64,000 nt of DNA. Origin: Candidatus Methylomirabilota bacterium. GTDB taxonomy: Bacteria > Methylomirabilota > Methylomirabilia > Rokubacteriales > CSP1-6. Below the pieces are notes generated by a model, which saw only the letters and a program-made list of their open reading frames with translations, had not been told where the DNA came from and made no database searches. Location of the stretch: contig DASTFB010000071.1 in NCBI GenBank assembly GCA_035709005.1, forward strand, positions 62,001 through 126,000, read 5' to 3'. The position numbers and the translations under genes were made by a program. Below are positions 1 to 64,000 of the stretch, in pieces. Within the stretch, counting starts at the first letter, position 1. Each line of letters begins with the position of its first letter.

Positions 1-1
1 C

Positions 2-151
2 CAGGGCGAGTTCGAAGGCCTGCCCTCGGGTCCCTGGTTCGCCGGCCGGGTGGCCGAAGAAGTGGCCAAGATCAAGCAACTACCGGTGGACGATGTCGTG
101 TTCCGGCTGTCCAGCAACACCTGCGAGCTGTTCCACCTGCCCTGGAGTTGA
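2..151 (+). CDS. C-terminal end of a probable TatD-family metal-dependent hydrolase (partial)
   Basis: Only the last 49 codons lie in the window, ending at TGA 149-151. The visible tail has a helix containing GRVAEEVAKIKQ, then PVDDV, then SSNTCELFHLPW. This matches the usual TatD C-terminus, in which a helix with a Val-Ala-x2-[IV]-Ala pattern precedes an Asn-Thr-x3-Leu-Phe ending. TatD proteins are Mg-dependent nucleases or hydrolases of the amidohydrolase fold. The metal ligands would lie upstream of the window, so the family call rests on the tail alone. Confidence 0.5.
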   Translation, partial: QGEFEGLPSGPWFAGRVAEEVAKIKQLPVDDVVFRLSSNTCELFHLPWS

Positions 152-166
152 TCCTTCCTCGGCGGC

Positions 167-394
167 TCAGACGGTGAACGGCGACAACCGTCGTTCCGCG
201 GCCTCCGGACAATAGTCGTAGCGCTCCGGCTCGGCGGCGAGCCAGGGGCGGATCTCGGGCAAGAGGGCATCGAACGCTGAAGGGAGTGAGACGCGCCGCC
301 GCCGGGACGGCGTCGGAGTGTCGCGGGGTGTCAGCGGGATGACAACTTTGTAAGGCTGTGCTAGGACTGATGGGATGCGCCGCCGGTCCCTCAT
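167..394 (-). CDS. Possible small hypothetical protein, 75 aa
   Basis: An open frame runs from an ATG at 394 to TGA at 167-169 in the 223-base gap between the TatD-like tail and the HlyD gene. Its start overlaps the first codons of the divergent HlyD gene by 20 bases. The C-terminal half (AFDALLPEIRPWL, then ERYDYCPEAAERR) has a protein-like composition, but I recognise no family. No ribosome-binding site is obvious. In such GC-rich DNA open frames arise by chance, so this is a weak call. Confidence 0.25.
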   Translation of the reverse strand: MRDRRRIPSVLAQPYKVVIPLTPRDTPTPSRRRRVSLPSAFDALLPEIRPWLAAEPERYDYCPEAAERRLSPFTV

Positions 395-1649
395 TGTCGT
401 TTCAGTTCTCTTGATTCTCGCCGGCCTCAGCTGGGCCGGATGGGCCTGGCACCGTTCCCGATGGACCGTCTTCACCGACGACGCTTACGTCGAGGGCACG
501 GTATCTCCGGTCAGCGCGAAGGTTCCCGGGCAGGTCAACGAGGTTCTCGTGGAGGAGCATCAGTCGGTGTCGGCCGGGCAGGTCCTGGTCCGGCTCGACG
601 ATCGCGACTGGCGGGCCAAGGTCATGCAGGCCCGGGCGGCGGTGGCCATCGCCGAGCGGCGGTTCCAGGCCGCTAGCGCCCGGGTCGGACACGTACGCGA
701 GATGGTCGCCAGCCAGCGCACGCAAGCGCGCGCTGCCACCATGCGGGCCGAGGCGGCTCGCGAGTCCGCCACCCGGATGGTGGAGGCCAGCCGCGCCATC
801 GTCGAGGCGCGGCGCGCCGCCCTGGCCTCCGCCGTGGCCGAACGTGACCGGGCCCGGGCATTTCGTGACCGTGCCGTGCAGGACCTGGGCCGGGCCCGCG
901 AGCTGTTCGCCCGAGAGCTGGTGGCCCGGCAGTTCGTCGATCACGCCGAAGCGGAGGCCCGGGGCGCCGAGGCCCAGCTCACAGCCGCCGACGAGCGCGT
1001 GGCCCAGGGGCAGCGGGATCTGGAGACGGCGCAGGCCGACTCGCGGATGCGCGAGGCAGGCTTCGAGCCGCAGCAGCTGGGCCTGCAGACGGCGCAGGCG
1101 CGTATCGTCGATGCCCGCGCCCAGCAGCAGCAGGCTGATGCCTTGGTGCAGGAGGTGCGCGTGCGCGAGGCCGAGCGCGATCTGGCCCAGGCGCAACTCA
1201 AGGAAGCGGAGGCGGACCTGGCCCTGTCCCTCTTGAACCTGGAGCACACGGCGATCGTCGCCCCGCTCAGCGGCGTCGTGGCGCGCAAGGCGGTCGAAGT
1301 CGGTCAGGTCGTTCAGGTCGGGCAACCGCTGCTGGCGGTGGTGGCGCTGCACGACGTCTGGGTGGTGGCGAACTTCAAAGAAACCCAGCTCCGGCGCATT
1401 CGTCCCGGCATGACGGCCGACGTCGTCGTCGATACGTTCCCGGATCGGATGTACCGGGGCACCGTGGACTCGATCAGCGCGGGAACTGGCTCGCGCTTCT
1501 CCATCCTGCCCCCTGAGAACGCCAGCGGTAACTGGGTGAAGGTCGTGCAGCGCGTGCCCGTCAAAATCCTCTTGTCGCCGTCCGAGACGACCAACCCGCA
1601 CACCTTGCGCGCCGGCATGTCGGTCGGCGTCACCGTTCGCCTCCGCTGA
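375..1649 (+). CDS. HlyD/EmrA-type membrane fusion (periplasmic adaptor) protein
   Basis: This 424-aa protein would link an inner-membrane exporter to the outer membrane. One N-terminal membrane segment (about residues 5-25) is followed by the EmrA-like TDDAYVEGTVSPVSAKV barrel/lipoyl start. A long Ala/Arg/Glu-rich coiled coil follows (about 75-285), then the second lipoyl half (APLSGVVARKAVEVGQVV) and a beta-barrel domain with the typical NFKETQL stretch. No MFS or ABC partner and no TolC gene is next to it, so its pump must be encoded elsewhere. The next gene downstream is a sensor kinase. The family call is secure; the substrate is unknown. Confidence 0.88.
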   Translation: MRRRSLIVVSVLLILAGLSWAGWAWHRSRWTVFTDDAYVEGTVSPVSAKVPGQVNEVLVEEHQSVSAGQVLVRLDDRDWRAKVMQARAAVAIAERRFQAASARVGHVREMVASQRTQARAATMRAEAARESATRMVEASRAIVEARRAALASAVAERDRARAFRDRAVQDLGRARELFARELVARQFVDHAEAEARGAEAQLTAADERVAQGQRDLETAQADSRMREAGFEPQQLGLQTAQARIVDARAQQQQADALVQEVRVREAERDLAQAQLKEAEADLALSLLNLEHTAIVAPLSGVVARKAVEVGQVVQVGQPLLAVVALHDVWVVANFKETQLRRIRPGMTADVVVDTFPDRMYRGTVDSISAGTGSRFSILPPENASGNWVKVVQRVPVKILLSPSETTNPHTLRAGMSVGVTVRLR

Positions 1650-1660
1650 GCGTCGCGCGG

Positions 1661-1677
1661 GTGTAACAACTACACCG
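1661..1677. promoter_or_regulatory. Inverted repeat GGTGTA-N5-TACACC
   Basis: A perfect 6-base inverted repeat with a 5-base spacer lies 12 bases after the HlyD stop codon, in the 115-base gap before the sensor kinase. It could be an operator for a dimeric repressor or a weak terminator stem, but no T-tract follows. No regulator gene is nearby. Confidence 0.3.
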
Positions 1678-1748
1678 CTTCGGCAAAAATCTTCTCAGGG
1701 CTCGGGAGAATTCGATTTCTGGCGCTGTCCAGCCTGGCCGGACGGTGC

Positions 1749-1754
1749 TAGCAT
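1749..1754 (+). promoter_or_regulatory. -10 box TAGCAT before the hybrid kinase
   Basis: TAGCAT preceded by TGC (extended -10 form) lies 10 bases before ATG 1765. The same TAGCATCG octamer precedes recN at 63112. The spacing would place the transcript start within a few bases of the ATG and argues against the GTG at 1756, which would begin one base after the box. Confidence 0.5.
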
Positions 1755-1764
1755 CGTGCGTCGC

Positions 1765-3306
1765 ATGCCGCCCTCGACGCTCGAGTTTTTCTATCGCCTC
1801 GCCAATATCCTGCTTGGCGTCGCCATGCTGATAGCGGCGGCATTCGTCGTCGCGGAGATCCGGCGCCGTCCGACGATGCGACGTGAGCCGCTGGGTCTGG
1901 TGCTGTGCCTCGTCCTGCTCACCGTGGCCATGCGCGGCACGATGCGCGCCGTGTTCGAGGACGTCATCGCCGTGCAGACGGAAGTGGCCTGGACCCTCAC
2001 CGTGGTGGACTGGCTGGCCGCGCTAGCGGCCGTCGCGTTGCTGGCCCTGCGCGGGCGCTATGGCGTGTTTATCGAGAGCGCGACGGTCGTGCGCGAGTAC
2101 GAGACCGAATACGCCGCCAAGGCCCAGGAAGCCCGCTCGCTGGCTCAAGTCAACGAGGAACTGCGGCGGCTGGACGAGCTGAAGTCGGAGTTCCTGGCCA
2201 TGGTGAGCCACGAGCTGCGCACGCCGCTCACCGCCATCGTCGGCTACAGCCGGCTGCTCCTGCGCCAGGCCCACGGCAGCTTGAATCCGCGGCAGATGGA
2301 GCACCAGGAGGCGATCTTCCGCGGCGCCCAGCGACTGACCGACCTCATCAACGACCTGCTCGACGTGTCCCGGCTGGAGGCCGCCCGCGTGGAGCTTCAC
2401 CCGCGCCCCACCGACGCCCGGCAGATCGTCGATCAGGTCCTGAGTGTCGTGCGCGTGGCCGCCCAGGCCAAGCGGATCCGTCTCGTCAACGACGTCGACG
2501 CCATGCTCCCGAGCGTCCAGGCCGATCCGACGCGCCTCCATCAGATCCTGGTGAACCTGACGGGCAACGCCGTCAAGTTCACCCCGTCCGGGGGACTGGT
2601 GCGCGTGCACGGCGGCGTCCAGAGCGGGCAGGTGTGGATCGCGGTGGAGGATACGGGCGTGGGCATCGCCGCCACCGAGCTGGCTCGCATCTGGGACCCG
2701 TTCTACCAGGTCGAATCGCCGCTACGGCGGCGCCACGGGGGCTCCGGTCTGGGCCTGGCCATCGTGCGACGGCTGGTCGAGTTGCACGGCGGCATGGTTC
2801 GCGCCGAAAGCGAAGGCGAGAATCGGGGAAGCCGCTTCAGCTTCACCTTGCCCATCGCCGAAGCGGTGCCTGCCGAGAGCCGGGCCGAGACGCCGCCGAC
2901 TCTGGAACCGGTCCTGGCCGGTCGCGACGTGCTCATCGTCGAGGACGACGAACCGAGCCAGGCCCTGATGCGCTCGGTCATCGAGGACGCGCTGGGGGGC
3001 CGGGCGCGGGTCTGCGCCGACGGAGGAGAAGCGGAGGCCGAGGCTCTGGCGCGGCCGCCCGCGCTCATTCTGCTCGATCTGATGCTGCCCCAGGTCTCGG
3101 GCTGGGAGGTAGCGCGCCGCCTGCGCCAGCATCCGGTGACGCGCAGCCTGCCCATCATCGCAGTGTCGGCGCTGGCCCGGCCTCAGGAACGCGAGGCCGC
3201 TCTGCATGCCGGCTGCGACGCTTATCTCAGCAAGCCGTTCACACCCGACGATCTGGCCCGACTCGTCACCACGACCCTGCTCGGAGAGAGCGTCGTCGCC
3301 GGATGA
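1765..3306 (+). CDS. Membrane hybrid sensor histidine kinase with C-terminal receiver
   Basis: About 513 aa. Three predicted membrane segments lie in the first 100 residues with almost no periplasmic domain, so sensing is probably intramembrane or cytoplasmic. A short coiled coil leads to a HisKA domain with the H-box SHELRTPLTA. The ATPase domain shows an N-box (NLTGNAVKF), G1 (EDTGVGIA) and G2 (GGSGLGLAIV). The C-terminal receiver has the VEDDE acidic pair, the phosphoacceptor Asp in LLDLMLP and the conserved Lys in LSKPF. ATG 1765 is preferred over GTG 1756 because of the -10 box at 1749-1754. The stop overlaps the next start by 4 bases (ATGA), so the two sensors are translationally coupled. 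Confidence 0.88.
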   Translation: MPPSTLEFFYRLANILLGVAMLIAAAFVVAEIRRRPTMRREPLGLVLCLVLLTVAMRGTMRAVFEDVIAVQTEVAWTLTVVDWLAALAAVALLALRGRYGVFIESATVVREYETEYAAKAQEARSLAQVNEELRRLDELKSEFLAMVSHELRTPLTAIVGYSRLLLRQAHGSLNPRQMEHQEAIFRGAQRLTDLINDLLDVSRLEAARVELHPRPTDARQIVDQVLSVVRVAAQAKRIRLVNDVDAMLPSVQADPTRLHQILVNLTGNAVKFTPSGGLVRVHGGVQSGQVWIAVEDTGVGIAATELARIWDPFYQVESPLRRRHGGSGLGLAIVRRLVELHGGMVRAESEGENRGSRFSFTLPIAEAVPAESRAETPPTLEPVLAGRDVLIVEDDEPSQALMRSVIEDALGGRARVCADGGEAEAEALARPPALILLDLMLPQVSGWEVARRLRQHPVTRSLPIIAVSALARPQEREAALHAGCDAYLSKPFTPDDLARLVTTTLLGESVVAG

Positions 3307-5639
3307 GCGATCAGTCGCCCCGCCTCCTGGTCGTGGAGGACAATCACGACACCGCCGCCCTCCTGCGCGACCTGCTGGAGGCCGAAGGCTATCAGGTGGA
3401 ATGCGCCGGAACCGGCGAGGCGGCATTGGAGAAGCTCGACGAGTCCCCGGACGTCGACCTGATGGTGCTGGACCTGATGCTGCCGGGGATGAGTGGCTAC
3501 GAAGTCATCGAGCGGCTGCGCGCGGAGAGCCGCTTCGCCCGGATCCCGGTTCTCGTGCTCAGCGCGCTGAGCAGCACGTCGGCCCGGGTCCGCGGCCTGC
3601 GCGACGGGGCCGACGACTACATGACGAAGCCGTTCCTGCCCGAGGAGCTGGTGGCACGGGCGCGCACGCTGGTGACCAGCCGGCTGCTCGAGCGACGGAC
3701 GCGGGAGATCGAGGCCCTGGACCAGATCGCCCAGGCCAGCCTGGCCGCGGCCGACGTCGATACGCTGCTGCGCCGGATCGTGGAGATCGCCGCCGGGGTC
3801 GTGGAGGCCGATGGGGCCACCGTGCTGCTGGCCGACCCGGTCCGGGGAGAGTTGCGAGCCCGGGCCGCCGTCGGGATGGAGGACGATCTCGACGCGCTGT
3901 CCCTGCCCCTGGGGGCCGGGATCAGCGGCCTGGCCCTGCAGCGGCGGCTGCCGCTCGTCGTCCCCGACCGCTCGGGCCCGCGAACGCAGGAAGCTGCCAC
4001 GCCGCGGCGCAGCTTCCGCTCGCTCATGGCCGTGCCGCTGATCGTGGGAGGCGCGCCCATCGGCGTGATCGAGGTGGTGCGGCGGCGACGCTGGATCGAT
4101 CCTCGGGGCGACCGTCTGCTGCGCATCGTGGCCGATCGCGCTGCCGTCGCCATCGAGCACGCGCGCCTGCAGGGCGAGGCCCGTGAGCTCGCCGACGTCG
4201 TGCGGCGGATCGGCGAAGGCGTGGTGGTGGCCGATCTCGATGATCGCATCACGTTCGCCAATCGCGCGTTTCTGGAGATGGTGGGACTCACCGCCGACGA
4301 TCTGGGTGACCGGCGGTGGACCGAGTTCCTGGCCACCGGACAGGATCTGGGCGCGCTGCAAGTCCAGCTGCGACAGCCGACTTTCGAAGGCGAGCTCCTC
4401 GTGCTGGCGCGGGGGGACGAGCCGCGGCCGGTCCATCTCACCCTCTCCACGGTGGAGCGGGCCGGCGGCGGCCGGCACCGTATCGGGGTGTTCCGAGACC
4501 TCTCCCGCGAGCACGAGCTGCGCTTCCGGGTCATCCGGGAGCAGAAATTTCGAACCCTCGGCTCGCTGGCGGCCGGCGTCGCGCACAACATCAACAACCG
4601 GCTGACACCGGTGCTCGGCTGGACGGAGATGCTCCTGGAGCGTCTGGCCGCCGACGAGCGCATCGAGCCGGGTGACCTCACCCACGCCCTGCAGGTGGTT
4701 CACCAGGGGGCTTCCGACAGCGTGGGCACGGTGCGGCGCCTGCAGGAGTACGCCCGGCCGACCCGGGTGCGAGGCCCGGAGGCGGTGCAGCTCCGCGAGG
4801 TCGTGGAGCAGTTGCTGGCGCTGACCCGACCGCAGTGGGACAACGAGGCGGCCCGTCGCGGCGTCCGCTACGAGATCGACCTGCGGATCGAGCCGGCGCC
4901 GGCGATTCTGGCCGTGGCCAGCGAGATTCGGGAGGCCCTGCTGAATATTCTTGAGAACGCGTTCACGGCCATGCCCGATGGGGGGCGGCTGACTGTGGAG
5001 GTCCGCGGTCAGGACGACGCTGCCGTCGTGATCATCTCGGACACAGGTCGCGGGATGAATCCCGACGTCCAGCGGCTGGCTTTCGAGCCCTTCTTCACGA
5101 CGCGGGCCAGTGAGGGAGGCAGCGGGCTCGGCCTGGCCCTGGCCCAGGAGATCGTCCAGCGCTACGGCGGGCGAATCACGGTCGAGAGCCGCGAGGGGCT
5201 CGGCACGACCTTCACGCTGACGTTCCCGGCCGTCTCCGTGGAGACGCCGCGGGACTCGGCCGTCGTGCCCGCGCTCGAGCCGCTGCGCATCCTGGCCGTG
5301 GACGACGAGCCGGAAGTGCTCGACCTGGTGCGGGCGATGCTGGTCCACGCTGGCCACAGCGTCTTCGGCGCGGCCTCAGGTCGCGAAGCCCTGGCGCTCT
5401 GCGTCCGCGAGCCCGTGGATCTGGTGATCACCGATCTGGGAATGCCGGGTATGACCGGGCTGGCGTTGGCGGCCGAGCTCAAGCGTCAGCGCGCGGTGCC
5501 GATCGTGCTCCTCACGGGTTGGGCCGACGAGCTCGCGGAGACGGTCCCTGCCGTAGAGGTCGTCCTGGCCAAGCCGTTCTCGCGCGAGCGCCTCTTCGGC
5601 GCGATCGCGCGGGCCGTTCCCGGGCGCGTGCGTCGTTAA
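3303..5639 (+). CDS. REC-GAF-PAS-histidine kinase-REC phosphorelay protein
   Basis: 778 aa, soluble. Order: receiver 1 (Asp57 in VLDLMLPGMSG, Lys109 in TKPF), GAF domain (about 140-290), PAS domain (about 300-410), HisKA with VAHNINNRL (the AH-x-INN form of the H-box), HATPase with ENAFTAMPDGG, DTGRGM and GGSGLGLALAQ, and a second receiver (VDDEPEV, ITDLGMPGM, AKPF). Its ATG overlaps the TGA of the upstream kinase, so it is probably the partner that takes phosphate from that kinase through receiver 1. There is no DNA-binding output domain. The final output, possibly through receiver 2 to another protein, is unknown. Confidence 0.88.
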   Translation: MSDQSPRLLVVEDNHDTAALLRDLLEAEGYQVECAGTGEAALEKLDESPDVDLMVLDLMLPGMSGYEVIERLRAESRFARIPVLVLSALSSTSARVRGLRDGADDYMTKPFLPEELVARARTLVTSRLLERRTREIEALDQIAQASLAAADVDTLLRRIVEIAAGVVEADGATVLLADPVRGELRARAAVGMEDDLDALSLPLGAGISGLALQRRLPLVVPDRSGPRTQEAATPRRSFRSLMAVPLIVGGAPIGVIEVVRRRRWIDPRGDRLLRIVADRAAVAIEHARLQGEARELADVVRRIGEGVVVADLDDRITFANRAFLEMVGLTADDLGDRRWTEFLATGQDLGALQVQLRQPTFEGELLVLARGDEPRPVHLTLSTVERAGGGRHRIGVFRDLSREHELRFRVIREQKFRTLGSLAAGVAHNINNRLTPVLGWTEMLLERLAADERIEPGDLTHALQVVHQGASDSVGTVRRLQEYARPTRVRGPEAVQLREVVEQLLALTRPQWDNEAARRGVRYEIDLRIEPAPAILAVASEIREALLNILENAFTAMPDGGRLTVEVRGQDDAAVVIISDTGRGMNPDVQRLAFEPFFTTRASEGGSGLGLALAQEIVQRYGGRITVESREGLGTTFTLTFPAVSVETPRDSAVVPALEPLRILAVDDEPEVLDLVRAMLVHAGHSVFGAASGREALALCVREPVDLVITDLGMPGMTGLALAAELKRQRAVPIVLLTGWADELAETVPAVEVVLAKPFSRERLFGAIARAVPGRVRR

Positions 5640-5640
5640 G

Positions 5641-5682
5641 TTGGAGGGGGGCACGAGGCGCGCCCCCCTCCAAACCTCCCCC
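5641..5682. repeat. G-tract hairpin repeat, family I, copy 1
   Basis: A perfect 12-base inverted repeat (TTGGAGGGGGGC at 5641-5652, complement at 5662-5673) is followed by the tail ACCTCCCCC. It begins two bases after the stop codon of the preceding gene. A related copy lies 57 bases on, and others lie at 40582-40660 and 51548-51612. Between two convergent genes it could also act as a two-way terminator, but it lacks a T-tract. Confidence 0.7.
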
Positions 5683-5729
5683 GTTCGCGCGTGGTGCTAC
5701 GACGGTCGCTGTCTCACCCGACTGGGAAC

Positions 5730-5769
5730 TTGGAGGGGGCAGAGGCTGCCCCCCTCCAAACCTCCCCCG
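5730..5769. repeat. G-tract hairpin repeat, family I, copy 2
   Basis: TTGGAGGGGGCAG pairs with CTGCCCCCCTCCAA (one bulged base) around a 3-base loop. The same ACCTCCCCC tail as in copy 1 follows. The two copies fill most of the 164-base gap between the convergent kinase and uppP genes. Their loops differ while the stems and tails are kept, as expected for a dispersed repeat rather than a simple local duplication. Confidence 0.7.
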
Positions 5770-5803
5770 GCTGCCCCTGCAAATCTCCCCGCTCGCGGGC
5801 GGG

Positions 5804-6589
5804 TCAGCCGAGGGTGAAAATCACGATGGCGACGGCGAGGATCACGCGGTAGACGACGAAGGGCCTGAGCGAGCGGCGCCTGAGGTATGTCACCAGGAAC
5901 CACACCGCCGCCCACCCGCTCACGAACGCGGCGAGCACGGCGGCGGCGAGCGGGCCGGCCTCGCCGGGGGGCAGCCCCTGCTGGAAGAGGTCGAGCATCT
6001 TGAGCAGGCCGGCGGCGCCGGTGATGGGAATCCCGAGCAGGAAAGCGAAGCGGGCAGCCGTCGCCCGGTCGAGACCGCCCAGGAGTCCGGCCGTGATCGT
6101 GATGCCGGAGCGTGAGGTGCCGGGAATCAGGGCGAGGGCCTGAGCGCAACCGACCACCAGGGCCCGTCGTATGCCGACCTGCTCCAGCGGGTCGCCGCCG
6201 GCCGGTGGCGCTGCCGCCCGGCGGTCCGCGCCCTCCATCACCAGACCCCAGAAGGCGGTGGTGCTGGCGACGACGAGCGGGGAGCGCAGGTGGGCCTCGA
6301 TGATCTGATCGAAGAGAAGCCCGGCCAGACCGGCGGGCACCGTGGCCAGGACGAGCGCCAGGCCCAGCCGCCGGGACAGGGCGCCGGACAGCAGCGCGCG
6401 GAGCTCCTCGCGGAAGTAGGCGAGCAGCGCGCCCAGCGAGCCGAGGTGGATCGCGGCGTCGAAGGCTAGCCCCTGATCCGGCCAGCCCAGCACTCTGGGC
6501 ACGAGGATGAGGTGACCGGAGGAGGAGACGGGCAGGAACTCGGTCAGGCCCTGGACGACCCCGAGCACCACGGCCTGGGTGTAGTCCAT
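5804..6589 (-). CDS. uppP: Undecaprenyl-diphosphatase (UppP/BacA)
   Basis: 261 aa from ATG 6589. This integral-membrane enzyme dephosphorylates undecaprenyl pyrophosphate so the lipid carrier of peptidoglycan and glycan synthesis can be reused; family members can confer bacitracin resistance. The first signature QGLTEFLPVSSSGHL is at the N-terminus and the second, PGTSRSG, is mid-protein. Several hydrophobic segments fill the rest. An ATG seven codons upstream (6610) is possible, but a TAGAAT box at 6606-6601 would overlap it, so 6589 is chosen. It is divergent from the CinA-like gene. Confidence 0.93.
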   Translation of the reverse strand: MDYTQAVVLGVVQGLTEFLPVSSSGHLILVPRVLGWPDQGLAFDAAIHLGSLGALLAYFREELRALLSGALSRRLGLALVLATVPAGLAGLLFDQIIEAHLRSPLVVASTTAFWGLVMEGADRRAAAPPAGGDPLEQVGIRRALVVGCAQALALIPGTSRSGITITAGLLGGLDRATAARFAFLLGIPITGAAGLLKMLDLFQQGLPPGEAGPLAAAVLAAFVSGWAAVWFLVTYLRRRSLRPFVVYRVILAVAIVIFTLG

Positions 6590-6600
6590 GGGCGCGCCGT

Positions 6601-6669
6601 ATTCTATCATCGCCGCGCGTCGGGGCCGCGTGCGGGCGCATCGACAGCCCCCGGACCCCGTCGTAGAAT
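6601..6669. promoter_or_regulatory. Divergent -10 boxes between uppP and the CinA-like gene
   Basis: TAGAAT on the minus strand (6606-6601) lies 11 bases before the uppP ATG. A second TAGAAT on the plus strand (6664-6669) lies 9 bases before the CinA-like ATG. Such short distances imply near-leaderless transcripts in both directions. Confidence 0.5.
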
Positions 6670-6678
6670 CCGGGCAGC

Positions 6679-7407
6679 ATGGCGAAGACCGCCAGCCTCG
6701 TGCTCATCGGCAACGAAATCCTGTCCGGCAAGATCGCCGATGCCAATGCGCCCTACCTGTGTCGCGAGCTGCGCGAGCTCGGTGTGGACGTTCGGCGGAT
6801 CAGCGTGATCCCGGACGAGGTCGACGTCATCGCCGCCGAGATCGCCGCGTGCGCGCGAGGCTGGGACATCGTGTTCACCTCGGGGGGCGTGGGGCCCACG
6901 CACGACGACGTGACCATGGAGGGAGTGGCTCGCGCGCTCGGCGTCCCTGTCGTGCGGCACCCCGAGCTCGTTGCGCTGCTCCGGCGATACTACGGCGATC
7001 GGCTGACCGAGACCCACTTGAAGATGGCCGAGGTCCCCGAGGGCGCCCAGCTGGTGGCGGACGAGGCGCTCCGCTTCCCCACCATCGTGGCCGGCAACGT
7101 CTACATCCTGCCCGGCGTGCCGGAGATCTTCCGGCAAAAGTTCCAGGCCATCCGGGAACGGTTTCGCGACCAGCCCTACCATCTCAAGAACGTGTTCGTG
7201 AGCATCGGCGAAGGCACCCTCGCCGACTACCTGAACGCGCTGCTCCGCGAGTTCCCGGCCTTGCTGCTCGGCTCCTACCCCGAGCTCGCCAACCCCGAAT
7301 ATCGGGTGAAGGTGACGCTGGAGTCGCGGGATGCCGGCTATCTCGCCCAGGCGCTGGGCGCGCTGCTGTCCCGGTTGCCAGCCACCGCGGTCGTGAAGGT
7401 CACGTGA
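6679..7407 (+). CDS. CinA/MoaB-type molybdopterin-binding domain protein
   Basis: 242 aa. The N-terminus VLIGNEILSGKIADANAPYL and the FTSGGVGPTHDDVT motif are typical of the MoCF-binding fold of CinA and related proteins. The length matches the N-terminal CinA domain alone; the nicotinamide-nucleotide deamidase domain of full CinA is missing. Related stand-alone proteins are thought to act on ADP-ribose-type pyrophosphates, but the substrate cannot be read from this sequence. Its 3' end overlaps the convergent SnoaL-like gene by 8 bases. Confidence 0.8.
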   Translation: MAKTASLVLIGNEILSGKIADANAPYLCRELRELGVDVRRISVIPDEVDVIAAEIAACARGWDIVFTSGGVGPTHDDVTMEGVARALGVPVVRHPELVALLRRYYGDRLTETHLKMAEVPEGAQLVADEALRFPTIVAGNVYILPGVPEIFRQKFQAIRERFRDQPYHLKNVFVSIGEGTLADYLNALLREFPALLLGSYPELANPEYRVKVTLESRDAGYLAQALGALLSRLPATAVVKVT

Positions 7408-7818
7408 ATTCACCCTCGGCCGGAGCGCTGCTACCGAGCACGTGAGAGGCGTGGTGGTGGACCATCAGCCAGCCTGCTGAAGCGAGCTCGAAGATGTTGG
7501 TGGCCAGCACCGTGGTGACGGCGACCCGGCCCGCGACCCGGGAGAGGATGGCCTCGGTGCAGGTCACCCAGGCCAGGTCGCCCTGCAGCGTGGTCTCCTC
7601 GTTGGCGATGGTGAAGCGGATCTCCCCGGTGCCGTCGAAGATCGCCTCCCAGGACGCGCGGACGGCGGGCCAGCCGGACAGGAGGGGCCAGCCCGGATGC
7701 ACGCACTTCAGTGATCACCGTGGGCCCAGACTTTGTCCATCTGGGCGAGGTCCAGCGCTTCGAAAGCCCGGTAGAAGCGCCGGTTGGCCTCCTCCACGGC
7801 GGCGCGCGGGCCGCTCAT
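7400..7818 (-). pseudogene. SnoaL/NTF2-like small protein, interrupted by an apparent one-base frameshift
   Basis: The frame from ATG 7818 encodes an NTF2-fold N-terminus (EEANRRFYRAFEALDLAQM, then VWAHGDH) and stops at TGA 7708-7710. The rest continues in another frame: CVHPGWPLLSGWPAVRASW to the end at 7400. In this family the cone fold runs W-x-H...C-x-HPGW...W-x-AV-x-x-SW without a break. Adding one base between 7710 and 7711 (CACTG to CACGTG) restores about 139 codons. The ATG overlaps the stop of the Rieske gene, so the two are coupled. Either the gene is broken or a base was lost in the assembly. NTF2-like proteins have varied enzymatic or binding roles; none can be assigned here. Confidence 0.7.
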
Positions 7819-8165
7819 GGCGCCGGACAGGTGACGACGATAGCGTCGCGGTCCCGTCGCAACGGCAGCGCGGTGAGCACGTCGCCCACGCAGGGCCCGG
7901 CCGTGCAGAGGCCGCTGGCCGGGTCGTAGATGGCGCCGTGGGTGGAGCAGACGAGCGACCGCCTGTCCTCGCTGAGAAACTCGTTGGGCCAGAGGTCGAG
8001 CGGCGTCCCGCGATGGGGACAGCGATTGAGGTAGGCGAAGTAGTCGCCGTCGTGAGCGACGACGAAGCCCTCCACCGTTCGCCCGCCGCACCGGAGGCTG
8101 AACTTGGCCGTGCGACCGGGCGGCAGGTCGGTCACCCTGCAGCGCCACTCGGACGTGGCGGCCAT
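7815..8165 (-). CDS. Small Rieske [2Fe-2S] ferredoxin-type protein
   Basis: 116 aa. The two Rieske cluster motifs are present: C-P-H-R-G-T near residue 60 and C-S-T-H-G-A about 20 residues later, giving the two-Cys two-His ligands. There is no membrane anchor and no catalytic oxygenase domain, so this is a stand-alone electron carrier of the kind that feeds ring-hydroxylating or other redox enzymes. ATG 8165 is chosen because TAACAT (8178-8173, minus strand) lies 7 bases upstream. The stop overlaps the start of the frameshifted SnoaL-like gene (ATGA). Confidence 0.85.
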   Translation of the reverse strand: MAATSEWRCRVTDLPPGRTAKFSLRCGGRTVEGFVVAHDGDYFAYLNRCPHRGTPLDLWPNEFLSEDRRSLVCSTHGAIYDPASGLCTAGPCVGDVLTALPLRRDRDAIVVTCPAP

Positions 8166-8172
8166 GCGCCGC

Positions 8173-8182
8173 ATGTTACCAT
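8173..8182. promoter_or_regulatory. Overlapping divergent -10 boxes of the Rieske and ABC transporter genes
   Basis: TAACAT reads leftward (8178-8173), 7 bases before the Rieske ATG. TACCAT reads rightward (8177-8182), 8 bases before GTG 8191. Only 25 bases separate the two start codons, so both transcripts would have to be leaderless or nearly so. Confidence 0.55.
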
Positions 8183-8190
8183 TCAACCCC

Positions 8191-9126
8191 GTGCTTGCGA
8201 TCGACGCCCGTCAGGTAGTGAAGAAATTTCAGTCCGGTCTGTTCCGTCGGCGAGAAGTCACGGCCCTGCGTGGTGTGTCGCTGAGCGTGCCCCGCGGCGC
8301 GATCTTCGGGCTCCTGGGGCCCAACGGCGCCGGCAAGACGACGCTGCTCTCCATCATGGCCACGCTGCTCACCCCCGATTCCGGGACGGTCACCGTGCTG
8401 GGCCACGACGTCGTGCGTGACGCCGGTCGGATCCGGCGCCGCCTCAACATGGCCAGCGGACGACCATCGTTCCTGTGGAGTCTCCGGGTGGGGGAGATCA
8501 TCGCCTTCTACGGGCGCCTCTACGGGCTGTCCGGAGCTCGCCTGCGCCGCCGCGTGGAGGTGTTGCTGGACGTGTGCGAGCTGACGTCGTACCGGTCGGC
8601 CCAGTACAACGAGCTCAGCACCGGTCTCAAACAGCGTCTGGCCCTGGCCAAGGCCCTCGTCAACGAGCCGGAGCTGCTCTTCCTCGATGAGCCTACGCTG
8701 GGCCTCGATCCCGACATCTCCGTGCGGGTACGCGAGCACATCGCCTCCTTACGCCGCGAGCGGGGAATCACGATCATGTTGACCACCCACTACATGCGCG
8801 AGGCCGAGCGGCTGTGCGACGAGATCGCCTTCATCAAGGCCGGGCTGATCCTGGCCCGGGGGACCGCCGAGGAGCTCAAGCGTCAGATCCGGATCGGCGA
8901 CGTCATCGCCTTCAAGCTCGATCCGCCGTCCGTCGGGTGGCTGGCCGACGCGCCCGGGGTGCTCCGCTCGGTGGAGGTCGACGGCTGGACCGAGTGCGCG
9001 GTGGACGACGCCGAGAAGCGCCTGCCCGAGCTGCTGCGGGCGCTGCACGCGGAGGGCGCCGTGATCCGCAACGTCCGGGTGCGCGAGCCCGAGCTGGAGG
9101 AGGTGTTCGTTGAGCTGGCGCGCTGA
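8191..9126 (+). CDS. ABC-2 type exporter, ATP-binding subunit
   Basis: 311 aa from GTG 8191. ATG 8164 and ATG 8173 are alternatives, but both lie at or before the -10 box. Walker A is [11 protein letters not shown]. The signature region reads [15 protein letters not shown] in place of the usual LSGGQ, as is common in the drug/NodI-type family. Walker B is [12 protein letters not shown] and the switch His is in LTTHYM. The C-terminal 90 residues form the extra domain seen in DrrA/NodI-like subunits. The stop overlaps the permease gene. The substrate is unknown. Confidence 0.85.
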
Positions 9127-9904
9127 AGCGGTGGCGGTATGGGCCTTCGTCGTGCGCAATTTCGTCATGGGCACGCGCAATATCTTCTTCTTCTTCGAGC
9201 TGCTGTTCTGGCCCACCGTGGGCGTGCTGTCCATCGGGCTCATGTCCCGCTTTCTCGACCTCCGCGACGAGGCGACGGCATTCATCCTGATCGGGACCCT
9301 GGCCCTGTCGGTGGTGCAGGTCTGCGAGCTGGAGGTGGCGTACGTGGTGCTCTTCGACGTGTGGTCGAAGTCGATCAAGCACCAGTTCCTCGCGCCGATC
9401 GGCATCCGTCATCTCACCCTGGGCGCCTGGGTGGTGGGGGTCCTGCGCGGGGTGGTGATCTTCGCCGTGCTGGGCGGCCTGGGGTGGTGGGCCTTCGACT
9501 TCAACCCGCTGGTCGCGGGAGTGCTCCCGCTGCTGACGTTCCTGATCGGCTGTTTGCTCACCGCCTGGATCGTAGGGGTGGCCGTCTGCGCCCTGATCAC
9601 GATCTTCGGAAACCGGGCCGAGGCCTTCGCCTGGGCCAGCGTGAACTTCGTCCTCGTGCTGGCCGGTATCTACTATCCGATATCGGTGCTGCCGGGGCCG
9701 GCGGCCGCGGTGGCGGCGGCCATCCCGCTCACCCACTTCCTCGACGCCTACCGCTCCCACTTCGGCTTCGCGTCGGAGTTTCGAGCTCCCGTGGCCACAG
9801 GCCTGGCGCTCTCGTTGCTCTACGCCACCGTGGCGCATCTCTTGTTCCTGGGCGCGGTGCGGCGGGCCCGGCGCACGGGCTTGCTGCTCAAGATGTCCGA
9901 GTGA
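9110..9904 (+). CDS. ABC-2 type transporter permease
   Basis: 264 aa with six hydrophobic segments, the layout of ABC-2 (NodJ/DrrB-like) permeases. The start is TTG 9110, which overlaps the 3' end of the ATPase gene by 17 bases; GTG 9131 is an alternative. The region between segments 2 and 3 (SIKHQFLAPI) resembles the coupling loop of this family. Together with the upstream ATPase it would form a homodimeric exporter for a lipid, glycan or small molecule. Confidence 0.83.
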   Translation: MSWRAEAVAVWAFVVRNFVMGTRNIFFFFELLFWPTVGVLSIGLMSRFLDLRDEATAFILIGTLALSVVQVCELEVAYVVLFDVWSKSIKHQFLAPIGIRHLTLGAWVVGVLRGVVIFAVLGGLGWWAFDFNPLVAGVLPLLTFLIGCLLTAWIVGVAVCALITIFGNRAEAFAWASVNFVLVLAGIYYPISVLPGPAAAVAAAIPLTHFLDAYRSHFGFASEFRAPVATGLALSLLYATVAHLLFLGAVRRARRTGLLLKMSE

Positions 9905-9916
9905 AGGGGATCGGCG

Positions 9917-10663
9917 ATGACGCTCGATCCGATCGGCTCGGCCGTCGCCCTGGGCTTCATCCTGGGGTTGCAGCACGCCACTGACGCCGACCATCTCGTC
10001 GCCGTCGCCACCATCGTCAGTCGTGAGCGCCGCTTCGCCGGCGGCGCGCTCATCGGCGCGCTCTGGGGAGTGGGCCACGCGGTGACCGTGATCATTGCCG
10101 GGACCATCCTGATCGCGCTCGACGTTCGGTTGTCGTCCCGGTTCTCCGGCGTCGTCGGGCTGGCCGTGGCCGCGATGATCGTGGCGCTGGGCGTGCTGCG
10201 CCTGCGCGAGGCCTTGCGGGGAGCCGGGACGGCGCCGCCCGAGCACCTGCTGGCCGACCACGACCACGGGGCGCGCGAGGCCTTCCACAGCCACGCCCAC
10301 GCCCACGGGCCTCGCTCGCACGCGCATCCCCACGTCCATCCTTCGCGCCGTCTGCTCGGCGCGCTGGAGGACGGCCGGTCGTGGGCCGGAGTTCGGGCCG
10401 CGCTGATCGGGGCCGTGCACGGCCTGGCGGGCACCGCCGCGGTGTCTCTCCTGGTCCTGTCCACGATCCCGTCCGCGTTCGGCGCGGCCCTCTACCTCGT
10501 AGCCTTCGCGCTCGGGACGTTGATGGGCATGACGGCCCTCACGGCGGTCCTGGCCTGGCCGGTGAGCCTCGCGCTGCGGCTGCGGAGGGCCCACCGGATG
10601 CTGAGCTTCGGCTCGGGAGTCGCCGCTATCGTCTTCGGCGTGTACTACGCCTGGGCGGGCTAG
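9917..10663 (+). CDS. NiCoT-type nickel/cobalt transporter-like membrane protein
   Basis: 248 aa. The second-helix signature of the NiCoT family, HATDADH, is at residues 20-26. A cytoplasmic loop of about 45 residues is rich in histidine (HSHAHAHG, then HAHPHVH), suited to Ni or Co binding. About six membrane segments are visible. Nickel is a likely need of this genome because larB, larC and larE (nickel-pincer cofactor) lie 30 kb away, but that link is an inference. Cobalt or another divalent metal is possible. Confidence 0.75.
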   Translation: MTLDPIGSAVALGFILGLQHATDADHLVAVATIVSRERRFAGGALIGALWGVGHAVTVIIAGTILIALDVRLSSRFSGVVGLAVAAMIVALGVLRLREALRGAGTAPPEHLLADHDHGAREAFHSHAHAHGPRSHAHPHVHPSRRLLGALEDGRSWAGVRAALIGAVHGLAGTAAVSLLVLSTIPSAFGAALYLVAFALGTLMGMTALTAVLAWPVSLALRLRRAHRMLSFGSGVAAIVFGVYYAWAG

Positions 10664-10664
10664 C

Positions 10665-12845
10665 TCAGCGGCGCACGATGAGCTCGACGTCGCCCTCCCG
10701 GCCGACGAGCTCGACGGCGGCGCCGTCGCGGCCCTGGGAGACGCGGAGGCTCACGCGGGAGGCCGCCAGCTGAATCCCGCCGACCTCGATCCACCTCAGC
10801 CACGTCGGCAAGCACGGGCGGTCGAGCATGAGCCGATTCTCCCGGGCCTGGGGCGTCAACCCCAGCATGCCCGCGACGAGGTGGAACACGACGCCGGCTG
10901 ACCACGCCTGCGGCGAGCAAGCCACCGGATAGCGGATCGGCCCCTGGCCGGGACGTTGCGCGAATCCGCAGAACAGCTCGGGCATCCGCAAGCCATCGAA
11001 GTTGAGCACGGCCTGGAACAAGCCGGTGGCCAGGGCCAGGAGCGGCTCCTGCAGGCCGTACCGGCGCATGCCCAGCGCGGCGATGGCCGTGTCGTGGGGC
11101 CAGACCGAGCCGTTGTGGTAGCTCATCGGATTGTACAGACGCTCGCGGGAGGACAGCGTTCGTACCCCCCACCCGGTGAGCATGTGAGGGGCCATGAGCT
11201 GTTCGGCGACGGCCCGGGCCCGGGTCTCGCTGGCGATGCCCGCCCACAGCGCGTGGCCCGGGTTGGAGGAGAGCACACGGCACGGGCGATGCTCGCCGTC
11301 CAGGGCCAGCGCGTAGAAACGCTGGTCCTCCATCCAGAAGTCGTTCTCGAATCGCTCGCGCAGCCGACCGGCCCGCGTGCGGAGGCCGGGCGCCAACGCG
11401 CCGCGCCCGATCGACTCGGCCACGTCGGCGACGGCGAGCAGGGCGGCGTAGCGGTAGGCCTGAGCCTCGACCAGGGCGATGGGACCCTTCGCGAGCTCTC
11501 CGGTGGCGTGCATGATGGAGTCGTGCGAATCCTTCCACCCCTGGTTGTCGAGTCCCACCGGCGAGCGGCGGCGATACCACAGATATCCGTCGTCGGACGG
11601 CGCGCCCGAGCGCTCGAGCCAGGCCAGGGCCCGCTCGGCCGCCGGCCACAACTCGCGCGCCAGGTCGAGGTCGGCCGTCCAGCGCACGTACTCGCCGAGC
11701 AGGATCAGGAAGAGCGGGGTGGCGTCCACCGTCCCGTAGTACGGCACGAAGGGAATTTCCCGGCAGGCGGCCAGCTCGCCGCGGCGGTACTCGTGGAGGA
11801 TCTTGCCGGGCTCCTGGTCGGTGAAGGCATCGTCCGTTCTCGCCTGGTAGTGGGCCAGATACCGGAGCGTCCCGCGGGCCACTGCGGGCAGGAACGGCAG
11901 CGTCTGCAGCGCCACGAAGAGGCTGTCGCGCCCGAACGGCGCGACGTACCACGGGATGCCGGCGTAGGGCATCATGCCGTCGGCGGTATCGGTCACCAGC
12001 AGCCGCAGATCGCCCCAGGAACGCTCTATCCAACGGTTGAAGAGCTCGTGATCGGCCTGGAGCGCGACTGTCTGACGCCGGAACTCGCCGATGGCCTGAC
12101 GGCGCCGCTCGCTGGCGTGGGTCGGGCTGAGCACCGGGCGGGGGATCGCCTCGGTGCGCGCCGTCACCGTGACCGTGATGTCCAGGCGGGCCGACGCCGG
12201 TAGCTCCAGCAGGTACTCGGCGCTCTCCTCGCCCAGGCGGGCGGGAGGCGGATCGAAGGTCAGGCGGGTCGTCCGGATCACGCCGTCCACTCCGCGATAG
12301 GGCAGCTCCACCGTATCACGCTGGCAGTCGGGCGACAGCTCCACGCCGCGCCGTGCCCGCCGGAAGCCGCGGACCTCGAACACGTCGGCGAAGTCGGCGC
12401 CGAACTCCCAGACCATGAGCAGCTGCACGGGCTCGGGTGCGAAGCTTTCCAGCATCAGCCTCTGGGAGAGCTGCTGGCCATACAGGGTGAGTGTCCGGCT
12501 CAGTCGCAGGGTGTGGCGGGGCAGGACGACGCGGCCGTCCTCCAGCAGGTCGGGATTCGTCAGCTCGATCACGCCCTCCAGGGTCTCCTCCGAGACACCG
12601 GCGCTGAGCAGGAGCGACTGTTGGTGGCCCAGCCGGAGCTCGAGCCGTCGCAGGAAACGGGTATCGTCCACGTAGAACCCGAACTCGCTCCCGGGCAGGA
12701 AGGGGATGTTGCCCCGCCGGTCGGCGACCAGGAACGCGTCGTCGTGCTTGAGCACGATCTTGGGGAGATCGGCGGCGACGCTGGAGGCGAGGATGTAGTA
12801 GCGATCGCCAACGAGGAGGTCGTCGCGCGGAGTGTCGATCGTCAC
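10665..12845 (-). CDS. Glycogen-debranching-type enzyme (amylo-alpha-1,6-glucosidase family)
   Basis: 726 aa from GTG 12845, which overlaps the stop of the glycosyltransferase (GTGA). The N-terminal half is the beta-rich domain that starts this family (YYILASSVAADLPKIV, GFYVDDTRFLRRLEL). The C-terminal half is an (alpha/alpha)6 barrel with GIPWYVAPFGRDSL, DQEPGKILHEYRRGE, YYGTVDATPLF and GLDNQGWKDSHDS, which carry the expected acidic catalytic residues. It would hydrolyse alpha-glucosidic branches of a storage or surface glucan. It is the last gene of the moeA-led operon, next to a glycosyltransferase, which suggests glucan turnover. Confidence 0.8.
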   Translation of the reverse strand: MTIDTPRDDLLVGDRYYILASSVAADLPKIVLKHDDAFLVADRRGNIPFLPGSEFGFYVDDTRFLRRLELRLGHQQSLLLSAGVSEETLEGVIELTNPDLLEDGRVVLPRHTLRLSRTLTLYGQQLSQRLMLESFAPEPVQLLMVWEFGADFADVFEVRGFRRARRGVELSPDCQRDTVELPYRGVDGVIRTTRLTFDPPPARLGEESAEYLLELPASARLDITVTVTARTEAIPRPVLSPTHASERRRQAIGEFRRQTVALQADHELFNRWIERSWGDLRLLVTDTADGMMPYAGIPWYVAPFGRDSLFVALQTLPFLPAVARGTLRYLAHYQARTDDAFTDQEPGKILHEYRRGELAACREIPFVPYYGTVDATPLFLILLGEYVRWTADLDLARELWPAAERALAWLERSGAPSDDGYLWYRRRSPVGLDNQGWKDSHDSIMHATGELAKGPIALVEAQAYRYAALLAVADVAESIGRGALAPGLRTRAGRLRERFENDFWMEDQRFYALALDGEHRPCRVLSSNPGHALWAGIASETRARAVAEQLMAPHMLTGWGVRTLSSRERLYNPMSYHNGSVWPHDTAIAALGMRRYGLQEPLLALATGLFQAVLNFDGLRMPELFCGFAQRPGQGPIRYPVACSPQAWSAGVVFHLVAGMLGLTPQARENRLMLDRPCLPTWLRWIEVGGIQLAASRVSLRVSQGRDGAAVELVGREGDVELIVRR

Positions 12846-14053
12846 GCCGCCCGGGAGACCGCCGTCAGCCGGCGGTAGAGCGCCTCGTAGCCGTCGGCCA
12901 TGCGGGCGACCGAGAAGCGCTCCTCGAACTGCCGCCGGCAGGCCGCCCGATCGATCGAATCGGCTCGCTTCACGGCCTCCACCATCTCGTCCACGCTGTC
13001 CACGATGAAGCCGGACAGTCCGGGCACGACGATCTCGGGCACGGAGCCGCAGGGGCGGGCGATGACCGGCGTGCCGCACGCCATGGCCTCGATCATGGCC
13101 AGACCGAAGGGCTCGGGCCAATCGACGGGCAACAGCAGGGCCAGGGCGTCGCCGAGGAAAGCGTTCTTGGCCTCGTCGTCGATCTCCCCGATGAAATCGA
13201 CGAGGGGATCGTCGAGGAGCGGAGCGATCTCCCGCTCGAAGTAGGCGCGGTCCGCGGGATCCACCTTGGCCGCGATCTTGAGAGGCAGCCCGGTACGCTG
13301 CGCCACCGCGATGGCCAGGTCCGGCCGTTTCTCGGGGGACAAACGGCCCAGAAATGCCAGGTACCGGCCGCCCCGTGGCGAGAAGGCATACAGGTCGAGC
13401 GGCAGACCGTGATGGACGGTGCTGGCCCAGTTCACCGGCACTCCCCGCAGGGGCAGACGCTGGGCGTCGCTGATCGTCACCACCGGCACGTCGGAGAAGC
13501 GGCGGAACACCGGCAGCAGCGCCGCCAAGTCCAGACGCCCGTGGAGCGTATGGAGCGTCGGGGTCGCCACCAGGCGCCCGAAGGGGAAGGCCAGGTAGTC
13601 GACGTGGCAGTGGATGACGTCGAACTCGGCCGCCCGTTCGAACACCTCGGCTAGCTCGATGACGTGAGGCGCCAGCGGATCCGGCGTCGGGCCATCGAGA
13701 CGGAGCGCCCGGGGCACGACGCCGATGAGCTCGGCCGCCGTGCGCGAGTCGGCGCTGGCGAAGAGGGTCACCTTGTGCCCGCGACGGACCAGCTCGTCGG
13801 TCAGATGGGCGACGACGCGCTCGGTCCCGCCGTACAGCGCCGGCGGGACACGCTCGTACAGGGGAGAGACCTGAGCGATCCGCAGTCGCTCTCTCGCATC
13901 CGCCGGCGGGCGGCCCGTACCCCGAGCGGGAGTGAGCGGCACGGTGGGATCGGCTTCGCCCCCGTTTCCGCTCGTGACCCGCAAGGACACATCGGTGAGG
14001 CGCTGCATGCTCTGTGCCGTCGAGCCGGGGTTCGCCGAGGCCGCCTGCCGCAC
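12842..14053 (-). CDS. Glycosyltransferase family 4 protein
   Basis: 403 aa from GTG 14053; an ATG at 14008 would remove a low-complexity N-terminus. The N-domain begins LRIAQVSPLYERVPPALYGGTERVV, a glycine-loop pattern of GT-B retaining enzymes. The C-domain has FLGRLSPEKRPDLAI and the nucleotide-sugar motif EPFGLAMIEAMACGTPVIA with the E-x7-E pair. The sugar donor and acceptor are not readable. It starts 10 bases after the transketolase C-subunit and is followed by the debranching-type enzyme with a 4-base overlap. Confidence 0.85.
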   Translation of the reverse strand: MRQAASANPGSTAQSMQRLTDVSLRVTSGNGGEADPTVPLTPARGTGRPPADARERLRIAQVSPLYERVPPALYGGTERVVAHLTDELVRRGHKVTLFASADSRTAAELIGVVPRALRLDGPTPDPLAPHVIELAEVFERAAEFDVIHCHVDYLAFPFGRLVATPTLHTLHGRLDLAALLPVFRRFSDVPVVTISDAQRLPLRGVPVNWASTVHHGLPLDLYAFSPRGGRYLAFLGRLSPEKRPDLAIAVAQRTGLPLKIAAKVDPADRAYFEREIAPLLDDPLVDFIGEIDDEAKNAFLGDALALLLPVDWPEPFGLAMIEAMACGTPVIARPCGSVPEIVVPGLSGFIVDSVDEMVEAVKRADSIDRAACRRQFEERFSVARMADGYEALYRRLTAVSRAA

Positions 14054-14063
14054 TGCGGGAACG

Positions 14064-14996
14064 CTAACGGTTGAGGAACTTTCTGACGCTGCCCGCGATG
14101 CCGGCGGCGTCGAGGCCGTGCTTGGCGTAGAGTCGCTGCGGGTCGCCGGACTCCCCGAATCCTCGCACGCCGAGGCGCAGGAGCGGCGTGAGCAGTGCCT
14201 CGCCCAGAAGCTCGGCGACGGCGCCCCCGAGGCCGCCGGCGATCGCGTGGTCCTCGACGGTGACCACGTGTCCCGTGCGGCCCGCCGAGGTCAGCAGCAG
14301 CTCCTCGTCCACCGGCTTGATGGTGGAGGCGTTGACGACCTCGGCCGAGATGCCCTCGGCGGCGAGCAGCGTCGCGGCCTGCACGCAGTTGACGAGCGGT
14401 CCCCCGGAGCCGACGATGGTGACATCGTGCCCGGGCCTGAGCACGGGCCAGCGTCCCAGCGCGAAGCGATAGTCGGGCGGGCAGACCGGCTCGACGCTCT
14501 GGCGGGTGAGCCGCAGGTAGAGCGGGCCCTCGTGCTCCACGGCGTAGGCGACGGCCTGCTTGGTCTCCAGCTCGTCGGCCGGCTGCACGATGGGAATGTT
14601 CGGCAGTGCCCGCAGGCAGGCCACATCCTCGAGCCCCATCTGGCTGTAGCCGTCCTCGCCGATGGCGATCCCGGCATGCGTGCCGACGAGCTTGACGTTG
14701 GCGTTGGTGTAGGCGACCGACATCCGGATCGTTTCGAAGCGGCCCACCAGGAAACAGGCGAAGGAGCACACGAAGGGGATCCAGCCGGCCAGGGCCAAGC
14801 CCGCCCCGATCCCGATCATGTTCTGCTCGGCGATGCCGAGATTGAAGGCCCGTCCCGGATGCTTCTTGGCGAATCCGACGGTCATCGTGGACTTCGACAG
14901 GTCGGCGTCCAGGGTGACGATACGCGGACGGCGCTCCGCGAGCTCGAGCAGGGCTTCCCCGAATGCCGCGCGCGTGGCCTTGGCCGGCACCGTCAC
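14064..14996 (-). CDS. Transketolase, C-terminal subunit (split form)
   Basis: 310 aa from GTG 14996, overlapping the stop of the N-terminal subunit by 4 bases. It carries the pyrimidine-binding domain (LDADLSKST, FNLGIAEQNMIGIGAGLAL with the catalytic-type Glu) and the C-terminal domain (DHAIAGGLGGAVAELL). Two-subunit transketolases of this kind are common in bacteria and archaea and move ketol units between sugar phosphates in the pentose-phosphate pathway. Some close relatives serve instead as DXS-like or apulose enzymes, so the exact substrate is open. Confidence 0.88.
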   Translation of the reverse strand: MTVPAKATRAAFGEALLELAERRPRIVTLDADLSKSTMTVGFAKKHPGRAFNLGIAEQNMIGIGAGLALAGWIPFVCSFACFLVGRFETIRMSVAYTNANVKLVGTHAGIAIGEDGYSQMGLEDVACLRALPNIPIVQPADELETKQAVAYAVEHEGPLYLRLTRQSVEPVCPPDYRFALGRWPVLRPGHDVTIVGSGGPLVNCVQAATLLAAEGISAEVVNASTIKPVDEELLLTSAGRTGHVVTVEDHAIAGGLGGAVAELLGEALLTPLLRLGVRGFGESGDPQRLYAKHGLDAAGIAGSVRKFLNR

Positions 14997-15910
14997 CTCC
15001 GCTCGAGGGCCCGGAGCTCGTCGACGAGGCTCCGGGCGCCGGCGTCCCGGGCGAGGTGCTCGGCCCAGGCCGCCTCGGGCACGCCCAGGATCTCGCGGAT
15101 GGCCGCGATGGCCTCGGCCGGCTTGGGAGCCTTGCCGTGCCACTCGGGGTTGTTCTCCATGAACGACACGCCCTTGCCTTTGACGGTGTGGGCCACGATG
15201 AAGCAGGGCTTGTCGCGAGTAGCCTCGGCCTGGTCGAGGGCCCTGTCGATCTCGGCCATCTTGTGCCCGTCGATCTCCAGCACCGGCCAGCCGAAGGCCT
15301 GCCACTTCGCGGCCAGCGGCTCCAGGTCTAGGATCCTGGCCACGAAATCGTCGAGCTGGATCTTGTTGTAGTCCACGATGACGGTCAGGTTCTCGAGGCC
15401 GAACTCCGGCTGACCGAGCTGCGGCGCGGCCAGGGCGGCCTCCCACACCTGGCCTTCCTGGATCTCGCCGTCGCCCAGGATGCAGTACACGCGTGCCGAC
15501 GACCGGGCCAGGCGCAACCCCAGCGCCATGCCGACGGCGATGGAGAGTCCCTGGCCCAGCGAGCCGGTCGCCGCCTCGATGCCCGGTAAAAGCGTGCGGT
15601 CGGGATGACCCTGCAGCGGGCTCCCCAGCTTGCGTAGCGTCACCAGGCGCTCCTCGGGAAAATAGCCTGCCCGCGCCATCGCCGCGTAGAGCGCGGGTAC
15701 GGCGTGCCCCTTGGACAGCACCAGGCGATCGCGATCGGCCCAGGTCGGGCGGTGGGGATCGTGGCGCATGCGCGCGAACAGCAGAATGGTGATGAGATCG
15801 ATCACCGACAACGAGCCCCCGGGGTGCCCGGAGCCCGCGTGCGTCAGCATGCGGATGATCTGGACCCGGCAGTCGCGGGCGATCGTCTCCAGGCGGGCGA
15901 TATCGGCCAT
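14993..15910 (-). CDS. Transketolase, N-terminal TPP-binding subunit (split form)
   Basis: 305 aa. The family start THAGSGHPGGSLS and the thiamine-diphosphate motif GDGEIQEGQVWEA ... NLTVIVDYNKIQ are present, together with SKGHAVPALYA and EAATGSLGQGLS. ATG 15910 overlaps the stop of the PmbA-like gene (ATGA), and the stop overlaps the next subunit (GTGA). The pair is therefore made stoichiometrically from one mRNA. Confidence 0.9.
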   Translation of the reverse strand: MADIARLETIARDCRVQIIRMLTHAGSGHPGGSLSVIDLITILLFARMRHDPHRPTWADRDRLVLSKGHAVPALYAAMARAGYFPEERLVTLRKLGSPLQGHPDRTLLPGIEAATGSLGQGLSIAVGMALGLRLARSSARVYCILGDGEIQEGQVWEAALAAPQLGQPEFGLENLTVIVDYNKIQLDDFVARILDLEPLAAKWQAFGWPVLEIDGHKMAEIDRALDQAEATRDKPCFIVAHTVKGKGVSFMENNPEWHGKAPKPAEAIAAIREILGVPEAAWAEHLARDAGARSLVDELRALERR

Positions 15911-17469
15911 CAGGTCAGCTCCTCCATGAAGCCCGCGATCTCCTCGACCCGGACACCACGCACGGCCACTTCGGGCGCGTAGACGACCTCGTCGGCGGCC
16001 CACACGATCGTCCCCTTCACGTCCTTGGTGATGCCGACGATGTTGTTCAGCACGTTCGCGATGTTGTCGTTGATCCGCACGGTGTTGGGCCGGAGCGGCG
16101 CCTCGATGCGGCCGTCGCGGATGATATACGAATCGCCCACGACGGTGCAGGTGAAATCGCCGGCCGACAGCCCGTTGATCGGGTAGGTGTACCAGATGCG
16201 ACCGATGTACAGCCCGTCGTTCACGTGCTGGAGCAAGTCGGCCGAGCTCATCGGCTCGCTGCCCTCGAGGATCACGTTCGAGGCGGCGATGGACGGCTGG
16301 CTGTCGAACTGACGGCCCCCGCCGTCCCCGAATCGGAAGCCGTTGCGGGGCACCAGCGCCGCCTCGGCCGGCGCGCCGCTGGCGCCCAGTTTTGACGCCA
16401 GGCCGGCATCGCGGAGAAGCCGCCGGGTCTCGTACCAGTTGGACAGACACCCGACGAGGAGGCCGTCACGGATCAGGTCGGTGCGGCCGGTCGGCAGACC
16501 TTCGCAGGTGATCCCTTTGGAGCCCATGAGCCCGGGCCGGGCCCCGTCGTCGTAGATCGTGAGCGACGGCGAGGCGACCCGGCGGCCCAGCTTGCCCAGA
16601 AACGGCGTGCTAGAGGAATAGAACGCGCTCGCGCTGCAGGCCGGGACGACGAGGTTGTTCAGAAGATCCGTGACCGGCTGGCGGCCGAGGATCATCGTGT
16701 ACGTCCCGGAGCGGACGCGATGGCCGCCCACCGCGGCGGTGGCGTTCTGGGCGGCTTCCACCCCCGCTTCGTCGGTGAAGTGATCGAGCCGCGTCCCCGT
16801 GGACCAGCCCGACCCCTTGGCCTGCCGGGCCTCCACCATCCCGGTCACGAACGCGGTGAGGAGCGTCGACTCGTCGGTCTGCGTCTCGGGCATCGCGGTG
16901 GAGGCGATGGCCATGCGTTCCTGCAGGATCGTCACATCGCCTCCCAGGATCAGGCCGAGCGCTCGCAGTCCCGCTTCGCTGGTGGCCAGGTCGGCCAGGC
17001 GCGAGGAGGCGAGAAACGTCCTGAGCGCGCCGTGGATGACGCTCCAGCCGGCCTCGACCAGCCGCGCGTCGTCCAGGCCCATGAGGCGCGGGTCGTGATA
17101 GTCGCGGAGGCTGCGTCTCTCCGGGCGCGGCCGTGGCAGCGAGACGAACTCGGGATCGCGGATGGCGGCGGCGCGAGCCTTCGCGAAGGCCCGCTCTACG
17201 CCGCGCTGCGAGAGGTCGGCCGGCTCGGCACCGAACCCCAGCCACGGGCCGTCCGGCCCATCGAAGACCACCTGCAGGCCCAGGCCCCACGCCTGCGAGG
17301 ACTTGGGCTCCTCCACGCCGTTGCAGGGGATATGGGAGGTGTAGCAGAGACGCGTGAGGAGCGCGGTGTTGGCAGCCGCGAACGCCTCGACCTCGCGGAC
17401 GCCTGGCTGGGCGTGCGCGAATGCCAGCGCGGCGCCGACGGCTCGGGCGAGGTCACTGGTCTCGATCAC
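15910..17469 (-). CDS. TldD/PmbA family protein, PmbA-like partner
   Basis: 519 aa from GTG 17469. The fold-level landmarks of the TldD/PmbA (TldE) family are present: GLGLQVVFDG, GSKGITCEGLPTG, SNVILEGSEPMSSADLLQHV and GDFTCTVVGDSYIIRDG. No HExxxH is seen, so this is the non-zinc partner expected to pair with the TldD two genes upstream. TldD/E heterodimers are cytosolic zinc proteases that open peptide substrates such as microcin leaders or antitoxins. At about 520 aa it is longer than E. coli PmbA (about 450). Its GTG overlaps the stop of the extended rhodanese frame by 4 bases. Confidence 0.8.
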   Translation of the reverse strand: MIETSDLARAVGAALAFAHAQPGVREVEAFAAANTALLTRLCYTSHIPCNGVEEPKSSQAWGLGLQVVFDGPDGPWLGFGAEPADLSQRGVERAFAKARAAAIRDPEFVSLPRPRPERRSLRDYHDPRLMGLDDARLVEAGWSVIHGALRTFLASSRLADLATSEAGLRALGLILGGDVTILQERMAIASTAMPETQTDESTLLTAFVTGMVEARQAKGSGWSTGTRLDHFTDEAGVEAAQNATAAVGGHRVRSGTYTMILGRQPVTDLLNNLVVPACSASAFYSSSTPFLGKLGRRVASPSLTIYDDGARPGLMGSKGITCEGLPTGRTDLIRDGLLVGCLSNWYETRRLLRDAGLASKLGASGAPAEAALVPRNGFRFGDGGGRQFDSQPSIAASNVILEGSEPMSSADLLQHVNDGLYIGRIWYTYPINGLSAGDFTCTVVGDSYIIRDGRIEAPLRPNTVRINDNIANVLNNIVGITKDVKGTIVWAADEVVYAPEVAVRGVRVEEIAGFMEELT

Positions 17470-17870
17470 CGCCGCTGACCTTCGGTCGGGTAACCCTTCT
17501 GGGCCCAGCCCGGCAAGCCTTCGTCGAGAACCTTGTGGTTGCGCCAGCCGCGCGCATACACGATGTCGCTGGCCCCCCGGGCCAGCGCGTGGGGGCAGGT
17601 TCAATAGAAGACGACCAGCTGAGTCCGGGGGACCTCGCGGAGCCGCCCGGGCAGGGCGCGCAGCGGAATCGAGCGCGCGCCCTTGATGTGCAGCTGCTCA
17701 TACTCGGGCGGCGTGCGCACGTCGACGATGGTCACGGCGGTGCCGCCGTCCACCAGCCGCTTCAACGCGTCCACCCCGATGAAGGCCACCGGGTAGTTGG
17801 GTGGGGCCGCCGGCGCGGCGGAGCCCAGGAGCAGGACGGCTATGACCACGAACGTCAGTAGGGCCCGCAC
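17466..17870 (-). CDS. Exported rhodanese-like protein, probable selenoprotein (Sec at codon 90, TGA 17603-17601)
   Basis: 134 residues if TGA is read as selenocysteine. A signal peptide (MRALLTFVVIAVLLLG start, AAPAAPP cleavage region) leads to a single rhodanese domain: VTIVDVRTPPEYEQLHIKGA, then LVVFY-U-TCPHALA, then ARGWRNHKVLDEGLPGW and GYP. In the family the residue after V-[VL]-[FY]-Y is the catalytic cysteine that carries the persulfide; here that codon is TGA. The frame continues 44 codons with the expected C-terminal rhodanese sequence and ends at TGA 17468-17466, overlapping the next start GTG 17469 exactly as other junctions of this operon do. A hairpin follows the TGA at SECIS distance. 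The alternative is a simple nonsense mutation, but the downstream reading frame is undamaged. Confidence 0.78.
17567..17587 (-). promoter_or_regulatory. Candidate bacterial SECIS hairpin in the rhodanese mRNA
   Basis: Reading the minus strand after the TGA, bases 14-22 (CGCTGGCCC) pair perfectly with bases 26-34 (GGGCCAGCG) around a GGG loop. The loop begins 23 bases after the UGA. Known bacterial SECIS elements lie directly downstream of UGA, with the apical loop about 16-37 bases away and a G among the first loop bases, so distance and loop fit. The element also codes for part of the protein (residues 95-101). Confidence 0.65.
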
Positions 17871-17871
17871 C

Positions 17872-19440
17872 TCAGCCCCCGACGACGCGGGCCCGGCTGC
17901 GGATCGTGGGCCCGCCGTTGCCGAGCTTCTTGGTCTGCATCGGCTGGCCCTTGCCGCAATTGGGGATCGGATAGAGCAGGAAGTCCGAGCCCACCGCGTC
18001 CACGTTCATGAGGTAATCGCGGGTGTCGGCGGCGATGCCGCCATCGCGGTAGAGCCGGCCGAGCTGGCCGTTGCGGATCTCGTAGACCGTGCGGGCCGAG
18101 ATCCGGAAATTCTCCCGACTCTCCGCGATCGAGGGCGTGCGGTGCCCGGCCAGGTAGAACCCCCGGTCCACTTCGGCCACGATGTCTCGGGGATCGCGGT
18201 CGCCGCCGGCGAAGACCGTGTTCGACATACGGACGAGGGGCACCAGGGCGGCGTCGGTGGCCTTGTAGTGACCGTTGGGCGCCCCTCCGAAGACCGCCGC
18301 CGTCTGCCGGCTGTTCATGAAGCCCGTGAAAATGCCGCGATCGATGTGCACGACGCGGCGGGCCGGCGTCCCCTCGTGATCGTAGCGGTAGTGACCGTAG
18401 CCGGGCAGTCCGGGATCGGAATACGCGGTCACCAGCGGTGAGGCCACCGGCTTGCCGAGCTGGTGCTCGTCCAGACTGCGCAGCAGCCAGGAGCGGCCGG
18501 CGTAGGCCGTCTCCATCTTGAGGGCCCGATCGAGCTCGACCGGGTGCCCGACGATCTCGTGGGAGACCAGGGTGTTGTAGTGAGGATCCGTGACGACGAC
18601 CACCTCACGATCGGAGGTCGGCAGGACCGGCGCCTCGGCCAGCGCCGCGGCCTCGCGGGCCAGAGCCAGCACGAAGTCGCGGAGCGGCGGAAAGCGCATC
18701 ATCGGCTCACCCACCCCGCCGGCCACGATCTCCCAGCCGCGCTGGTGCCCCATCACGTCGTAGAGGTCCTGGTTGACCGTACCGCTGCCGGCCACTACGG
18801 CGCACCCGCCTTGCGTCAGCGCGAACGCTTGATCGATCAGGGCGCCTTCCGTCGAGGCGAACAGCTCGCGGGAGAGCTGCGTGAGCACGCCCACGTAATT
18901 GTGGTGGATGCGGGCGTCGAGGGCCGCGACCTCCCGCGATAGCTCGGTGGCGAGGCGGACCATGTCGGCCAGGGGGACCGTTCGGGGGTCGACCTGATAG
19001 ACCGCGGGCACGGTGTCCACGCACACGTCGGTCGCATGCAGCCGCGTGTTGGCCAGCGCCTCACCGAGGGCGCCGAACTTGCCCCGGGCATCCGCCTTCA
19101 TCTCGGCGTTGAGGGTGGCGCGGCGCCAGGCCTGGCGAATCGCCTCGCGAATGATCTGGTCCAGGCGAGGCAGATCGCTGGCGCCCAGGCTCAGGCCGAC
19201 GTAGCCGGCGGCGACCGCGCGGTCGCCGGCGAGGACGCGGACCCCCAGGGACAGCGCGTAGTCGTCGCCGGAGAAGCGGCTGGCCCCGTTCTCGGCGGCC
19301 GCCCCCTTGGCCTCCACGGCTTCCAGGCGCAGGTCGGCGTACGTGAGATGGGGAAGGCGACCGGCGGTGTCGCGGAGGACGTCACGGATCATCGGCTTGA
19401 GGCCCTCGATGACCTCGACCGAGACGCGCGTCACCGTCAC
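17872..19440 (-). CDS. tldD: TldD family zinc metalloprotease subunit
   Basis: 522 aa from GTG 19440, overlapping the moeA stop (GTGA). The zinc motif is HEIVGH (HExxxH), preceded by DPHYNTLVS. The conserved TldD landmarks GYGHYRYDHEGTPARR, GIFTGFMNSRQTA, NGHYKATD and PIPNCGKGQPMQ follow. With the PmbA-like protein encoded two genes downstream it should form the TldD/E heterodimer. The rhodanese gene sits between the two, which is unusual. The substrate is unknown and no precursor-peptide gene is obvious nearby. Confidence 0.87.
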   Translation of the reverse strand: MTVTRVSVEVIEGLKPMIRDVLRDTAGRLPHLTYADLRLEAVEAKGAAAENGASRFSGDDYALSLGVRVLAGDRAVAAGYVGLSLGASDLPRLDQIIREAIRQAWRRATLNAEMKADARGKFGALGEALANTRLHATDVCVDTVPAVYQVDPRTVPLADMVRLATELSREVAALDARIHHNYVGVLTQLSRELFASTEGALIDQAFALTQGGCAVVAGSGTVNQDLYDVMGHQRGWEIVAGGVGEPMMRFPPLRDFVLALAREAAALAEAPVLPTSDREVVVVTDPHYNTLVSHEIVGHPVELDRALKMETAYAGRSWLLRSLDEHQLGKPVASPLVTAYSDPGLPGYGHYRYDHEGTPARRVVHIDRGIFTGFMNSRQTAAVFGGAPNGHYKATDAALVPLVRMSNTVFAGGDRDPRDIVAEVDRGFYLAGHRTPSIAESRENFRISARTVYEIRNGQLGRLYRDGGIAADTRDYLMNVDAVGSDFLLYPIPNCGKGQPMQTKKLGNGGPTIRSRARVVGG

Positions 19441-20642
19441 GCCTCGCCTCCCAGGGGTTCCACGAGCACCTCCTCACCGGCGGCCACGTCGCCGCGTTCC
19501 TCCTCCAGCACGATGAGACAGTTGCCGGCGACCATCGAGCTCAGGATGCCCGATCCCTGCGGGCCGGTGGTTCGAACGCGCCACTCTCCGGCCTCGAAGC
19601 GGAGGATCCCGCGCTTGAACTCGCGACGACCCTGCTTCTTGCGCATGGGCTCCTGGGCGCGCGCCGACCACAACTCGGGCAGGATGCGGCGCCGACCGGC
19701 CAGGGCATAGAGGACGGGTCGCGCGAAGAGCAGGAAGGCCAGCATGGACGCCACCGGGTTTCCCGGCAGGCCGAAGAAGTGCGCCTGACCGATTCGGCCC
19801 ACGGCCAGCGGGCGGCCCGGCTGCATGGCGACCTGCCAGAAGTCGATGCCGCCGATCTCGGCCAGGACCTCCTTGACGAGATCGTAGACGCCCACCGAGA
19901 CCCCGCCCGAGGTGACGACGACGTGGGCGCTGGCGGCCGCCTGCCGCAGGCGCGCCTGCAGCTCGTCGCGGTGGTCGGGCACGATGCCGAGGTCGGTGAC
20001 GACGGCCCCGCACTGCTCGGCCAGCGCCCGCAGCGTGAAGCGGTTGGCATCGTAGATCTGGCCCGGCTTGCGGGGGGTTCCCGGCTCGGCGACCTCGTCG
20101 CCGGTCGACAGCAGCGCCACGCGCGGACGCTGGGCCACCAGCACCTGGCTCAGCCCCAACGAGGCGAGCAGTCCGAGCTCCTGCGGGCGAAGGACGCTTC
20201 CCGACTCGATCACCACGCTGCCCGTCTGCACGTCCTCGCCACGGAACCGAACATTGGCCGCCTTGGCGATGGGCGGCACGCGGACGCGGTCGCCGACGCG
20301 CTCGACGTTCTCCTGCGGATAGACGGTGTCGGCGCCCGCGGGCATCGGCGCCCCCGTCATGATGCGGATGGCCTGGCCGGACCGCAGGGAGCCGGTGAAC
20401 ACGTCGCCGGCCTGCAGATCGCCCACGACGGTCAGCTCGCGGGTTCCGCTGGTCGGGAGGTCGGCGCTGGACACCGCGTACCCGTCGACGGCGGAGTTGT
20501 CGGTGGGCGGGACGTCGAAGGTGGCCCGCACGGCTTCCCACAGGACGCGACCGCGGGCGTCGGTGAGAGGCAGGAGCTCGGGAGCCGTGCGTTCTCTGAC
20601 TCGGGCGAGGATGCGAGTTTGCCCATCCCCCACCGAAATCAT
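19437..20642 (-). CDS. moeA: Molybdopterin molybdenumtransferase MoeA
   Basis: 401 aa, inserting molybdate into adenylylated molybdopterin. Motifs: PPTDNSAVDGYAV near residue 40 (the catalytic region of MoeA), IMTGAPMPAGADTVYPQE, LLSTGDEVAEPG, VTSGGVSVGVYDLV and FGLPGNPVAS. The length fits MoeA domains I-IV. It is the first gene of the minus-strand operon. TATAAT at 20654-20649 lies 6 bases before its ATG, so the transcript probably starts at or next to the ATG. The molybdenum enzyme most likely to benefit in this window is the CODH-like complex at 42.9-46.6 kb. Confidence 0.93.
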   Translation of the reverse strand: MISVGDGQTRILARVRERTAPELLPLTDARGRVLWEAVRATFDVPPTDNSAVDGYAVSSADLPTSGTRELTVVGDLQAGDVFTGSLRSGQAIRIMTGAPMPAGADTVYPQENVERVGDRVRVPPIAKAANVRFRGEDVQTGSVVIESGSVLRPQELGLLASLGLSQVLVAQRPRVALLSTGDEVAEPGTPRKPGQIYDANRFTLRALAEQCGAVVTDLGIVPDHRDELQARLRQAAASAHVVVTSGGVSVGVYDLVKEVLAEIGGIDFWQVAMQPGRPLAVGRIGQAHFFGLPGNPVASMLAFLLFARPVLYALAGRRRILPELWSARAQEPMRKKQGRREFKRGILRFEAGEWRVRTTGPQGSGILSSMVAGNCLIVLEEERGDVAAGEEVLVEPLGGEA

Positions 20643-20647
20643 GCCGT

Positions 20648-20654
20648 TATTATA
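20648..20654. promoter_or_regulatory. Symmetric TATTATA box serving two divergent genes
   Basis: The minus strand reads TATAAT (20654-20649), 6 bases before the moeA ATG. The plus strand reads TATTAT (20648-20653), 7 bases before the RDD GTG. The whole intergenic space is 18 bases, so there is no room for a leader in either direction. The same TATTATA heptamer recurs at 56646-56652, again between divergent genes. Confidence 0.6.
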
Positions 20655-20660
20655 CACGTC

Positions 20661-21152
20661 GTGAACGGGCTGCCTTCCGGCCCCGCCCCGCCCGCCGGGT
20701 TCTGGATCCGCGCCGTCGCCCTCGTGATCGACATGCTGGTCTGGTCGCTGGTCCGACTCTCGCTGGATATCGTGGCGACCGGCCTCGGCGCCCAGGACGT
20801 CGACGACTCGCCCTTCTTCCAATCGACGCTCGGTTTCTTCAGCCTGTTCTTCACGGCGCTCTACACCACCGTGCTGCACGCCCTCGATGGGCAGACGCTG
20901 GGCAAGCTCGCCGTCGGTGTCCGGGTTGTCGGCGTGGACGGCGAGCGGCTGCCGTTCGGCGCGGCGCTGCTGCGCTGGTTCGCCCTGTTCCTCTCGCTGC
21001 TGCCGTTGGGGTTCGGCTTCATCATGGCCGGGCTTCGGCGCGACAAGCGCGCGCTGCACGATCTCATCGCTGGCAGCCGTGTCGAGCGCACCGGGACGCG
21101 CCGCCCCCGTGGCCCCGCCCCGGTGGAGGAGTCCACCGCCAGCACCCCCTGA
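20661..21152 (+). CDS. RDD family membrane protein
   Basis: 163 aa from GTG 20661. The N-terminus GFWIRAVALVIDMLV is the RDD signature in relaxed form (Arg and Asp conserved). Three to four hydrophobic segments follow, with GQTLGKLAVGVRVV between segments 2 and 3 and KRALHDLIAGSRV near the end, both typical. RDD proteins are small inner-membrane proteins; some act in Na+/H+ exchange, but most are uncharacterised. It is transcribed away from moeA. Confidence 0.82.
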   Translation: MNGLPSGPAPPAGFWIRAVALVIDMLVWSLVRLSLDIVATGLGAQDVDDSPFFQSTLGFFSLFFTALYTTVLHALDGQTLGKLAVGVRVVGVDGERLPFGAALLRWFALFLSLLPLGFGFIMAGLRRDKRALHDLIAGSRVERTGTRRPRGPAPVEESTASTP

Positions 21153-21158
21153 CCGACC

Positions 21159-21188
21159 TTGACAGGCGTTGCCTCCTGTCACTATCTT
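21159..21188 (+). promoter_or_regulatory. Sigma70-type promoter of the RNA-binding protein gene with an inverted repeat in the spacer
   Basis: TTGACA (21159-21164), an 18-base spacer and TATCTT (21183-21188). The inverted repeat GACAGG-N8-CCTGTC (21161-21180) overlaps the -35 box and fills the spacer, the position of a classic repressor operator. The leader of about 70 bases ends with AGGAGGT (21250-21256), 8 bases before the ATG. Confidence 0.6.
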
Positions 21189-21264
21189 TGGGGCCACGGG
21201 ATAGGGAGCAGGGTGTAGGTGCACCCTTAGCGCGCCGCTGTTCTAGGGCAGGAGGTTTCGGGGC

Positions 21265-21603
21265 ATGCCCGCAAAGCTGTTCGTCGGCAACCTCTCCTTT
21301 CAGGCCACTGAAGAGGACCTCCGCGAGCTGTTCGCCCAGGCCGGAACCGTCGAAACCGTCCGTATCATCACGGATCAGTTCACCGGGCGGCCCCGGGGGT
21401 TTGGCTTCGTGGAGATGGCCACGAAGGAGGAAGCCACCAAAGCCATCGAGATGCTGAATGGCCGGCTCTTCCGTGACCGCAACCTCGTCGTCGACGAAGC
21501 CCGTCCCCAGCCTCAGCGGGGTCCCGGGGGGGGTGGCGGAGACCGCGGGGCGCGCGGTCCGCGGCCCGGAGGCGGCGGTCCTGGAGGCGGCTGGCGCCGC
21601 TGA
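21265..21603 (+). CDS. Small RRM RNA-binding protein (cyanobacterial/cold-inducible type)
   Basis: 112 aa. One RRM domain: RNP2 is LFVGNLSF (residues 5-12) and RNP1 is RGFGFVEM (about 44-51), both with the aromatic residues that stack on RNA. The last 30 residues are a Gly/Arg-rich tail ([18 protein letters not shown]) that gives extra RNA affinity. Such proteins bind single-stranded RNA and are often cold or stress induced. It has its own strong promoter and ribosome-binding site and appears monocistronic. Confidence 0.93.
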   Translation: MPAKLFVGNLSFQATEEDLRELFAQAGTVETVRIITDQFTGRPRGFGFVEMATKEEATKAIEMLNGRLFRDRNLVVDEARPQPQRGPGGGGGDRGARGPRPGGGGPGGGWRR

Positions 21604-21609
21604 CCGGCA

Positions 21610-21630
21610 GGCCCCGGCCGTCGCGGGGCC
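21610..21630. terminator. GC-rich hairpin between convergent genes
   Basis: GGCCCCG (21610-21616) pairs with CGGGGCC (21624-21630) around a 7-base loop in the 30-base gap between the RRM gene and the convergent polymerase gene. No T-tract follows on either strand, so it would be a weak intrinsic or Rho-assisted two-way terminator. Confidence 0.45.
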
Positions 21631-21633
21631 GAT

Positions 21634-23948
21634 TCAGAAGAGCGTGAGCTGCGCGGAGGGCTCCGGTTCCTCCGGGCCTGGCGGCCGGAGCCCCTCGTGG
21701 TCGATGAACGCGCGGAAGCGCTCCCAGATCTCCTGGAGTTTGGCCTGGTAAAACTCGGTATTTTCATCGGGGCGCGCCGGGTCCCAGGCGCTCAGCAATC
21801 GCGCGCACTCGTTGACGGCGACGCTTGCCCCGCGTCCGGCCACGTAGTACGACACCTGATCGCCGGGCTGCCAGGCCCGGCCCGAGCGCTCCGCCAGCTC
21901 GTAGGCCGCCGAGGGGCTGCGGGCGCCGGCCTGCAGGCGCTGCCGATAGACCTCCAGCGTCTCTCCCAGGGTCTCCGTCCGGGCGAAGAGCCGGGCGGGC
22001 ACGCGCCGGGCTGCGAAATCGGCCATCCAGCGGTCCACCTCGGCCTTCACCTCCATCCGTCTCCCGGTGAGCAGCAGTCGCACGACCTGCTCGATCAGCT
22101 GCCGCTGAAAGGGCTCCAGGACGCGTGAACGGAAGGCCGAGCCGCGGAGGCTCACCCGGCCCTGCTCGTCGAGGAGCGCGTAGGTCTTGAGCTTGTAGCT
22201 CAACATCGCCCGGAACCGTCCGTCCAGCTCCACCTGGATCCCGGGCGGCAGCCCTTCGGTGATGCGATCGACGAGGCGATCGTCATCCGCGGGGCAGTGG
22301 GTTGCGGGTGGCACGAAGTACACGCCGTCGGTGTCGGCCTCCAGCACGGTGGCGCCCAGGACACCGAGTCCATCGATGAGCGCGCTCACGACAGCGCGGC
22401 CCTCGGTCGTGACCCGGTCGGCTGCGGCGTAGTCGTTGAAGTGGCCGCCGCCGAACGCCAGGTAGCCGTAGAAGGCGTTGATCAGCAGCTTGAAGGCCTG
22501 CTGCAGAGCGCTGAGGTGCGCGCGCTCGTGCTCGGGCGCCTCGCGGCTCAGACGCTTGGCCGCCACCCGGAACGTCCGCAGGCGTCCCAGCAGCTCCAGG
22601 AAGACTCCGAGCTCGTCGCCGGCGGGCGCGATGTTCCGGGCCAGCATGAGCGACGGGTAGAGCGAGGTGACATCCACGTGGAGCACCGGGCGGGCGACGC
22701 CCTGCTGGAACAGGGCGACCAGCGCTCCGCTCACCAGGGCGCCGGGCCGGGGCAGGGGAATCGCGTGCCGCCGATGCAGGTACTCGCGCAGCATGAGGGC
22801 GTCGATCTTGGCCGCCGGCCCGCGCAGCGTCGTCGACTGCAAGTCGAAGGGCACGACCTGAGCCTGCGCGAAGTACGGGGGGGCGAGAAGACTAGACACG
22901 CCAAGCGTCTCGATGGCGTCGTCGAGCGCGTAGGCCATGAGGCGGTCGGGATGCTGGTGGAACTCGCGAGAGATCGTCGCGGGGTCGACGTAGGTTCGAT
23001 CCGGCGCGGCCACGCCCAGGTGACGGGCGATGTCCTTCAACCCGAACGAGGGCAGATCCCGTGTCGCGACGTCGTGTAGATGGGCCAGGATCCAGGTGTC
23101 CACGATGTGGCGTCCGGCCGCCTGGTAGCGCCGGTAGCCGAGGGCGCGCTCGGCGATCTGCAGGCGCGCGGGGCGGCCGGCCAGCGCACTGCCGTCGCGG
23201 CCCCAGGCCAGCGTCAACCCCCAGCGTCGGGCCCGCATCTCCAGATATTCGAGGTCGAAGCGGAAGATGTTGTGGCCCTCGATCACGTCGGGATCGCGCG
23301 CCCGGATCATCCGTCCGCATTCCTCCAGGAGATCGCGCTCCTCCATCCGATCGCCCCGGATGACGTGACGGAAGCCGCTGGTATCGGCGAGCGCGACGGC
23401 GATCACGCGATCCGTCGGCCGAAACGGGCTCGGAAAGTCGAAGCCGTCGCCGGTGAGCACCTCGATGTCGAGGGCCAGGCGCCGGAGGTCGGCGAAGCCG
23501 AGCCCGCCGAAGAACGTCCGCCCGCTCAGCAGCAGGTACTGATGCACGGGGTCGGGAAGAAAGCGATACGGCGCCGTCGGCGCGTTCGGAGCCAGCCCGG
23601 TCCGCTCGCGGCATACCTCCCGTGCGGCCAGGGCGTCGCTCCAGGTTCGCAGGCGCGCCAGCCACCGCAGACTTCCCGCCCCGGCCAGCCGTTCCACGCC
23701 GACCAGTCCGGCGGCGTCACGGACGAGATCCGGCTCGGCGATCAGCAGGAAGGGGGTGAAGGGCTCGGCTTCGGTGGTGAGGGCACCGTTCACGCGGCGC
23801 CAGACGCACATGGTGACACCGTCGGGATCGAGGCGACAGGCGACGATACCCCCGGTCGGATCCCACCCGAACAGGAGCGGCGTGCGTTCGAGCGTCAGCA
23901 GCGCGCGCCGTCCAGGATCGCGGCCCGCGCGCGAACGGCCTCGCTCAC
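21634..23948 (-). CDS. Family-B DNA polymerase (PolB type), with an apparent frameshift near the start
   Basis: About 770 aa when intact. The 3'-5' exonuclease domain shows Exo I LALDIEVL, Exo II EGHNIFRFDLEYL and Exo III YALDDAIET. The polymerase domain shows motif A DVTSLYPSLML, motif B KLLINAFYGYL and motif C ADTDGVYF, in which the usual DTDS is DTDG. In the main frame the first ATG is at 23811, but homologous-looking sequence (LLTLERTPLLFGWDPTGGI) continues upstream without any ATG/GTG/TTG. A frame starting at GTG 23948, 7 bases after TAGAAT 23961-23956, reads SEAVRARAAILDGA and then shifts at the GC run around 23901-23912. One GC unit too many would explain it. Family-B enzymes in bacteria usually act in repair or translesion synthesis. 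Confidence 0.82.
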
Positions 23949-23955
23949 GTCACGC

Positions 23956-23981
23956 ATTCTACCCGGGAGCCGTTGTATCCT
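23956..23981. promoter_or_regulatory. Divergent -10 boxes between polymerase and hydrolase genes
   Basis: TAGAAT on the minus strand (23961-23956) is 7 bases before GTG 23948 of the polymerase. TATCCT on the plus strand (23976-23981) is 7 bases before ATG 23989 of the hydrolase. The equal spacing supports leaderless starts for both and supports GTG 23948 as the true polymerase start. Confidence 0.5.
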
Positions 23982-23988
23982 CAACGCC

Positions 23989-24843
23989 ATGCGGCGAGCC
24001 GCGGCGTGTGCGCTGGCGGTGCTCTCGCTGGCCGGCTGCGCCGCCCGGCCCGTTCATTTTCCCAACGCCACCCCGGCCGCGCCGCGCCAGGTCCCCGCCT
24101 GGCTGTGGCGCCCGGCCGGAGACGGTCCGTTCCCGGCGATGGTGCTGTTGCATGGCTGCCACGGCGTGTCGGCGTCCACGCAGGCGTGGGGCCGCTGGTT
24201 CCGCGACCGGGGCTACGTCGCGCTCGTGGTGGACAGTTGGGCGCCGCGAGGCATCGCCGACGGGTGCCTGCCGACCTCCCCCGACCTGCCAAGCTCCGAA
24301 CGGTTCGACGACGCGATCGGCGCCGTGCGCTGGTTACAGGCGCGGCCCGACGTGGCCCGCGAGCGGATCGGCGTGGTGGGCTGGTCCAACGGCGGCGTGT
24401 TCGCCATGGCCCTCGTCAACGGGCCCAGCCTCGAGCGGGCCCGGCGCCGAGGAGTGGCCGTGCCCGAGCCCGGAGTCGCGGCGGCGGTGGCGTTCTATCC
24501 CGGGGGCTGCTATTCGCTGGTGCACGAGGTGGCCGTGCGGCCGCTGCTCGTCCTGCTGGGCGGCGCCGACGACTGGACGGTGCCCGGCCCGTGTCGGGAG
24601 ATGGTCGATTCGATGAAGCGGCGTGGCGCCGACGTCTCCATCGTCCTCTACCCGGGCGCGGTCCACTACTTCGACGTCGAGGGCCAGGCGCGGGCCTACC
24701 TGGCGGAGGTCGCGAACCGCAACAAACCCGGCGAGTGTTGTGGGGCCACCGTCGGCTACGACGCCGTCGCCGACGCCGACGCCCATCGCCGTGTCGCCGA
24801 GTTCTTCGGCTATCATTTGATACGCGCAGGAGCGGGACGCTGA
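23989..24843 (+). CDS. Dienelactone-hydrolase-like lipoprotein
   Basis: 284 aa. A lipoprotein signal with lipobox LAGC (Cys at residue 18) predicts a membrane-anchored, extracytoplasmic protein. The alpha/beta-hydrolase core shows the oxyanion strand MVLLHGCHG, the nucleophile elbow GWSNGG, an acid in GGADDWTVP and the catalytic His in AVHYFD. This is the DLH family layout, though here the nucleophile is Ser rather than the Cys of true dienelactone hydrolase. Likely an esterase; the substrate is not predictable. Confidence 0.82.
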   Translation: MRRAAACALAVLSLAGCAARPVHFPNATPAAPRQVPAWLWRPAGDGPFPAMVLLHGCHGVSASTQAWGRWFRDRGYVALVVDSWAPRGIADGCLPTSPDLPSSERFDDAIGAVRWLQARPDVARERIGVVGWSNGGVFAMALVNGPSLERARRRGVAVPEPGVAAAVAFYPGGCYSLVHEVAVRPLLVLLGGADDWTVPGPCREMVDSMKRRGADVSIVLYPGAVHYFDVEGQARAYLAEVANRNKPGECCGATVGYDAVADADAHRRVAEFFGYHLIRAGAGR

Positions 24844-24870
24844 TCGGGTGGGGGACGTGACGCCGCGGGT

Positions 24871-24920
24871 GTTTCCGGCGGGGCACGGGGGCGAAGCCCG
24901 GGGGCCCGTGCCCTGTTCAA
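24871..24920. repeat. Intergenic hairpin repeat, family II, copy A
   Basis: The 50-base unit runs from GTTTCCGGC to CTGTTCAA. Its core is the stem GGGCACGGG (24881-24889) with CCCGTGCCC (24905-24913). The same unit, with stem, flanks and the TGTTCAA tail kept, recurs at 41521-41572 before larC. Both copies end 10-30 bases before a start codon. It may terminate the upstream hydrolase transcript or affect the SDR mRNA leader. Confidence 0.7.
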
Positions 24921-24930
24921 AAGCCGCACT

Positions 24931-25710
24931 ATGGATCTAGGACTCAAGGACAAGATCGCGCTGGTGACGGCGGCGAGCAAGGGGATGGGGCGCGCCTGCG
25001 CCCTGGGCTTCGCCGCCGAAGGGGCGAAGGTCATGATGTGCGCCCGGAACGAAGCCGAGCTACAGGCGGCCGCCGCGGACATCCGAACGCGGACCGGCGC
25101 CCAGGTGCAGGCGATGGTGGCCGACGTCACCAGGGCGGCGGACGTGAAGTCGCTGGCCGCCCACACCCGCGAGCGTTACGGCGGCGTCGACGTGCTGGTC
25201 GCCAACTGCGGTGGCCCCCCTCGAGGCGGGCTCACGGAGATGACGGACGAGCAGTGGTACGGCGCCTTCGATGTTTCGGTGCTTTCGGTCGTCCGGCTGA
25301 TCCGCGAGGTCCTGCCCTCGATGCGCGAGCGGCAGTGGGGGCGCATCCTCACCATCCAGTCGGTCTCGGTCAAACAGCCGGTGGAGGGCTTGTTGCTGTC
25401 CAACGCCGTACGGCCCGGCGTGGCCGGGCTCGTCAAGAGCCTGGCGCCGGAGCTCGGCAAGGACAACATCACGATCAACGTGGTGTGTCCCGGCCGAATC
25501 ATGACCGAGCGCTTTCTGAGTGGGGCGAAGCAAGCGGGGCTCCCCACCGACGCCTACGTGGCCCGGTCCAGCACCGAGATCCCCCTCCGGCGAATCGGCA
25601 CGTCGGAGGAGTTCGCCAACGTGGTGGTCTTCCTGGCTTCCGAGCGGGCGTCGTACGTGACGGGCGTGGCCATCCAGGTCGACGGCGGACTCGTGCGCGG
25701 GCTCTTCTGA
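24931..25710 (+). CDS. SDR family oxidoreductase with a non-canonical active site
   Basis: 259 aa, Rossmann fold. The cofactor motif TAASKGMGRACA (relaxed TGxxxGxG) and NxxG-like VANCGGPP are present, and the active-site Ser strand reads ILTIQSVSVKQP. Where classical SDRs have YxxxK this protein reads S-N-A-V-R, so both catalytic Tyr and Lys are replaced. A recognisable sub-group of FabG-like SDRs shares the LSNAVR pattern, so this is a family trait rather than decay. It may reduce through other residues or not at all. The start follows the family II hairpin; the next gene begins 10 bases on. Confidence 0.82.
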   Translation: MDLGLKDKIALVTAASKGMGRACALGFAAEGAKVMMCARNEAELQAAAADIRTRTGAQVQAMVADVTRAADVKSLAAHTRERYGGVDVLVANCGGPPRGGLTEMTDEQWYGAFDVSVLSVVRLIREVLPSMRERQWGRILTIQSVSVKQPVEGLLLSNAVRPGVAGLVKSLAPELGKDNITINVVCPGRIMTERFLSGAKQAGLPTDAYVARSSTEIPLRRIGTSEEFANVVVFLASERASYVTGVAIQVDGGLVRGLF

Positions 25711-25720
25711 CAGGCCGGCC

Positions 25721-26521
25721 GTGCTTGGCGGCCTGCGGGGCGCCCTCTCCCGGTTCTTTGCTCACGACGGGTTCTTTCTGGCGGCCGGCCTGGCGTTCTT
25801 CTTTCTGATCTGTCTGATTCCCCTCGTTCTCCTGGGTGTGTCGCTCGTCGGGTTCGTGCTGTCCACGGAACAGGCCGCCGAGGAGGTGGTGGGACAGCTG
25901 GCGCGGAACTTTCCCGTCTACAAGATCGAGATCACCCGGGTGCTGACGCGGATCGCCCAGACGCGCAACGTGTCCGGGCTGGTGGGGACGGCGATCCTGG
26001 TGCTGTTCTCCACCTCGCTCTTCGCCGCGACGCGGCTCGTTCTGCATCGGCTGCTCGGGGTGCGGGGTGGACGCGGCCTGGTGAGCAATCTCCTGGTGGA
26101 CGCGGTCATGGTGCTGCTCCTCAGTGTGCTGCTGTTCGCCACCACGGTCGCGACGTGGCTCGCCCAGTGGTTCTACGAGCTGGTGCTCGAGCCCCGGGAG
26201 CTGCCGTTGGTCTGGGTGCAGACCCTGGGTATCGCCCTCAGCGTGGCCGTGTCGACGGCGATGTTCTATTTCGGTTACCGCTACGTGCCTGCGCGCCGGG
26301 TGCGCGCGGGGCCCGCCCTGGCCGGGGCGTTCTTCGCCGCGCTGTTGTGGGAGATCGCCAAGCAGCTCTTCCGCATCTATATCTTGCGAATCGGCCTCTA
26401 CGCGCAGATCTACGGGGCGCTCACCGTGCTGGTGGCGTTCGTGATGTTCGTCTACTACTCGGCCGTCGTGTTCGTGTTCGGAGCGGCCTACGTGGCCGTC
26501 CTGGATGCCCGCAAGCGCTGA
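25721..26521 (+). CDS. YihY/BrkB family inner-membrane protein
   Basis: 266 aa from GTG 25721. About six membrane segments are visible, with family landmarks FFLAAGLAFFFLICLIPLVL near the N-terminus, RYVPARRVRAGPALAGAFFAALLWE mid-protein and YAQIYGALTVLVAFVMFVYYSA near the C-terminus. YihY/BrkB proteins were once called RNase BN in error; their real role in the membrane is unknown. It starts 10 bases after the SDR stop, so the two are probably cotranscribed. Confidence 0.85.
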   Translation: MLGGLRGALSRFFAHDGFFLAAGLAFFFLICLIPLVLLGVSLVGFVLSTEQAAEEVVGQLARNFPVYKIEITRVLTRIAQTRNVSGLVGTAILVLFSTSLFAATRLVLHRLLGVRGGRGLVSNLLVDAVMVLLLSVLLFATTVATWLAQWFYELVLEPRELPLVWVQTLGIALSVAVSTAMFYFGYRYVPARRVRAGPALAGAFFAALLWEIAKQLFRIYILRIGLYAQIYGALTVLVAFVMFVYYSAVVFVFGAAYVAVLDARKR

Positions 26522-26584
26522 AACCGTCGTGGAATCCTGTGCTATTGTCTGCGGCGTTTCTCCAGCACAGGCCGGGGGGCGGAC

Positions 26585-27496
26585 ATGATCCTCAAGGACA
26601 AGGTGGCGGTGGTGACGGGAGCCGGCCGCGGCATCGGGCGAGAGATCGCCTTGCACCTGGCCCGGCTGGGCGCCCAGGTGGTGGTCAACGACTACGGCGG
26701 ATCGGAAACGGGCCAGGGGGACTCGGGAAGCCCGGCTGACGAGGTAGTGGGCGCCATCAAGGCCGCCGGGGGACGGGCCGCCGCGAGCTACGACTCCGTG
26801 GCCACCATGGCCGGCGGCCAACGCATCGTCCAGACCGCCATCGACGCCTTCGGGCACGTCGACATCGTGGTCAACAACGCCGGTATCCTCCGCGATCGCA
26901 TGGTCTTCAACATGAGCGAGGAGGAGTGGGACGCCGTCATCGACACGCACCTCAAGGGCACGTTCGCCGTGACCCGGGCGGCGGCGCCGTTCATGCGCGA
27001 GCGGCGGTCGGGCCGCTTCATCAACATGACCTCCACGTCGGGACTGGTGGGCAACGTCGGGCAGGCCAACTACGCCGCCGCCAAGATGGGGATCGTGGGC
27101 CTCACCAAGGTCGTGGCGCTCGACATGGCCCGTTACAACGTCACCGCCAACTGCATCTCGCCCTTCGCCTGGACGCGCATGATCGGAACGATCCCCACCG
27201 AGACGGAGGCGCAGCGCGCCCGCGTGGAGAAGATCAAGAAGCTCTCGCCGGCGCACATCGCGCCGGTCGTCGCCTTCCTGGCCTCCGACCACGCCAAGGA
27301 CGTCACCGGCCAGGTGCTGGGAGTGCGTGGCAAGGAGATCATGCTGTTCGGCCCCATGCGCCCGGTGATGCGCATCCACCACGCCGAAGGCTGGACGGTG
27401 GAGCGCCTGGCCGAGATGTTTTCCGGCACCCTCCAGCACCACCTGGCGCCTCTGGACACGTCCGCGCAGTACTTCAACTACGACCCGCTTGTCTAG
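26585..27496 (+). CDS. SDR family dehydrogenase, MFE-2/3-hydroxyacyl-CoA dehydrogenase-like
   Basis: 303 aa. Complete classical SDR motifs: VTGAGRGIGREIA for the cofactor, NNAG, the Ser in MTSTSG and YAAAK. The insert after beta-2 (NDYGGSETGQGDSGSPADEVV) is characteristic of the 3-hydroxyacyl-CoA dehydrogenase part of the peroxisomal multifunctional enzyme and its bacterial relatives. It probably oxidises a 3-hydroxyacyl-CoA in fatty or aromatic acid breakdown. A purine-rich stretch (GGGGGGCGG) lies a few bases before ATG 26585. Confidence 0.85.
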   Translation: MILKDKVAVVTGAGRGIGREIALHLARLGAQVVVNDYGGSETGQGDSGSPADEVVGAIKAAGGRAAASYDSVATMAGGQRIVQTAIDAFGHVDIVVNNAGILRDRMVFNMSEEEWDAVIDTHLKGTFAVTRAAAPFMRERRSGRFINMTSTSGLVGNVGQANYAAAKMGIVGLTKVVALDMARYNVTANCISPFAWTRMIGTIPTETEAQRARVEKIKKLSPAHIAPVVAFLASDHAKDVTGQVLGVRGKEIMLFGPMRPVMRIHHAEGWTVERLAEMFSGTLQHHLAPLDTSAQYFNYDPLV

Positions 27497-27658
27497 GCAA
27501 GCCAGCGCCGGGCTAAGTCGCCCGCACTAGTTATTGCCGGGGACCGGGCGACCGCGGCATCGGGTGTCGCCGTGCGTGCACATGTGCAATTCTCACAAGG
27601 GAGAGGAAATTTACTTCCACTTCTCGGCACTCCATGCAACAATCCACCGACGTAAGAA

Positions 27659-28510
27659 ATGCAGTTTCTGACGCGCCGCCTACAGTATCTCGCGCTGATC
27701 ACGCTCGTTGCCGTGTCCGGCTGCGGCAGCGGGCGCCTGGTGGTGCCGGTGTCGATCGAGACGGGAACGCTGGCCCTACCCAGTGATGCGCGCGAGCTCA
27801 TCGATCCCGAGCGCGCCGTGCGCGGCATCGCCGCCATCCTCCGCCACGATCTCGAGCTTCCGGTGCCCGAACAGGTCACGGTGTACGTCTACGGCTCACG
27901 AAAGGTCTTCGAGCGAGGCCTCATCCAGGATGCCCACGTCTCTCCTCTGCGGGCGGCCGAGCTCAGCGACTTCGCCATCGGGGTGGGCAAGCGGCGTCAG
28001 CTGCTGCTCAATGACGAGGGCGCGGACCGCCAAGGCCGCGAGTGGCTACGCCTGATCGCGCACGAGATGGCCCACGTCTGCCAGATCGAGCTGGCCGAAG
28101 GCGAGGGGCGCGCCGACCAGTGGCTGGCCGAGGGCATGGCCGAATGGGTCGCCTTCGCCGTGCTGGAGCGGTTGGGGCTCGATGCGATGAGCAAGCGCCG
28201 CGTCGCCGCCCGGCTGGGCGTGCGCAGCCACGCCGCGCTGGCCGCCGCCCGCCTGGATCTGGAGACGCTCGGCTCCCCTCGCGGCTTCACCCTGCGCCAC
28301 CGCCGTGAGGGCTCGCTGCCGACATACCAGTTGGCGTACTTGATGGCCGACTATCTGATCCAGCGCGAGGGGTTCAACCGGGTGACCGCCTACTTCCGCG
28401 CGTTCAGCCGGAACCAGGACCGCCGGGCGAACTTCGAGCAGGCGTTCGGGCAGCGGCTGGAGGAATTCGAGAGCGAGGTTCTCGCCCACCTCCGCTCCGT
28501 TGTGCACTGA
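27659..28510 (+). CDS. Gluzincin-type metalloprotease lipoprotein (peptidase MA-like)
   Basis: 283 aa. A lipoprotein signal ends VAVSGC. The zinc motif HEMAH is near residue 139 and the third ligand Glu lies in WLAEGMAEWVA about 30 residues later, the gluzincin arrangement of peptidase MA-like proteins. The rest is helical and includes LPTYQLAYLMADYLIQREG, as in related proteins of unknown substrate. The 162-base gap upstream is less GC-rich than its surroundings and holds no recognisable site. The 3' end overlaps the PhoD-like gene by 11 bases. Confidence 0.75.
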   Translation: MQFLTRRLQYLALITLVAVSGCGSGRLVVPVSIETGTLALPSDARELIDPERAVRGIAAILRHDLELPVPEQVTVYVYGSRKVFERGLIQDAHVSPLRAAELSDFAIGVGKRRQLLLNDEGADRQGREWLRLIAHEMAHVCQIELAEGEGRADQWLAEGMAEWVAFAVLERLGLDAMSKRRVAARLGVRSHAALAAARLDLETLGSPRGFTLRHRREGSLPTYQLAYLMADYLIQREGFNRVTAYFRAFSRNQDRRANFEQAFGQRLEEFESEVLAHLRSVVH

Positions 28511-29867
28511 TCGGCATCGCCGGTTCCCCGTCCGCCTCGTCGCCTCCGTCCTGATCCTGGGCCTCGGCGCACCCGTCGCCGCGGCCGCCGAGCCCCTGCT
28601 GGTGGCAGTCGGTGACGTGACCTCGTCGACGGCGGTGCTGTGGGCGCGCGGCGTGGCCGACGGTGGGGTCACCGCCGCGTACGGCCCCGCGGGCGTGGGA
28701 CCGGCGAGCACCGTCGAGCTCGACGTGAGGCGGGCCGGGGACTGGACGGCGAAGACGCGCCTGTCGGGCCTGCGTCCGGCCACGCGCTACCGCTATCGTG
28801 TCCGCGCCGGTGCCGCCGAGGTCGGCGGCGAGTTCGTCACGGCGCCGCCGGACGATTCGCCCATACCGGTCCGGTTCGTGTGGAGCGGCGATCTCGGTGG
28901 CGGTGGGGTCTGTCGGCCGCGCGAAGGCAGCCACCCGATCTTCGACGCCATGGCGAGGCGCCGCCCGGACTTCTTCCTGTTCGTGGGGGATACGATCTAC
29001 GCGGACCATCTGTGCCGGGGGCCGGCCGTCGCGCGGGGCGCCAACTTCCGGGCGACGACGCTGGCCGGGTTTCGGGCCAAGCACCGCTATTACCGGGGTG
29101 ATCCCGGCATGGTCAGATTGTTGAGGCGAACCTCGGTATCGGCCATCTGGGACGACCACGAGGTGCGTAATGACTTCGATCACAGCGACCCGCTCATGCC
29201 GGCGGGGCGCCAGGCCTTCCTGGACTACTGGCCGATCCTGCCGCCTGCCGGCGAGCCCACGCGGCTTCATCGCGCGCTGCGGTGGGGTGGGCTACTGGAA
29301 GTGTTCGTCCTCGACACTCGCCAGTACCGCAGCGCCAACCGTGAGCCGGACGGTCCGGGCAAGACCATGCTGGGTGACGCCCAGCGGCGGTGGCTCATCG
29401 ACCAGGTGAGCGCCTCGTCGGCTGTCTGGAAGGTCGTCGTCAGCAGCGTGTCGCTGTCGGTGCCGACCGGCCGCACCCACCGCGACTCCTGGTCCAACGC
29501 CAGCGTGCGGGGCGTTCCCGAAGCCGATTCGACCGGGTTCGCCGTGGAGCGCGACGCCATCATACACACCTTCCGCCAGCGCGGTGTGCGCAACCTGGTT
29601 GTCCTCACCGCCGACCTTCACCACGCCGAGGTCATCAGGCACCGCCCGGCGCCGGAGTTCAGGTTCCACGAGTTCATCGCCGGGCCACTGGCCGCCTCGC
29701 AGGGACGCCCACGGCCGCTGGATGCCGCGCTGAATCCGCACTCGTTGTTCGGCCGGGGCCGCGTCAACAACTTCGGGGAGATCGCCATCGAGCCGGGCGT
29801 CCTCACCGTTCGAATCGTCGATGAGACCGGCCGAGAGCTGTTCACACACAGGATCCACGCGGATTGA
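28500..29867 (+). CDS. PhoD-like alkaline phosphatase family protein
   Basis: 455 aa from TTG 28500, which overlaps the protease gene. A signal peptide (VRLVASVLILGLG ... AAAAEP) is followed by an Ig-like N-domain and the PhoD metallophosphatase domain: VWSGDLGGGG, FFLFVGDTIYAD, AIWDDHEVRNDF, LEVFVLDTRQYRS and VVLTADLHHAEV. These supply the metal-binding Asp, His and Asn residues. PhoD enzymes are Ca/Fe-dependent phosphodi- or monoesterases outside the cytoplasm. Confidence 0.87.
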   Translation: MCTDRHRRFPVRLVASVLILGLGAPVAAAAEPLLVAVGDVTSSTAVLWARGVADGGVTAAYGPAGVGPASTVELDVRRAGDWTAKTRLSGLRPATRYRYRVRAGAAEVGGEFVTAPPDDSPIPVRFVWSGDLGGGGVCRPREGSHPIFDAMARRRPDFFLFVGDTIYADHLCRGPAVARGANFRATTLAGFRAKHRYYRGDPGMVRLLRRTSVSAIWDDHEVRNDFDHSDPLMPAGRQAFLDYWPILPPAGEPTRLHRALRWGGLLEVFVLDTRQYRSANREPDGPGKTMLGDAQRRWLIDQVSASSAVWKVVVSSVSLSVPTGRTHRDSWSNASVRGVPEADSTGFAVERDAIIHTFRQRGVRNLVVLTADLHHAEVIRHRPAPEFRFHEFIAGPLAASQGRPRPLDAALNPHSLFGRGRVNNFGEIAIEPGVLTVRIVDETGRELFTHRIHAD

Positions 29868-29877
29868 GGAGCCGACC

Positions 29878-30288
29878 ATGATCGAGCTGACGCTGGAGAT
29901 GGCAGAGCGAGCGGTTCGGGCGGCTCAGGCCAAGGCCCAGGCCCTGGGCACGCCGATGACGGTCACCGTCGTCGACGAGGCCGGACGTCTCGTTCTGAGC
30001 GCGCGCGGCGATGGCACCGGGTTCTTCACACCGGAGACGTCGCGGGCGAAAGCCGTGGCGGCGGCGGCCTTTCGGCGCCCGACCGCCGAGATGGCTGCGC
30101 AGGGGGCCAAGGGCTGGGGTTTCTGGCAGGCCATGCCCGTCATCGTGCAGGGGCAGCTTTTGCCCACGCTCGGGGGAGCGCCGATCGCGAGGAACGGGCG
30201 GGTGATCGGTGGCATCGGCTGCGGCGGCGGTACCGGCGAGCAGGATCAGGAGTGCGCGGAGGCCGGCGCCCGGGTGCTCAGCGCCTGA
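29878..30288 (+). CDS. GlcG/HbpS-type heme-degrading domain protein
   Basis: 136 aa. The family pattern is clear: an N-terminal helix LEMAERAVRAAQAKAQALG, VTVVDEAGRLVLSARGDG, SRAKAVAAAAF and the C-terminal IGGIGCGGGTGEQDQECA. GlcG/HbpS proteins form octamers; some bind heme, others are linked to diol or glycolate metabolism. GAGGAG (29867-29872) precedes ATG 29878. The gene overlaps the convergent membrane-protein gene by 11 bases at its 3' end. Confidence 0.82.
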   Translation: MIELTLEMAERAVRAAQAKAQALGTPMTVTVVDEAGRLVLSARGDGTGFFTPETSRAKAVAAAAFRRPTAEMAAQGAKGWGFWQAMPVIVQGQLLPTLGGAPIARNGRVIGGIGCGGGTGEQDQECAEAGARVLSA

Positions 30289-32179
30289 CGAGACGGCGTG
30301 GGACCAGCCCCGTGGACCATGCCGCCAAGCCAGCGACACTGAGGGCGACACCGGTGAGCTCGGCCCAGCCGGCGCCATAGAGGAGCGTCACCGGGCCGCT
30401 GCCCGGCGCCAGCCGAACCTCGAGGTCCCAGAGCGGTCCGCGCCGCGTTTGCAGGGCGACTCCGTCTCGTTCGGCGCGCCAGAGTGGATAGTAACTGGTG
30501 CGGGCGGACACCCACTCCTCGGCTCGTCCCTGGGGCCTGATCTCCCAGCGGCCGGGACCCACCCCGATCGGTACATCGATGGCCCGGCGCTGCCACAGCA
30601 GAAACGGCCCGACCTGCTCTCGTCGTATCAGCCCGGCGTCCAGGCCGGCCAGGCGTGGGATGTCCTCGTCGAGGCCGACTACCACGCTGACGCCGAGGCG
30701 GTCGCCGTACGCCTCGATAGCCGGCGCATCCAGCGCGTCCAGCGGCCGCCCGAACAGCGTTCGCCCATCCAGTTGCTCGGCCAGCGCGGTGATCGGCCGG
30801 CGCCCGGGGTCGCCCCGATAGACGAGGGCCGCGATCGGAGAAGGGTGAGTGAAGGTGCCGTGCACGATGCCGCGCTCCGTGTGAAGCGGAGTGAGCGCGG
30901 TGACATGAGTGTGAGGCCGCCACCAGTCGGATCCGTAAACCAGGGGCACGGCGGAGCGCAGGAACAGCACCCGCCCTGGGGGAGCCTCGCGCAGCGCCGC
31001 CCACAACCCGTTCAGGCGGAGGCCCTGCTCGACGGCGTGCAGCGACGGCCACTGGCCGGGCTGCGGCCAGAGCGTCAGTGCCGCGCCGGGCAGGGACAGA
31101 ACGCCGGCGAGGGCGACGGCGCCGAGGCCGAGCAGCGCGGGCGGCGCGCGGCGGCTGGCGGCCAGGCGCTCGAGGAGCCGTGCCGTCGACGAGCCGGCGG
31201 CGAGGACGACCCCGAGCCAAGCGCCATCGGCGATCCGATCGGCCGGCAGCCAGCGCAGCCCCGCCGCGTCGACCACGACGGACTGGACGATCACGACGGC
31301 CATCATGACCCACGGCCAGCGGCTCACCATCGCCCCGAGCGGCGAGCGGGCGAGCCAGGGCGCCACCGCCGCGAGCAGCAGGAGGACAGCCAGGAGCGGC
31401 GTCGACATGAGGGTGTCGAGCGGCGCCAGTCGTCCCCAGGCCAGGGCCCGCGCGTACGAGAGACGGGCGAGCAGGGGAAACGCCCAGAACCCGCTGAGCA
31501 GCGCGGCCACGGCCAGCACGAGGGCGGCTGTCCCCAGTCGCCGAAGCCGGGGCGCCGCGCCGACGAGCGCGCTGAGAACGAGCAGGACGACCGCCGTCGG
31601 CGCATGAGCGGGGTGCACGAGCACGATGGCGGCGATCAGCGGCGCCGACGCCGGATTGATGCGGTCCCCCCGGGACCAACCAGCCAGGGCCAGCGCGAGG
31701 AGTGGGAGCAGCGCCCAGCCCAGACGGGCCGGCAGCATGCCGATGTGGATGCCGCCTTCGACGCCGGACAGCACGCCCGCCGACAGCGTGAGGGCCACGA
31801 AGGCGCCGGGCAGAGCGAGCCAGGCATTGCCGGCGAGCCGCGCGAGAAGGAGTAGCGAGGTCACGCCGGGCGCCAGGTACGCGATCCAGAGGAGGACGCG
31901 GTAGGCGCCGGTGACGGTGAGGAGGCCGAAGGAGGCGTGGTGCAGGACGGCGCCGACGTAGAAGTAGCCCGGTGGGTAGAACTGGAGCTCGGGGTAGCCC
32001 GCCCACCAGTCGGGGTTCCACCGCCAGGGCGCCAGGCCGCGGGTGATCACGTGCCACAACCGGTAGAGCTGGCCGGGATGATCGTCGAACGCCGGAACCT
32101 CGAGGCCGAAGGCGGTCGCGGCGAACGCCACGCCGTACGCGACGAGGAGCAGGGGCGCGGCCAGGCGGGCGACGACCAC
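30278..32179 (-). CDS. Large polytopic membrane protein, glycosyltransferase-like or PTPS-related family
   Basis: 633 aa from GTG 32179. Ten or more membrane segments fill the first 370 residues, with a luminal-type first loop containing DDHPGQLYRLWHV and WWAGYPELQFYPPGYF. A soluble C-terminal domain of about 220 residues and a last membrane helix follow. This architecture resembles the membrane proteins annotated as 6-pyruvoyl-tetrahydropterin-synthase-related, and GT-C-type glycosyltransferases in general, where the acidic pair in the first loop is functional. I cannot assign a donor or acceptor. Confidence 0.6.
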   Translation of the reverse strand: MVVARLAAPLLLVAYGVAFAATAFGLEVPAFDDHPGQLYRLWHVITRGLAPWRWNPDWWAGYPELQFYPPGYFYVGAVLHHASFGLLTVTGAYRVLLWIAYLAPGVTSLLLLARLAGNAWLALPGAFVALTLSAGVLSGVEGGIHIGMLPARLGWALLPLLALALAGWSRGDRINPASAPLIAAIVLVHPAHAPTAVVLLVLSALVGAAPRLRRLGTAALVLAVAALLSGFWAFPLLARLSYARALAWGRLAPLDTLMSTPLLAVLLLLAAVAPWLARSPLGAMVSRWPWVMMAVVIVQSVVVDAAGLRWLPADRIADGAWLGVVLAAGSSTARLLERLAASRRAPPALLGLGAVALAGVLSLPGAALTLWPQPGQWPSLHAVEQGLRLNGLWAALREAPPGRVLFLRSAVPLVYGSDWWRPHTHVTALTPLHTERGIVHGTFTHPSPIAALVYRGDPGRRPITALAEQLDGRTLFGRPLDALDAPAIEAYGDRLGVSVVVGLDEDIPRLAGLDAGLIRREQVGPFLLWQRRAIDVPIGVGPGRWEIRPQGRAEEWVSARTSYYPLWRAERDGVALQTRRGPLWDLEVRLAPGSGPVTLLYGAGWAELTGVALSVAGLAAWSTGLVPRRLVRR

Positions 32180-32198
32180 GGAGGGGGATGATACTGCA

Positions 32199-32227
32199 TT
32201 GACTTCCTGCGCGGTTCGTTGTTAAGT
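32199..32227 (+). promoter_or_regulatory. Probable promoter of the threonine-synthase-like operon
   Basis: TTGACT (32199-32204), a 17-base spacer and TTAAGT (32222-32227) precede a leader of about 60 bases. The region is distinctly more AT-rich than its surroundings. GGAG at 32284-32287 lies before ATG 32297. Confidence 0.45.
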
Positions 32228-32296
32228 GTTCGAAATGTCTTGCTGTCGGTGCAGTACAACGCGGGGCTCAATTCCCCTACCGATGGAGACGCGCTC

Positions 32297-33544
32297 ATGC
32301 AGAAGTTGAAAGGTCTGCGCTGCCGCGAGTGCGGACGCGGCTATGCCTCGGCACCGCTTCACGTCTGCGAGTTCTGCTTCGGTCCTCTCGAGGTCGACTA
32401 CCGCTACGAGGCGCTCAAAGGCGTCGTCACCCGCGATTCCATCGCCGCCGGTCCGCCCAGCATGTGGCGGTACCGCGATCTGCTCCCGATCGAGGGGCCG
32501 GAAGCGGTCGGTCACCACGTCGGATTCACGCCGCTGGTCCGTGCCCGCAACCTGGCCGATGAGCTGGGCTGTCGAGAGATCTGGGTGAAGAACGACTCGG
32601 TCTGTCACCCCACCTGGTCCTTCAAGGACCGTGTGGTGGCGGTCGCCGTCACCAAGGCCGCCGAGTTCGGCTTCGACACCGTGGCCTGCGCCTCCACGGG
32701 GAACCTGGCCAACTCGGTGGCCGCCCACGCCGCCGAGGCGCGGCTCAAGTCCTACATCTTCATCCCCGCCGATCTCGAGCAGGGCAAGATCCTGGCCACG
32801 CTGGTCTACCAGCCCACGCTGGTCGCCGTGGAGGGGACCTACGACGAGGTGAACCGGCTCTGCTCGGAGATCGCCGACAAGTACCGGTGGGCCTTCGTCA
32901 ACGTGAACTTCCGCCCATACTACTCGGAGGGCTCGAAGTCGTTCGGGTTCGAGATCCTCGAGCAGCTGGGCTGGCGCGCGCCCGAGCACATCGTGGTGCC
33001 CTGCGCCGGCGGCTCGTTGATCACGAAGATCGCCAAGGCCATCAAGGAGCTGAAGACGCTGGGCCTCGTGGACGGCCCGGTGCACACCCGGATGCACGCG
33101 GCCCAGGCGGCGGGCTGCGGTCCTATCGTCACCATGATCAAGAACGACACGGACGTGCTCAAGCCGGTACGTCCCAATACGATCGCCAAGTCGCTGGCCA
33201 TCGGCAACCCGGCGGACGGGTTCTACGCGTATCGGACGGTGAAGGACTCCGGTGGCTACGGCGAGCATGTCAGCGACGAGGAGATCGTCGAAGGTATGCT
33301 GTTGCTGGCCCGGACGGAGGGCATCTTCACCGAGACGGCCGGTGGCGTCACGGTAGCCGCCACCCGCAAGCTGATCGAGACGGGCGTGATCCGCCCCGAC
33401 CAGTCGATCGTGGTGTGCATCACCGGCAATGGCCTCAAGACGCCGGATCCGCTCTACGATCGCCTGCAGACCGACGTGAAGATCCGGCCGACGCTCTCGG
33501 CGTTCGACCGGGCGTTGGCCGAGCTCAAGTCCTCGGACACCTAG
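32297..33544 (+). CDS. thrC: Threonine-synthase-like PLP enzyme with an N-terminal zinc ribbon
   Basis: 415 aa. A zinc ribbon (C-R-E-C and C-E-F-C about 15 residues apart) leads into a fold-type II PLP enzyme. The Schiff-base Lys is in TWSFKDR, substrate/phosphate-binding STGNLANSVA follows, and VPCAGGSLITK supports the cofactor phosphate. Threonine synthase converts O-phosphohomoserine to threonine. The next two genes are a ubiquitin-like sulfur carrier and a NIL-domain protein, all in one operon. That setting resembles carrier-dependent cysteine synthesis (CysO/CysM) and raises the possibility of a sulfhydrylase reaction on a phosphohomoserine-like substrate. The basic family call is firm; the reaction is open. 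Confidence 0.82.
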   Translation: MQKLKGLRCRECGRGYASAPLHVCEFCFGPLEVDYRYEALKGVVTRDSIAAGPPSMWRYRDLLPIEGPEAVGHHVGFTPLVRARNLADELGCREIWVKNDSVCHPTWSFKDRVVAVAVTKAAEFGFDTVACASTGNLANSVAAHAAEARLKSYIFIPADLEQGKILATLVYQPTLVAVEGTYDEVNRLCSEIADKYRWAFVNVNFRPYYSEGSKSFGFEILEQLGWRAPEHIVVPCAGGSLITKIAKAIKELKTLGLVDGPVHTRMHAAQAAGCGPIVTMIKNDTDVLKPVRPNTIAKSLAIGNPADGFYAYRTVKDSGGYGEHVSDEEIVEGMLLLARTEGIFTETAGGVTVAATRKLIETGVIRPDQSIVVCITGNGLKTPDPLYDRLQTDVKIRPTLSAFDRALAELKSSDT

Positions 33545-33555
33545 GAGGAACGCGG

Positions 33556-33834
33556 ATGCCCGTGCTGGTACGGATTCCCACACCGCTGAGGTCGATCACG
33601 AAGGGCAGCGCCGAGGTCCGGGCCGAGGGTGCAACCGTGGCTCAGGTGGTCGACGATCTCGAGCGGCAGTTTCCCGGTCTGCGCGAGCGCCTGGTGGACG
33701 AGCACGGAGAGCTGAGACGCTTCGTGAACATCTACGTGAACGAAGAGGACGTGCGGTTCGTCCAGGGCAAGACGACGGTCCTGAAGGACGGTGACACCGT
33801 CTCCATCGTCCCCGCCATCGCCGGAGGGCGCTGA
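33556..33834 (+). CDS. MoaD/ThiS/CysO-type ubiquitin-like sulfur carrier protein
   Basis: 92 aa with a beta-grasp pattern: VLVRIPTPLR, VAQVVDDLERQFPGLRERL, RRFVNIYVNEEDVRF and DGDTVSIVPAIAGGR. Such carriers are activated at a C-terminal Gly-Gly as a thiocarboxylate. Here one Arg follows the Gly-Gly, so either it must be trimmed, as some carriers require, or the protein works differently. AGGAGG (33543-33548) precedes the ATG. The 11-base gap to the PLP enzyme gene suggests they act together. Confidence 0.82.
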   Translation: MPVLVRIPTPLRSITKGSAEVRAEGATVAQVVDDLERQFPGLRERLVDEHGELRRFVNIYVNEEDVRFVQGKTTVLKDGDTVSIVPAIAGGR

Positions 33835-33846
33835 GCCGTTGCGCTG

Positions 33847-34089
33847 ATGGCCCGGACGCGCGTACGCCTCACCTTTCCGGCCAGCCTCGTCCAGGAGCCG
33901 ATCCTGTATCGCCTGGTGAAGAACTTCGACATCCTGATCAACATCCGGCGGGCCGAAGTGAAGGTCGATCACGGGTGGGTAGCCCTGGAGATGGAAGCTG
34001 ATCAGGAGACGCTGGACCGGGGCGTGGCCTGGCTCAGGCAGCGCGGCGTGCAGGTCGATCCCATCGAGCGGGACGTCATCGTTCCCTGA
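33847..34089 (+). CDS. NIL domain protein
   Basis: 80 aa, almost entirely one NIL domain: RVRLTFPASLVQEPILYRLV, then FDILINIRRAEV, GWVALEMEAD and a final beta strand. NIL domains are ferredoxin-fold ligand modules found at the C-terminus of the MetN methionine-importer ATPase and next to methionine- and homocysteine-synthesis enzymes. Position in this operon fits a role in sulfur amino acid metabolism, perhaps as an allosteric or sulfur-relay partner. Confidence 0.78.
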   Translation: MARTRVRLTFPASLVQEPILYRLVKNFDILINIRRAEVKVDHGWVALEMEADQETLDRGVAWLRQRGVQVDPIERDVIVP

Positions 34090-34105
34090 GCCGGACGCTC
34101 ACCTC

Positions 34106-35440
34106 GTGACCGGCCGCCGGGCGGCCGGCGCCATCTGGGAGGCCGGCCTGGCCGCCGGTGCCGTCGAGCCGTTGATCGGTCGCGCGCTGCAGCGACAGGG
34201 CTCGCGACTGAGCCTGGCAGATCGCTCGTGGAATCTCGACGCGGTCGATCGGGTGATCGTCCTCGGCGCTGGCAAGGCGGGGGCGGCCATGGCTCGCGGC
34301 GTCGAAGCCGTTCTGGGCGATCGGATCGCCGAGGGCTTCGTCGTGGTCAAGGACGGCTACACCTCGGCCACCCACCGCGTCCAGCTGGTCGAGGCGGGCC
34401 ATCCCGTCCCCGACGCGCGAGGTCAGGCCGCGGCGGCGCGGCTGCTGGCTCTTGCCGACAGTGCGGAAGGGACGGATCTCGTCGTCTTAGTCGTGTCGGG
34501 CGGGGCCTCCGCTCTGACGCCGGCCCCGCCGCCGGGTGTCAGCCTGGCGGAAAAACAGATGGTAACCAGGCTGCTGCTGGCATCGGGTGCCACGATCAAC
34601 GAGTTGAACGCGGTCCGCAAGCACCTGTCGTCGTTCAAAGGAGGGCAGCTGGCTCGGGCCGCGCAGCCGGCCTTTGTGCTGGCCTTGATCCTGTCCGACG
34701 TCATCAACGACCCGCTCGACGTGATCGCCTCGGGGCCGACAGCGCCCGATCCCACCACGTTCGCGGACGCGCTCGACGTGCTGGCCAGACGCGGGGTGCT
34801 GGCCGAGGCGCCGCGCTCGGTGCGGTCGCGCCTGGAGGCCGGACGGCGTGGCGAGGTCGAGGAGACCCCCAAGCCCGGGGATCCCCTCTTCGAGCGAGTC
34901 TGCAATCGGATCGTCGGCAACAACGCGATCGTCGTGGAGGCCGCCGCTGCCCGGGCGCGCGCCCTCGGCTACCAGCCGCACGTGCTGACCCGCGAGCTAC
35001 AGGGCGAGGCGCGGGACGTCGCGGCCGATCTCGTGGGGCGGGCCCGCCGCCTCCCCCCGGCAAGCTGCCTGATCGCGGGTGGAGAGACGACGGTGACCGT
35101 ACGCGGGCGCGGGCGCGGAGGCCGGTGCCAGGAGTTCGCCCTGGCCGCGGCGCTGAGCGTGCGCCCGGAAGACGACCTGGTCGTGCTGGCGGCCGGCACC
35201 GATGGCACCGACGGCCCCACCGACGCCGCGGGCGCCGTGATCGACCCTGGCACCGTGCTGCGCGGCCGCGACGCCGGCCTCGACGCTGCGCGCGCCCTCG
35301 ACGACAACGACTCGTACACCTACCTTCGCGCCACCGGCGACCTGGTGATGACCGGGCCGACCAACACCAACCTGCTCGACCTGTATCTTGTCCTCCACGC
35401 CTCGTGCCTATCCGATAGGCGAATCGCTCCAAGTGGCTGA
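34106..35440 (+). CDS. Glycerate 2-kinase (GckA/MOFRL family)
   Basis: 444 aa from GTG 34106. The N-domain shows VIVLGAGKAGAAMA, VVKDGYTS, EAGHPVPD and the phosphate loop VSGGASAL. The C-terminal MOFRL domain shows LIAGGETTVTVRGRGRGGRCQEFALA and the catalytic AAGTDGTDGPTDAAGA. The enzyme phosphorylates D-glycerate, normally giving 2-phosphoglycerate. It lies 16 bases after the NIL gene and may be read with that operon, although no pathway link is obvious. Confidence 0.9.
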   Translation: MTGRRAAGAIWEAGLAAGAVEPLIGRALQRQGSRLSLADRSWNLDAVDRVIVLGAGKAGAAMARGVEAVLGDRIAEGFVVVKDGYTSATHRVQLVEAGHPVPDARGQAAAARLLALADSAEGTDLVVLVVSGGASALTPAPPPGVSLAEKQMVTRLLLASGATINELNAVRKHLSSFKGGQLARAAQPAFVLALILSDVINDPLDVIASGPTAPDPTTFADALDVLARRGVLAEAPRSVRSRLEAGRRGEVEETPKPGDPLFERVCNRIVGNNAIVVEAAAARARALGYQPHVLTRELQGEARDVAADLVGRARRLPPASCLIAGGETTVTVRGRGRGGRCQEFALAAALSVRPEDDLVVLAAGTDGTDGPTDAAGAVIDPGTVLRGRDAGLDAARALDDNDSYTYLRATGDLVMTGPTNTNLLDLYLVLHASCLSDRRIAPSG

Positions 35441-35471
35441 AAAGCGGTGCGCAGGGTGGAAGAATCACAGG

Positions 35472-35507
35472 GTTATCCACTGCCGGAGCACATTCACTGT
35501 GGATGAC
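35472..35507. other. Inverted pair of DnaA-box-like nonamers
   Basis: TTATCCACT (35473-35481) and TGTGGATGA (35498-35506, reverse TCATCCACA) face each other in the 147-base gap before rlmN. Together they make an 8-of-9 inverted repeat, GTTATCCAC with GTGGATGAC. Each differs by one base from the consensus TTATCCACA. Two boxes alone do not make an origin; they may be a DnaA-responsive operator or a chance repeat. Confidence 0.35.
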
Positions 35508-35574
35508 TGGCTGTAGGATCCACCATCGGGTAGCCGCTGCCGGCCGGCGCGCTGCAGCAAGCGACTTCCGATGA

Positions 35575-35580
35575 TATTCT
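35575..35580 (+). promoter_or_regulatory. -10 box TATTCT before rlmN
   Basis: TATTCT ends 7 bases before ATG 35588, and no purine-rich ribosome-binding site is present in the gap. The arrangement matches the other leaderless-type starts in this window. Confidence 0.5.
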
Positions 35581-35587
35581 GCCTGCG

Positions 35588-36625
35588 ATGTCGCGCACGA
35601 ACCTGATCGGCATGAGCCCGTTCGAGCTGGAGGATCTGGCTGTCGAGCTGGGCGCCTCCCGGTACCGTGGTCGCCAGGTGGCGACCTGGCTCTACCGGAA
35701 AGGCGTCACCGACCTGGCCGCCATGACGGATCTGTCCCAGGACTTCCGCGCCCGTCTCGCCGAGCGCGCGGCGATTGCGCTGCCCGAAGTCGATCGCGTC
35801 ACCTTCTCCCAGGACGGCAGCCGTAAGCTCGTGTTCCGGCTGGCCGATGACCGACGGGTTACCGCCGTCGTCATGCCGGACGACGACCGCATCACCCTGT
35901 GCCTGTCGACGCAGGTCGGCTGCGGCTATGGCTGCGCGTTCTGTCTCACCGGGACCATGGGGTTCGAGCGGAACTTGAGCGCGTCGGAGATCGTCGGGCA
36001 GCTGCTCGCCGCCAATGGCCAATTGGAGGCCGGGCAACGGGTGAGCCACCTGGTGTTCATGGGCATGGGCGAGCCGCTGGCCAATGTGCCGGACCTGGTG
36101 AAAGCGATCCGCATCATGACGGACGCCAAACTGGGGCTCGGCTATTCGCCCCGTCGCATCACCGTGTCCACGGTGGGTCTGGTCCCAGGCATGGACCGGC
36201 TCGGTCGCGAGAACCTCAAGGTAAACCTCGCTGTCTCGCTCCACTCCGCGCGCGACGAGGTGCGCTCCCGGCTCATGCCGATCAACCGGGCGTGGAACGT
36301 GGCGGCTTTGATGGACGCCGTCCGCCGCTATCCGCTGGCGCCGCGCCAGCGCGTGTTCTTCGAATACGTCCTGCTGGACGGCGTGAACGACGCTCCCGAG
36401 GACGCGCACGCCCTGGCTCGCCTGCTCCGCGGCGTCCGCGGCAAGGTGAACCTGATTCCGTTCAACGATTGGGACGGCAGCAGCTTTCGCCGTCCCCCGC
36501 TGGCGCGGATTCTCGCGTTTCAATCGACGCTGCTGGAGGCCGGCATCACCACCACGGTGCGCTGGAGCAAAGGCGAAGACGTGGGCGCGGCCTGCGGGCA
36601 GCTCTGCGAGCCGGTGCCGGCGTGA
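35588..36625 (+). CDS. rlmN: 23S rRNA (adenine-2503-C2)-methyltransferase RlmN
   Basis: 345 aa. Radical-SAM cluster motif C-G-Y-G-C-A-F-C (CxxxCxxC) at about residues 112-119. The family hallmarks are FMGMGEPLAN, STVGLVPGM, LAVSLHSA and the methyl-carrier Cys near the C-terminus in DVGAACGQL. RlmN also methylates A37 of some tRNAs. The stop overlaps the GTG of mtaB, beginning a chain of overlapping genes (rlmN, mtaB, mtnP, pfkB). Confidence 0.95.
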   Translation: MSRTNLIGMSPFELEDLAVELGASRYRGRQVATWLYRKGVTDLAAMTDLSQDFRARLAERAAIALPEVDRVTFSQDGSRKLVFRLADDRRVTAVVMPDDDRITLCLSTQVGCGYGCAFCLTGTMGFERNLSASEIVGQLLAANGQLEAGQRVSHLVFMGMGEPLANVPDLVKAIRIMTDAKLGLGYSPRRITVSTVGLVPGMDRLGRENLKVNLAVSLHSARDEVRSRLMPINRAWNVAALMDAVRRYPLAPRQRVFFEYVLLDGVNDAPEDAHALARLLRGVRGKVNLIPFNDWDGSSFRRPPLARILAFQSTLLEAGITTTVRWSKGEDVGAACGQLCEPVPA

Positions 36626-37959
36626 CGGCGCCCACGGTGTCGTTCGCCACCCTCGGCTGTCGGCTCAACCAGGTGGACAGCCAGGAGATCCAGGCCGCGC
36701 TGGAGGCGCGAGGGTTCCGGACGGTCGCGGCCCACGAGCCGGCCGACGTCGTCGTCATCAACACCTGCACCGTCACCGCCAGGGCCGAGCTCTCGGATCG
36801 GCAGGCCATCCGCCGGGCAGTGCGCCGGGGGCCGGGCACGCGGGTCGTCGTCACGGGTTGCTGGGCCCAGGTCGATCCCGACGCCATAGCCCGGATCGGC
36901 GGCGTCGACCTGGTCGTCGGCAACGCCGACAAGCTCCGCTTGCCAGCACTCGTGGAGCGCCTGCTGGCCGACGACGCACCGGAGCGCCGGCCCTGGCGGC
37001 ACGTCTCGGACGTCGGCGGGCAGCGCGGGCTGGCGCCGGCGCCACTGGCCCCGGGCAACCGCTCTCGCGCCTTCGTGAAGATCCAGGAGGGCTGCCAGCA
37101 CCGCTGCGCGTTCTGCATCGTGCCGCGGGCGCGGGGCCCCAGTCGCAGCCGCGAGCCGCACGTCGTGATCGATCAGATCCGGCAGCTCGTCGAGGCGGGC
37201 CATGCCGAGGTGGTGCTGACCGGTGTCGACATGGGCCACTACGGCGCCGACCTGACTCCGACGACGACCCTGGCAGCCCTGCTTCGGGCCATCGTGGGTA
37301 TTCCCGGGCTGCGCCGGGTGAGGCTGAGCTCGCTGTTGCCCGCCTACTTCACGCCCGAGCTGGTCGAGGTCGTTACCGGCTCGGACCGCGTGACTCCGCA
37401 CCTGCACATCCCGCTGCAGAGCGGCAGTGACTCCGTGCTCCGCGCCATGCGACGGCCCTACACGGTCGCGATGTATCGGCGGCTGGTCGAGTCGCTGGCC
37501 GTCGCCATCCCCGGCCTGGGGCTCGGCAGCGATCTCATCGCCGGGTTCCCCGGCGAAACCGAGGACGACTTCGCCCGGACGATGCGCCTCGTGTCCGATT
37601 TACCCTTCACGTATCTGCACGTGTTCCCGTATTCCGACCGCCGGGGCACGGAGGCCGCCAGTCTGCAGGGCCACCTGGCGTCCGGGGTCGTTGCCGGCCG
37701 CAGCGCGGAGCTGCGGCAACTGGGCGCGGCCAAGAGCCTGGCCTTCCGTCGGAGCCTGGTGGGCAGGCGGCGGGAGGTGGTCGTGCTCGAGAGGCGCGAG
37801 CGGAGCCGGGGCGCGCTGGTGGGGCTCACCGGCAACTACGTCGAGGTGATCTTCGACGGGCCGGATGCCGTGACCCGCCGGCTCGTGGAGATCGAGGTCA
37901 CCGCCGCCGCCGGGGAGCGGACGTTCGGGACGCTCGGCGCGGTCCCGGCATTCGTATGA
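36622..37959 (+). CDS. mtaB: tRNA t6A37 methylthiotransferase MtaB
   Basis: 445 aa from GTG 36622. The N-terminal UPF0004 domain has Cys residues in TLGCRLNQVDS, NTCTVT and TGCWAQ for the auxiliary [4Fe-4S] cluster. The radical-SAM domain has CQHRCAFCIVP (CxxxCxxC). The SRS landmark LHIPLQSGSDSVL and a C-terminal TRAM-like region follow. GCRLNQ-type N-termini fit MtaB better than MiaB or RimO. It adds a methylthio group to t6A at position 37 of ANN-decoding tRNAs. Confidence 0.88.
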   Translation: MTAPTVSFATLGCRLNQVDSQEIQAALEARGFRTVAAHEPADVVVINTCTVTARAELSDRQAIRRAVRRGPGTRVVVTGCWAQVDPDAIARIGGVDLVVGNADKLRLPALVERLLADDAPERRPWRHVSDVGGQRGLAPAPLAPGNRSRAFVKIQEGCQHRCAFCIVPRARGPSRSREPHVVIDQIRQLVEAGHAEVVLTGVDMGHYGADLTPTTTLAALLRAIVGIPGLRRVRLSSLLPAYFTPELVEVVTGSDRVTPHLHIPLQSGSDSVLRAMRRPYTVAMYRRLVESLAVAIPGLGLGSDLIAGFPGETEDDFARTMRLVSDLPFTYLHVFPYSDRRGTEAASLQGHLASGVVAGRSAELRQLGAAKSLAFRRSLVGRRREVVVLERRERSRGALVGLTGNYVEVIFDGPDAVTRRLVEIEVTAAAGERTFGTLGAVPAFV

Positions 37960-38867
37960 CCCGGCCGCTCGTCGGCGTCATCGGCGGCAGCGGCCTCTAC
38001 GAGCTTCCCGGCCTGGAGGCGGTGCGCTGGCGCCGGCTGCGCACACCCTTCGGCGATCCCTCCGACGAGTACTGTTGCGGGCGCCTCGACGATCATCCCG
38101 TCGCATTCCTGGCCCGCCACGGACGGGGTCACCGGCTCATTCCCACCGAGCTGAACTTCCGCGCCAACATCTGGGGGCTCAAGGCCCTGGGCGTCGAGTG
38201 GGTGATCTCCGTGTCGGCCGTGGGCAGCATGCGGGAGGGCATCGAGCCCCTCGACCTGGTGATTCCCGATCAGTTCTTCGACGCCACCCGGCGCCGGGTG
38301 TCGTCGTTCTTCGGGGATGGCATCGTGGCCCACGTCGGCATGGCCGAACCCGTCTGCCCCGACCTGGCCACGGTTCTGGAGAAGGCCGCGCGGCAGGCCG
38401 GCGCCACCGTCCACCGGGGCGGCACCTACATCTGCATCGAGGGGCCCCAGTTCTCGACACGAGCGGAGTCCCGAATCTACCGGGCGTGGGGCGTGGACGT
38501 GATCGGCATGACGAACATGCCCGAGGCGAAGCTGGCCCGGGAGGCCGAGCTCTGCTACGCGACGCTGGCCCTGGCCACCGATTACGATGTCTGGCACGAC
38601 ACCCACGAGGCGGTGACGGTGGAGGCCGTGGTTCAGAACCTCCTGAAGAACGTCGCCACGGCCAAGGACGTCCTGCGCCGCGCGATCCCCATGGTGACGG
38701 CGCCGCGCACCTGTCCCTGTCCGAGCCTGCTCCGCGACGCCATCATCACCAACCCGAAGGCGGTTCCGCCGGCGGCCCGGCGCCGTGTCGCCCTGCTCAT
38801 CGACAAGTACGTCGCGCCCGTCGCCGGGCCGAGACGGCGGCGGGGACCGAGGCGTCGTGATGGGTGA
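37956..38867 (+). CDS. mtnP: S-methyl-5'-thioadenosine phosphorylase
   Basis: 303 aa. The start VGVIGGSGLYELPGL, ARHGRGHRLIPTELNFRANI, the phosphate- and base-binding region YICIEGPQFSTRAES and the GMTNMPEAKLAREAELCYA motif are those of MTAP. It cleaves methylthioadenosine to adenine and methylthioribose-1-phosphate in methionine salvage. The DYDVW segment favours adenine-type purine recognition. Both ends overlap neighbouring genes, and the following PfkB kinase may use a purine nucleoside or a salvage sugar. Confidence 0.92.
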   Translation: MTRPLVGVIGGSGLYELPGLEAVRWRRLRTPFGDPSDEYCCGRLDDHPVAFLARHGRGHRLIPTELNFRANIWGLKALGVEWVISVSAVGSMREGIEPLDLVIPDQFFDATRRRVSSFFGDGIVAHVGMAEPVCPDLATVLEKAARQAGATVHRGGTYICIEGPQFSTRAESRIYRAWGVDVIGMTNMPEAKLAREAELCYATLALATDYDVWHDTHEAVTVEAVVQNLLKNVATAKDVLRRAIPMVTAPRTCPCPSLLRDAIITNPKAVPPAARRRVALLIDKYVAPVAGPRRRRGPRRRDG

Positions 38868-39771
38868 GCTGCTCGTCGTAGGATCGGTGGCGCTGGACAC
38901 CGTGGAGACGCCGTTCGGTAAGGTCCAGGAAGTCCTGGGAGGCTCGGCCACGTACTTCTCGTACTCGGCCAGCTTCTTCGCGCGCGTGCGGCTGGTGGGC
39001 CCCATCGGGCAGGACTTCCCCGCGCAGCACGTGCGGCTGCTAGAGCAGCGGAACATCGACGTGGCCGGGCTGCAGGCGGCCCCGGGTCGGACCTTCCGCT
39101 GGGCTGGCCAGTACGGCTACGATCTCAACGACGCCACCACCCTGGACACCCAGCTCAACGTGCTGGCTGATTTCCGACCCGCCCTGGGGCCTGATCTCCG
39201 CCGGGTCCCGTTCCTGTTCCTGGCCAACATCGATCCCGAGCTCCAGCTCGACGTCCTGGGCCAGATGGCCGAGCGACCCCGCCTGGTCGCTCTGGACACG
39301 ATGAACTTCTGGATCCAGGGCAAGCGCGAAGCGCTGCTCCGCGTCCTGGCCGAGGTCGACGCCGTGACGATCAACGACGCCGAAGCCCGGCAGCTCGCCC
39401 GCGAGCCCAACCTCATCAAGGCCGCCCGCACCATCGCCGCGATGGGCCCCAAGACCGTCGTGGTGAAGCGGGGGGAGTACGGCGCCCTCATGGTGTCCGA
39501 CGGCGCCTTCTTCATCGTCCCCGCTTTCCCGCTGGAGTCGGTGTGGGATCCCACCGGCGCCGGCGACACGTTCGCCGGAGGGTTCATGGGATATCTCGCC
39601 GCCGAGGGACGGACCGACAGCGCCGCCATGCGCCGCGCGCTGGTGTACGGCTCGGTCATGGCCTCGTTCACCGTCGAGGACTTCTCCCTCAACCGGCTCG
39701 TGCGGCTGACGCCGGCCGAGATCGGCAGCCGCTACGCCGCCTTCCAGGACCTGATGCGGCTCGAGGCCTGA
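38860..39771 (+). CDS. PfkB/ribokinase family sugar or nucleoside kinase
   Basis: 303 aa from ATG 38860 (GTG 38857 possible). PfkB signatures: the N-terminal LLVVGSVALDTVETPFG with GGSATYFS, and the C-terminal DPTGAGDTFAGGFMGYLA with the catalytic base Asp in GAGD. The gene overlaps mtnP by 8 bases and precedes larE by 6. Relatives beside MTA phosphorylase are often called adenosine or ribokinase-like; a salvage role is plausible but the substrate is not defined by the sequence. Confidence 0.85.
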   Translation: MGELLVVGSVALDTVETPFGKVQEVLGGSATYFSYSASFFARVRLVGPIGQDFPAQHVRLLEQRNIDVAGLQAAPGRTFRWAGQYGYDLNDATTLDTQLNVLADFRPALGPDLRRVPFLFLANIDPELQLDVLGQMAERPRLVALDTMNFWIQGKREALLRVLAEVDAVTINDAEARQLAREPNLIKAARTIAAMGPKTVVVKRGEYGALMVSDGAFFIVPAFPLESVWDPTGAGDTFAGGFMGYLAAEGRTDSAAMRRALVYGSVMASFTVEDFSLNRLVRLTPAEIGSRYAAFQDLMRLEA

Positions 39772-39777
39772 GACGCC

Positions 39778-40725
39778 GTGAGCCAGGTCAAGTACCAGCG
39801 GCTGCTCGAAGTGCTGCGCCCGCTGGAGAGCGTCGTGGTCGCGTTCTCGGGAGGCGTGGACTCGACCTTCCTGGCCCGGGCGGCCAAGGACGCGCTCGGC
39901 GATCGCGCGCTGCTCGTCACCGCGGACTCCGAGACCTACCCGTCCAGCGAGCTGGCCGAGGCCCGCCGGCTCGCCGAGCTCCTGGGACTGCGACATCTGG
40001 TCGTCCGAACGAACGAGCTCGGCAATCCCCAGTACGCCCGCAACGGCACGAACCGGTGCTTCTTCTGCAAGGAGGAGCTGTTCTCGATGCTGGCCCCGAT
40101 CGCCGAGCGCGAGGGCTGCCGGTACCTGGTCTATGGCGCCAACGTGGACGACCTCGGCGATCACCGTCCGGGCATGGTGTCGGCGCGTCAGCGCGGCGTG
40201 CGAGCGCCGCTCATCGAGGCCGGGCTCGGCAAGGGCGAGATCCGGGAGATCTCTCGTCAGCTGGGATTGCCCACCTGGGACAAGCCCTCGTTCGCCTGTC
40301 TGAGCTCGCGCTTTCAGTACGGCGATCCGATCGACGTCGAGAAGCTGCGGCGGGTCGAAGCCGCCGAAGCCTTCGTCCGCTCACTCGGGTTTCGACAGTT
40401 CCGCGTCCGCCATCACGACCGGCTCGCGCGCCTGGAAGTACCGCTCGAGGACGTGCCACGGCTCTGGCAGGAGGGACGGCACGAGGCGATCATCGCCCGC
40501 TTCCGCGCGCTGGGTTACGCGTACGTCGCCGTCGATCTCGGCGGGTTCCAGTCCGGGAGTGGCAACAGGCTACTCTCCCCCGGAGGGGGGCTTCGCCCCC
40601 CTTCCGAATCCTCCCCGTCGGAGGGGGCCTCGACGGCCGAGGCCCCCTCCCAACCTCCCCATTCGCCCGGGGTGGCACACGGGAGCGCCGGCGGAGCCGG
40701 CGGTCGATCCACGCGCGATGGATAG
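39778..40725 (+). CDS. larE: LarE, ATP-dependent sacrificial sulfur transferase of nickel-pincer cofactor synthesis
   Basis: 315 aa from GTG 39778. PP-loop motif VAFSGGVDST (residues 21-30). The sulfur-donor Cys174 lies in SFACLSSRFQYG, matching the Cys that single-Cys LarE enzymes lose as dehydroalanine. A further C-F-F-C is at 94-97. LarE adenylates the pyridinium dicarboxylate made by LarB and installs sulfur. The natural end of the family is near residue 263. The remaining 50 or so residues, rich in Pro, Gly and Ser, are encoded by the family I hairpin repeats and following spacer, so the repeat has probably lengthened the frame. Confidence 0.92.
   Translation: MSQVKYQRLLEVLRPLESVVVAFSGGVDSTFLARAAKDALGDRALLVTADSETYPSSELAEARRLAELLGLRHLVVRTNELGNPQYARNGTNRCFFCKEELFSMLAPIAEREGCRYLVYGANVDDLGDHRPGMVSARQRGVRAPLIEAGLGKGEIREISRQLGLPTWDKPSFACLSSRFQYGDPIDVEKLRRVEAAEAFVRSLGFRQFRVRHHDRLARLEVPLEDVPRLWQEGRHEAIIARFRALGYAYVAVDLGGFQSGSGNRLLSPGGGLRPPSESSPSEGASTAEAPSQPPHSPGVAHGSAGGAGGRSTRDG
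40582..40660. repeat. G-tract hairpin repeats, family I, copies 3 and 4, inside the larE 3' end
   Basis: Copy 3: GGAGGGGGGC (40582-40591) pairs with GCCCCCCTTCC (40595-40605, one bulge), followed by GAATCCTCCCC. Copy 4: a 13-base perfect stem, GGAGGGGGCCTCG (40620-40632) with its complement at 40638-40650, followed by CAACCTCCCC. Both keep the stem theme and the ACCTCCCC-type tail of copies 1 and 2. They are translated as part of LarE. Confidence 0.7.
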
Positions 40726-41473
40726 AGAGGTGTTGAGGATGTTGCTGGAGGAGGTGAGGGGCGGGCGGCTCGGTGTCGACGAGGCGATGGAGCGGTTGCG
40801 TCGGCTACCGTTCGAGGATCTGGGATTCGCGAGGGTGGATCAGCATCGGGCGCTGCGCGCCGGAGGCCCGGAGGCGATCTTCTGCCCGGGAAAGAGCCCC
40901 GACCAGGTGGTGGGGATCGCGCGTCGCCTGGCCACCGAGCACGTGAACATCCTGGCCACACGGGCCGACGCGGCCACCGCAGCCGCGGTGGCCGCGGCCG
41001 GGCTGCCCAACGTCTACCACGCCCAGGCCCGCCTGCTGATCATCCGTCCCGCGCCCACCGAGAGCCTCGGCCTCGTTGCGGTGGCGGCGGCCGGCACCTC
41101 CGACATCCCGGTGGCGGAGGAAGCCGCCCTCGTGGCCGAGGCGCTCGGCAACCGGGTAGAGCGCGCCTGGGACTGCGGCGTGGCCGGCCTGCATCGCTTG
41201 ATCGCGGTTTACGACACGCTGGCGCGGGCCAACGCGATCGTCGCCGTGGCCGGCATGGAGGGCGCCTTGCCCACCGTGATCGCCGGCCTGGTCGACCGTC
41301 CCGTGATCGCCGTGCCGACCAGCGTGGGCTACGGCGCCTCGCTGGGAGGGCTCGCCGCACTGCTGGCGATGCTCAACTCGTGCGGCCCCGGCGTGTCCGT
41401 CGTGAACATCGACAACGGCTATGGAGCTGCCCACCAGGCGAGCCAGATCAATCACTTGGCCTCCAAGTCATAA
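40718..41473 (+). CDS. larB: LarB, pyridinium-3,5-biscarboxylic acid mononucleotide synthase
   Basis: 251 aa from ATG 40718, overlapping larE by 8 bases. The C-terminal PurE-like domain shows VNILATRADAATAAAVAAAG, VAAAGTSDIPVAEEAA, VAGMEGALPTVIAGLVDRPVIAVPTSVGYG and SVVNIDNGYGAA. The N-terminus LLEEVRGGRLGVDEAMERLRRLPFEDLGFARVD is the LarB leader with the active-site region. LarB carboxylates and hydrolyses nicotinate adenine dinucleotide, the first step to the nickel-pincer nucleotide. Confidence 0.93.
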   Translation: MDREVLRMLLEEVRGGRLGVDEAMERLRRLPFEDLGFARVDQHRALRAGGPEAIFCPGKSPDQVVGIARRLATEHVNILATRADAATAAAVAAAGLPNVYHAQARLLIIRPAPTESLGLVAVAAAGTSDIPVAEEAALVAEALGNRVERAWDCGVAGLHRLIAVYDTLARANAIVAVAGMEGALPTVIAGLVDRPVIAVPTSVGYGASLGGLAALLAMLNSCGPGVSVVNIDNGYGAAHQASQINHLASKS

Positions 41474-41520
41474 CAGATGACTGCAACTCATCAACGGTAC
41501 CAGAATCAGCGCCGACGGTG

Positions 41521-41601
41521 GTTCCGGCGGGGCACGGGCGGGCGAGAGCCCGGGCGCCCGTGCCCTGTTCAATCATCAGCCCGGGGCCCGTACCCTGTTC
41601 G
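41521..41601. repeat. Intergenic hairpin repeat, family II, copy B plus a partial third copy
   Basis: The stem GGGCACGGGCG (41530-41540) pairs with CGCCCGTGCCC (41555-41565) and is followed by TGTTCAA, as in copy A. Directly after it the right half recurs imperfectly (CCCGGGGCCCGTACCCTGTTCGA, 41579-41601 when split at the centre) and runs into the larC start codon. The element fills most of the 128-base gap between larB and larC. Confidence 0.68.
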
Positions 41602-42777
41602 ATGAAGCTTGCCTACTTCGACTGTCCCAGCGGAGCGGCCGGCGACATGATCATGGGGGCGCTCGTGGACGCGGGCGCCCCCTTCGAGAGCCTGTGCACG
41701 GAGCTGGGCACGCTTCCCCTGGACGGCTGGCGGCTCGTGCGTCGCGAAGTGCGCAAGGGCGCCTTCCGGGCCCTGAAGGTCGACGTGGAGATCGACGTCG
41801 ATCACCACCCCCACCGCTCGCTGGCCGACATCCTCGCCATCCTCGAGGGCAGCACGCTCGACCCCGCCATCAAGGACAGGGCCCGGCGGGTCTTCGCGCG
41901 GCTGGCCGAGGCCGAGGCCCGCGTGCACGGCACGACGGCCGAGGCGGTCCGCTTCCACGATGTCGGTGCCGTCGACGCCATCATCGATGTGACGGGCAGC
42001 GTGACGGGGCTCGCCCTGCTCGGCATCGAGGAGATCCACGTCTCGGCGCTGCCGCTGGGCGGTGGCGTGGTGATGGGCGCCCACGGTCAGATGCCGGTTC
42101 CCGCTCCAGGGACGGCCGAGCTGCTCCGGGGCTTCCCCCTTGTCGACACCGGCGTGGCCGCCGAGCTGGTGACGCCGACGGGTGCGGCCATCCTCACCAC
42201 CCTGGCCAGCGGGGCCGGGCGCATGCCGGCCATGCGCATCCGCAGCATCGGGTATGGGGCGGGCACGCGGGATTTCGACCTGCCCAACGTCGTCCGCTGC
42301 TTCGTCGGCGAGGGCGAGGCGGCGGCCGCCGAAGAGACGATCGCCCAGATCGAGACGACGATCGACGACATGTCGCCCCAGCTCTACGAGCCCCTCATGG
42401 AGCGACTGCTCGAGGCCGGCGCCCTCGACGTCTTCCTCACGCCGGTCGTGATGAAGCGCAGCCGCCCCGGCGTGGTGGTCACGGTGCTCTGCTCCCCCGC
42501 CGAGGTCGACAAGTTGTGCCGTATCCTCTTCCAGGAGTCCAGCACCATCGGCGTTCGCTGGTCCCAATGGCGGCGGGCCCGGCTGGCCAGAGCCATGGTG
42601 ACGCTGCCGACCGCCTACGGACCGATCGCCTTCAAGGTGTCGCGCCTGGGTGACCGGATCGTCACGGTGACCCCGGAGTTCGCTGACGTGGCGCGCATCG
42701 CCCGCGAGAAGGGACTGCCGGTGCGCGAGGTCCTCGACCAGGCCCGCGCCGACGCGCGCCGCCAGCTCCCGGCCTGA
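41602..42777 (+). CDS. larC: LarC, nickel insertion protein of nickel-pincer cofactor synthesis
   Basis: 391 aa. The N-terminus [23 protein letters not shown] is the LarC signature. [42 protein letters not shown] and TPTGAAIL follow, then [40 protein letters not shown] at the start of the CTP-dependent nickel-insertion domain. LarC is encoded here as one uninterrupted frame, unlike lactobacilli, where a programmed frameshift joins two parts. LarA, the racemase that uses the cofactor, is not in the window. Confidence 0.93.
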
Positions 42778-42802
42778 GCAGCAGCACGGCCCGGGATGCG
42801 TG

Positions 42803-42832
42803 TTGACAGGCCGGCAGGGCCGGCCTTACCCT
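42803..42832 (+). promoter_or_regulatory. Promoter of the CODH-like operon with an operator-like repeat in its spacer
   Basis: TTGACA (42803-42808), an 18-base spacer and TACCCT (42827-42832). The spacer holds the inverted repeat GGCCGG-N5-CCGGCC (42809-42825), which leaves almost no other sequence between the two boxes. A leader of about 47 bases follows, with GGAGGA (42875-42880) before GTG 42887. Confidence 0.55.
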
Positions 42833-42886
42833 CTGACGCGCCGAGACGCACCCCGCGCCAAACCGCCGACTTCCGGAGGACGAGTC

Positions 42887-43366
<480 letters not shown>

Positions 43367-43375
43367 AGGTGGGCG

Positions 43376-45736
43376 ATGGCCACGACCACGCAGGAGCGCC
43401 TGTTCGGGAAATCCCTCAAGCGCCGCGAGGACCCGCGGTTCATCACCGGCCGCGGCCAGTACGTGGACGACGTGAAGCTGCCGGGCACGGTCTACGCCGC
43501 GTTCGTGCGGAGCCCGCACGCCCACGCCCGGATCAGGAGCATCGATCCGGCTAAGGCCAGGAACGTGCCCGGGTTCGTCGCCGTCTACACCGGCCAGGAG
43601 GTCCAGGTCGGCAACCTGCCCTGCGGCTGGATGCTGCCCGACATCAGGGTGCCCCCGCGTCCGGTGCTGGCCCAGGGCAAGGTGCGGTACGTGGGCGAGC
43701 CCGTGGCCATCGTGGTCGCCGACAGCGTGTACGCGGCCCGGGACGCCGCCGACGCGGTGCAGGTGGAATACGAGCCGCTGGCCGGCGTGGCCAATCCCAA
43801 GAAAGCCCACGAGCGCGGGGCGCCGCAGCTGTTCGATGACGTAGCCCAGAATCAGTCCTTCTACTGGACGATCGGCGACAGGGCGGCCACCGAGGCTGCC
43901 GTGAAGGCTGCCGCCAAGGTGGTGGGACTGTCGCTCGTGAACCAGCGGCTGATTCCCAACGCCATCGAGCCGCGGGCGTGCCTGGCCTCCTACTCGCCGG
44001 CGATGGGCGACCTCACCCTGTGGGTCACCTCGCAGAACCCCCACGTCCACCGGCTGCTGATGGCGGCCTTCATCCTGGGAGTGCCCGAGACGAAGCTGCG
44101 CGTGATCTCCCCCGACGTGGGCGGCGGCTTCGGCTCCAAGATCTTCGTCTACAACGAGGAGGTGGCGGTGTCGTGGGCGTCCCGGGCGCTGGGCCGCCCC
44201 GTGAAGTGGACGGCCGAGCGGAGGGAGTCGTTCATGAACGACGCTCACGGCCGCGACCATGTCACCGAGGCCGAGATGGCCTTCGACCGCGACAACCGCA
44301 TCGTCGGTCTCCGGGTGAAGACCCACGCCAACCTGGGCGCGTATCTGTCGACGTTCGCACCGTTGATCCCCTCGTACCTCTACGGTCCGCTGCTCTCCGG
44401 CGTGTACAAGATTCCCGCGATCTTTTGCGAAGTGTGGGGGATGCTCACCAGCACGGCGCCGGTGGATGCCTACCGCGGCGCCGGGCGGCCGGAGGCGACC
44501 TTCCTGCTGGAGCGGCTGATGGACCGCGCGGCGCGCGAGCTGAAGCTGGATCCGGCCGAGCTGCGGCGGCGGAATCTCATCCCCGCGTTCACCGAGGGCA
44601 CGGCCTACCAGACGCCGGTGGCCTTCGCCTACGACAGCGGCAACTACGAGCCGGCCCTGAAGCGGGCGCTGGACCTGGCGCGTTACACGGAGTTCCGCAA
44701 GGAGCAGGAGCAGGCCCGCCAGCAAGGCCGGTACATCGGCGTCGGTGTCACGACGTACATCGAGGCGTGCGGACCGGCGCCCTCCGCGGTGGCCGGCTCG
44801 CTGGGCGCCGGCGCGGGGCTCTGGGAGTCGGGGCAGGTGAGGGTTCACCCCACCGGCGCCGTGACCGTCTTCACGGGCTCGCACTCCCACGGTCAGGGTC
44901 ATGAAACGACCTTCGCCCAGCTGGTGGCCGACGACCTCGGGATTCCCATGGAGCAGGTGGATATCGTCCACGGCGACACCGCCCAGATCCCCTTCGGCAT
45001 GGGGACCTACGGCAGCCGCTCGGCCTGCGTCGGCGGCAGCGCCCTGGTGATGTGCCTGGACAAGATCAAGGACAAGGGCCGCCGCATCGCCGCCCACCTG
45101 CTGGAGGCCAGCGAGCAGGACCTGGAGTTCCAGTCCGGCAAGTGGTCGGTGAAGGGCGCGCCCGACAAGGCCAAGGGCTGGGGTGAAGTCGCCCTCATGG
45201 CCTACCTCGCCCACAACATTCCCCAGGGCATGGAGCCCGGGCTGGAGGCGACTTCCTTCTACGACCCGTCGAACTTCACGTTTCCCTTCGGCGCCCATGT
45301 CGCCGCCGTGGAGGTCGATCCCGACACCGGGCAAGTCAAGCTGCTGCGGTACGTGGCCGTGGACGACGTCGGTCGGGTGATCAACCCGATGATCGTGGAC
45401 GGCATGGTCCACGGCGGCATCACCCAGGGCGTGGGCCAAGCCCTGTGGGAGCACGGCGTCTACTCGGATGACGGGCAGCTGCTGGCCGGGACCATGATGG
45501 ACTACGCGATGCCCAAGGCCGATCAGCTCCCCTTCTACGAGACGGAGCGCACGGTGACGCCGAGTCCGGTCAACCCCCTCGGCGTCAAGGGCGCCGGAGA
45601 GACCGGGACGATCGCCGCCACGCCGACGGTGGCCAATGCCGTCATGGACGCGCTCGCCCCGTTCGGCGTCACTCACATCGACCTGCCGCTCACGACCGAG
45701 CGCATCTGGAAGGCCGTCAAGGCCGCGAAGCAATAG
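43376..45736 (+). CDS. Molybdenum hydroxylase large subunit, form II CODH-like (CoxL type)
   Basis: 786 aa, binding molybdopterin cytosine dinucleotide. Landmarks: [13 protein letters not shown] near the start, [12 protein letters not shown]-type cofactor loop ([11 protein letters not shown]), AYRGAGR at residues 365-371, [10 protein letters not shown] and the catalytic Glu in GAGETGT near the C-terminus. True CO dehydrogenases (form I) carry AYXCSFR with the Cu-binding Cys; the AYRGAGR seen here is the form II signature, whose physiological substrate is disputed and may not be CO. The upstream and downstream genes complete the three-subunit enzyme. Confidence 0.92.
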
Positions 45737-45745
45737 GAGACGCCC

Positions 45746-46615
45746 ATGTACCCTGCCGCCTTCGAGTACCACGCCCCCACGAACGTCAAGGACGTGCTCG
45801 GTCTCCTGGGCCGTTACAAGGACGACGCCAAGCTCCTGGCCGGCGGCCACAGCCTGGTCCCGATGATGAAACTGCGGCTGGCCCAGCCCAAGCACATCAT
45901 CGACCTCAGGAAGGTGCCCGGCCTCAGCGGCCTCAAGGAGGAGGGCGGGGCCATCGTCCTCGGGGCCATGACGACGCACTGGCAGATGGAGTCGTCGGCG
46001 CTGCTCAAGTCCAAGTGCCCGATCCTGGCCGAGACGGCGTCGGTCATCGGCGATCCCGCGGTCCGGAATCTGGGGACCATCGGTGGCTCGATCGCCCACG
46101 CCGACCCCGCCGCCGACCAGCCGGCGACGCTGATCGCGCTCGGCACCGAGATGGTGTGTGAGGGGCCCAAGGGGCGCCGCACCGTGAAAGTCGACGACTG
46201 GTTCCAGGGACTGATGGCCACCGCTCTGGGAGAGGACGAGATCCTCGTCGAGCTCCGCGTCCCGGCCTGGCCCGCCGGCACTGGCGGCGCCTACCTGAAG
46301 TTCCCACACCCCGCCTCCCGGTTCGCCGTCGTCGGCGTGGCCGCTGTGGTGACGCTGGACAAGGAAGGCAAGTGCACGCGGGCCAGCGTGGGCGTCACCG
46401 GGGCCGGCACCAAGGCGGTGCGGGCCCGAGGTGTGGAGGCAGGACTCACGGGCAAGAAGCTCGACGCCGCCGCCATCGAGGCCGCGGCCCAAAAGGCCGC
46501 CGAGGGGGTCGACGTGCAGGCCGACCTGCAGGGCTCCGTGGAGTACAAATCGCATCTCTGCCGGGTGTTCGCCAAGCGGGCGGTCACCGAAGCCGTCAAG
46601 CGCGCACGCGGCTAA
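45746..46615 (+). CDS. CO-dehydrogenase-like FAD-binding medium subunit (CoxM type)
   Basis: 289 aa. FAD motifs of the family are present: AGGHSLVPMMKLRL near residue 33 and TIGGSIAHADPAAD near 113. A C-terminal CO_deh_flav_C domain contains FPHPASRFAVVGVAA. It receives electrons from the Fe-S subunit and passes them to quinone or another acceptor. It starts 10 bases after coxL. Confidence 0.93.
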   Translation: MYPAAFEYHAPTNVKDVLGLLGRYKDDAKLLAGGHSLVPMMKLRLAQPKHIIDLRKVPGLSGLKEEGGAIVLGAMTTHWQMESSALLKSKCPILAETASVIGDPAVRNLGTIGGSIAHADPAADQPATLIALGTEMVCEGPKGRRTVKVDDWFQGLMATALGEDEILVELRVPAWPAGTGGAYLKFPHPASRFAVVGVAAVVTLDKEGKCTRASVGVTGAGTKAVRARGVEAGLTGKKLDAAAIEAAAQKAAEGVDVQADLQGSVEYKSHLCRVFAKRAVTEAVKRARG

Positions 46616-46672
46616 CCGACGCGGCCGGGGGAGCGGGCAGCCCCCTCGGCCGCCGGTGTCGCGCCTTCCTCG

Positions 46673-47248
46673 ATGATCGCAGGGATCGTGCTGGCGGCGG
46701 GATTCGCCCGCCGCATGGGGCGGCCCAAGCTTCTGCTGGAGTTTCGCGGGAAGCCGATCGTGCGCTGGGCGGCCGAGGGGTTGACCGGCCACGTCGAGGA
46801 TCTCGTCGTCGTCAGCGGACTGGAGGAGGAGGGCGTGCGAGCCGCACTGGCCGGCCTCGCCGTGCGGTTCGCCCGCAATCCGCGTCCGCACGAGGGGCAG
46901 GGCTCATCGATCGCCGTCGGCGTCACGGCTCTCAAGCCGTGGACCCGGGCGGCGCTGATCGCGTTGGGAGACCAGCCGCGCGTGCCCGCCGACGTGATTC
47001 CCGCGCTGCTGGCGGCGTGGCGGAAGACGGACAAGGAAATCGTGGCGCCCGTTTATCGGGGCACCCAGGGGACGCCCGTGCTGTTCGGGGCCGAAGTGTT
47101 CGCGGAGCTGAGCCGCCTCACCGGCGACGCCGGGGCCCGGGCCGTCGTGGCCGCCAGGCCGGAACGTGTGGAGCTCGTGAGCTTCGACATCGCCATGCCC
47201 CCCGACGTCGACACGCCCGAGGATTACGCGAGGCTTCATGTACAATAG
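46673..47248 (+). CDS. mocA: MobA-like/MocA nucleotidyltransferase for molybdenum cofactor
   Basis: 191 aa. Begins GIVLAAGFARRMGRPKLLLEFRGKPI, the nucleotide-binding loop of MobA/MocA proteins, followed by ALGDQPRVPADVI and FGAEVFAELSRLTGDAGAR. In a CODH/xanthine-dehydrogenase cluster it most likely transfers CMP to molybdopterin (MocA), since this hydroxylase family uses the cytosine dinucleotide form. It lies inside the cox operon. Confidence 0.88.
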   Translation: MIAGIVLAAGFARRMGRPKLLLEFRGKPIVRWAAEGLTGHVEDLVVVSGLEEEGVRAALAGLAVRFARNPRPHEGQGSSIAVGVTALKPWTRAALIALGDQPRVPADVIPALLAAWRKTDKEIVAPVYRGTQGTPVLFGAEVFAELSRLTGDAGARAVVAARPERVELVSFDIAMPPDVDTPEDYARLHVQ

Positions 47249-47254
47249 GCCGGC

Positions 47255-48151
47255 GTGCGTCCTGAGATAAAGAAGATCGCGGAGCTGATGGAGGCGGCCG
47301 ACTACGTCACGGACGCCCCCGTCGCCACCTCCGTTCACCTCTCCCTCGCGCTGCGCAAGCCGCTGCTCATCGAGGGCCATGCCGGCGTGGGCAAGACCGA
47401 GGTCGCCAAGGTGATGGCCCGAATGCTGGGCACGAACCTCATCCGCTTGCAGTGCTACGAGGGTCTCGACGCCGCCACCGCGCTGTACGAGTGGAACTAC
47501 CAGAAGCAGCTGCTCCACATCAAGCTCGGCGAGCAGCAGTCGAACGAGCGATCGATGCCCGAGAAGGAGCACGAGATCTTCTCGGAGCGGTTCCTTCTGC
47601 GTCGTCCGCTGCTGCAGGCCATCACCCAGAGCGACCGCCCGCCCGTCCTGCTGGTCGACGAGATCGATCGGGGTGACGAGGAGCTGGAAGCCTTCATGCT
47701 GGAGGTGTTCTCGGACTGGCAGGTCACGATCCCCGAGATCGGGACGCTGAAGGCCACCCATCCCCCGCACGTCATCCTCACCTCGAACCGCACCCGCGAG
47801 CTCTCGGATGCCCTGCGCCGCCGGTGCCTGTACCTCTGGATCGACTATCCCTCGTTCGACAAGGAGGTACGGATCATCGAGCGCAAGGTGCCGGGCATCA
47901 ACGCGCGCCTGGCCCGCGAGATCGCCGGCTTCATGGAGGCGCTGCGCCGGATGCGGCTCAGCAAAGTGCCCGGCGTGGCCGAGACGCTGGACTGGGCCCA
48001 GGCCCTGGCCGCATTACACGCCGACCACCTCGACGAAACCCTCGTGAGCGAGACGCTCGGCGTGGTGCTCAAGGACACCGAGGACATCAAGCGCTTCCGC
48101 GCCGAGGTCGCCAAGGCCGGTCTGGCGCCCTTCCTGCCCGCTCAGAGCTAG
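47255..48151 (+). CDS. coxD: MoxR/CoxD-type AAA+ ATPase
   Basis: 298 aa from GTG 47255. Walker A is EGHAGVGKTEVAK, Walker B is VLLVDEIDRGDEE, sensor 1 is ILTSNRTREL and an arginine-finger region is DALRRRC. CoxD-type MoxR ATPases help mature the CODH active site, inserting Cu and sulfur in form I enzymes. TACAAT at 47241-47246, 8 bases upstream, could give an internal leaderless promoter. It pairs with the VWA protein that follows, 4 bases on. Confidence 0.88.
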   Translation: MRPEIKKIAELMEAADYVTDAPVATSVHLSLALRKPLLIEGHAGVGKTEVAKVMARMLGTNLIRLQCYEGLDAATALYEWNYQKQLLHIKLGEQQSNERSMPEKEHEIFSERFLLRRPLLQAITQSDRPPVLLVDEIDRGDEELEAFMLEVFSDWQVTIPEIGTLKATHPPHVILTSNRTRELSDALRRRCLYLWIDYPSFDKEVRIIERKVPGINARLAREIAGFMEALRRMRLSKVPGVAETLDWAQALAALHADHLDETLVSETLGVVLKDTEDIKRFRAEVAKAGLAPFLPAQS

Positions 48152-48155
48152 CCGC

Positions 48156-49298
48156 GTGGTCGCGCCCCGCGACCTGGCCAGCGCCATGGTTCGCTTCGGC
48201 GCCCTCCTGCGCGCCCGTGGCCTCCCGGTGGCCCTGGGGCAGGTGACCGCCGGCGTGCAGGCGCTGGAGCACGTAGACCTGGCCGACCGTGCAGAGCTGC
48301 AGCTGGCGCTACGGACGGTCTTCGTCGGGCGTCCCGAGGAGATCCCCGCCTTCGACCGCTGCTTCGAGGCGTTCTGGCAGCTCCAGCCGGCAGGGGAGGA
48401 GGGGATTCCGGGGTTACTGGCCGTTGTCCCCGAAACAGGCCCGCCGGCGCTGTTACGGAGCGCGGATCAGAAGCGGGAAACGCTGGCCCTCGACACGTGG
48501 GGCGACGACTCCGAGCCCGACGCCGGCGAGCCGCTCGGAGTGCCCAGCCTGTCGGACCGTGAGGCGATGGTGGGCCAGGACTTTTCCACGTTCTCGTCCG
48601 ACCAGCTCGAGGAGGTGTACCGATTGACGCTGCAGATCGCCCGCCGCCTGGCCCGGCGGCTGGGACGCCGCCGGCGCCCGGTGGCCCGGCGGGGCCGCGT
48701 GGATCTGCGGCGGACGCTACGGGCGAACCTCAGCCGCGGGGACTTCATCGAGCTCAAGTATCGCCGACGCAAGCCGCGGAAAGTCCGCCTGGTGCTCCTC
48801 TGCGACGTGTCGGGCTCGATGGACCTCTACAGTCGCTTCCTGCTGCAATTCCTCTTCGCGATGCAAAACGTGTTCGGCCGGGTCGAGACCTTCACCTTCT
48901 CGACACGCCTGACCCGGGTGACCGAGTATCTGCGTGGCCGCTCGTATCGCCAGGTGCTCCAGCGGCTTCGCGAGGTCCAGGACTGGTCGGCCGGCACGCG
49001 CATCGGGGAGTCCATCGCCCAGTTCAACCGGGAGTGGTCGCATCTGGTCGACCGCCACACGATCGTGATCGTCCTCTCCGACGGCTGGGACACGGGACAG
49101 CCCGAGCTCCTGGCGCACGAGCTGCTGCGCATCAAGCGGCGGGCCGGCCGCTTGATCTGGCTGAACCCGCTCCTGGGCAATGCCGCCTACGAGCCGTTGA
49201 CCCGCGGAATGGCCGCCGCGCTTCCCCTGCTCGATCACTTCGCAGCGGCCCACAACCTGGCCGCCCTGCGCGATCTCACACGGCATCTGACGCTGTAG
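48156..49298 (+). CDS. coxE: CoxE-like VWA domain protein
   Basis: 380 aa from GTG 48156. An N-terminal helical region of about 200 residues (with MVGQDFSTFSSDQLEEVYRL) leads to a von Willebrand A domain with the metal site DVSGSMDLYSR, TRIGESIAQF and IVLSDGWDTG. MoxR ATPase plus VWA protein pairs act together as metal-insertion chaperones; next to coxSLM this one should serve the molybdenum hydroxylase. Confidence 0.88.
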   Translation: MVAPRDLASAMVRFGALLRARGLPVALGQVTAGVQALEHVDLADRAELQLALRTVFVGRPEEIPAFDRCFEAFWQLQPAGEEGIPGLLAVVPETGPPALLRSADQKRETLALDTWGDDSEPDAGEPLGVPSLSDREAMVGQDFSTFSSDQLEEVYRLTLQIARRLARRLGRRRRPVARRGRVDLRRTLRANLSRGDFIELKYRRRKPRKVRLVLLCDVSGSMDLYSRFLLQFLFAMQNVFGRVETFTFSTRLTRVTEYLRGRSYRQVLQRLREVQDWSAGTRIGESIAQFNREWSHLVDRHTIVIVLSDGWDTGQPELLAHELLRIKRRAGRLIWLNPLLGNAAYEPLTRGMAAALPLLDHFAAAHNLAALRDLTRHLTL

Positions 49299-49395
49299 TT
49301 GCGTAGAGGCCGCGGCGCTTTGCCTCCCTCGTCATCCGCCAGGTCCCGCAGGCCCGTTTTCGTTTTGTCGAGCCGCGGCGTATCATTGGGAGGCC

Positions 49396-50451
49396 ATGGC
49401 GGAACTCTTCGATCACATTGATCAATTGCGGCGGTCGCCCGAGCGGGTGGCCGTGGCCACCCTCATCAGCACGCGCGGCACGACGCCCCGCAAGGAAGGG
49501 GCGAAGATGCTGGTGGGCGAGGGCGGCGCCGTGCTCGGCTCGGTCACCATCGGAGGATGCGTCGACGCCCAGGTAATCGAGGAGTCGGCCCATGTGCTCG
49601 AGAACCGGCGACCGCGGCTGCTCGAGCTGAACCTGGGCGACGAAGAAGCCTGGGAGATCGGCCTCACCTGTGGCGGCACCATCGAGGTCCTCGTCGAGCC
49701 GCTGGCCCTGGACTTCTACGAGCGCCTGCGGGCTCATGCGGCGGGGGGCGGCCGCGGCGCCATCGTCACGCGGCTGGATCAGGACGGAGCCGGCAAGCTG
49801 CTGATCCTGGACGACGGGACGGTCGAGGGGAGTCTGGGCGATCGCTTTCTCGACGAACGGTTCACCGCCGAAGCTCGTGAGGCCATCGCGGGCGGGGCTC
49901 CGCGAACGGCGTTCCTGGAGGGCGTGCGGGCTTTCGTCGAGGTCGTGGCGCCGGCGGCGCTGCTGCTGGTGGTGGGCGCGAGCCACGTCGCCATGCCGCT
50001 CACCGAGCTGGCCAGGATCCTCGGCTATCGTACGGTCGTCCTGGACGGGCGGCCGCGCTTCGCGACCCGGGAGCGCTTCCCTCACGTCGACGAGCTCCGG
50101 ATCGGCATTCCCTCGGAGCTGATTCGCGACTATCCGCTCAGCGCGTCGGCCGCTCTCGTCCTGGTCGCCCACGATTACAAGTACGACCTGCCCGTGCTTC
50201 GCCACGCGCTGGACACGCCGGTCGGCTACATCGGCATGCTGGGCTCGCGGCGCCGCGGGGCCACGATCCTCAAGTTCCTGGCCGAGGACGGGCTGAGCCA
50301 GGCCCAGCTCGACCGCATCCGCGTGCCCATCGGCCTCGACGTGGGCGCCCGCACCGCGCCCGAGATCGCGCTGGCGGTCCTCGCCGAGATCCAGCTCGCC
50401 CGCGCCGGCGGCACCGGCCAGCCGCTCAGCGCGGCGAAGTCTCGGAAATGA
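49396..50451 (+). CDS. XdhC/CoxF family maturation protein
   Basis: 351 aa. N-terminal XdhC domain: VAVATLISTRGTTPRKEGAKMLV and GGCVDAQVIEES with LTCGGTIEVLVEP. C-terminal Rossmann domain: LLLVVGASHVAMPLTELARILGYRTVVLDGRPRFA and GYIGMLGSRRR. XdhC binds the molybdenum cofactor, helps put the terminal sulfido ligand on it and delivers it to the hydroxylase. GGGAGG and a TATCAT box (49381-49386) precede ATG 49396, so the gene may have its own start. It overlaps the following gene by 4 bases. Confidence 0.9.
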   Translation: MAELFDHIDQLRRSPERVAVATLISTRGTTPRKEGAKMLVGEGGAVLGSVTIGGCVDAQVIEESAHVLENRRPRLLELNLGDEEAWEIGLTCGGTIEVLVEPLALDFYERLRAHAAGGGRGAIVTRLDQDGAGKLLILDDGTVEGSLGDRFLDERFTAEAREAIAGGAPRTAFLEGVRAFVEVVAPAALLLVVGASHVAMPLTELARILGYRTVVLDGRPRFATRERFPHVDELRIGIPSELIRDYPLSASAALVLVAHDYKYDLPVLRHALDTPVGYIGMLGSRRRGATILKFLAEDGLSQAQLDRIRVPIGLDVGARTAPEIALAVLAEIQLARAGGTGQPLSAAKSRK

Positions 50452-51488
50452 AGGTCATCGCCCAGCGGCGGGAGACAGCGACGCCGGAGGGCCTGCACGG
50501 CCTGGTCCTCTGTCACGACGTCCGGGACGCCGGTGGCAAGATTGTTGGCGCCAAAGGCGCCCGCATCGACGCCACCCTGGCCCGGGCCCTGCTCGGGGTG
50601 CCCTGGGACGAACTCCACGTCTTGGAGGTCGAGGCGGGCGACCTGCACGAAGAGGATGCCGGCGCCCGTCTGGCCCGGGCCGTGGTAGGCGAAGGCGTCG
50701 AGGTCAAGGGGTACACGGGAGGGCAGTGGACCTTGGGGGCCACCCGGCGTGGGCTGCTCGGCATCACCCGTTCCGCGCTGGCCGAGGCAAATGCCCACGA
50801 GGGGATCTCGGTGTTCACGCTCTTCGACGGTCAGCCCGTCGAGCCCGGAGAAGCCGTGGCCAAGGCCAAGGTCACACCGCTCGTGATCTGCGAGGCGATC
50901 CTGCAGGCCGTGGAGCGCATCGCCCGCCAGGCCGGCGGTCTGCTGGCCGTGAAGGCCTTCCGGGCGACGACGATTGGCGCGGTCGCCCGGGAAAATCTCG
51001 AGGCCAGGCAGCGGGCGCGCTTCGAGGCGGCGCTGAGGCAGAAGATCGACTGGTTCGGGAGCCGTTTGCTTGCCATCCGGTTCGCGGGGCCGTCGCCGCA
51101 GGCGGTGGCCGACGAGCTCAGCGCGCTGCGTCGTGAGGGAGCCGAACTGCTGATCGTCGCCGGCGCGAGCGCGCTGGATCCCCTCGATCCGGTCTTCGGC
51201 GGCCTGGAGCGCCTGGGCGCCCGCCTGATACGTCATGGCGCGCCGGCTCATCCGGGCAGCCTGCTGTGGCTCGCTCGCTGGGAGGGAATCGCCGTGCTGG
51301 GCATGCCGACCTGCGGGATGTTCTCGCAGGCGACCACCTTCGACCTCGTCCTGCCCCGTCTCCTCACCGGCGAGACGATCGGCAACCGGGAGATGGCCGA
51401 GCTCGGCCACGGTGGGCTGCTCTCTCGCGACATGGCGTACCGCTTTCCCCCCTACCGCGCCTCCGCCGCCCGCGGCGAGCTCGAATGA
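50448..51488 (+). CDS. Molybdopterin-binding-domain (MoaB/Mog/MoeA-like) protein
   Basis: 346 aa. The N-terminal half (GLHGLVLCHDVRDAGGKIVGAKGARI, ELHVLEVEAGDLHEEDAGARLA) looks like a degenerate MoeA core. The C-terminal half has the MoCF fold (ELLIVAGASALDPLDPVFGGLERLGA, HGAPAHPGSLLWLARWEGIAVLGMPTCGMFSQATTF). Proteins of this type sit next to XdhC in hydroxylase clusters and probably handle the cofactor. It is translationally coupled to xdhC upstream. Confidence 0.78.
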   Translation: MKVIAQRRETATPEGLHGLVLCHDVRDAGGKIVGAKGARIDATLARALLGVPWDELHVLEVEAGDLHEEDAGARLARAVVGEGVEVKGYTGGQWTLGATRRGLLGITRSALAEANAHEGISVFTLFDGQPVEPGEAVAKAKVTPLVICEAILQAVERIARQAGGLLAVKAFRATTIGAVARENLEARQRARFEAALRQKIDWFGSRLLAIRFAGPSPQAVADELSALRREGAELLIVAGASALDPLDPVFGGLERLGARLIRHGAPAHPGSLLWLARWEGIAVLGMPTCGMFSQATTFDLVLPRLLTGETIGNREMAELGHGGLLSRDMAYRFPPYRASAARGELE

Positions 51489-51547
51489 CCGCCCTGCCCC
51501 GCTCGACGGGCGCCGATTCGAGCGCCGGCTCCGCCGGCGCAACCGAT

Positions 51548-51612
51548 CCTGGGGGAGGTCCGGGAGGGGGCCGTCGCGCCCCTCAGGGCGCGCCTGTGAG
51601 TCGCCCCCTCCC
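51548..51612. repeat. G-tract hairpin repeat, family I, copy 5, inverted orientation
   Basis: GGGAGGGGGC (51562-51571) pairs with GCCCCCTCCC (51603-51612). The 31 bases between hold a second stem, GCGCCC with GGGCGC. On the minus strand the stem is followed by GGACCTCCCCC, the same tail as the other copies, so this copy is inverted. It straddles the possible GTG start of the NifU-like gene. Confidence 0.6.
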
Positions 51613-51973
51613 GTACAGCGACGTCATCCGCCAGCGCTGGCGCCGACCCCTGCGGCGGGGCGAGCTGGCCGACGCCAATGCGGTGGCCGAGGACGTCAAT
51701 CCCCTTTGCGGCGACCGTGTCCGCATGATGCTCCGGATCGACGATGGCACCATCCGGGCCGCGCGCTTCCTCGGCGACTCGTGCGCGATCTGCACGGCGT
51801 CGGCCGACGTGCTGGCGGAGCATATCGAAGGCCGGCCTCGGGCCGCGCCGGGGATGGAGACGGCCGACCTGCTCGAGGCGCTCGGGGCCGACATCCGGCC
51901 CAGCCGCATGCGCTGCGTGACGCTGCCGCTGTCCGTGCTGCACAAGGCGCTCGGCCTGCCGGCCCGGCTCTGA
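51596..51973 (+). CDS. NifU/SufU-like iron-sulfur scaffold protein
   Basis: 125 aa from GTG 51596. The scaffold pattern is PLCGDRVRM, then GDSCAICTASADVL, then SRMRCVTLPLSVL, giving the three conserved Cys and the Asp of IscU/SufU proteins. An earlier ATG at 51485 overlaps the preceding stop (ATGA) and would add 37 residues of Gly/Pro-rich sequence encoded by the hairpin repeat. The later start matches the family N-terminus (YSDVIRQRWRRP). The gene is followed 5 bases on by the agmatinase-like gene. It may supply clusters to the hydroxylase or act in general cluster assembly. Confidence 0.82.
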   Translation: MSRPLPYSDVIRQRWRRPLRRGELADANAVAEDVNPLCGDRVRMMLRIDDGTIRAARFLGDSCAICTASADVLAEHIEGRPRAAPGMETADLLEALGADIRPSRMRCVTLPLSVLHKALGLPARL

Positions 51974-51978
51974 GCGTC

Positions 51979-52914
51979 ATGGACAGTCGCCCCCGAGATC
52001 CGTTCGTCTCCCCGCGGTTCGGGCAGATCGCCACCTTCATGCTGCTGCCCGCCGCACAATCGGCGGCCGGGCTGGACGTCGCGCTGCTCGGCATTCCCTA
52101 CGACGGCGGCGTCTCCTACCGTCCCGGCGCCCGCTTCGGCCCCCGCGCCATCCGGGAGCAGTCGTCGTTGATCCGTCCCTGGAACCCGGTCCTGAAGGTC
52201 CACCCCTTCCAGCGGCTGCGGGTCGCCGACTGCGGTGACGTCGACGTCATCCCGCCGTCGATCGAGCGCACGTTCGAGCGGGTTCAGCACGCCGTCGACG
52301 GCGTCCTCGCCGCGGGCGCCCTGCCGCTGGCGGTGGGGGGCGATCACTCGATCACGCTGCCCATCCTCCGCTCCCTGGCCCGCCGCCATGGCCGGCTGGG
52401 CCTCGTCCACTTCGACGCGCATCCGGACACCTGGGACGAATACTTCGGCAGCAAGTATTTCCATGGGACGTCCTTCCGGCGTGCCCTGGAAGAGGAGCTG
52501 ATCGATCCACGCCGGATGATCCAGGTCGGCATCCGCGGGCCGCTCTACGGCCCGGAGGACTTCGCCCTGCACGACCAGCACGGCATGGAGGTGATCCGGA
52601 TCGAGGCCGTCAAGGATCAGGGAACCGCCTGGGTCGCCGGCCGCCTCGGCCGACTGCGCGGCGGGCCCGTCTACTGCTCGTTCGACATCGACGCCGTGGA
52701 TCCGGCCTATGCCCCGGCCACCGGCACGCCCGAGGTGGGGGGCCTGACCTCGTACGAGGCGGTGACGCTGGTGCGCGCCCTGGCCGGCCTGGGGCTGGTG
52801 GGAGCCGACGTCGTGGAGGTTTCACCGCCCTACGACGGTCCCGGGCAAGTGACCGCTCTGCTGGCGGCCAACCTGCTCTTCGAGCTCACCAGCGTCATGG
52901 CGCTGGACCGATGA
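51979..52914 (+). CDS. Agmatinase/ureohydrolase family protein
   Basis: 311 aa. The binuclear Mn site residues are visible: GGDHSITLP (His), HFDAHPDTW (Asp, His, Asp) and SFDIDAVDPAYAPATGTPEVGG (two Asp). Landmarks VALLGIPYDGGVSYRPGARFGPRAIR and VEVSPPYDGPG fit SpeB-type agmatinases, which hydrolyse agmatine to putrescine and urea. Other guanidino substrates are possible in this family. The stop overlaps the NfeD start. Confidence 0.87.
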   Translation: MDSRPRDPFVSPRFGQIATFMLLPAAQSAAGLDVALLGIPYDGGVSYRPGARFGPRAIREQSSLIRPWNPVLKVHPFQRLRVADCGDVDVIPPSIERTFERVQHAVDGVLAAGALPLAVGGDHSITLPILRSLARRHGRLGLVHFDAHPDTWDEYFGSKYFHGTSFRRALEEELIDPRRMIQVGIRGPLYGPEDFALHDQHGMEVIRIEAVKDQGTAWVAGRLGRLRGGPVYCSFDIDAVDPAYAPATGTPEVGGLTSYEAVTLVRALAGLGLVGADVVEVSPPYDGPGQVTALLAANLLFELTSVMALDR

Positions 52915-54221
52915 CGGCCGCGCTCACCGCGGTTCTGCTCGGCCTCGTGATCGGGCTCGGCGCGGCGCCGGCGGTGGCGGCGCCGACCGTCTCGCGGCTC
53001 GACCTCGAGGGCGTCATCAGCCCGGTGACGCTGCGGCTGGTGGAGACGGCGATCGACCGGGCCCAGGCCCAGGGCAGCCAGGCCCTCATCATCCAGCTCG
53101 ACACTCCAGGGGGCCTCGAGCGCTCGATGCGGGCGATCGTTCAGCGGATGCTCCAGTCTCAGGTGCCGATCGTCGTCTACGTCGCTCCCACGGGAGCCCG
53201 AGCCGCGTCGGCCGGGGTCTTCATCACGATGGCAGCCCACGTGGCGGCCATGGCCCCGGCCACGAACATCGGGGCCGCCCACCCCGTGGCCCTGGGTGGG
53301 GGCGCCGACAAGGAGAGCTTGAAGAAGATCGAGAACGATGCAGCCGCGTTCATCCGCACCGTCGCCCTCGAGCGGGGGCGCAACGCAGACTGGGCCGAGA
53401 AGGCCGTGCGGCAGTCGGTCTCCATCACCGAGCGGGAAGCCGTGCGGCTCAAGGTCGTGGACTTCATCGCCGACTCCATCCCCGACCTGCTCCAGAAGAT
53501 CGACGGGCGGACGGTGAAGACGGCGAAGGGGACGCTCACGCTGGACACGCGAACCGCTACGGTGAAGTCGATCGAGATCGGGTTCCGCGACCGGGTGCTC
53601 AACATCATCAGCGATCCGAACGTGGCGTACCTCCTCATGATGGTGGGCATGATCGGCGTGGTCGCCGAGCTCTACAATCCCGGCGCCATCTTCCCGGGGG
53701 TCATCGGCGGCATCTCGCTGATCCTGGCCTTCTTCGCCTTCCAGAGCCTGCCCATCAACTATGCCGGCCTGCTTCTGATCATTCTGGGGGTGGGCCTGAT
53801 GCTGGCCGAGATCAAGATCGTGAGCCACGGCATCCTGGGTGTCGGAGGCGTGGCCGCGCTGCTGCTGGGCTCCCTCATGCTGTTCGAGGCGCCCGAGGTC
53901 GGCTTCAGGGTCTCCTGGTGGGTGCTGCTGCCCACCGTGAGCGCGACCGCCGGTACCTTCCTGGTCGTCGTGGCGGCCGGCGTGCGGGCGCTCGGGCGCC
54001 GGCCCATGCTGGGCGCCTCCGGCCTCGTCGGGCAGGTGGGTGTCGCCCGGACCCGGCTGGCGCCCGAAGGGCAGGTGAGCATCCAGGGTGAAATCTGGCG
54101 CGCCATCGCCGACGGCGCGCCGATCGAGGAAGGGGCTCCGGCGCGCATCGTGGGCGTGCAGGGGCTCACGCTGAAAGTCGTCAAGGCCGGCAATCCCGGC
54201 GACCCCGGAGGGGCACCATGA
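52911..54221 (+). CDS. NfeD family membrane serine protease (long form, ClpP-like domain)
   Basis: 436 aa. A signal-like N-terminus precedes a ClpP-class protease domain: [20 protein letters not shown], the catalytic Ser in RAASAGVFI and a Lys about 45 residues on in the helix after GGADKE. Four or more membrane segments follow, then a C-terminal OB-fold NfeD domain ([21 protein letters not shown]). Long NfeD proteins cut the hydrophobic C-terminus of partner stomatins. The next gene, overlapping by 4 bases, is exactly such a partner. Confidence 0.9.
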
Positions 54222-55024
54222 TCACAGCGGACTCGTTGCTCCTGCTCGTTCTCGTGGCTGCCGTCGTCTTCCTGATCAGCTCCTGCGTGAGGATCTTGCG
54301 GGAGTACGAGCGGGCGGTGATCTTTCGACTGGGGCGAACCACTCGGGCCATTCTCAATCCCGGCGGCGACGGCCGGGGGCCGGGCCTGCTGCTCCTGCTG
54401 CCGTTCATCGACAAGATGGTGAAGGTGAGCCTGCGCACGATCGCCATGGACGTACCGCCCCAGGACGTCATCACCCGCGACAACGTCTCGATCAAAGTGA
54501 ACGCGGTCATCTACTTCCGCGTGGTGGACCCGGAGCGCGCCGTGATCTCGGTCGAGGACTTCCTGTACGCGACGTCACAGATCGCCCAGACGACGCTCCG
54601 CAGCGTGCTGGGGCAGGTGGAGCTGGACGACCTGCTTTCGGCCCGCGACAAGATCAACCAGCAGCTGCAGCGGATCATCGACGAGCACACCGATCCCTGG
54701 GGCGTCAAGGTCACGACCGTCGAGGTCAAGCACATCGACCTGCCCCAGGACATGCAGCGGGCCATGGCCAAGCAGGCCGAGGCCGAGCGCGAGCGGCGGG
54801 CCAAGGTCATCAACGCCGACGGCGAGTTCCAGGCGGCGGCCAAGCTGGCCGAGGCGGCCCAGGTGCTGATGCAGTATCCCGTGTCGATCCAGCTGCGCTA
54901 TCTGCAGACCATGCGGGAGATCTCCTCCGAGCGCAACACGACGACCTTCTTCCCGCTGCCCATCGACCTGCTCGGGCCCATGTTCGCCAACTTCGGCAAG
55001 GACGGCAGCGGCGAGGGCCGCTGA
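54218..55024 (+). CDS. Slipin (stomatin/prohibitin family) membrane scaffold protein
   Basis: 268 aa. An N-terminal hydrophobic hairpin ([20 protein letters not shown]) anchors the SPFH domain: [44 protein letters not shown] and [17 protein letters not shown]. Such proteins form membrane rings. It is the partner of the upstream NfeD protease, and the two are translationally coupled. Confidence 0.92.
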
Positions 55025-55025
55025 G

Positions 55026-55055
55026 TTGGCGGCGCCCGAGGCCGGCGTGTAGAAT
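55026..55055 (+). promoter_or_regulatory. Probable promoter of the tRNA-Ala gene
   Basis: TTGGCG (55026-55031), an 18-base spacer and TAGAAT (55050-55055), placing a start around 55062, 12 bases before the mature tRNA. It begins two bases after the slipin stop. Confidence 0.45.
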
Positions 55056-55073
55056 ACGGGCGGTCGACCGCTC

Positions 55074-55149
55074 GGGGGGTTAGCTCAGTTGGGAGAGCGC
55101 GGCGTTCGCAACGCCGAGGTCGAGGGTTCGAATCCCTTACCCTCCACCA
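55074..55149 (+). tRNA. tRNA-Ala (anticodon CGC)
   Basis: A 76-base cloverleaf with encoded CCA. The acceptor GGGGGGT pairs with ACCCTCC (one G-T). The D-arm is GCTC-AGTTGGGA-GAGC, the anticodon stem is CGGCG/CGCCG with loop TTCGCAA (anticodon CGC at 55107-55109), and the T-arm is GAGGG-TTCGAAT-CCCTT. It reads GCG alanine codons, which suits this GC-rich genome. Confidence 0.96.
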
Positions 55150-55174
55150 TCACTTCCTTTTCCCCGCCGTCCCA

Positions 55175-56347
55175 ATGAAGCGTAGCACCGAGCGTATCCT
55201 CACCACCCACGCCGGCAGCCTGCCGCGTCCCGACGACGTGCTGACCATGGTGCAGGCCAGGGCGGCCGGCGGCCGTTTCGACGAGTCCGCCTATCGGGCG
55301 CGCCTCCGGCAGGCCGTCGCCGACGTCGTGCGTCAGCAGGTGCGGCTCGGCATCGACGTCGTCGACGACGGTGAGATGAGCAAGCCCGGATTCATCCACT
55401 ACGTCAACGAGCGGCTCGGCGGGTTCGCGCCGAGCCCGGACGCCCCGAGCCGCAGCACCTGGGCCGACTCGCGCGAGGTCCGGGCGTTCCCCGAGTTCTA
55501 CGCGTGGTTCGCGCAGGCGCTGCCGAGCCCGGCCGCCCGGGCCCCGCACCTGGCATGCGTGGGCCCGGTCAGCTACAAAGGGCACGCGCTGCTGCAGGCC
55601 GACCTGGACAACCTCAAGGCGGCCCTGGCCGGCGTGAGCCCGGCCGAGGTCTTCGTGCCTGCCGTCTCGCCGTCGAACGTGGAGGAGTGGAACCCGAACC
55701 GGCACTACCGGAGCGACGAGGAATACCTGTTCGCGATCGCCGAGGCCATGCGCGAGGAGTACCGCGCCATCGTCGACGCCGGCTTTCTGCTGCAGATCGA
55801 CGACCCGCGGCTGGTGACCTACTACATCCTGCACCCGGAGGCGAGCGTCGCCGATTGCCGCCGGTGGGGTCGCGCGCGCGTGGAGGTGCTCAACCACGCC
55901 CTGCGCGGCATTCCCGAGGACCGCGTCCGGTTCCACACCTGCTACGGCATCAACATGGGGCCGCGCGTGCACGACATGGAGCTCAAGGACGTCGTCGACC
56001 TGATCCTCGAGGTCCGGGCGGGCGCCTACTCGCTGGAAGCCGCCAACCCGCGGCACGAGCACGAGTGGCGGGTGTGGGAAGAGGTCAAGCTACCGGACGG
56101 CAAGGTGCTGATCCCGGGCGTGATCACCCAGTCCAGCGTCCTGGTCGAGCATCCCGAGGCGGTGGCCGAGCGCGTCGTGCGCTTCGCGTCCGTGGTCGGC
56201 CGCGAGAACGTCATCGCCGGCAGCGACTGCGGCTTCGCCACGTTCGCGGGCTCCCTCGAGATCCATTCCTCGATCGTGTGGGCCAAGCTGGCCGCCCTGG
56301 CCGAGGGCGCGCGCCGGGCATCCAGGCGCCTCTGGGGGCGTTCGTGA
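55175..56347 (+). CDS. MetE-like (cobalamin-independent methionine synthase C-terminal domain family) methyltransferase
   Basis: 390 aa. It begins ILTTHAGSLPRP and continues with GIDVVDDGEMSKPGF, IDDPRL, HTCYG and GSDCGFAT. These provide the His-x-Cys and second Cys that bind zinc in MetE-type enzymes, and the acidic residues of the barrel. Only the C-terminal half of MetE is present, as in many short homologs of soil bacteria that act on methyl donors other than methyltetrahydrofolate or on coenzyme-M-type thiols. The methyl donor and acceptor are not known. Confidence 0.8.
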   Translation: MKRSTERILTTHAGSLPRPDDVLTMVQARAAGGRFDESAYRARLRQAVADVVRQQVRLGIDVVDDGEMSKPGFIHYVNERLGGFAPSPDAPSRSTWADSREVRAFPEFYAWFAQALPSPAARAPHLACVGPVSYKGHALLQADLDNLKAALAGVSPAEVFVPAVSPSNVEEWNPNRHYRSDEEYLFAIAEAMREEYRAIVDAGFLLQIDDPRLVTYYILHPEASVADCRRWGRARVEVLNHALRGIPEDRVRFHTCYGINMGPRVHDMELKDVVDLILEVRAGAYSLEAANPRHEHEWRVWEEVKLPDGKVLIPGVITQSSVLVEHPEAVAERVVRFASVVGRENVIAGSDCGFATFAGSLEIHSSIVWAKLAALAEGARRASRRLWGRS

Positions 56348-56370
56348 AGGCGCGTCCGGTCCGTCGGGCG

Positions 56371-56454
56371 TCATCCAGTGTGGGCCAGCAGGATGGCCAG
56401 AGCCAGGACGAGGATGAGCGCGAGGAGGAACAGCGTGACCAGCCGGGCCTTCAC
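56371..56454 (-). CDS. Very small single-pass membrane protein, 27 aa
   Basis: A frame from GTG 56454 to TGA 56371-56373 encodes a 27-residue peptide: a basic start (VKARL) and then about 19 hydrophobic residues ending LLAHTG. It lies 15 bases after the small zinc-protein gene on the same strand. Its composition is that of a real transmembrane helix rather than a random GC-rich frame, which would be rich in Arg, Gly and Pro. No family is recognised. Confidence 0.4.
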   Translation of the reverse strand: MKARLVTLFLLALILVLALAILLAHTG

Positions 56455-56469
56455 CGGTGGTCGGGCTGA

Positions 56470-56610
56470 TCAGGGAGCAGGACGGGCGCTAGAACCGGGC
56501 CGCGGCTTGGCCGGGCGGGGCGGACAGGCCTTGTGGTACCAGGTCGTCCCCAGCTTGATGTGATTGCCGTTCCGGCGGATGCGCTGCCGGCACTTGGGGC
56601 ACGTTCCCAT
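56470..56610 (-). CDS. Small zinc-knuckle protein, 46 aa
   Basis: ATG 56610 to TGA 56470-56472. The sequence shows C-P-K-C, then IRRNGNHIKLGTTWYHKAC, then a Pro/Arg-rich tail. The CxxC plus HxxC spacing suggests a single zinc site, like half of a LIM or PARP-type finger. TTGGAGA lies just before the ATG, and TATAAT (56652-56647, minus strand) is 36 bases upstream, so it has a promoter and a ribosome-binding site. Function unknown. Confidence 0.6.
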   Translation of the reverse strand: MGTCPKCRQRIRRNGNHIKLGTTWYHKACPPRPAKPRPGSSARPAP

Positions 56611-56645
56611 TCTCCAAGTCTCCTCGTCGTCGACTGTGGACGGCG

Positions 56646-56652
56646 TATTATA
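56646..56652. promoter_or_regulatory. Symmetric TATTATA box between HIT and the small zinc-protein gene
   Basis: The plus strand reads TATTAT, 10 bases before ATG 56662 of the HIT gene. The minus strand reads TATAAT, 36 bases before ATG 56610. This is the same heptamer as the moeA/RDD divergent promoter at 20648-20654. Confidence 0.5.
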
Positions 56653-56661
56653 CAGGACCGG

Positions 56662-57009
56662 ATGGGCCAGACCGACGAAGCCTGCCTGTTCTGTCGCATC
56701 GTGGCCCGGACCAGTCCCGCCGACATCGAGTACGAGGACGACTCGGTCCTGGCCTTCCGCGACATCTATCCCAAGGCTCCCGTTCACCTGCTCATCGTCC
56801 CCAAACGTCACGTAGCATCGATCATGGCGATGCAGCCTGGCGATGCGGAGATTCTCGGCCGCTGCCTGCTGGCCGCGCGCGAGATCGGTGAGCGCAGGGG
56901 ATTGAGCGAGCGCGGATACCGGCTCACGATCAACTGCGGTCCGGAGGGTGGTCAGCAGGTGTACCACGTCCACGTCCACTTCCAGGCCGGCCGGCGGTCC
57001 AAAGCCTAG
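56662..57009 (+). CDS. HIT family nucleotide hydrolase
   Basis: 115 aa. The N-terminal CLFCRIV supplies part of a zinc site seen in many HIT proteins. Family motifs are DSVLAFRDIYPKAPVHLLIVPKRHV and the catalytic histidine triad HVHVHF, followed by QAG in place of the common LGG. HIT (HinT-like) proteins hydrolyse AMP-linked amines and lysyl-AMP type compounds. It has a strong -10 box and is followed by a terminator hairpin shared with the next gene. Confidence 0.9.
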   Translation: MGQTDEACLFCRIVARTSPADIEYEDDSVLAFRDIYPKAPVHLLIVPKRHVASIMAMQPGDAEILGRCLLAAREIGERRGLSERGYRLTINCGPEGGQQVYHVHVHFQAGRRSKA

Positions 57010-57019
57010 CGACGAACGC

Positions 57020-57055
57020 AAAAGGGCCCCGGAGGGCAATGCCCTGCCGGGGCCC
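57020..57055 (-). terminator. Intrinsic terminator of the repeat-protein gene
   Basis: GGGCCCCGG (57024-57032) pairs with CCGGGGCCC (57047-57055), and an inner stem GGGCA/TGCCC extends it. On the minus strand the hairpin is followed by TTTT (57023-57020), a classic intrinsic terminator for the leftward repeat-protein gene. From the plus side it would also stop HIT transcripts, without a T-tract. Confidence 0.75.
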
Positions 57056-57075
57056 GCACTACGACGACGACTCGC

Positions 57076-57684
57076 CTATCGAAGAATCGTGAGCGCGGAC
57101 TGAGCCTTCGACTTGGCGGTCTTCATGTCACCAGCCTTGCACGCCGCCTCAGCCTCTTTGATCAGGGTCGAGGCCTTGGAGACGTCCGAGCCAGTGACCT
57201 TCGCACCTGCGAGCGACCGCGGAGCCTGAGCGTCCTGACCGCGCGGCGCCTGGGCATCCTGACCACGCGGAGCTTGGGCATCCTGACCACGCGGAGCCTG
57301 AGCGTCCTGACCACGCGGCGCCTGGGCATCCTGACCGCGCGGGGCCTGAGCGTCCTGACCACGCGGTGCCTGGGCATCCTGACCGCGCGGGGCCTGAGAG
57401 TCGAAGCCACGAGCGCCGGCGAGCGAGCGCGGAGCCTGGATGTCCTTAGCTTGCCCCCGTGGAGCCTGGGCATCTTGACCGCGCGGAGCTTGCGCGTCCT
57501 GACCGCGTGCGCCGGCCAGCGAGCGCGGGGCCTGGATGTCCTGTTGCGTCTTGGCCATCCCGGCCTTCTGCGACAACACTTGCTTGGCCTTCGCGACCTC
57601 CGGCGGGCAATTCTGCGCCTCGGACACCGCCGCGAGGCTCGCGAAGAACATGACACTCACGAATCCGGCCAGTACCTTCTTCAT
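57076..57684 (-). CDS. Secreted octapeptide-repeat protein
   Basis: 202 aa from ATG 57684. A signal peptide (MKKVLAGFVSVMFF ... AVSEA) leads to a short Cys-containing region (QNCPPEVAKAKQVL). A repeat domain of GQDAQAPR units follows, interrupted twice by longer DIQAPRSLAGARG units, then a C-terminal helical region (SKASTLIKEAEAACKAGDMKTAKSKAQSAL) with a second Cys. The helical tail looks like a small helical-hairpin domain. The repeat part is probably disordered. No known family is recognised. It has its own promoter and terminator and is monocistronic. Confidence 0.72.
   Translation of the reverse strand: MKKVLAGFVSVMFFASLAAVSEAQNCPPEVAKAKQVLSQKAGMAKTQQDIQAPRSLAGARGQDAQAPRGQDAQAPRGQAKDIQAPRSLAGARGFDSQAPRGQDAQAPRGQDAQAPRGQDAQAPRGQDAQAPRGQDAQAPRGQDAQAPRGQDAQAPRSLAGAKVTGSDVSKASTLIKEAEAACKAGDMKTAKSKAQSALTILR
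57217..57408. repeat. Coding minisatellite, eight 24-bp units
   Basis: Eight tandem 24-base units: seven encode GQDAQAPR and the eighth encodes GFDSQAPR. Units 4-7 alternate between two synonymous forms (GAGCGTC and GGGCATC type), giving a 48-base higher-order period. Two further units lie nearer the gene start, around 57465-57512. Such arrays change length by slippage or recombination. Confidence 0.85.
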
Positions 57685-57802
57685 CGTCTCCCCATTTCCG
57701 TTGATGGCGTTCGCTGATCGGATGGTGTCTTGGTTGGCTCCCTCGCTCCCCCGACCTACCACCCCCCCAGTCGTTCGAGTTCCCATACCTGTCATCGGTC
57801 TC

Positions 57803-57830
57803 CCTATAACGCAAGCTCGGTGCCAGGCAA
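57803..57830 (-). promoter_or_regulatory. Possible promoter of the repeat-protein gene
   Basis: On the minus strand TTGCCT (57830-57825), a 16-base spacer and TATAGG (57808-57803) precede a leader of about 110 bases that ends with GGGGAG just before ATG 57684. The neighbouring stretch around 57845-57870 is AT-rich. Confidence 0.35.
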
Positions 57831-57963
57831 GCGCACCTGAGAAGCCTCATATTTTCAAGTGCTTACCATGACGACGGCGATCGGTGCCGGGCGTTGTGCC
57901 CGGTGGCGCCCGGCGGGGGTCGCCGGCATTCTGCCCGGCCGCTGTGGTAGTCTTGGAGCCCCG

Positions 57964-59292
57964 ATGTCTCGGCTCGCGCGCTTCGCGCTCGCGCTGCTCG
58001 TGATCACCGGCGTGGTGGCGTGCGCGAGGGCTCCGGCGCCCACACCGCAGGCCGCAGCCGTACCCAGCCGTCATGTGCTTCCCAACGGCGTCCGCGTCGT
58101 GATCGAGGAACACCGGAGAAGCGACGTGGTGGCCCTGCAGCTATGGGTACAGGCGGGGGCTCGTGACGAGATACCCTCCGAGCTCGGGTTGGCGCATTAC
58201 CTCGAGCATTTGCTGTTCAAGGGCACGCCTATCCGACCCCCTGGCTTCATCGACCGTGAGGTGGAGGGTGTCGGCGGCCGGATGAACGCGGCGACGTCAT
58301 TCGATTACACCTATTACAGCATGCTCTTGCCGGCCAGCCGGGTCGTGTCCGGGATCGAGACTCTCGCCGACATCAGCGTCAACGCCAGCCTCGACCCGGA
58401 CCTCCTCGAGCGCGAGAAGCATATCGTGCTCGAGGAATTGCGCCTTTCCCAGGACAATCCGAGGCGGTTTCTCGGGCGGCAGCTCTACCGGGTCGCCTTC
58501 GACGGGCATGCCTACGGGCGGCCGATCATCGGCACCACAGAGCTCATCCGGGGACTCACGCGCGATCAGCTCCTGCGCTTCTATCGGCGGCATTACGTCC
58601 CCGAGGCGTTCACGCTGGTGGTTGTCGGGGCCGTCGATCCGAAGCAGGTACTGGTTGCCGCCACCCGGACATTCGGATCGCTGACCCGGACCGGGGGCGG
58701 CCGCCTGCCGCCGCGGTCGACCGGGGAGCGCCGGCCGCGACACCTCGAGCTGAACCGTCCGGGCTCTCACGCCTACCTCGGTCTGTCCTGGCCGGCACCG
58801 AAGATCGATCACGCCGACACGCCCGCCGTGGACCTCCTGGTGGGCATCCTGGGCCAGGGCCGCAGCTCCCGGCTGACTCGCTCGCTGCGTGAGCGACTGG
58901 GGCTCGTCAACACGATCGGCATGGCGTACTCGGCGCTGGAGGGCGCCGGCATCGTCAGCCTCACCGCTCAGCTCGAGCCGGAGCATCTGGCCCGGGCGGA
59001 GGCTCAGATCTGGGACGAGATCCAACGGGTGCATGAGACGGGGGTCACCCCGGCGGAGCTCGAGCGCGCCCTGACCGCCGAGGAGGCCCGGCGCGAGTTC
59101 CAGAAGGAGACGGCGGAGGGCAGGGCCGCCGCGCTGGGGCACGCCATTACGATATGGAAGCTCGAGGAAGAGGAGGCCTATCTTCATCGGCTGCGGGCGG
59201 TGACTCGCGAGCACGTCCGCACCGCTGCCCGCCACTACCTGGACTCCGCTCGGTTCGCCCGCGTGGTGTTCCGGCCGCAGGAGCGACCCTGA
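57964..59292 (+). CDS. M16 family zinc peptidase, catalytic subunit (lipoprotein)
   Basis: 442 aa from ATG 57964. The lipobox ends at Cys20 (GVVAC). The inverted zinc motif HYLEH (His78, Glu81, His82) and the downstream Glu in VLEELRLSQ are intact. The second M16 domain includes GQGRSSRLTRSLRERLGLVNTIG. It is expected to act at the membrane outside the cytoplasm together with the next gene product, like the bacterial processing-peptidase pairs. A TAGTCT box lies 10 bases before the ATG. Confidence 0.9.
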   Translation: MSRLARFALALLVITGVVACARAPAPTPQAAAVPSRHVLPNGVRVVIEEHRRSDVVALQLWVQAGARDEIPSELGLAHYLEHLLFKGTPIRPPGFIDREVEGVGGRMNAATSFDYTYYSMLLPASRVVSGIETLADISVNASLDPDLLEREKHIVLEELRLSQDNPRRFLGRQLYRVAFDGHAYGRPIIGTTELIRGLTRDQLLRFYRRHYVPEAFTLVVVGAVDPKQVLVAATRTFGSLTRTGGGRLPPRSTGERRPRHLELNRPGSHAYLGLSWPAPKIDHADTPAVDLLVGILGQGRSSRLTRSLRERLGLVNTIGMAYSALEGAGIVSLTAQLEPEHLARAEAQIWDEIQRVHETGVTPAELERALTAEEARREFQKETAEGRAAALGHAITIWKLEEEEAYLHRLRAVTREHVRTAARHYLDSARFARVVFRPQERP

Positions 59293-60587
59293 TCAGGCGC
59301 GCCGCGCTGGCGTCCGTATTGATGGCGGCGCTGGCCATACCGGCCAGCGCGTCCGCCCCGCCCGCGCCGGTGGCACGCTACGTCTCGCCGAACGGCATGC
59401 GCCTCCTGGTCCGCGAGGACCCTACCGTCGGCGTGGTCGCCGCCTCGCTCCAGGTGCGGGCCGGATCTCGCTTCGAAGGGCCGGAGACGGCCGGCGTCAC
59501 GAACCTGCTGCATCGCGCCATGCTGAGGGGGGCGGCCGGCCGGACGGCCGAGCAGATCGTGGAGGCGGCGGAGCTCATCGGCGGTTCGATCGATGCCGGC
59601 GGTGAGGTGGAGTATGCGGAGGTGAGGGGAACGGCGTTGGCCCGCCACTGGAAGAGGCTCCTGGAGCTGATCGCCGACGTGGCCCTCACACCGACCCTGG
59701 ATCCGAACGAGATCGCCAAGGAGCGCCGGCTCGTCCTGAGCCAGCTCCGAACGCGGGCCGACACGCCGTTCCCCTTCACCTACGATGCGCTGCTGGCCGA
59801 TCTCTATGGCGGGCATCCCTACGCGCGCCCGGCTCTCGGCCGAAGCGAGGTCGTGGCGAGGATCGGCGCGGGCGAGCTGAGAGCGCACCATCGTGCGATC
59901 TATCGCCCGGACACGCTCGTGCTGGCCGTGAGTGGCCAGGTCCAGCGCGACGAGGTCCGTCAACTGGTCGAGCGTCTGTTCGCCAGCCTCGCCCCGGGTG
60001 CCCCGGCCGCGACGTCCGCGCCTCCGCCGCCGATGGCCCAGGGGGCGCGTCGGCTCGTCGAGCGGCCGGCGGAGCAGGCGCAGATCATGGTCGGCTTTCT
60101 GGCCCCCGGGCTGGGCGACCAGGATTATGCAGCGAGCAAGGTGCTCGCGGCGCTGCTGGGCGGCGGCATGTCCGGGCGCCTGTTCGTGGAGCTCCGGGAG
60201 GCGCAGGGCCTGGCCTACTCGGTGGGCGTGCTCGGACCGGCCCGGACCGGCGCGGCGCCTCTGGTGGCGTACCTGGGCACCGCGCGCGAGAATATCGCGG
60301 CCGCGGAGGCAGCTGTTCTGCGCGAGCTCGACCGTGTGCGGGCCGGCGGGTTCACCGCGGCCGAGGTCGAGCGCGCCAAGGCCTACGTGCTGGGAGCGCA
60401 GGCCATCGATCGCCGCACGAACGTCCGCCACGCCTGGTATCTGGCGTTCTTCGAGGTCGTCGGCTCCGGGTGGGACTTTCCCGAGCGCTACGCACGGGCG
60501 GTGGAGTCGGTCACCCCGGACGATGTCCGCGCCGTGTGCCGGCGCGTGCTGAGCCGGCCGACGGTCGTCGTGCTCCAGCCTCGCTGA
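59289..60587 (+). CDS. M16 family peptidase, non-catalytic partner subunit
   Basis: About 432 aa. The frame is clear but the start is not: CTG 59289 overlaps the previous stop and gives a good signal peptide (LIRRAALASVLMAALAIPASA). ATG 59322 and TTG 59319 are conventional but cut the signal. The zinc motif position reads HRAML instead of HxxEH, so this subunit cannot bind zinc. It retains the Arg/Tyr-type substrate region ELREAQGLAYSVG. Pairing of an active and an inactive M16 subunit is usual. Confidence 0.85.
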   Translation: MIRRAALASVLMAALAIPASASAPPAPVARYVSPNGMRLLVREDPTVGVVAASLQVRAGSRFEGPETAGVTNLLHRAMLRGAAGRTAEQIVEAAELIGGSIDAGGEVEYAEVRGTALARHWKRLLELIADVALTPTLDPNEIAKERRLVLSQLRTRADTPFPFTYDALLADLYGGHPYARPALGRSEVVARIGAGELRAHHRAIYRPDTLVLAVSGQVQRDEVRQLVERLFASLAPGAPAATSAPPPPMAQGARRLVERPAEQAQIMVGFLAPGLGDQDYAASKVLAALLGGGMSGRLFVELREAQGLAYSVGVLGPARTGAAPLVAYLGTARENIAAAEAAVLRELDRVRAGGFTAAEVERAKAYVLGAQAIDRRTNVRHAWYLAFFEVVGSGWDFPERYARAVESVTPDDVRAVCRRVLSRPTVVVLQPR

Positions 60588-61300
60588 TGCTGCCCCTGCG
60601 GGACGACATCCCCAGCCGCACCGTTCCGCTCGTCACGATGGGCTTCATCGGGGCGAACGTCGTCGCCTTCCTCTATCAGGTCTCCCTGCAGCTCGGCTCC
60701 GATCCTGAAGCCCTGCGGGCGGCCCGGGAGTTCGTCTTCGAGTTCGGGGTGATCCCGTGCCGGCTGACCGGTGCCTGCGAGGCCCCCGCGGCGTTCCCGC
60801 ATCCGGTGGTGACGATGTTCACCTCCATGTTCTTGCACGGCGGCCTGTTCCACATCGGCGGCAACATGCTCTACCTGTGGATCTTCGGCAACAACGTCGA
60901 GGACGTCCTGGGGCACGGGCGCTTCTTCTCCTTCTACTTGCTCTGTGGGCTGGCGGCGGCAGCCGCGCAAACTTTCGTGGTCCCCGACTCGGCCGTGCCC
61001 ATGATCGGGGCCAGCGGCGCGGTCTCCGGAGTCCTCGGGGCCTATCTGCTGGCCTTCCCCCACGCGCGCGTGCTGACCCTCATCACGTTCGGATTTTTCA
61101 TCCGCTTCATTTACATTCCCGCGGTGGTGGTTCTGGGATTCTGGGTCGTGGTGCAATTCCTCAACGGATTCCTCACGTGGAGCGCGGCGGCGGGCCGCGG
61201 CTCGGGTGGCGGCGTGGCCTGGTTCGCCCACCTCGGGGGCTTCGGTGCCGGGCTCGTCCTCCTGTTTGTTCTGCGGCGGCGGCGGCGGGCTCGCCTATAA
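60587..61300 (+). CDS. Rhomboid family intramembrane serine protease
   Basis: 237 aa with six or seven membrane segments. The catalytic Ser143 is in GASG, the catalytic His215 is in FAHLGG, and the HGGLFHIGGNMLYLWIFG segment with conserved His and Asn residues precedes them. ATG 60587 overlaps the previous stop by one base. The substrate is unknown. Confidence 0.92.
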   Translation: MLPLRDDIPSRTVPLVTMGFIGANVVAFLYQVSLQLGSDPEALRAAREFVFEFGVIPCRLTGACEAPAAFPHPVVTMFTSMFLHGGLFHIGGNMLYLWIFGNNVEDVLGHGRFFSFYLLCGLAAAAAQTFVVPDSAVPMIGASGAVSGVLGAYLLAFPHARVLTLITFGFFIRFIYIPAVVVLGFWVVVQFLNGFLTWSAAAGRGSGGGVAWFAHLGGFGAGLVLLFVLRRRRRARL

Positions 61301-61301
61301 T
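61296..61301 (+). promoter_or_regulatory. -10 box TATAAT before tlyA
   Basis: A perfect TATAAT spans the rhomboid stop codon and ends 9 bases before ATG 61311. It would start a near-leaderless transcript for tlyA within the gene cluster. Confidence 0.5.
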
Positions 61302-61310
61302 AAGAGCCCG

Positions 61311-62102
61311 ATGGCGGCGCGAATGCGGATCGATCGGCTGCTCGTGGAGCGGGGGCTCGCCGAGACTCGGGAGAAGGCCCTCAGGCTGGTCCTGGCCGGG
61401 GATGTGTTCGTCGACGGCGAGCGCGTGGACAAGGGCGGCGCCCTCGTGGCCGCCGACGCCGAGGTCGAGCTCCAGGACCGCTCACGGTTCGTCAGCCGCG
61501 GCGGCGAGAAGCTGGCCCACGCGCTGGACTACTTCAACGTGACCGTTACCGATCGGATCTGCATCGACGTGGGCGCCTCCACGGGGGGCTTCACGGACTG
61601 TCTGCTCCAGCGGGGGGCGGCACGGGTCTACGCCGTGGACGTCGGCATCGGGCAGCTGGACGCCCGGCTGCGGCGCGATCCGCGGGTCGTCCTCATGGAA
61701 AAAACGAACGCCCGGGCTCTGGACCCGCGGATCTTCCCCGAGCAGCCGTCGCTGGGAGTCATCGACGTGGCCTTCATCTCGCTGGAAAAGGTCCTGCCCG
61801 CCGTCTTCGGCGTGCTGGCCACCCGGGCCGACATCATCATGCTCATCAAGCCGCAGTTCGAGGTCGGCCGCCAGCAGGTGGGCAAGGGAGGGGTGGTGAG
61901 GGACCCCGTCTTGCACCGGGCGGTGGTGGCCCGACTGGCCCGGTATTCGGTGCTGAGGGGGTGGCACGTGCTGGGCGTGTCGGCGTCGCCCCTGCGCGGC
62001 CCCAAGGGCAATCGCGAGTTCTTCCTGCACATCTCCTCCCAGGGCCGGACGGCCGCCAACATCGAGACGCTGATCAATCGCACCGTCGAGGCGCTTGCGT
62101 GA
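61311..62102 (+). CDS. tlyA: TlyA family rRNA (cytidine-2'-O)-methyltransferase
   Basis: 263 aa. An N-terminal S4-type RNA-binding domain (RIDRLLVERGLAETREKALRLVLAGDVFVDGE) is followed by an FtsJ-like methyltransferase: SRGGEKLAHAL, CIDVGASTGGFTDCLLQRGA for SAM, DVAFISLEKVLPA and LIKPQFEVG. TlyA methylates 16S and/or 23S rRNA and in some species affects capreomycin sensitivity. The order tlyA-nadK-recN is widely conserved. Confidence 0.93.
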   Translation: MAARMRIDRLLVERGLAETREKALRLVLAGDVFVDGERVDKGGALVAADAEVELQDRSRFVSRGGEKLAHALDYFNVTVTDRICIDVGASTGGFTDCLLQRGAARVYAVDVGIGQLDARLRRDPRVVLMEKTNARALDPRIFPEQPSLGVIDVAFISLEKVLPAVFGVLATRADIIMLIKPQFEVGRQQVGKGGVVRDPVLHRAVVARLARYSVLRGWHVLGVSASPLRGPKGNREFFLHISSQGRTAANIETLINRTVEALA

Positions 62103-62213
62103 ACGCGGCAGTGACGGGGGCCGAGGCCCTCGCGTGTCAGGCAGCCTCATGAATGTGGCAGTGCGAGCCGCAAGACGGACCGGGGCTGGGGCCCCGGCGT
62201 CTGAGGCGAGCCG

Positions 62214-63071
62214 ATGAAAAAGGTCGGAGTCGTCGTCAAGCCGGATGCCCGCGCCGCGCACGAGGTCGTTCGGCGTCTGGTCCAGTGGTCGAGCGGGCGC
62301 GGCCTCGCTGCCCTCCTCGACAAGGAGACTGCCGACCTCGTTCCCGACCTCGCGGTCGCCCAGACCAGCCGAGCCGAGCTTCCGGCGCAGGTCGACGTCA
62401 TCGTGGTCCTCGGGGGCGATGGCACCCTCCTGTCGGTGGCCCGGGCCGTCGGCGACCTCGGCATCCCGATTCTGGGCGTCAACCTCGGTGGGCTCGGGTT
62501 CCTCACGGCCACGACGCTGGACGAGATGATCCCGGCTCTGGAAGCTTTCCTTGCCGGCCGTATGACGGTCGAGGACCGCATGATGCTGTCCGCCCGGCTG
62601 CACCGGGAGGGCGGCTCGGCCGGCAGCTTCCTTGCCCTCAACGACGTCGTCATCGTGAAGGGGGCCATGAGCCGGATCATCGACCTGAGCGTGTCCGTCG
62701 ATGGCCAGTCGGCCATCGACTACCGGGCTGACGGCCTCATCATCGCCACGCCCACGGGGTCGACCGCCTACTCGCTATCGGCAGGCGGGCCGATCCTGTT
62801 TCCCACCATGGACGCCGTCGTCCTCACCCCGATCTGCTCGCACACGCTGACGAACCGCCCCATCGTCCTGCCGGGACGCCAGCGGATCGAGGTGGCCGTG
62901 CTCACGAGCCAGGAGGTGGTGCTCACCGTCGACGGGCAGGTGGGGACGCCGCTCCGCGAGCGCGATCGCGTCGAAGTGGCCCAGGCGGCGTCGCGGATCC
63001 GGCTGGTGCGCTTCCCGCACAAGCATTTCTTCTCGGTCTTGCGCACCAAGCTGAAGTGGGGCGAGCGCTGA
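62214..63071 (+). CDS. nadK: NAD kinase
   Basis: 285 aa. Signatures: VVLGGDGTLLSVAR (GGDG), LGVNLGGLGFLT (NLGxLGF), LNDVVI (the NE/D motif) and YRADGLIIATPTGSTAYSLSAGGPI. The enzyme phosphorylates NAD to NADP. The 111-base gap before it holds no recognisable site. Confidence 0.96.
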   Translation: MKKVGVVVKPDARAAHEVVRRLVQWSSGRGLAALLDKETADLVPDLAVAQTSRAELPAQVDVIVVLGGDGTLLSVARAVGDLGIPILGVNLGGLGFLTATTLDEMIPALEAFLAGRMTVEDRMMLSARLHREGGSAGSFLALNDVVIVKGAMSRIIDLSVSVDGQSAIDYRADGLIIATPTGSTAYSLSAGGPILFPTMDAVVLTPICSHTLTNRPIVLPGRQRIEVAVLTSQEVVLTVDGQVGTPLRERDRVEVAQAASRIRLVRFPHKHFFSVLRTKLKWGER

Positions 63072-63088
63072 GCACTTAACGATACCTC

Positions 63089-63117
63089 TTGAGCCCTCGC
63101 CGCGGCTCAACTAGCAT
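63089..63117 (+). promoter_or_regulatory. recN upstream region: inverted repeat and -10 box
   Basis: TTGAGCC (63089-63095) and GGCTCAA (63104-63110) form a 7-base inverted repeat with an 8-base spacer. It is followed at once by TAGCAT (63112-63117), 6 bases before GTG 63124. The repeat is placed where a repressor would block the promoter. It is not a known LexA box, but recN is usually part of the DNA-damage response, so this is a candidate operator. Confidence 0.4.
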
Positions 63118-63123
63118 CGACCA

Positions 63124-64000
63124 GTGCTGCGAGCCCTCCGCATCAAGAACTTCGCCGTCATCGAAACGGTGACGGTGGGTTTCCAGCCCGGCCTCAACGT
63201 CCTCACCGGCGAGACGGGCGCCGGCAAGTCGATCGTGGTGGACGCCATTTTGTTGATCTGCGGCGGCCGCGCCCAGAGCGACGTGATCCGCGCCGACGCC
63301 GATGTTGCGACCGTCGAGGCGGTGTTCGACACGGCGGGCGACCCCGGGCTGGGGGCGACGCTGGAGGCCGCCGGCCTGCGGCTGGACGACGAGCAGCTCG
63401 TCGTCCGGCGCGAGCTGAGCCGCAGCGGTCGGCACCGGGCCTTCGTCAACGATTCGCCGGTCACCGTGGGGCTGCTGGAGCGGCTCGGCCAAGAGCTGGT
63501 GCAGGTTCATGGGCAGCACGAGCACCAGCGACTGCTGGAACCGGCGGCCCAGCTGGACCTGCTCGATCGCTACGCCGGCGCCGAGCCGGCCAGGGCCGAG
63601 GTGGCCGGGCTCTTCGAAGCGTACCGCGCGGCCCTGGGCGAGGTTCAGGAGCTCAGCACCGCCGAGCGGGATCGGGCCCAGCGGCAGGATCTCTTGCGTT
63701 TCCAGCTCTCCGAGCTCGACGGCGCTCGCCTACGGGCGGGCGAGGAAGACGAGCTGCGGGCGGAGCGGCGTCGCCTCCAGCACGCCGAGCGATTGGTCAA
63801 GGGTCTTGCCGAGACGGTTGCCCTGATCGTCGAGGATCACGACGCGGCCACCGGGCGAGTGGTGCGGGCCGCCCGCCTGCTCCGAGACCTCGGCCGCGTC
63901 GATCCGGCGCTGAGCTCGCCGGCGGACCTGCTCGAGGCGGCCGTGGTGCAGCTGGAGGACGCCATGCTGGCCGTGCGGGCCCTGCGCCAGCGCGCGGAGG
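63124..64000 (+). CDS. recN: DNA repair protein RecN (N-terminal part, runs off the window)
   Basis: 292 codons from GTG 63124, with no stop before the end. It starts LRALRIKNFAVIETVTVGF and carries Walker A (LTGETGAGKSIVVDA), SRSGRHRAFVNDSPV and VQVHGQHEHQRLLEP, all typical of RecN, then the beginning of the coiled coil. RecN is an SMC-like ATPase that acts in double-strand break repair. The C-terminal ATPase half lies beyond the window. Confidence 0.93.
   Translation, partial: MLRALRIKNFAVIETVTVGFQPGLNVLTGETGAGKSIVVDAILLICGGRAQSDVIRADADVATVEAVFDTAGDPGLGATLEAAGLRLDDEQLVVRRELSRSGRHRAFVNDSPVTVGLLERLGQELVQVHGQHEHQRLLEPAAQLDLLDRYAGAEPARAEVAGLFEAYRAALGEVQELSTAERDRAQRQDLLRFQLSELDGARLRAGEEDELRAERRRLQHAERLVKGLAETVALIVEDHDAATGRVVRAARLLRDLGRVDPALSSPADLLEAAVVQLEDAMLAVRALRQRAE

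Follow-up and report, generated by a model that had tools for sequence, protein, structure and literature searches.

A Likely Exported Rhodanese of Methylomirabilota with a Very Probable UGA-Encoded Selenocysteine at Its Active Site

Introduction

The window analysed here, a stretch of 64,000 nucleotides from a Candidatus Methylomirabilota bacterium, contains on its minus strand a rhodanese reading frame that is interrupted by a TGA triplet in the position of the catalytic cysteine. The question raised by this locus is whether the triplet is a defect, a stop codon, or a codon for selenocysteine (Sec), and, in the last case, what the resulting protein would do. In bacteria, SelB-GTP and Sec-tRNA(Sec,UCA) bind a hairpin, and UGA is decoded as Sec. 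A preliminary description of the locus had proposed such a replacement of Cys by Sec, and the present analysis upholds it: the TGA is conserved, the hairpin is constrained, and the sel machinery is found in the genome. From these comparisons we conclude that the gene, denoted RhodU, very probably encodes a selenoprotein in which a UGA-encoded Sec is the catalytic residue. Standard annotation would split or truncate RhodU, which is therefore probably missing from the predicted proteomes of Rokubacteria.

Results and Discussion

The Gene and the Predicted Protein

The RhodU gene (UxC form) extends over 17466..17870 on the minus strand, as defined by translation with TGA read as Sec (U), the Pfam Rhodanese domain (PF00581), and the orthologues. 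It starts with GTG at 17870 and stops with the TGA at 17468-17466, which gives 134 residues with the predicted Sec at position 90. A single internal TGA is present in the frame (17601..17603, minus strand), exactly where the preliminary description had placed it, and is followed by 44 sense codons. With this triplet taken as Sec, the protein reads ...LVVFY-U-TCPHALARGASDIVYARGWRNHKVLDEGLPGWAQKGYPTEGQRR, the local motif being FY-U-T-C-P-H, and the same column holds TGA throughout the family and Cys in distant relatives. Cys92 (TGC codon at 17595..17597, minus strand), two residues past Sec, is invariant in the aligned orthologues and is proposed here as the resolving thiol. The N-terminal segment (17796..17870, minus strand) is a probable signal peptide, consisting of a hydrophobic stretch followed by AAPAAPP. 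A hydrophobic N-terminus with an AxA-like site is conserved in kind in the orthologue alignment, and export of RhodU appears likely.

The Rhodanese domain is recognized at residues 34-124 with 56.8 bits (gathering threshold 22.2, E 3.3e-15). In the AlphaFold2 model of the protein (pLDDT 86.6), residues 90-94 form the loop between the strand 85-89 and the helix 95-106, so residue 90 is predicted to sit in the rhodanese catalytic loop, directly past the strand. This residue aligns with the 'yC' of the solved rhodaneses 6mxv and 3tp9, and structural comparison of the model ranks rhodanese domains highest, among them those of Alr3790, YgaP, persulfide dioxygenase fusions, and EanB. Beyond the TGA, the orthologue alignment contains the invariant residues C92, R98, G118, and W122.

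Conservation of the TGA

A six-frame search (E < 1e-34) of 95 genomes of the phylum, all of the genomes compared being MAGs or drafts, located the RhodU gene in 39, the window's own included. Each copy has exactly one in-frame TGA, and in 39 of 39 it falls in the same column, within the motif (F/L)YU(T/A/S/G)CPHAL as read from the loci. It is this constancy that weighs most against a chance coincidence of TGA and hairpin. The orthologues in the 38 other genomes are 49-66% identical to the protein of the window. The carriers belong to a group named Candidatus Rokubacteria/Rokuibacteriota by the GTDB contig scan, which also places UxC relatives with TGA beyond the phylum, one (L176) in a Proteobacteria MAG and the other (L178) in a Deltaproteobacteria MAG.

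The preliminary description had suggested looking for Cys in the TGA column of homologues. Cys is indeed present there, both in a Melainabacteria MAG (L179), whose orthologue reads YCSCPHH, and in more distant relatives within the phylum (L061-L066), which are of the CxC type. On the aligned sequences, such an exchange of Cys and Sec in one column is what a true selenoprotein would be expected to show.

Selenocysteine Machinery

The genes for Sec insertion, whose presence in the source genome the preliminary description had left to be checked, were all found: selA, selB, selD, and tRNA-Sec (anticodon UCA) each score above the family cut-off. At E ≤ 1e-60, selB is detected in 84 of the 95 genomes and in 35 of the 39 RhodU carriers. 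Among the carriers, G055 has split selB and selA genes, G087 has a selB-like fragment alone at a contig end, and a clear selA, selB, or tRNA-Sec was not found in G060 and G077. In the source genome (G000) itself, selA ends one contig (C64) and selB starts another (C94), and loss of the sel cluster in assembly is therefore plausible; a missing contig would most simply account for the genes unseen in G060, G077, and G087.

The selD gene of the source genome (G000:C87:189561-190505; L047, L143) has an in-frame TGA of its own at the active site, with the motif AGUASK, and the selenophosphate synthetase SelD is probably itself a selenoprotein.

The Probable SECIS Hairpin

The candidate bSECIS hairpin lies at 17567..17587 on the minus strand and is assigned by its minimum free energy (MFE), its spacing, and its conservation. 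It consists of a 9-bp stem, CGCUGGCCC/GGGCCAGCG, closed by a GGG loop at 17578-17576. Counted from the TGA, the element CGCTGGCCC-GGG-GGGCCAGCG spans +14 to +34, the loop being +23..+25; the perfect stem, the loop, and both distances agree with those given in the preliminary description. The MFE over 45 nt is -22.0 kcal/mol and the spacing between TGA and loop is 22 nt. Published constraints on bSECIS elements are a loop of 3-9 nt with G in the first two positions, a stem of 4-16 bp, a spacing of 16-37 nt, and an MFE of at most -7.5 kcal/mol (PMC13188914), and the hairpin of the window (GGG, 9 bp, 22 nt, -22.0 kcal/mol) lies within all four; in the diverged orthologues L058 and L059 the stem is just 4 bp. 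The two strands of the window contain 1397 TGA triplets, of which only six precede a perfect Watson-Crick stem of at least 9 bp in bacterial SECIS geometry. When the candidates with a frame open on both sides and a stem of at least 6 bp are inspected by eye, only the RhodU TGA has a recognized domain on both flanks. A search of the region against Rfam returned no credible RNA family.

The constraint on the nucleotide sequence is seen in the 38 non-identical orthologues, in which the ratio of observed to background synonymous entropy is 0.19 for codons +5..+11 and 0.71-0.98 for the other blocks of the gene. The low-entropy block coincides with the hairpin, and the suppression is confined to the hairpin codons. 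All 40 Sec sequences have G as the first base of the loop (G23), the loops being GGG, GUG, or GUC, and the Cys orthologue L179 is without the hairpin. The pair 22-26 changes in a compensatory manner from C-G to A-U in L176 and L178, with two amino acids altered alongside; this is the one pair with a double change, so the covariation is thin.

The folding energies were compared with those of synonymous shuffles and were not lower in most orthologues (mean z of -0.55 over all). We attribute this to a U.C mismatch at 19-29 (Ser codon TCC), which is present in half of the sequences. Stability of the hairpin alone is therefore not taken as proof; the mismatch and the energy result weaken the argument from stability and leave the argument from constraint unaffected. 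An independent check comes from the CxU rhodaneses of the phylum, which are of a known type and whose UGA is two codons further along the protein than that of RhodU: a hairpin with a comparable pentaloop, in most cases CGGGT or CGTGT, occurs 21 nt past their own UGA. On this comparison, the hairpin tracks the UGA rather than the protein sequence.

Operon Neighbourhood

The operon in the window comprises moeA, tldD, RhodU, tldE, and a split transketolase. The upstream partner of RhodU is the gene for a tldD-like metallopeptidase subunit (17872..19440, minus strand; PF19289 with E 6.1e-36, and PF19290), and a tldE/pmbA-like subunit gene (15910..17469, minus strand; PF19289 with E 1.1e-37) follows it. 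The GTG start of tldE at 17469 overlaps the rhodanese stop, which confirms the terminal GTGA overlap reported earlier; if translation ended at 17601, a gap of 131 bases to tldE would result. The more general statement that the junctions of the operon overlap holds for rhodanese/tldE and fails for the upstream side, where one base separates the tldD stop from the rhodanese start.

Most of the 20 genomes sampled share the gene order moeA-tldD-rhodanese-tldE-transketolase. In 19 of the 20, tldD adjoins the rhodanese gene, and in most the offset of the tldE start relative to the rhodanese stop is between -4 and +7 nt. Genomes without RhodU have tldD directly followed by tldE, with nothing between. 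Conversely, G074 and one contig of G089 keep the rhodanese but have no tldD and no more than a remnant of tldE, these being MAG contigs that may be misbinned. In view of these two kinds of arrangement, a strict dependence of RhodU on TldDE is not favoured. Since the G074 and G089 contigs retain the rhodanese without tldD, the functions of RhodU and TldDE are probably linked but separable. A literature link between tldD and rhodanese was also sought, and the two words were found together in just two papers, with a single mention each.

Some variants of the locus are worth recording. At L095 (G074:C259), other genes, including by eye a patatin-like phospholipase frame, replace tldD, and the Sec-rhodanese is kept beside the transketolase genes. 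At L131 (G072:C1) and L133 (G082:C187), what by eye is an enoyl-CoA hydratase-like gene lies directly after tldD, in the usual slot of the Sec-rhodanese; at L133 it is followed by the N-terminal part of a rhodanese relative, cut by the contig end.

We have also considered that the Sec codon could act as a selenium-dependent valve, in which termination at UGA under low selenium would leave tldE under-translated and thereby tie TldD/TldE assembly to the selenium supply and to the rhodanese. The idea comes from the start of tldE at the rhodanese stop in most genomes, and we regard it as improbable.

Alternative Readings of the TGA and Proposed Chemistry

The evidence above bears on other readings of the triplet. 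That the TGA disables a pseudogene, or is a TGC or TGT miscalled in sequencing or assembly, might be suspected from a locus known from a single MAG assembly with a triplet one base away from the Cys codons. The recurrence of the TGA in 39 genomes, at the protein identities given above, makes such an origin extremely unlikely, as do the conservation of both flanks and the lack of a Cys version among the close orthologues; we consider it ruled out by the conservation of the TGA. The TGA could instead be a regulated true stop, with an 89-residue main product and a read-through that is either incidental or places a residue other than Sec, in keeping with the fact that termination always competes with UGA recoding. 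Such a truncated product would be without the active-site loop, whereas the 44 codons past the TGA are conserved as rhodanese and contain the four invariant residues. Taken together with the RNA constraint, a hairpin geometry that fits bSECIS, and the Sec machinery in the genome, this makes a true stop very unlikely.

Selenocysteine is thus the preferred reading, and the following sequence of events can be proposed for RhodU. SelB-GTP with Sec-tRNA(Sec,UCA) would bind the hairpin 22 nt downstream, the UGA would be read as Sec, and the protein would be exported by means of its N-terminal signal sequence. In the most economical mechanism, the selenolate of Sec90 in the active-site loop would then attack a sulfane-sulfur donor (thiosulfate, polysulfide, or a persulfide) and take up its sulfur, Cys92 would resolve the selenenyl-sulfide with formation of an Se-S bond, and a thioredoxin-like partner would re-reduce this bond. 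RhodU would accordingly be a periplasmic sulfane-sulfur transferase or reductase. We infer the role, the signal peptide, and the partner, periplasmic sulfane-sulfur transfer being the probable role; for the sulfur chemistry as such, our confidence is about evenly balanced. It is conceivable, and we take it as a serious possibility short of an even chance, that RhodU is a selenoprotein of a different kind, namely a thiol-disulfide or peroxide-type oxidoreductase in which Sec-x-Cys serves as a redox pair and the rhodanese fold as its scaffold. The invariant UxC pair and the clan of CxC relatives do resemble a redox pair, and the majority of selenoproteins without an assigned role are considered redox enzymes (PMC13188914), but the rhodanese domain is retained and, in the model, so is the active-site geometry.

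Comparison with Known Rhodaneses and Rhodanese Selenoproteins

As noted above, the fold predicted for RhodU is that of the rhodaneses. YgaP, PspE, and Alr3790 are Cys members of this group. They (PDB 5hbl, 2jtq, and 3ilm, respectively) share with RhodU the fold and, by alignment, the position of the catalytic loop, while the RhodU family differs from them in having Sec together with the invariant Cys two residues later.

The rhodanese selenoproteins in the table of a 2026 review have the forms UxxS, UxxG, CxU, UxxG, and UxxxxU; a UxC rhodanese is absent from that table, in which the only UxC entries are a thioredoxin-like protein and a transporter (PMC13188914). In forms 1, 2, and 4 of the table (PMC13188914), Sec leads the active-site motif and apparently replaces the catalytic Cys, as in RhodU, but their listed motifs, UxxS or UxxG, set them apart from UxC. 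Form 3 (CxU; rhodanese_LYCAU, NF041203) has, like RhodU, the rhodanese fold and a Cys/Sec pair two residues apart, and the CxU homologues of the phylum have the hairpin geometry of RhodU, 21 nt past the UGA. However, Sec is second in the pair in NF041203 and first in RhodU; the second position of Cys-x-Sec is the NF041203 trait, all RhodU orthologues are Sec-x-Cys, and the model rejects RhodU, whose 42.6 bits fall short of the cut-off of 115. TsoB (NF045694, UxxxxU, resembling a rhodanese/DsbD fusion) also has a rhodanese domain with Sec, but its fusion model has 572 positions and two Sec, and RhodU reaches 22.6 bits against a cut-off of 805.

In a tree of 69 rows, a branch with support 74/79 has the UxC sequences on one side, away from the clan of CxU and UxU. 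Because of this separation, Sec has probably arisen independently at each position of the pair, although the short proteins limit the resolution.

The UxU rhodaneses were met in genomes of a sister class of Methylomirabilota (G016, G018, G011, G012, G013, G010, and G014). These proteins (L067, L068, L069, L071, L073, L074, and L075) have two in-frame TGAs two codons apart (Y-U-T-U-P) and thus double Sec, with a perfect hairpin 21-22 nt past the second UGA in four of the seven; the 2026 review table has no UxU rhodanese (PMC13188914). The window's own genome has two further rhodanese selenoprotein genes, both of the CxU type (L078/L142 on G000:C14 and L079/L141 on G000:C49), one of which is by eye fused to a DedA-like membrane domain and the other located beside thioredoxin-/chaperone-like genes.

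A 2026 study by Deng et al. (Cell Rep) reportedly predicts selenoproteins of Methylomirabilota. Judged by the 2026 review table, we conclude that RhodU represents a new subfamily within a known class, the rhodanese selenoproteins; that study may already list this subfamily. The record reported selenoproteome in Methylomirabilota is 63 genes in one MAG (PMC13188914). RhodU adds a well-supported, putatively exported UxC subfamily from an uncultured soil and subsurface lineage. Together, the CxC, CxU, UxU, and UxC relatives constitute a natural series with Sec at either or both thiols of one pair, and it is therefore directly testable which thiol gains from selenium.
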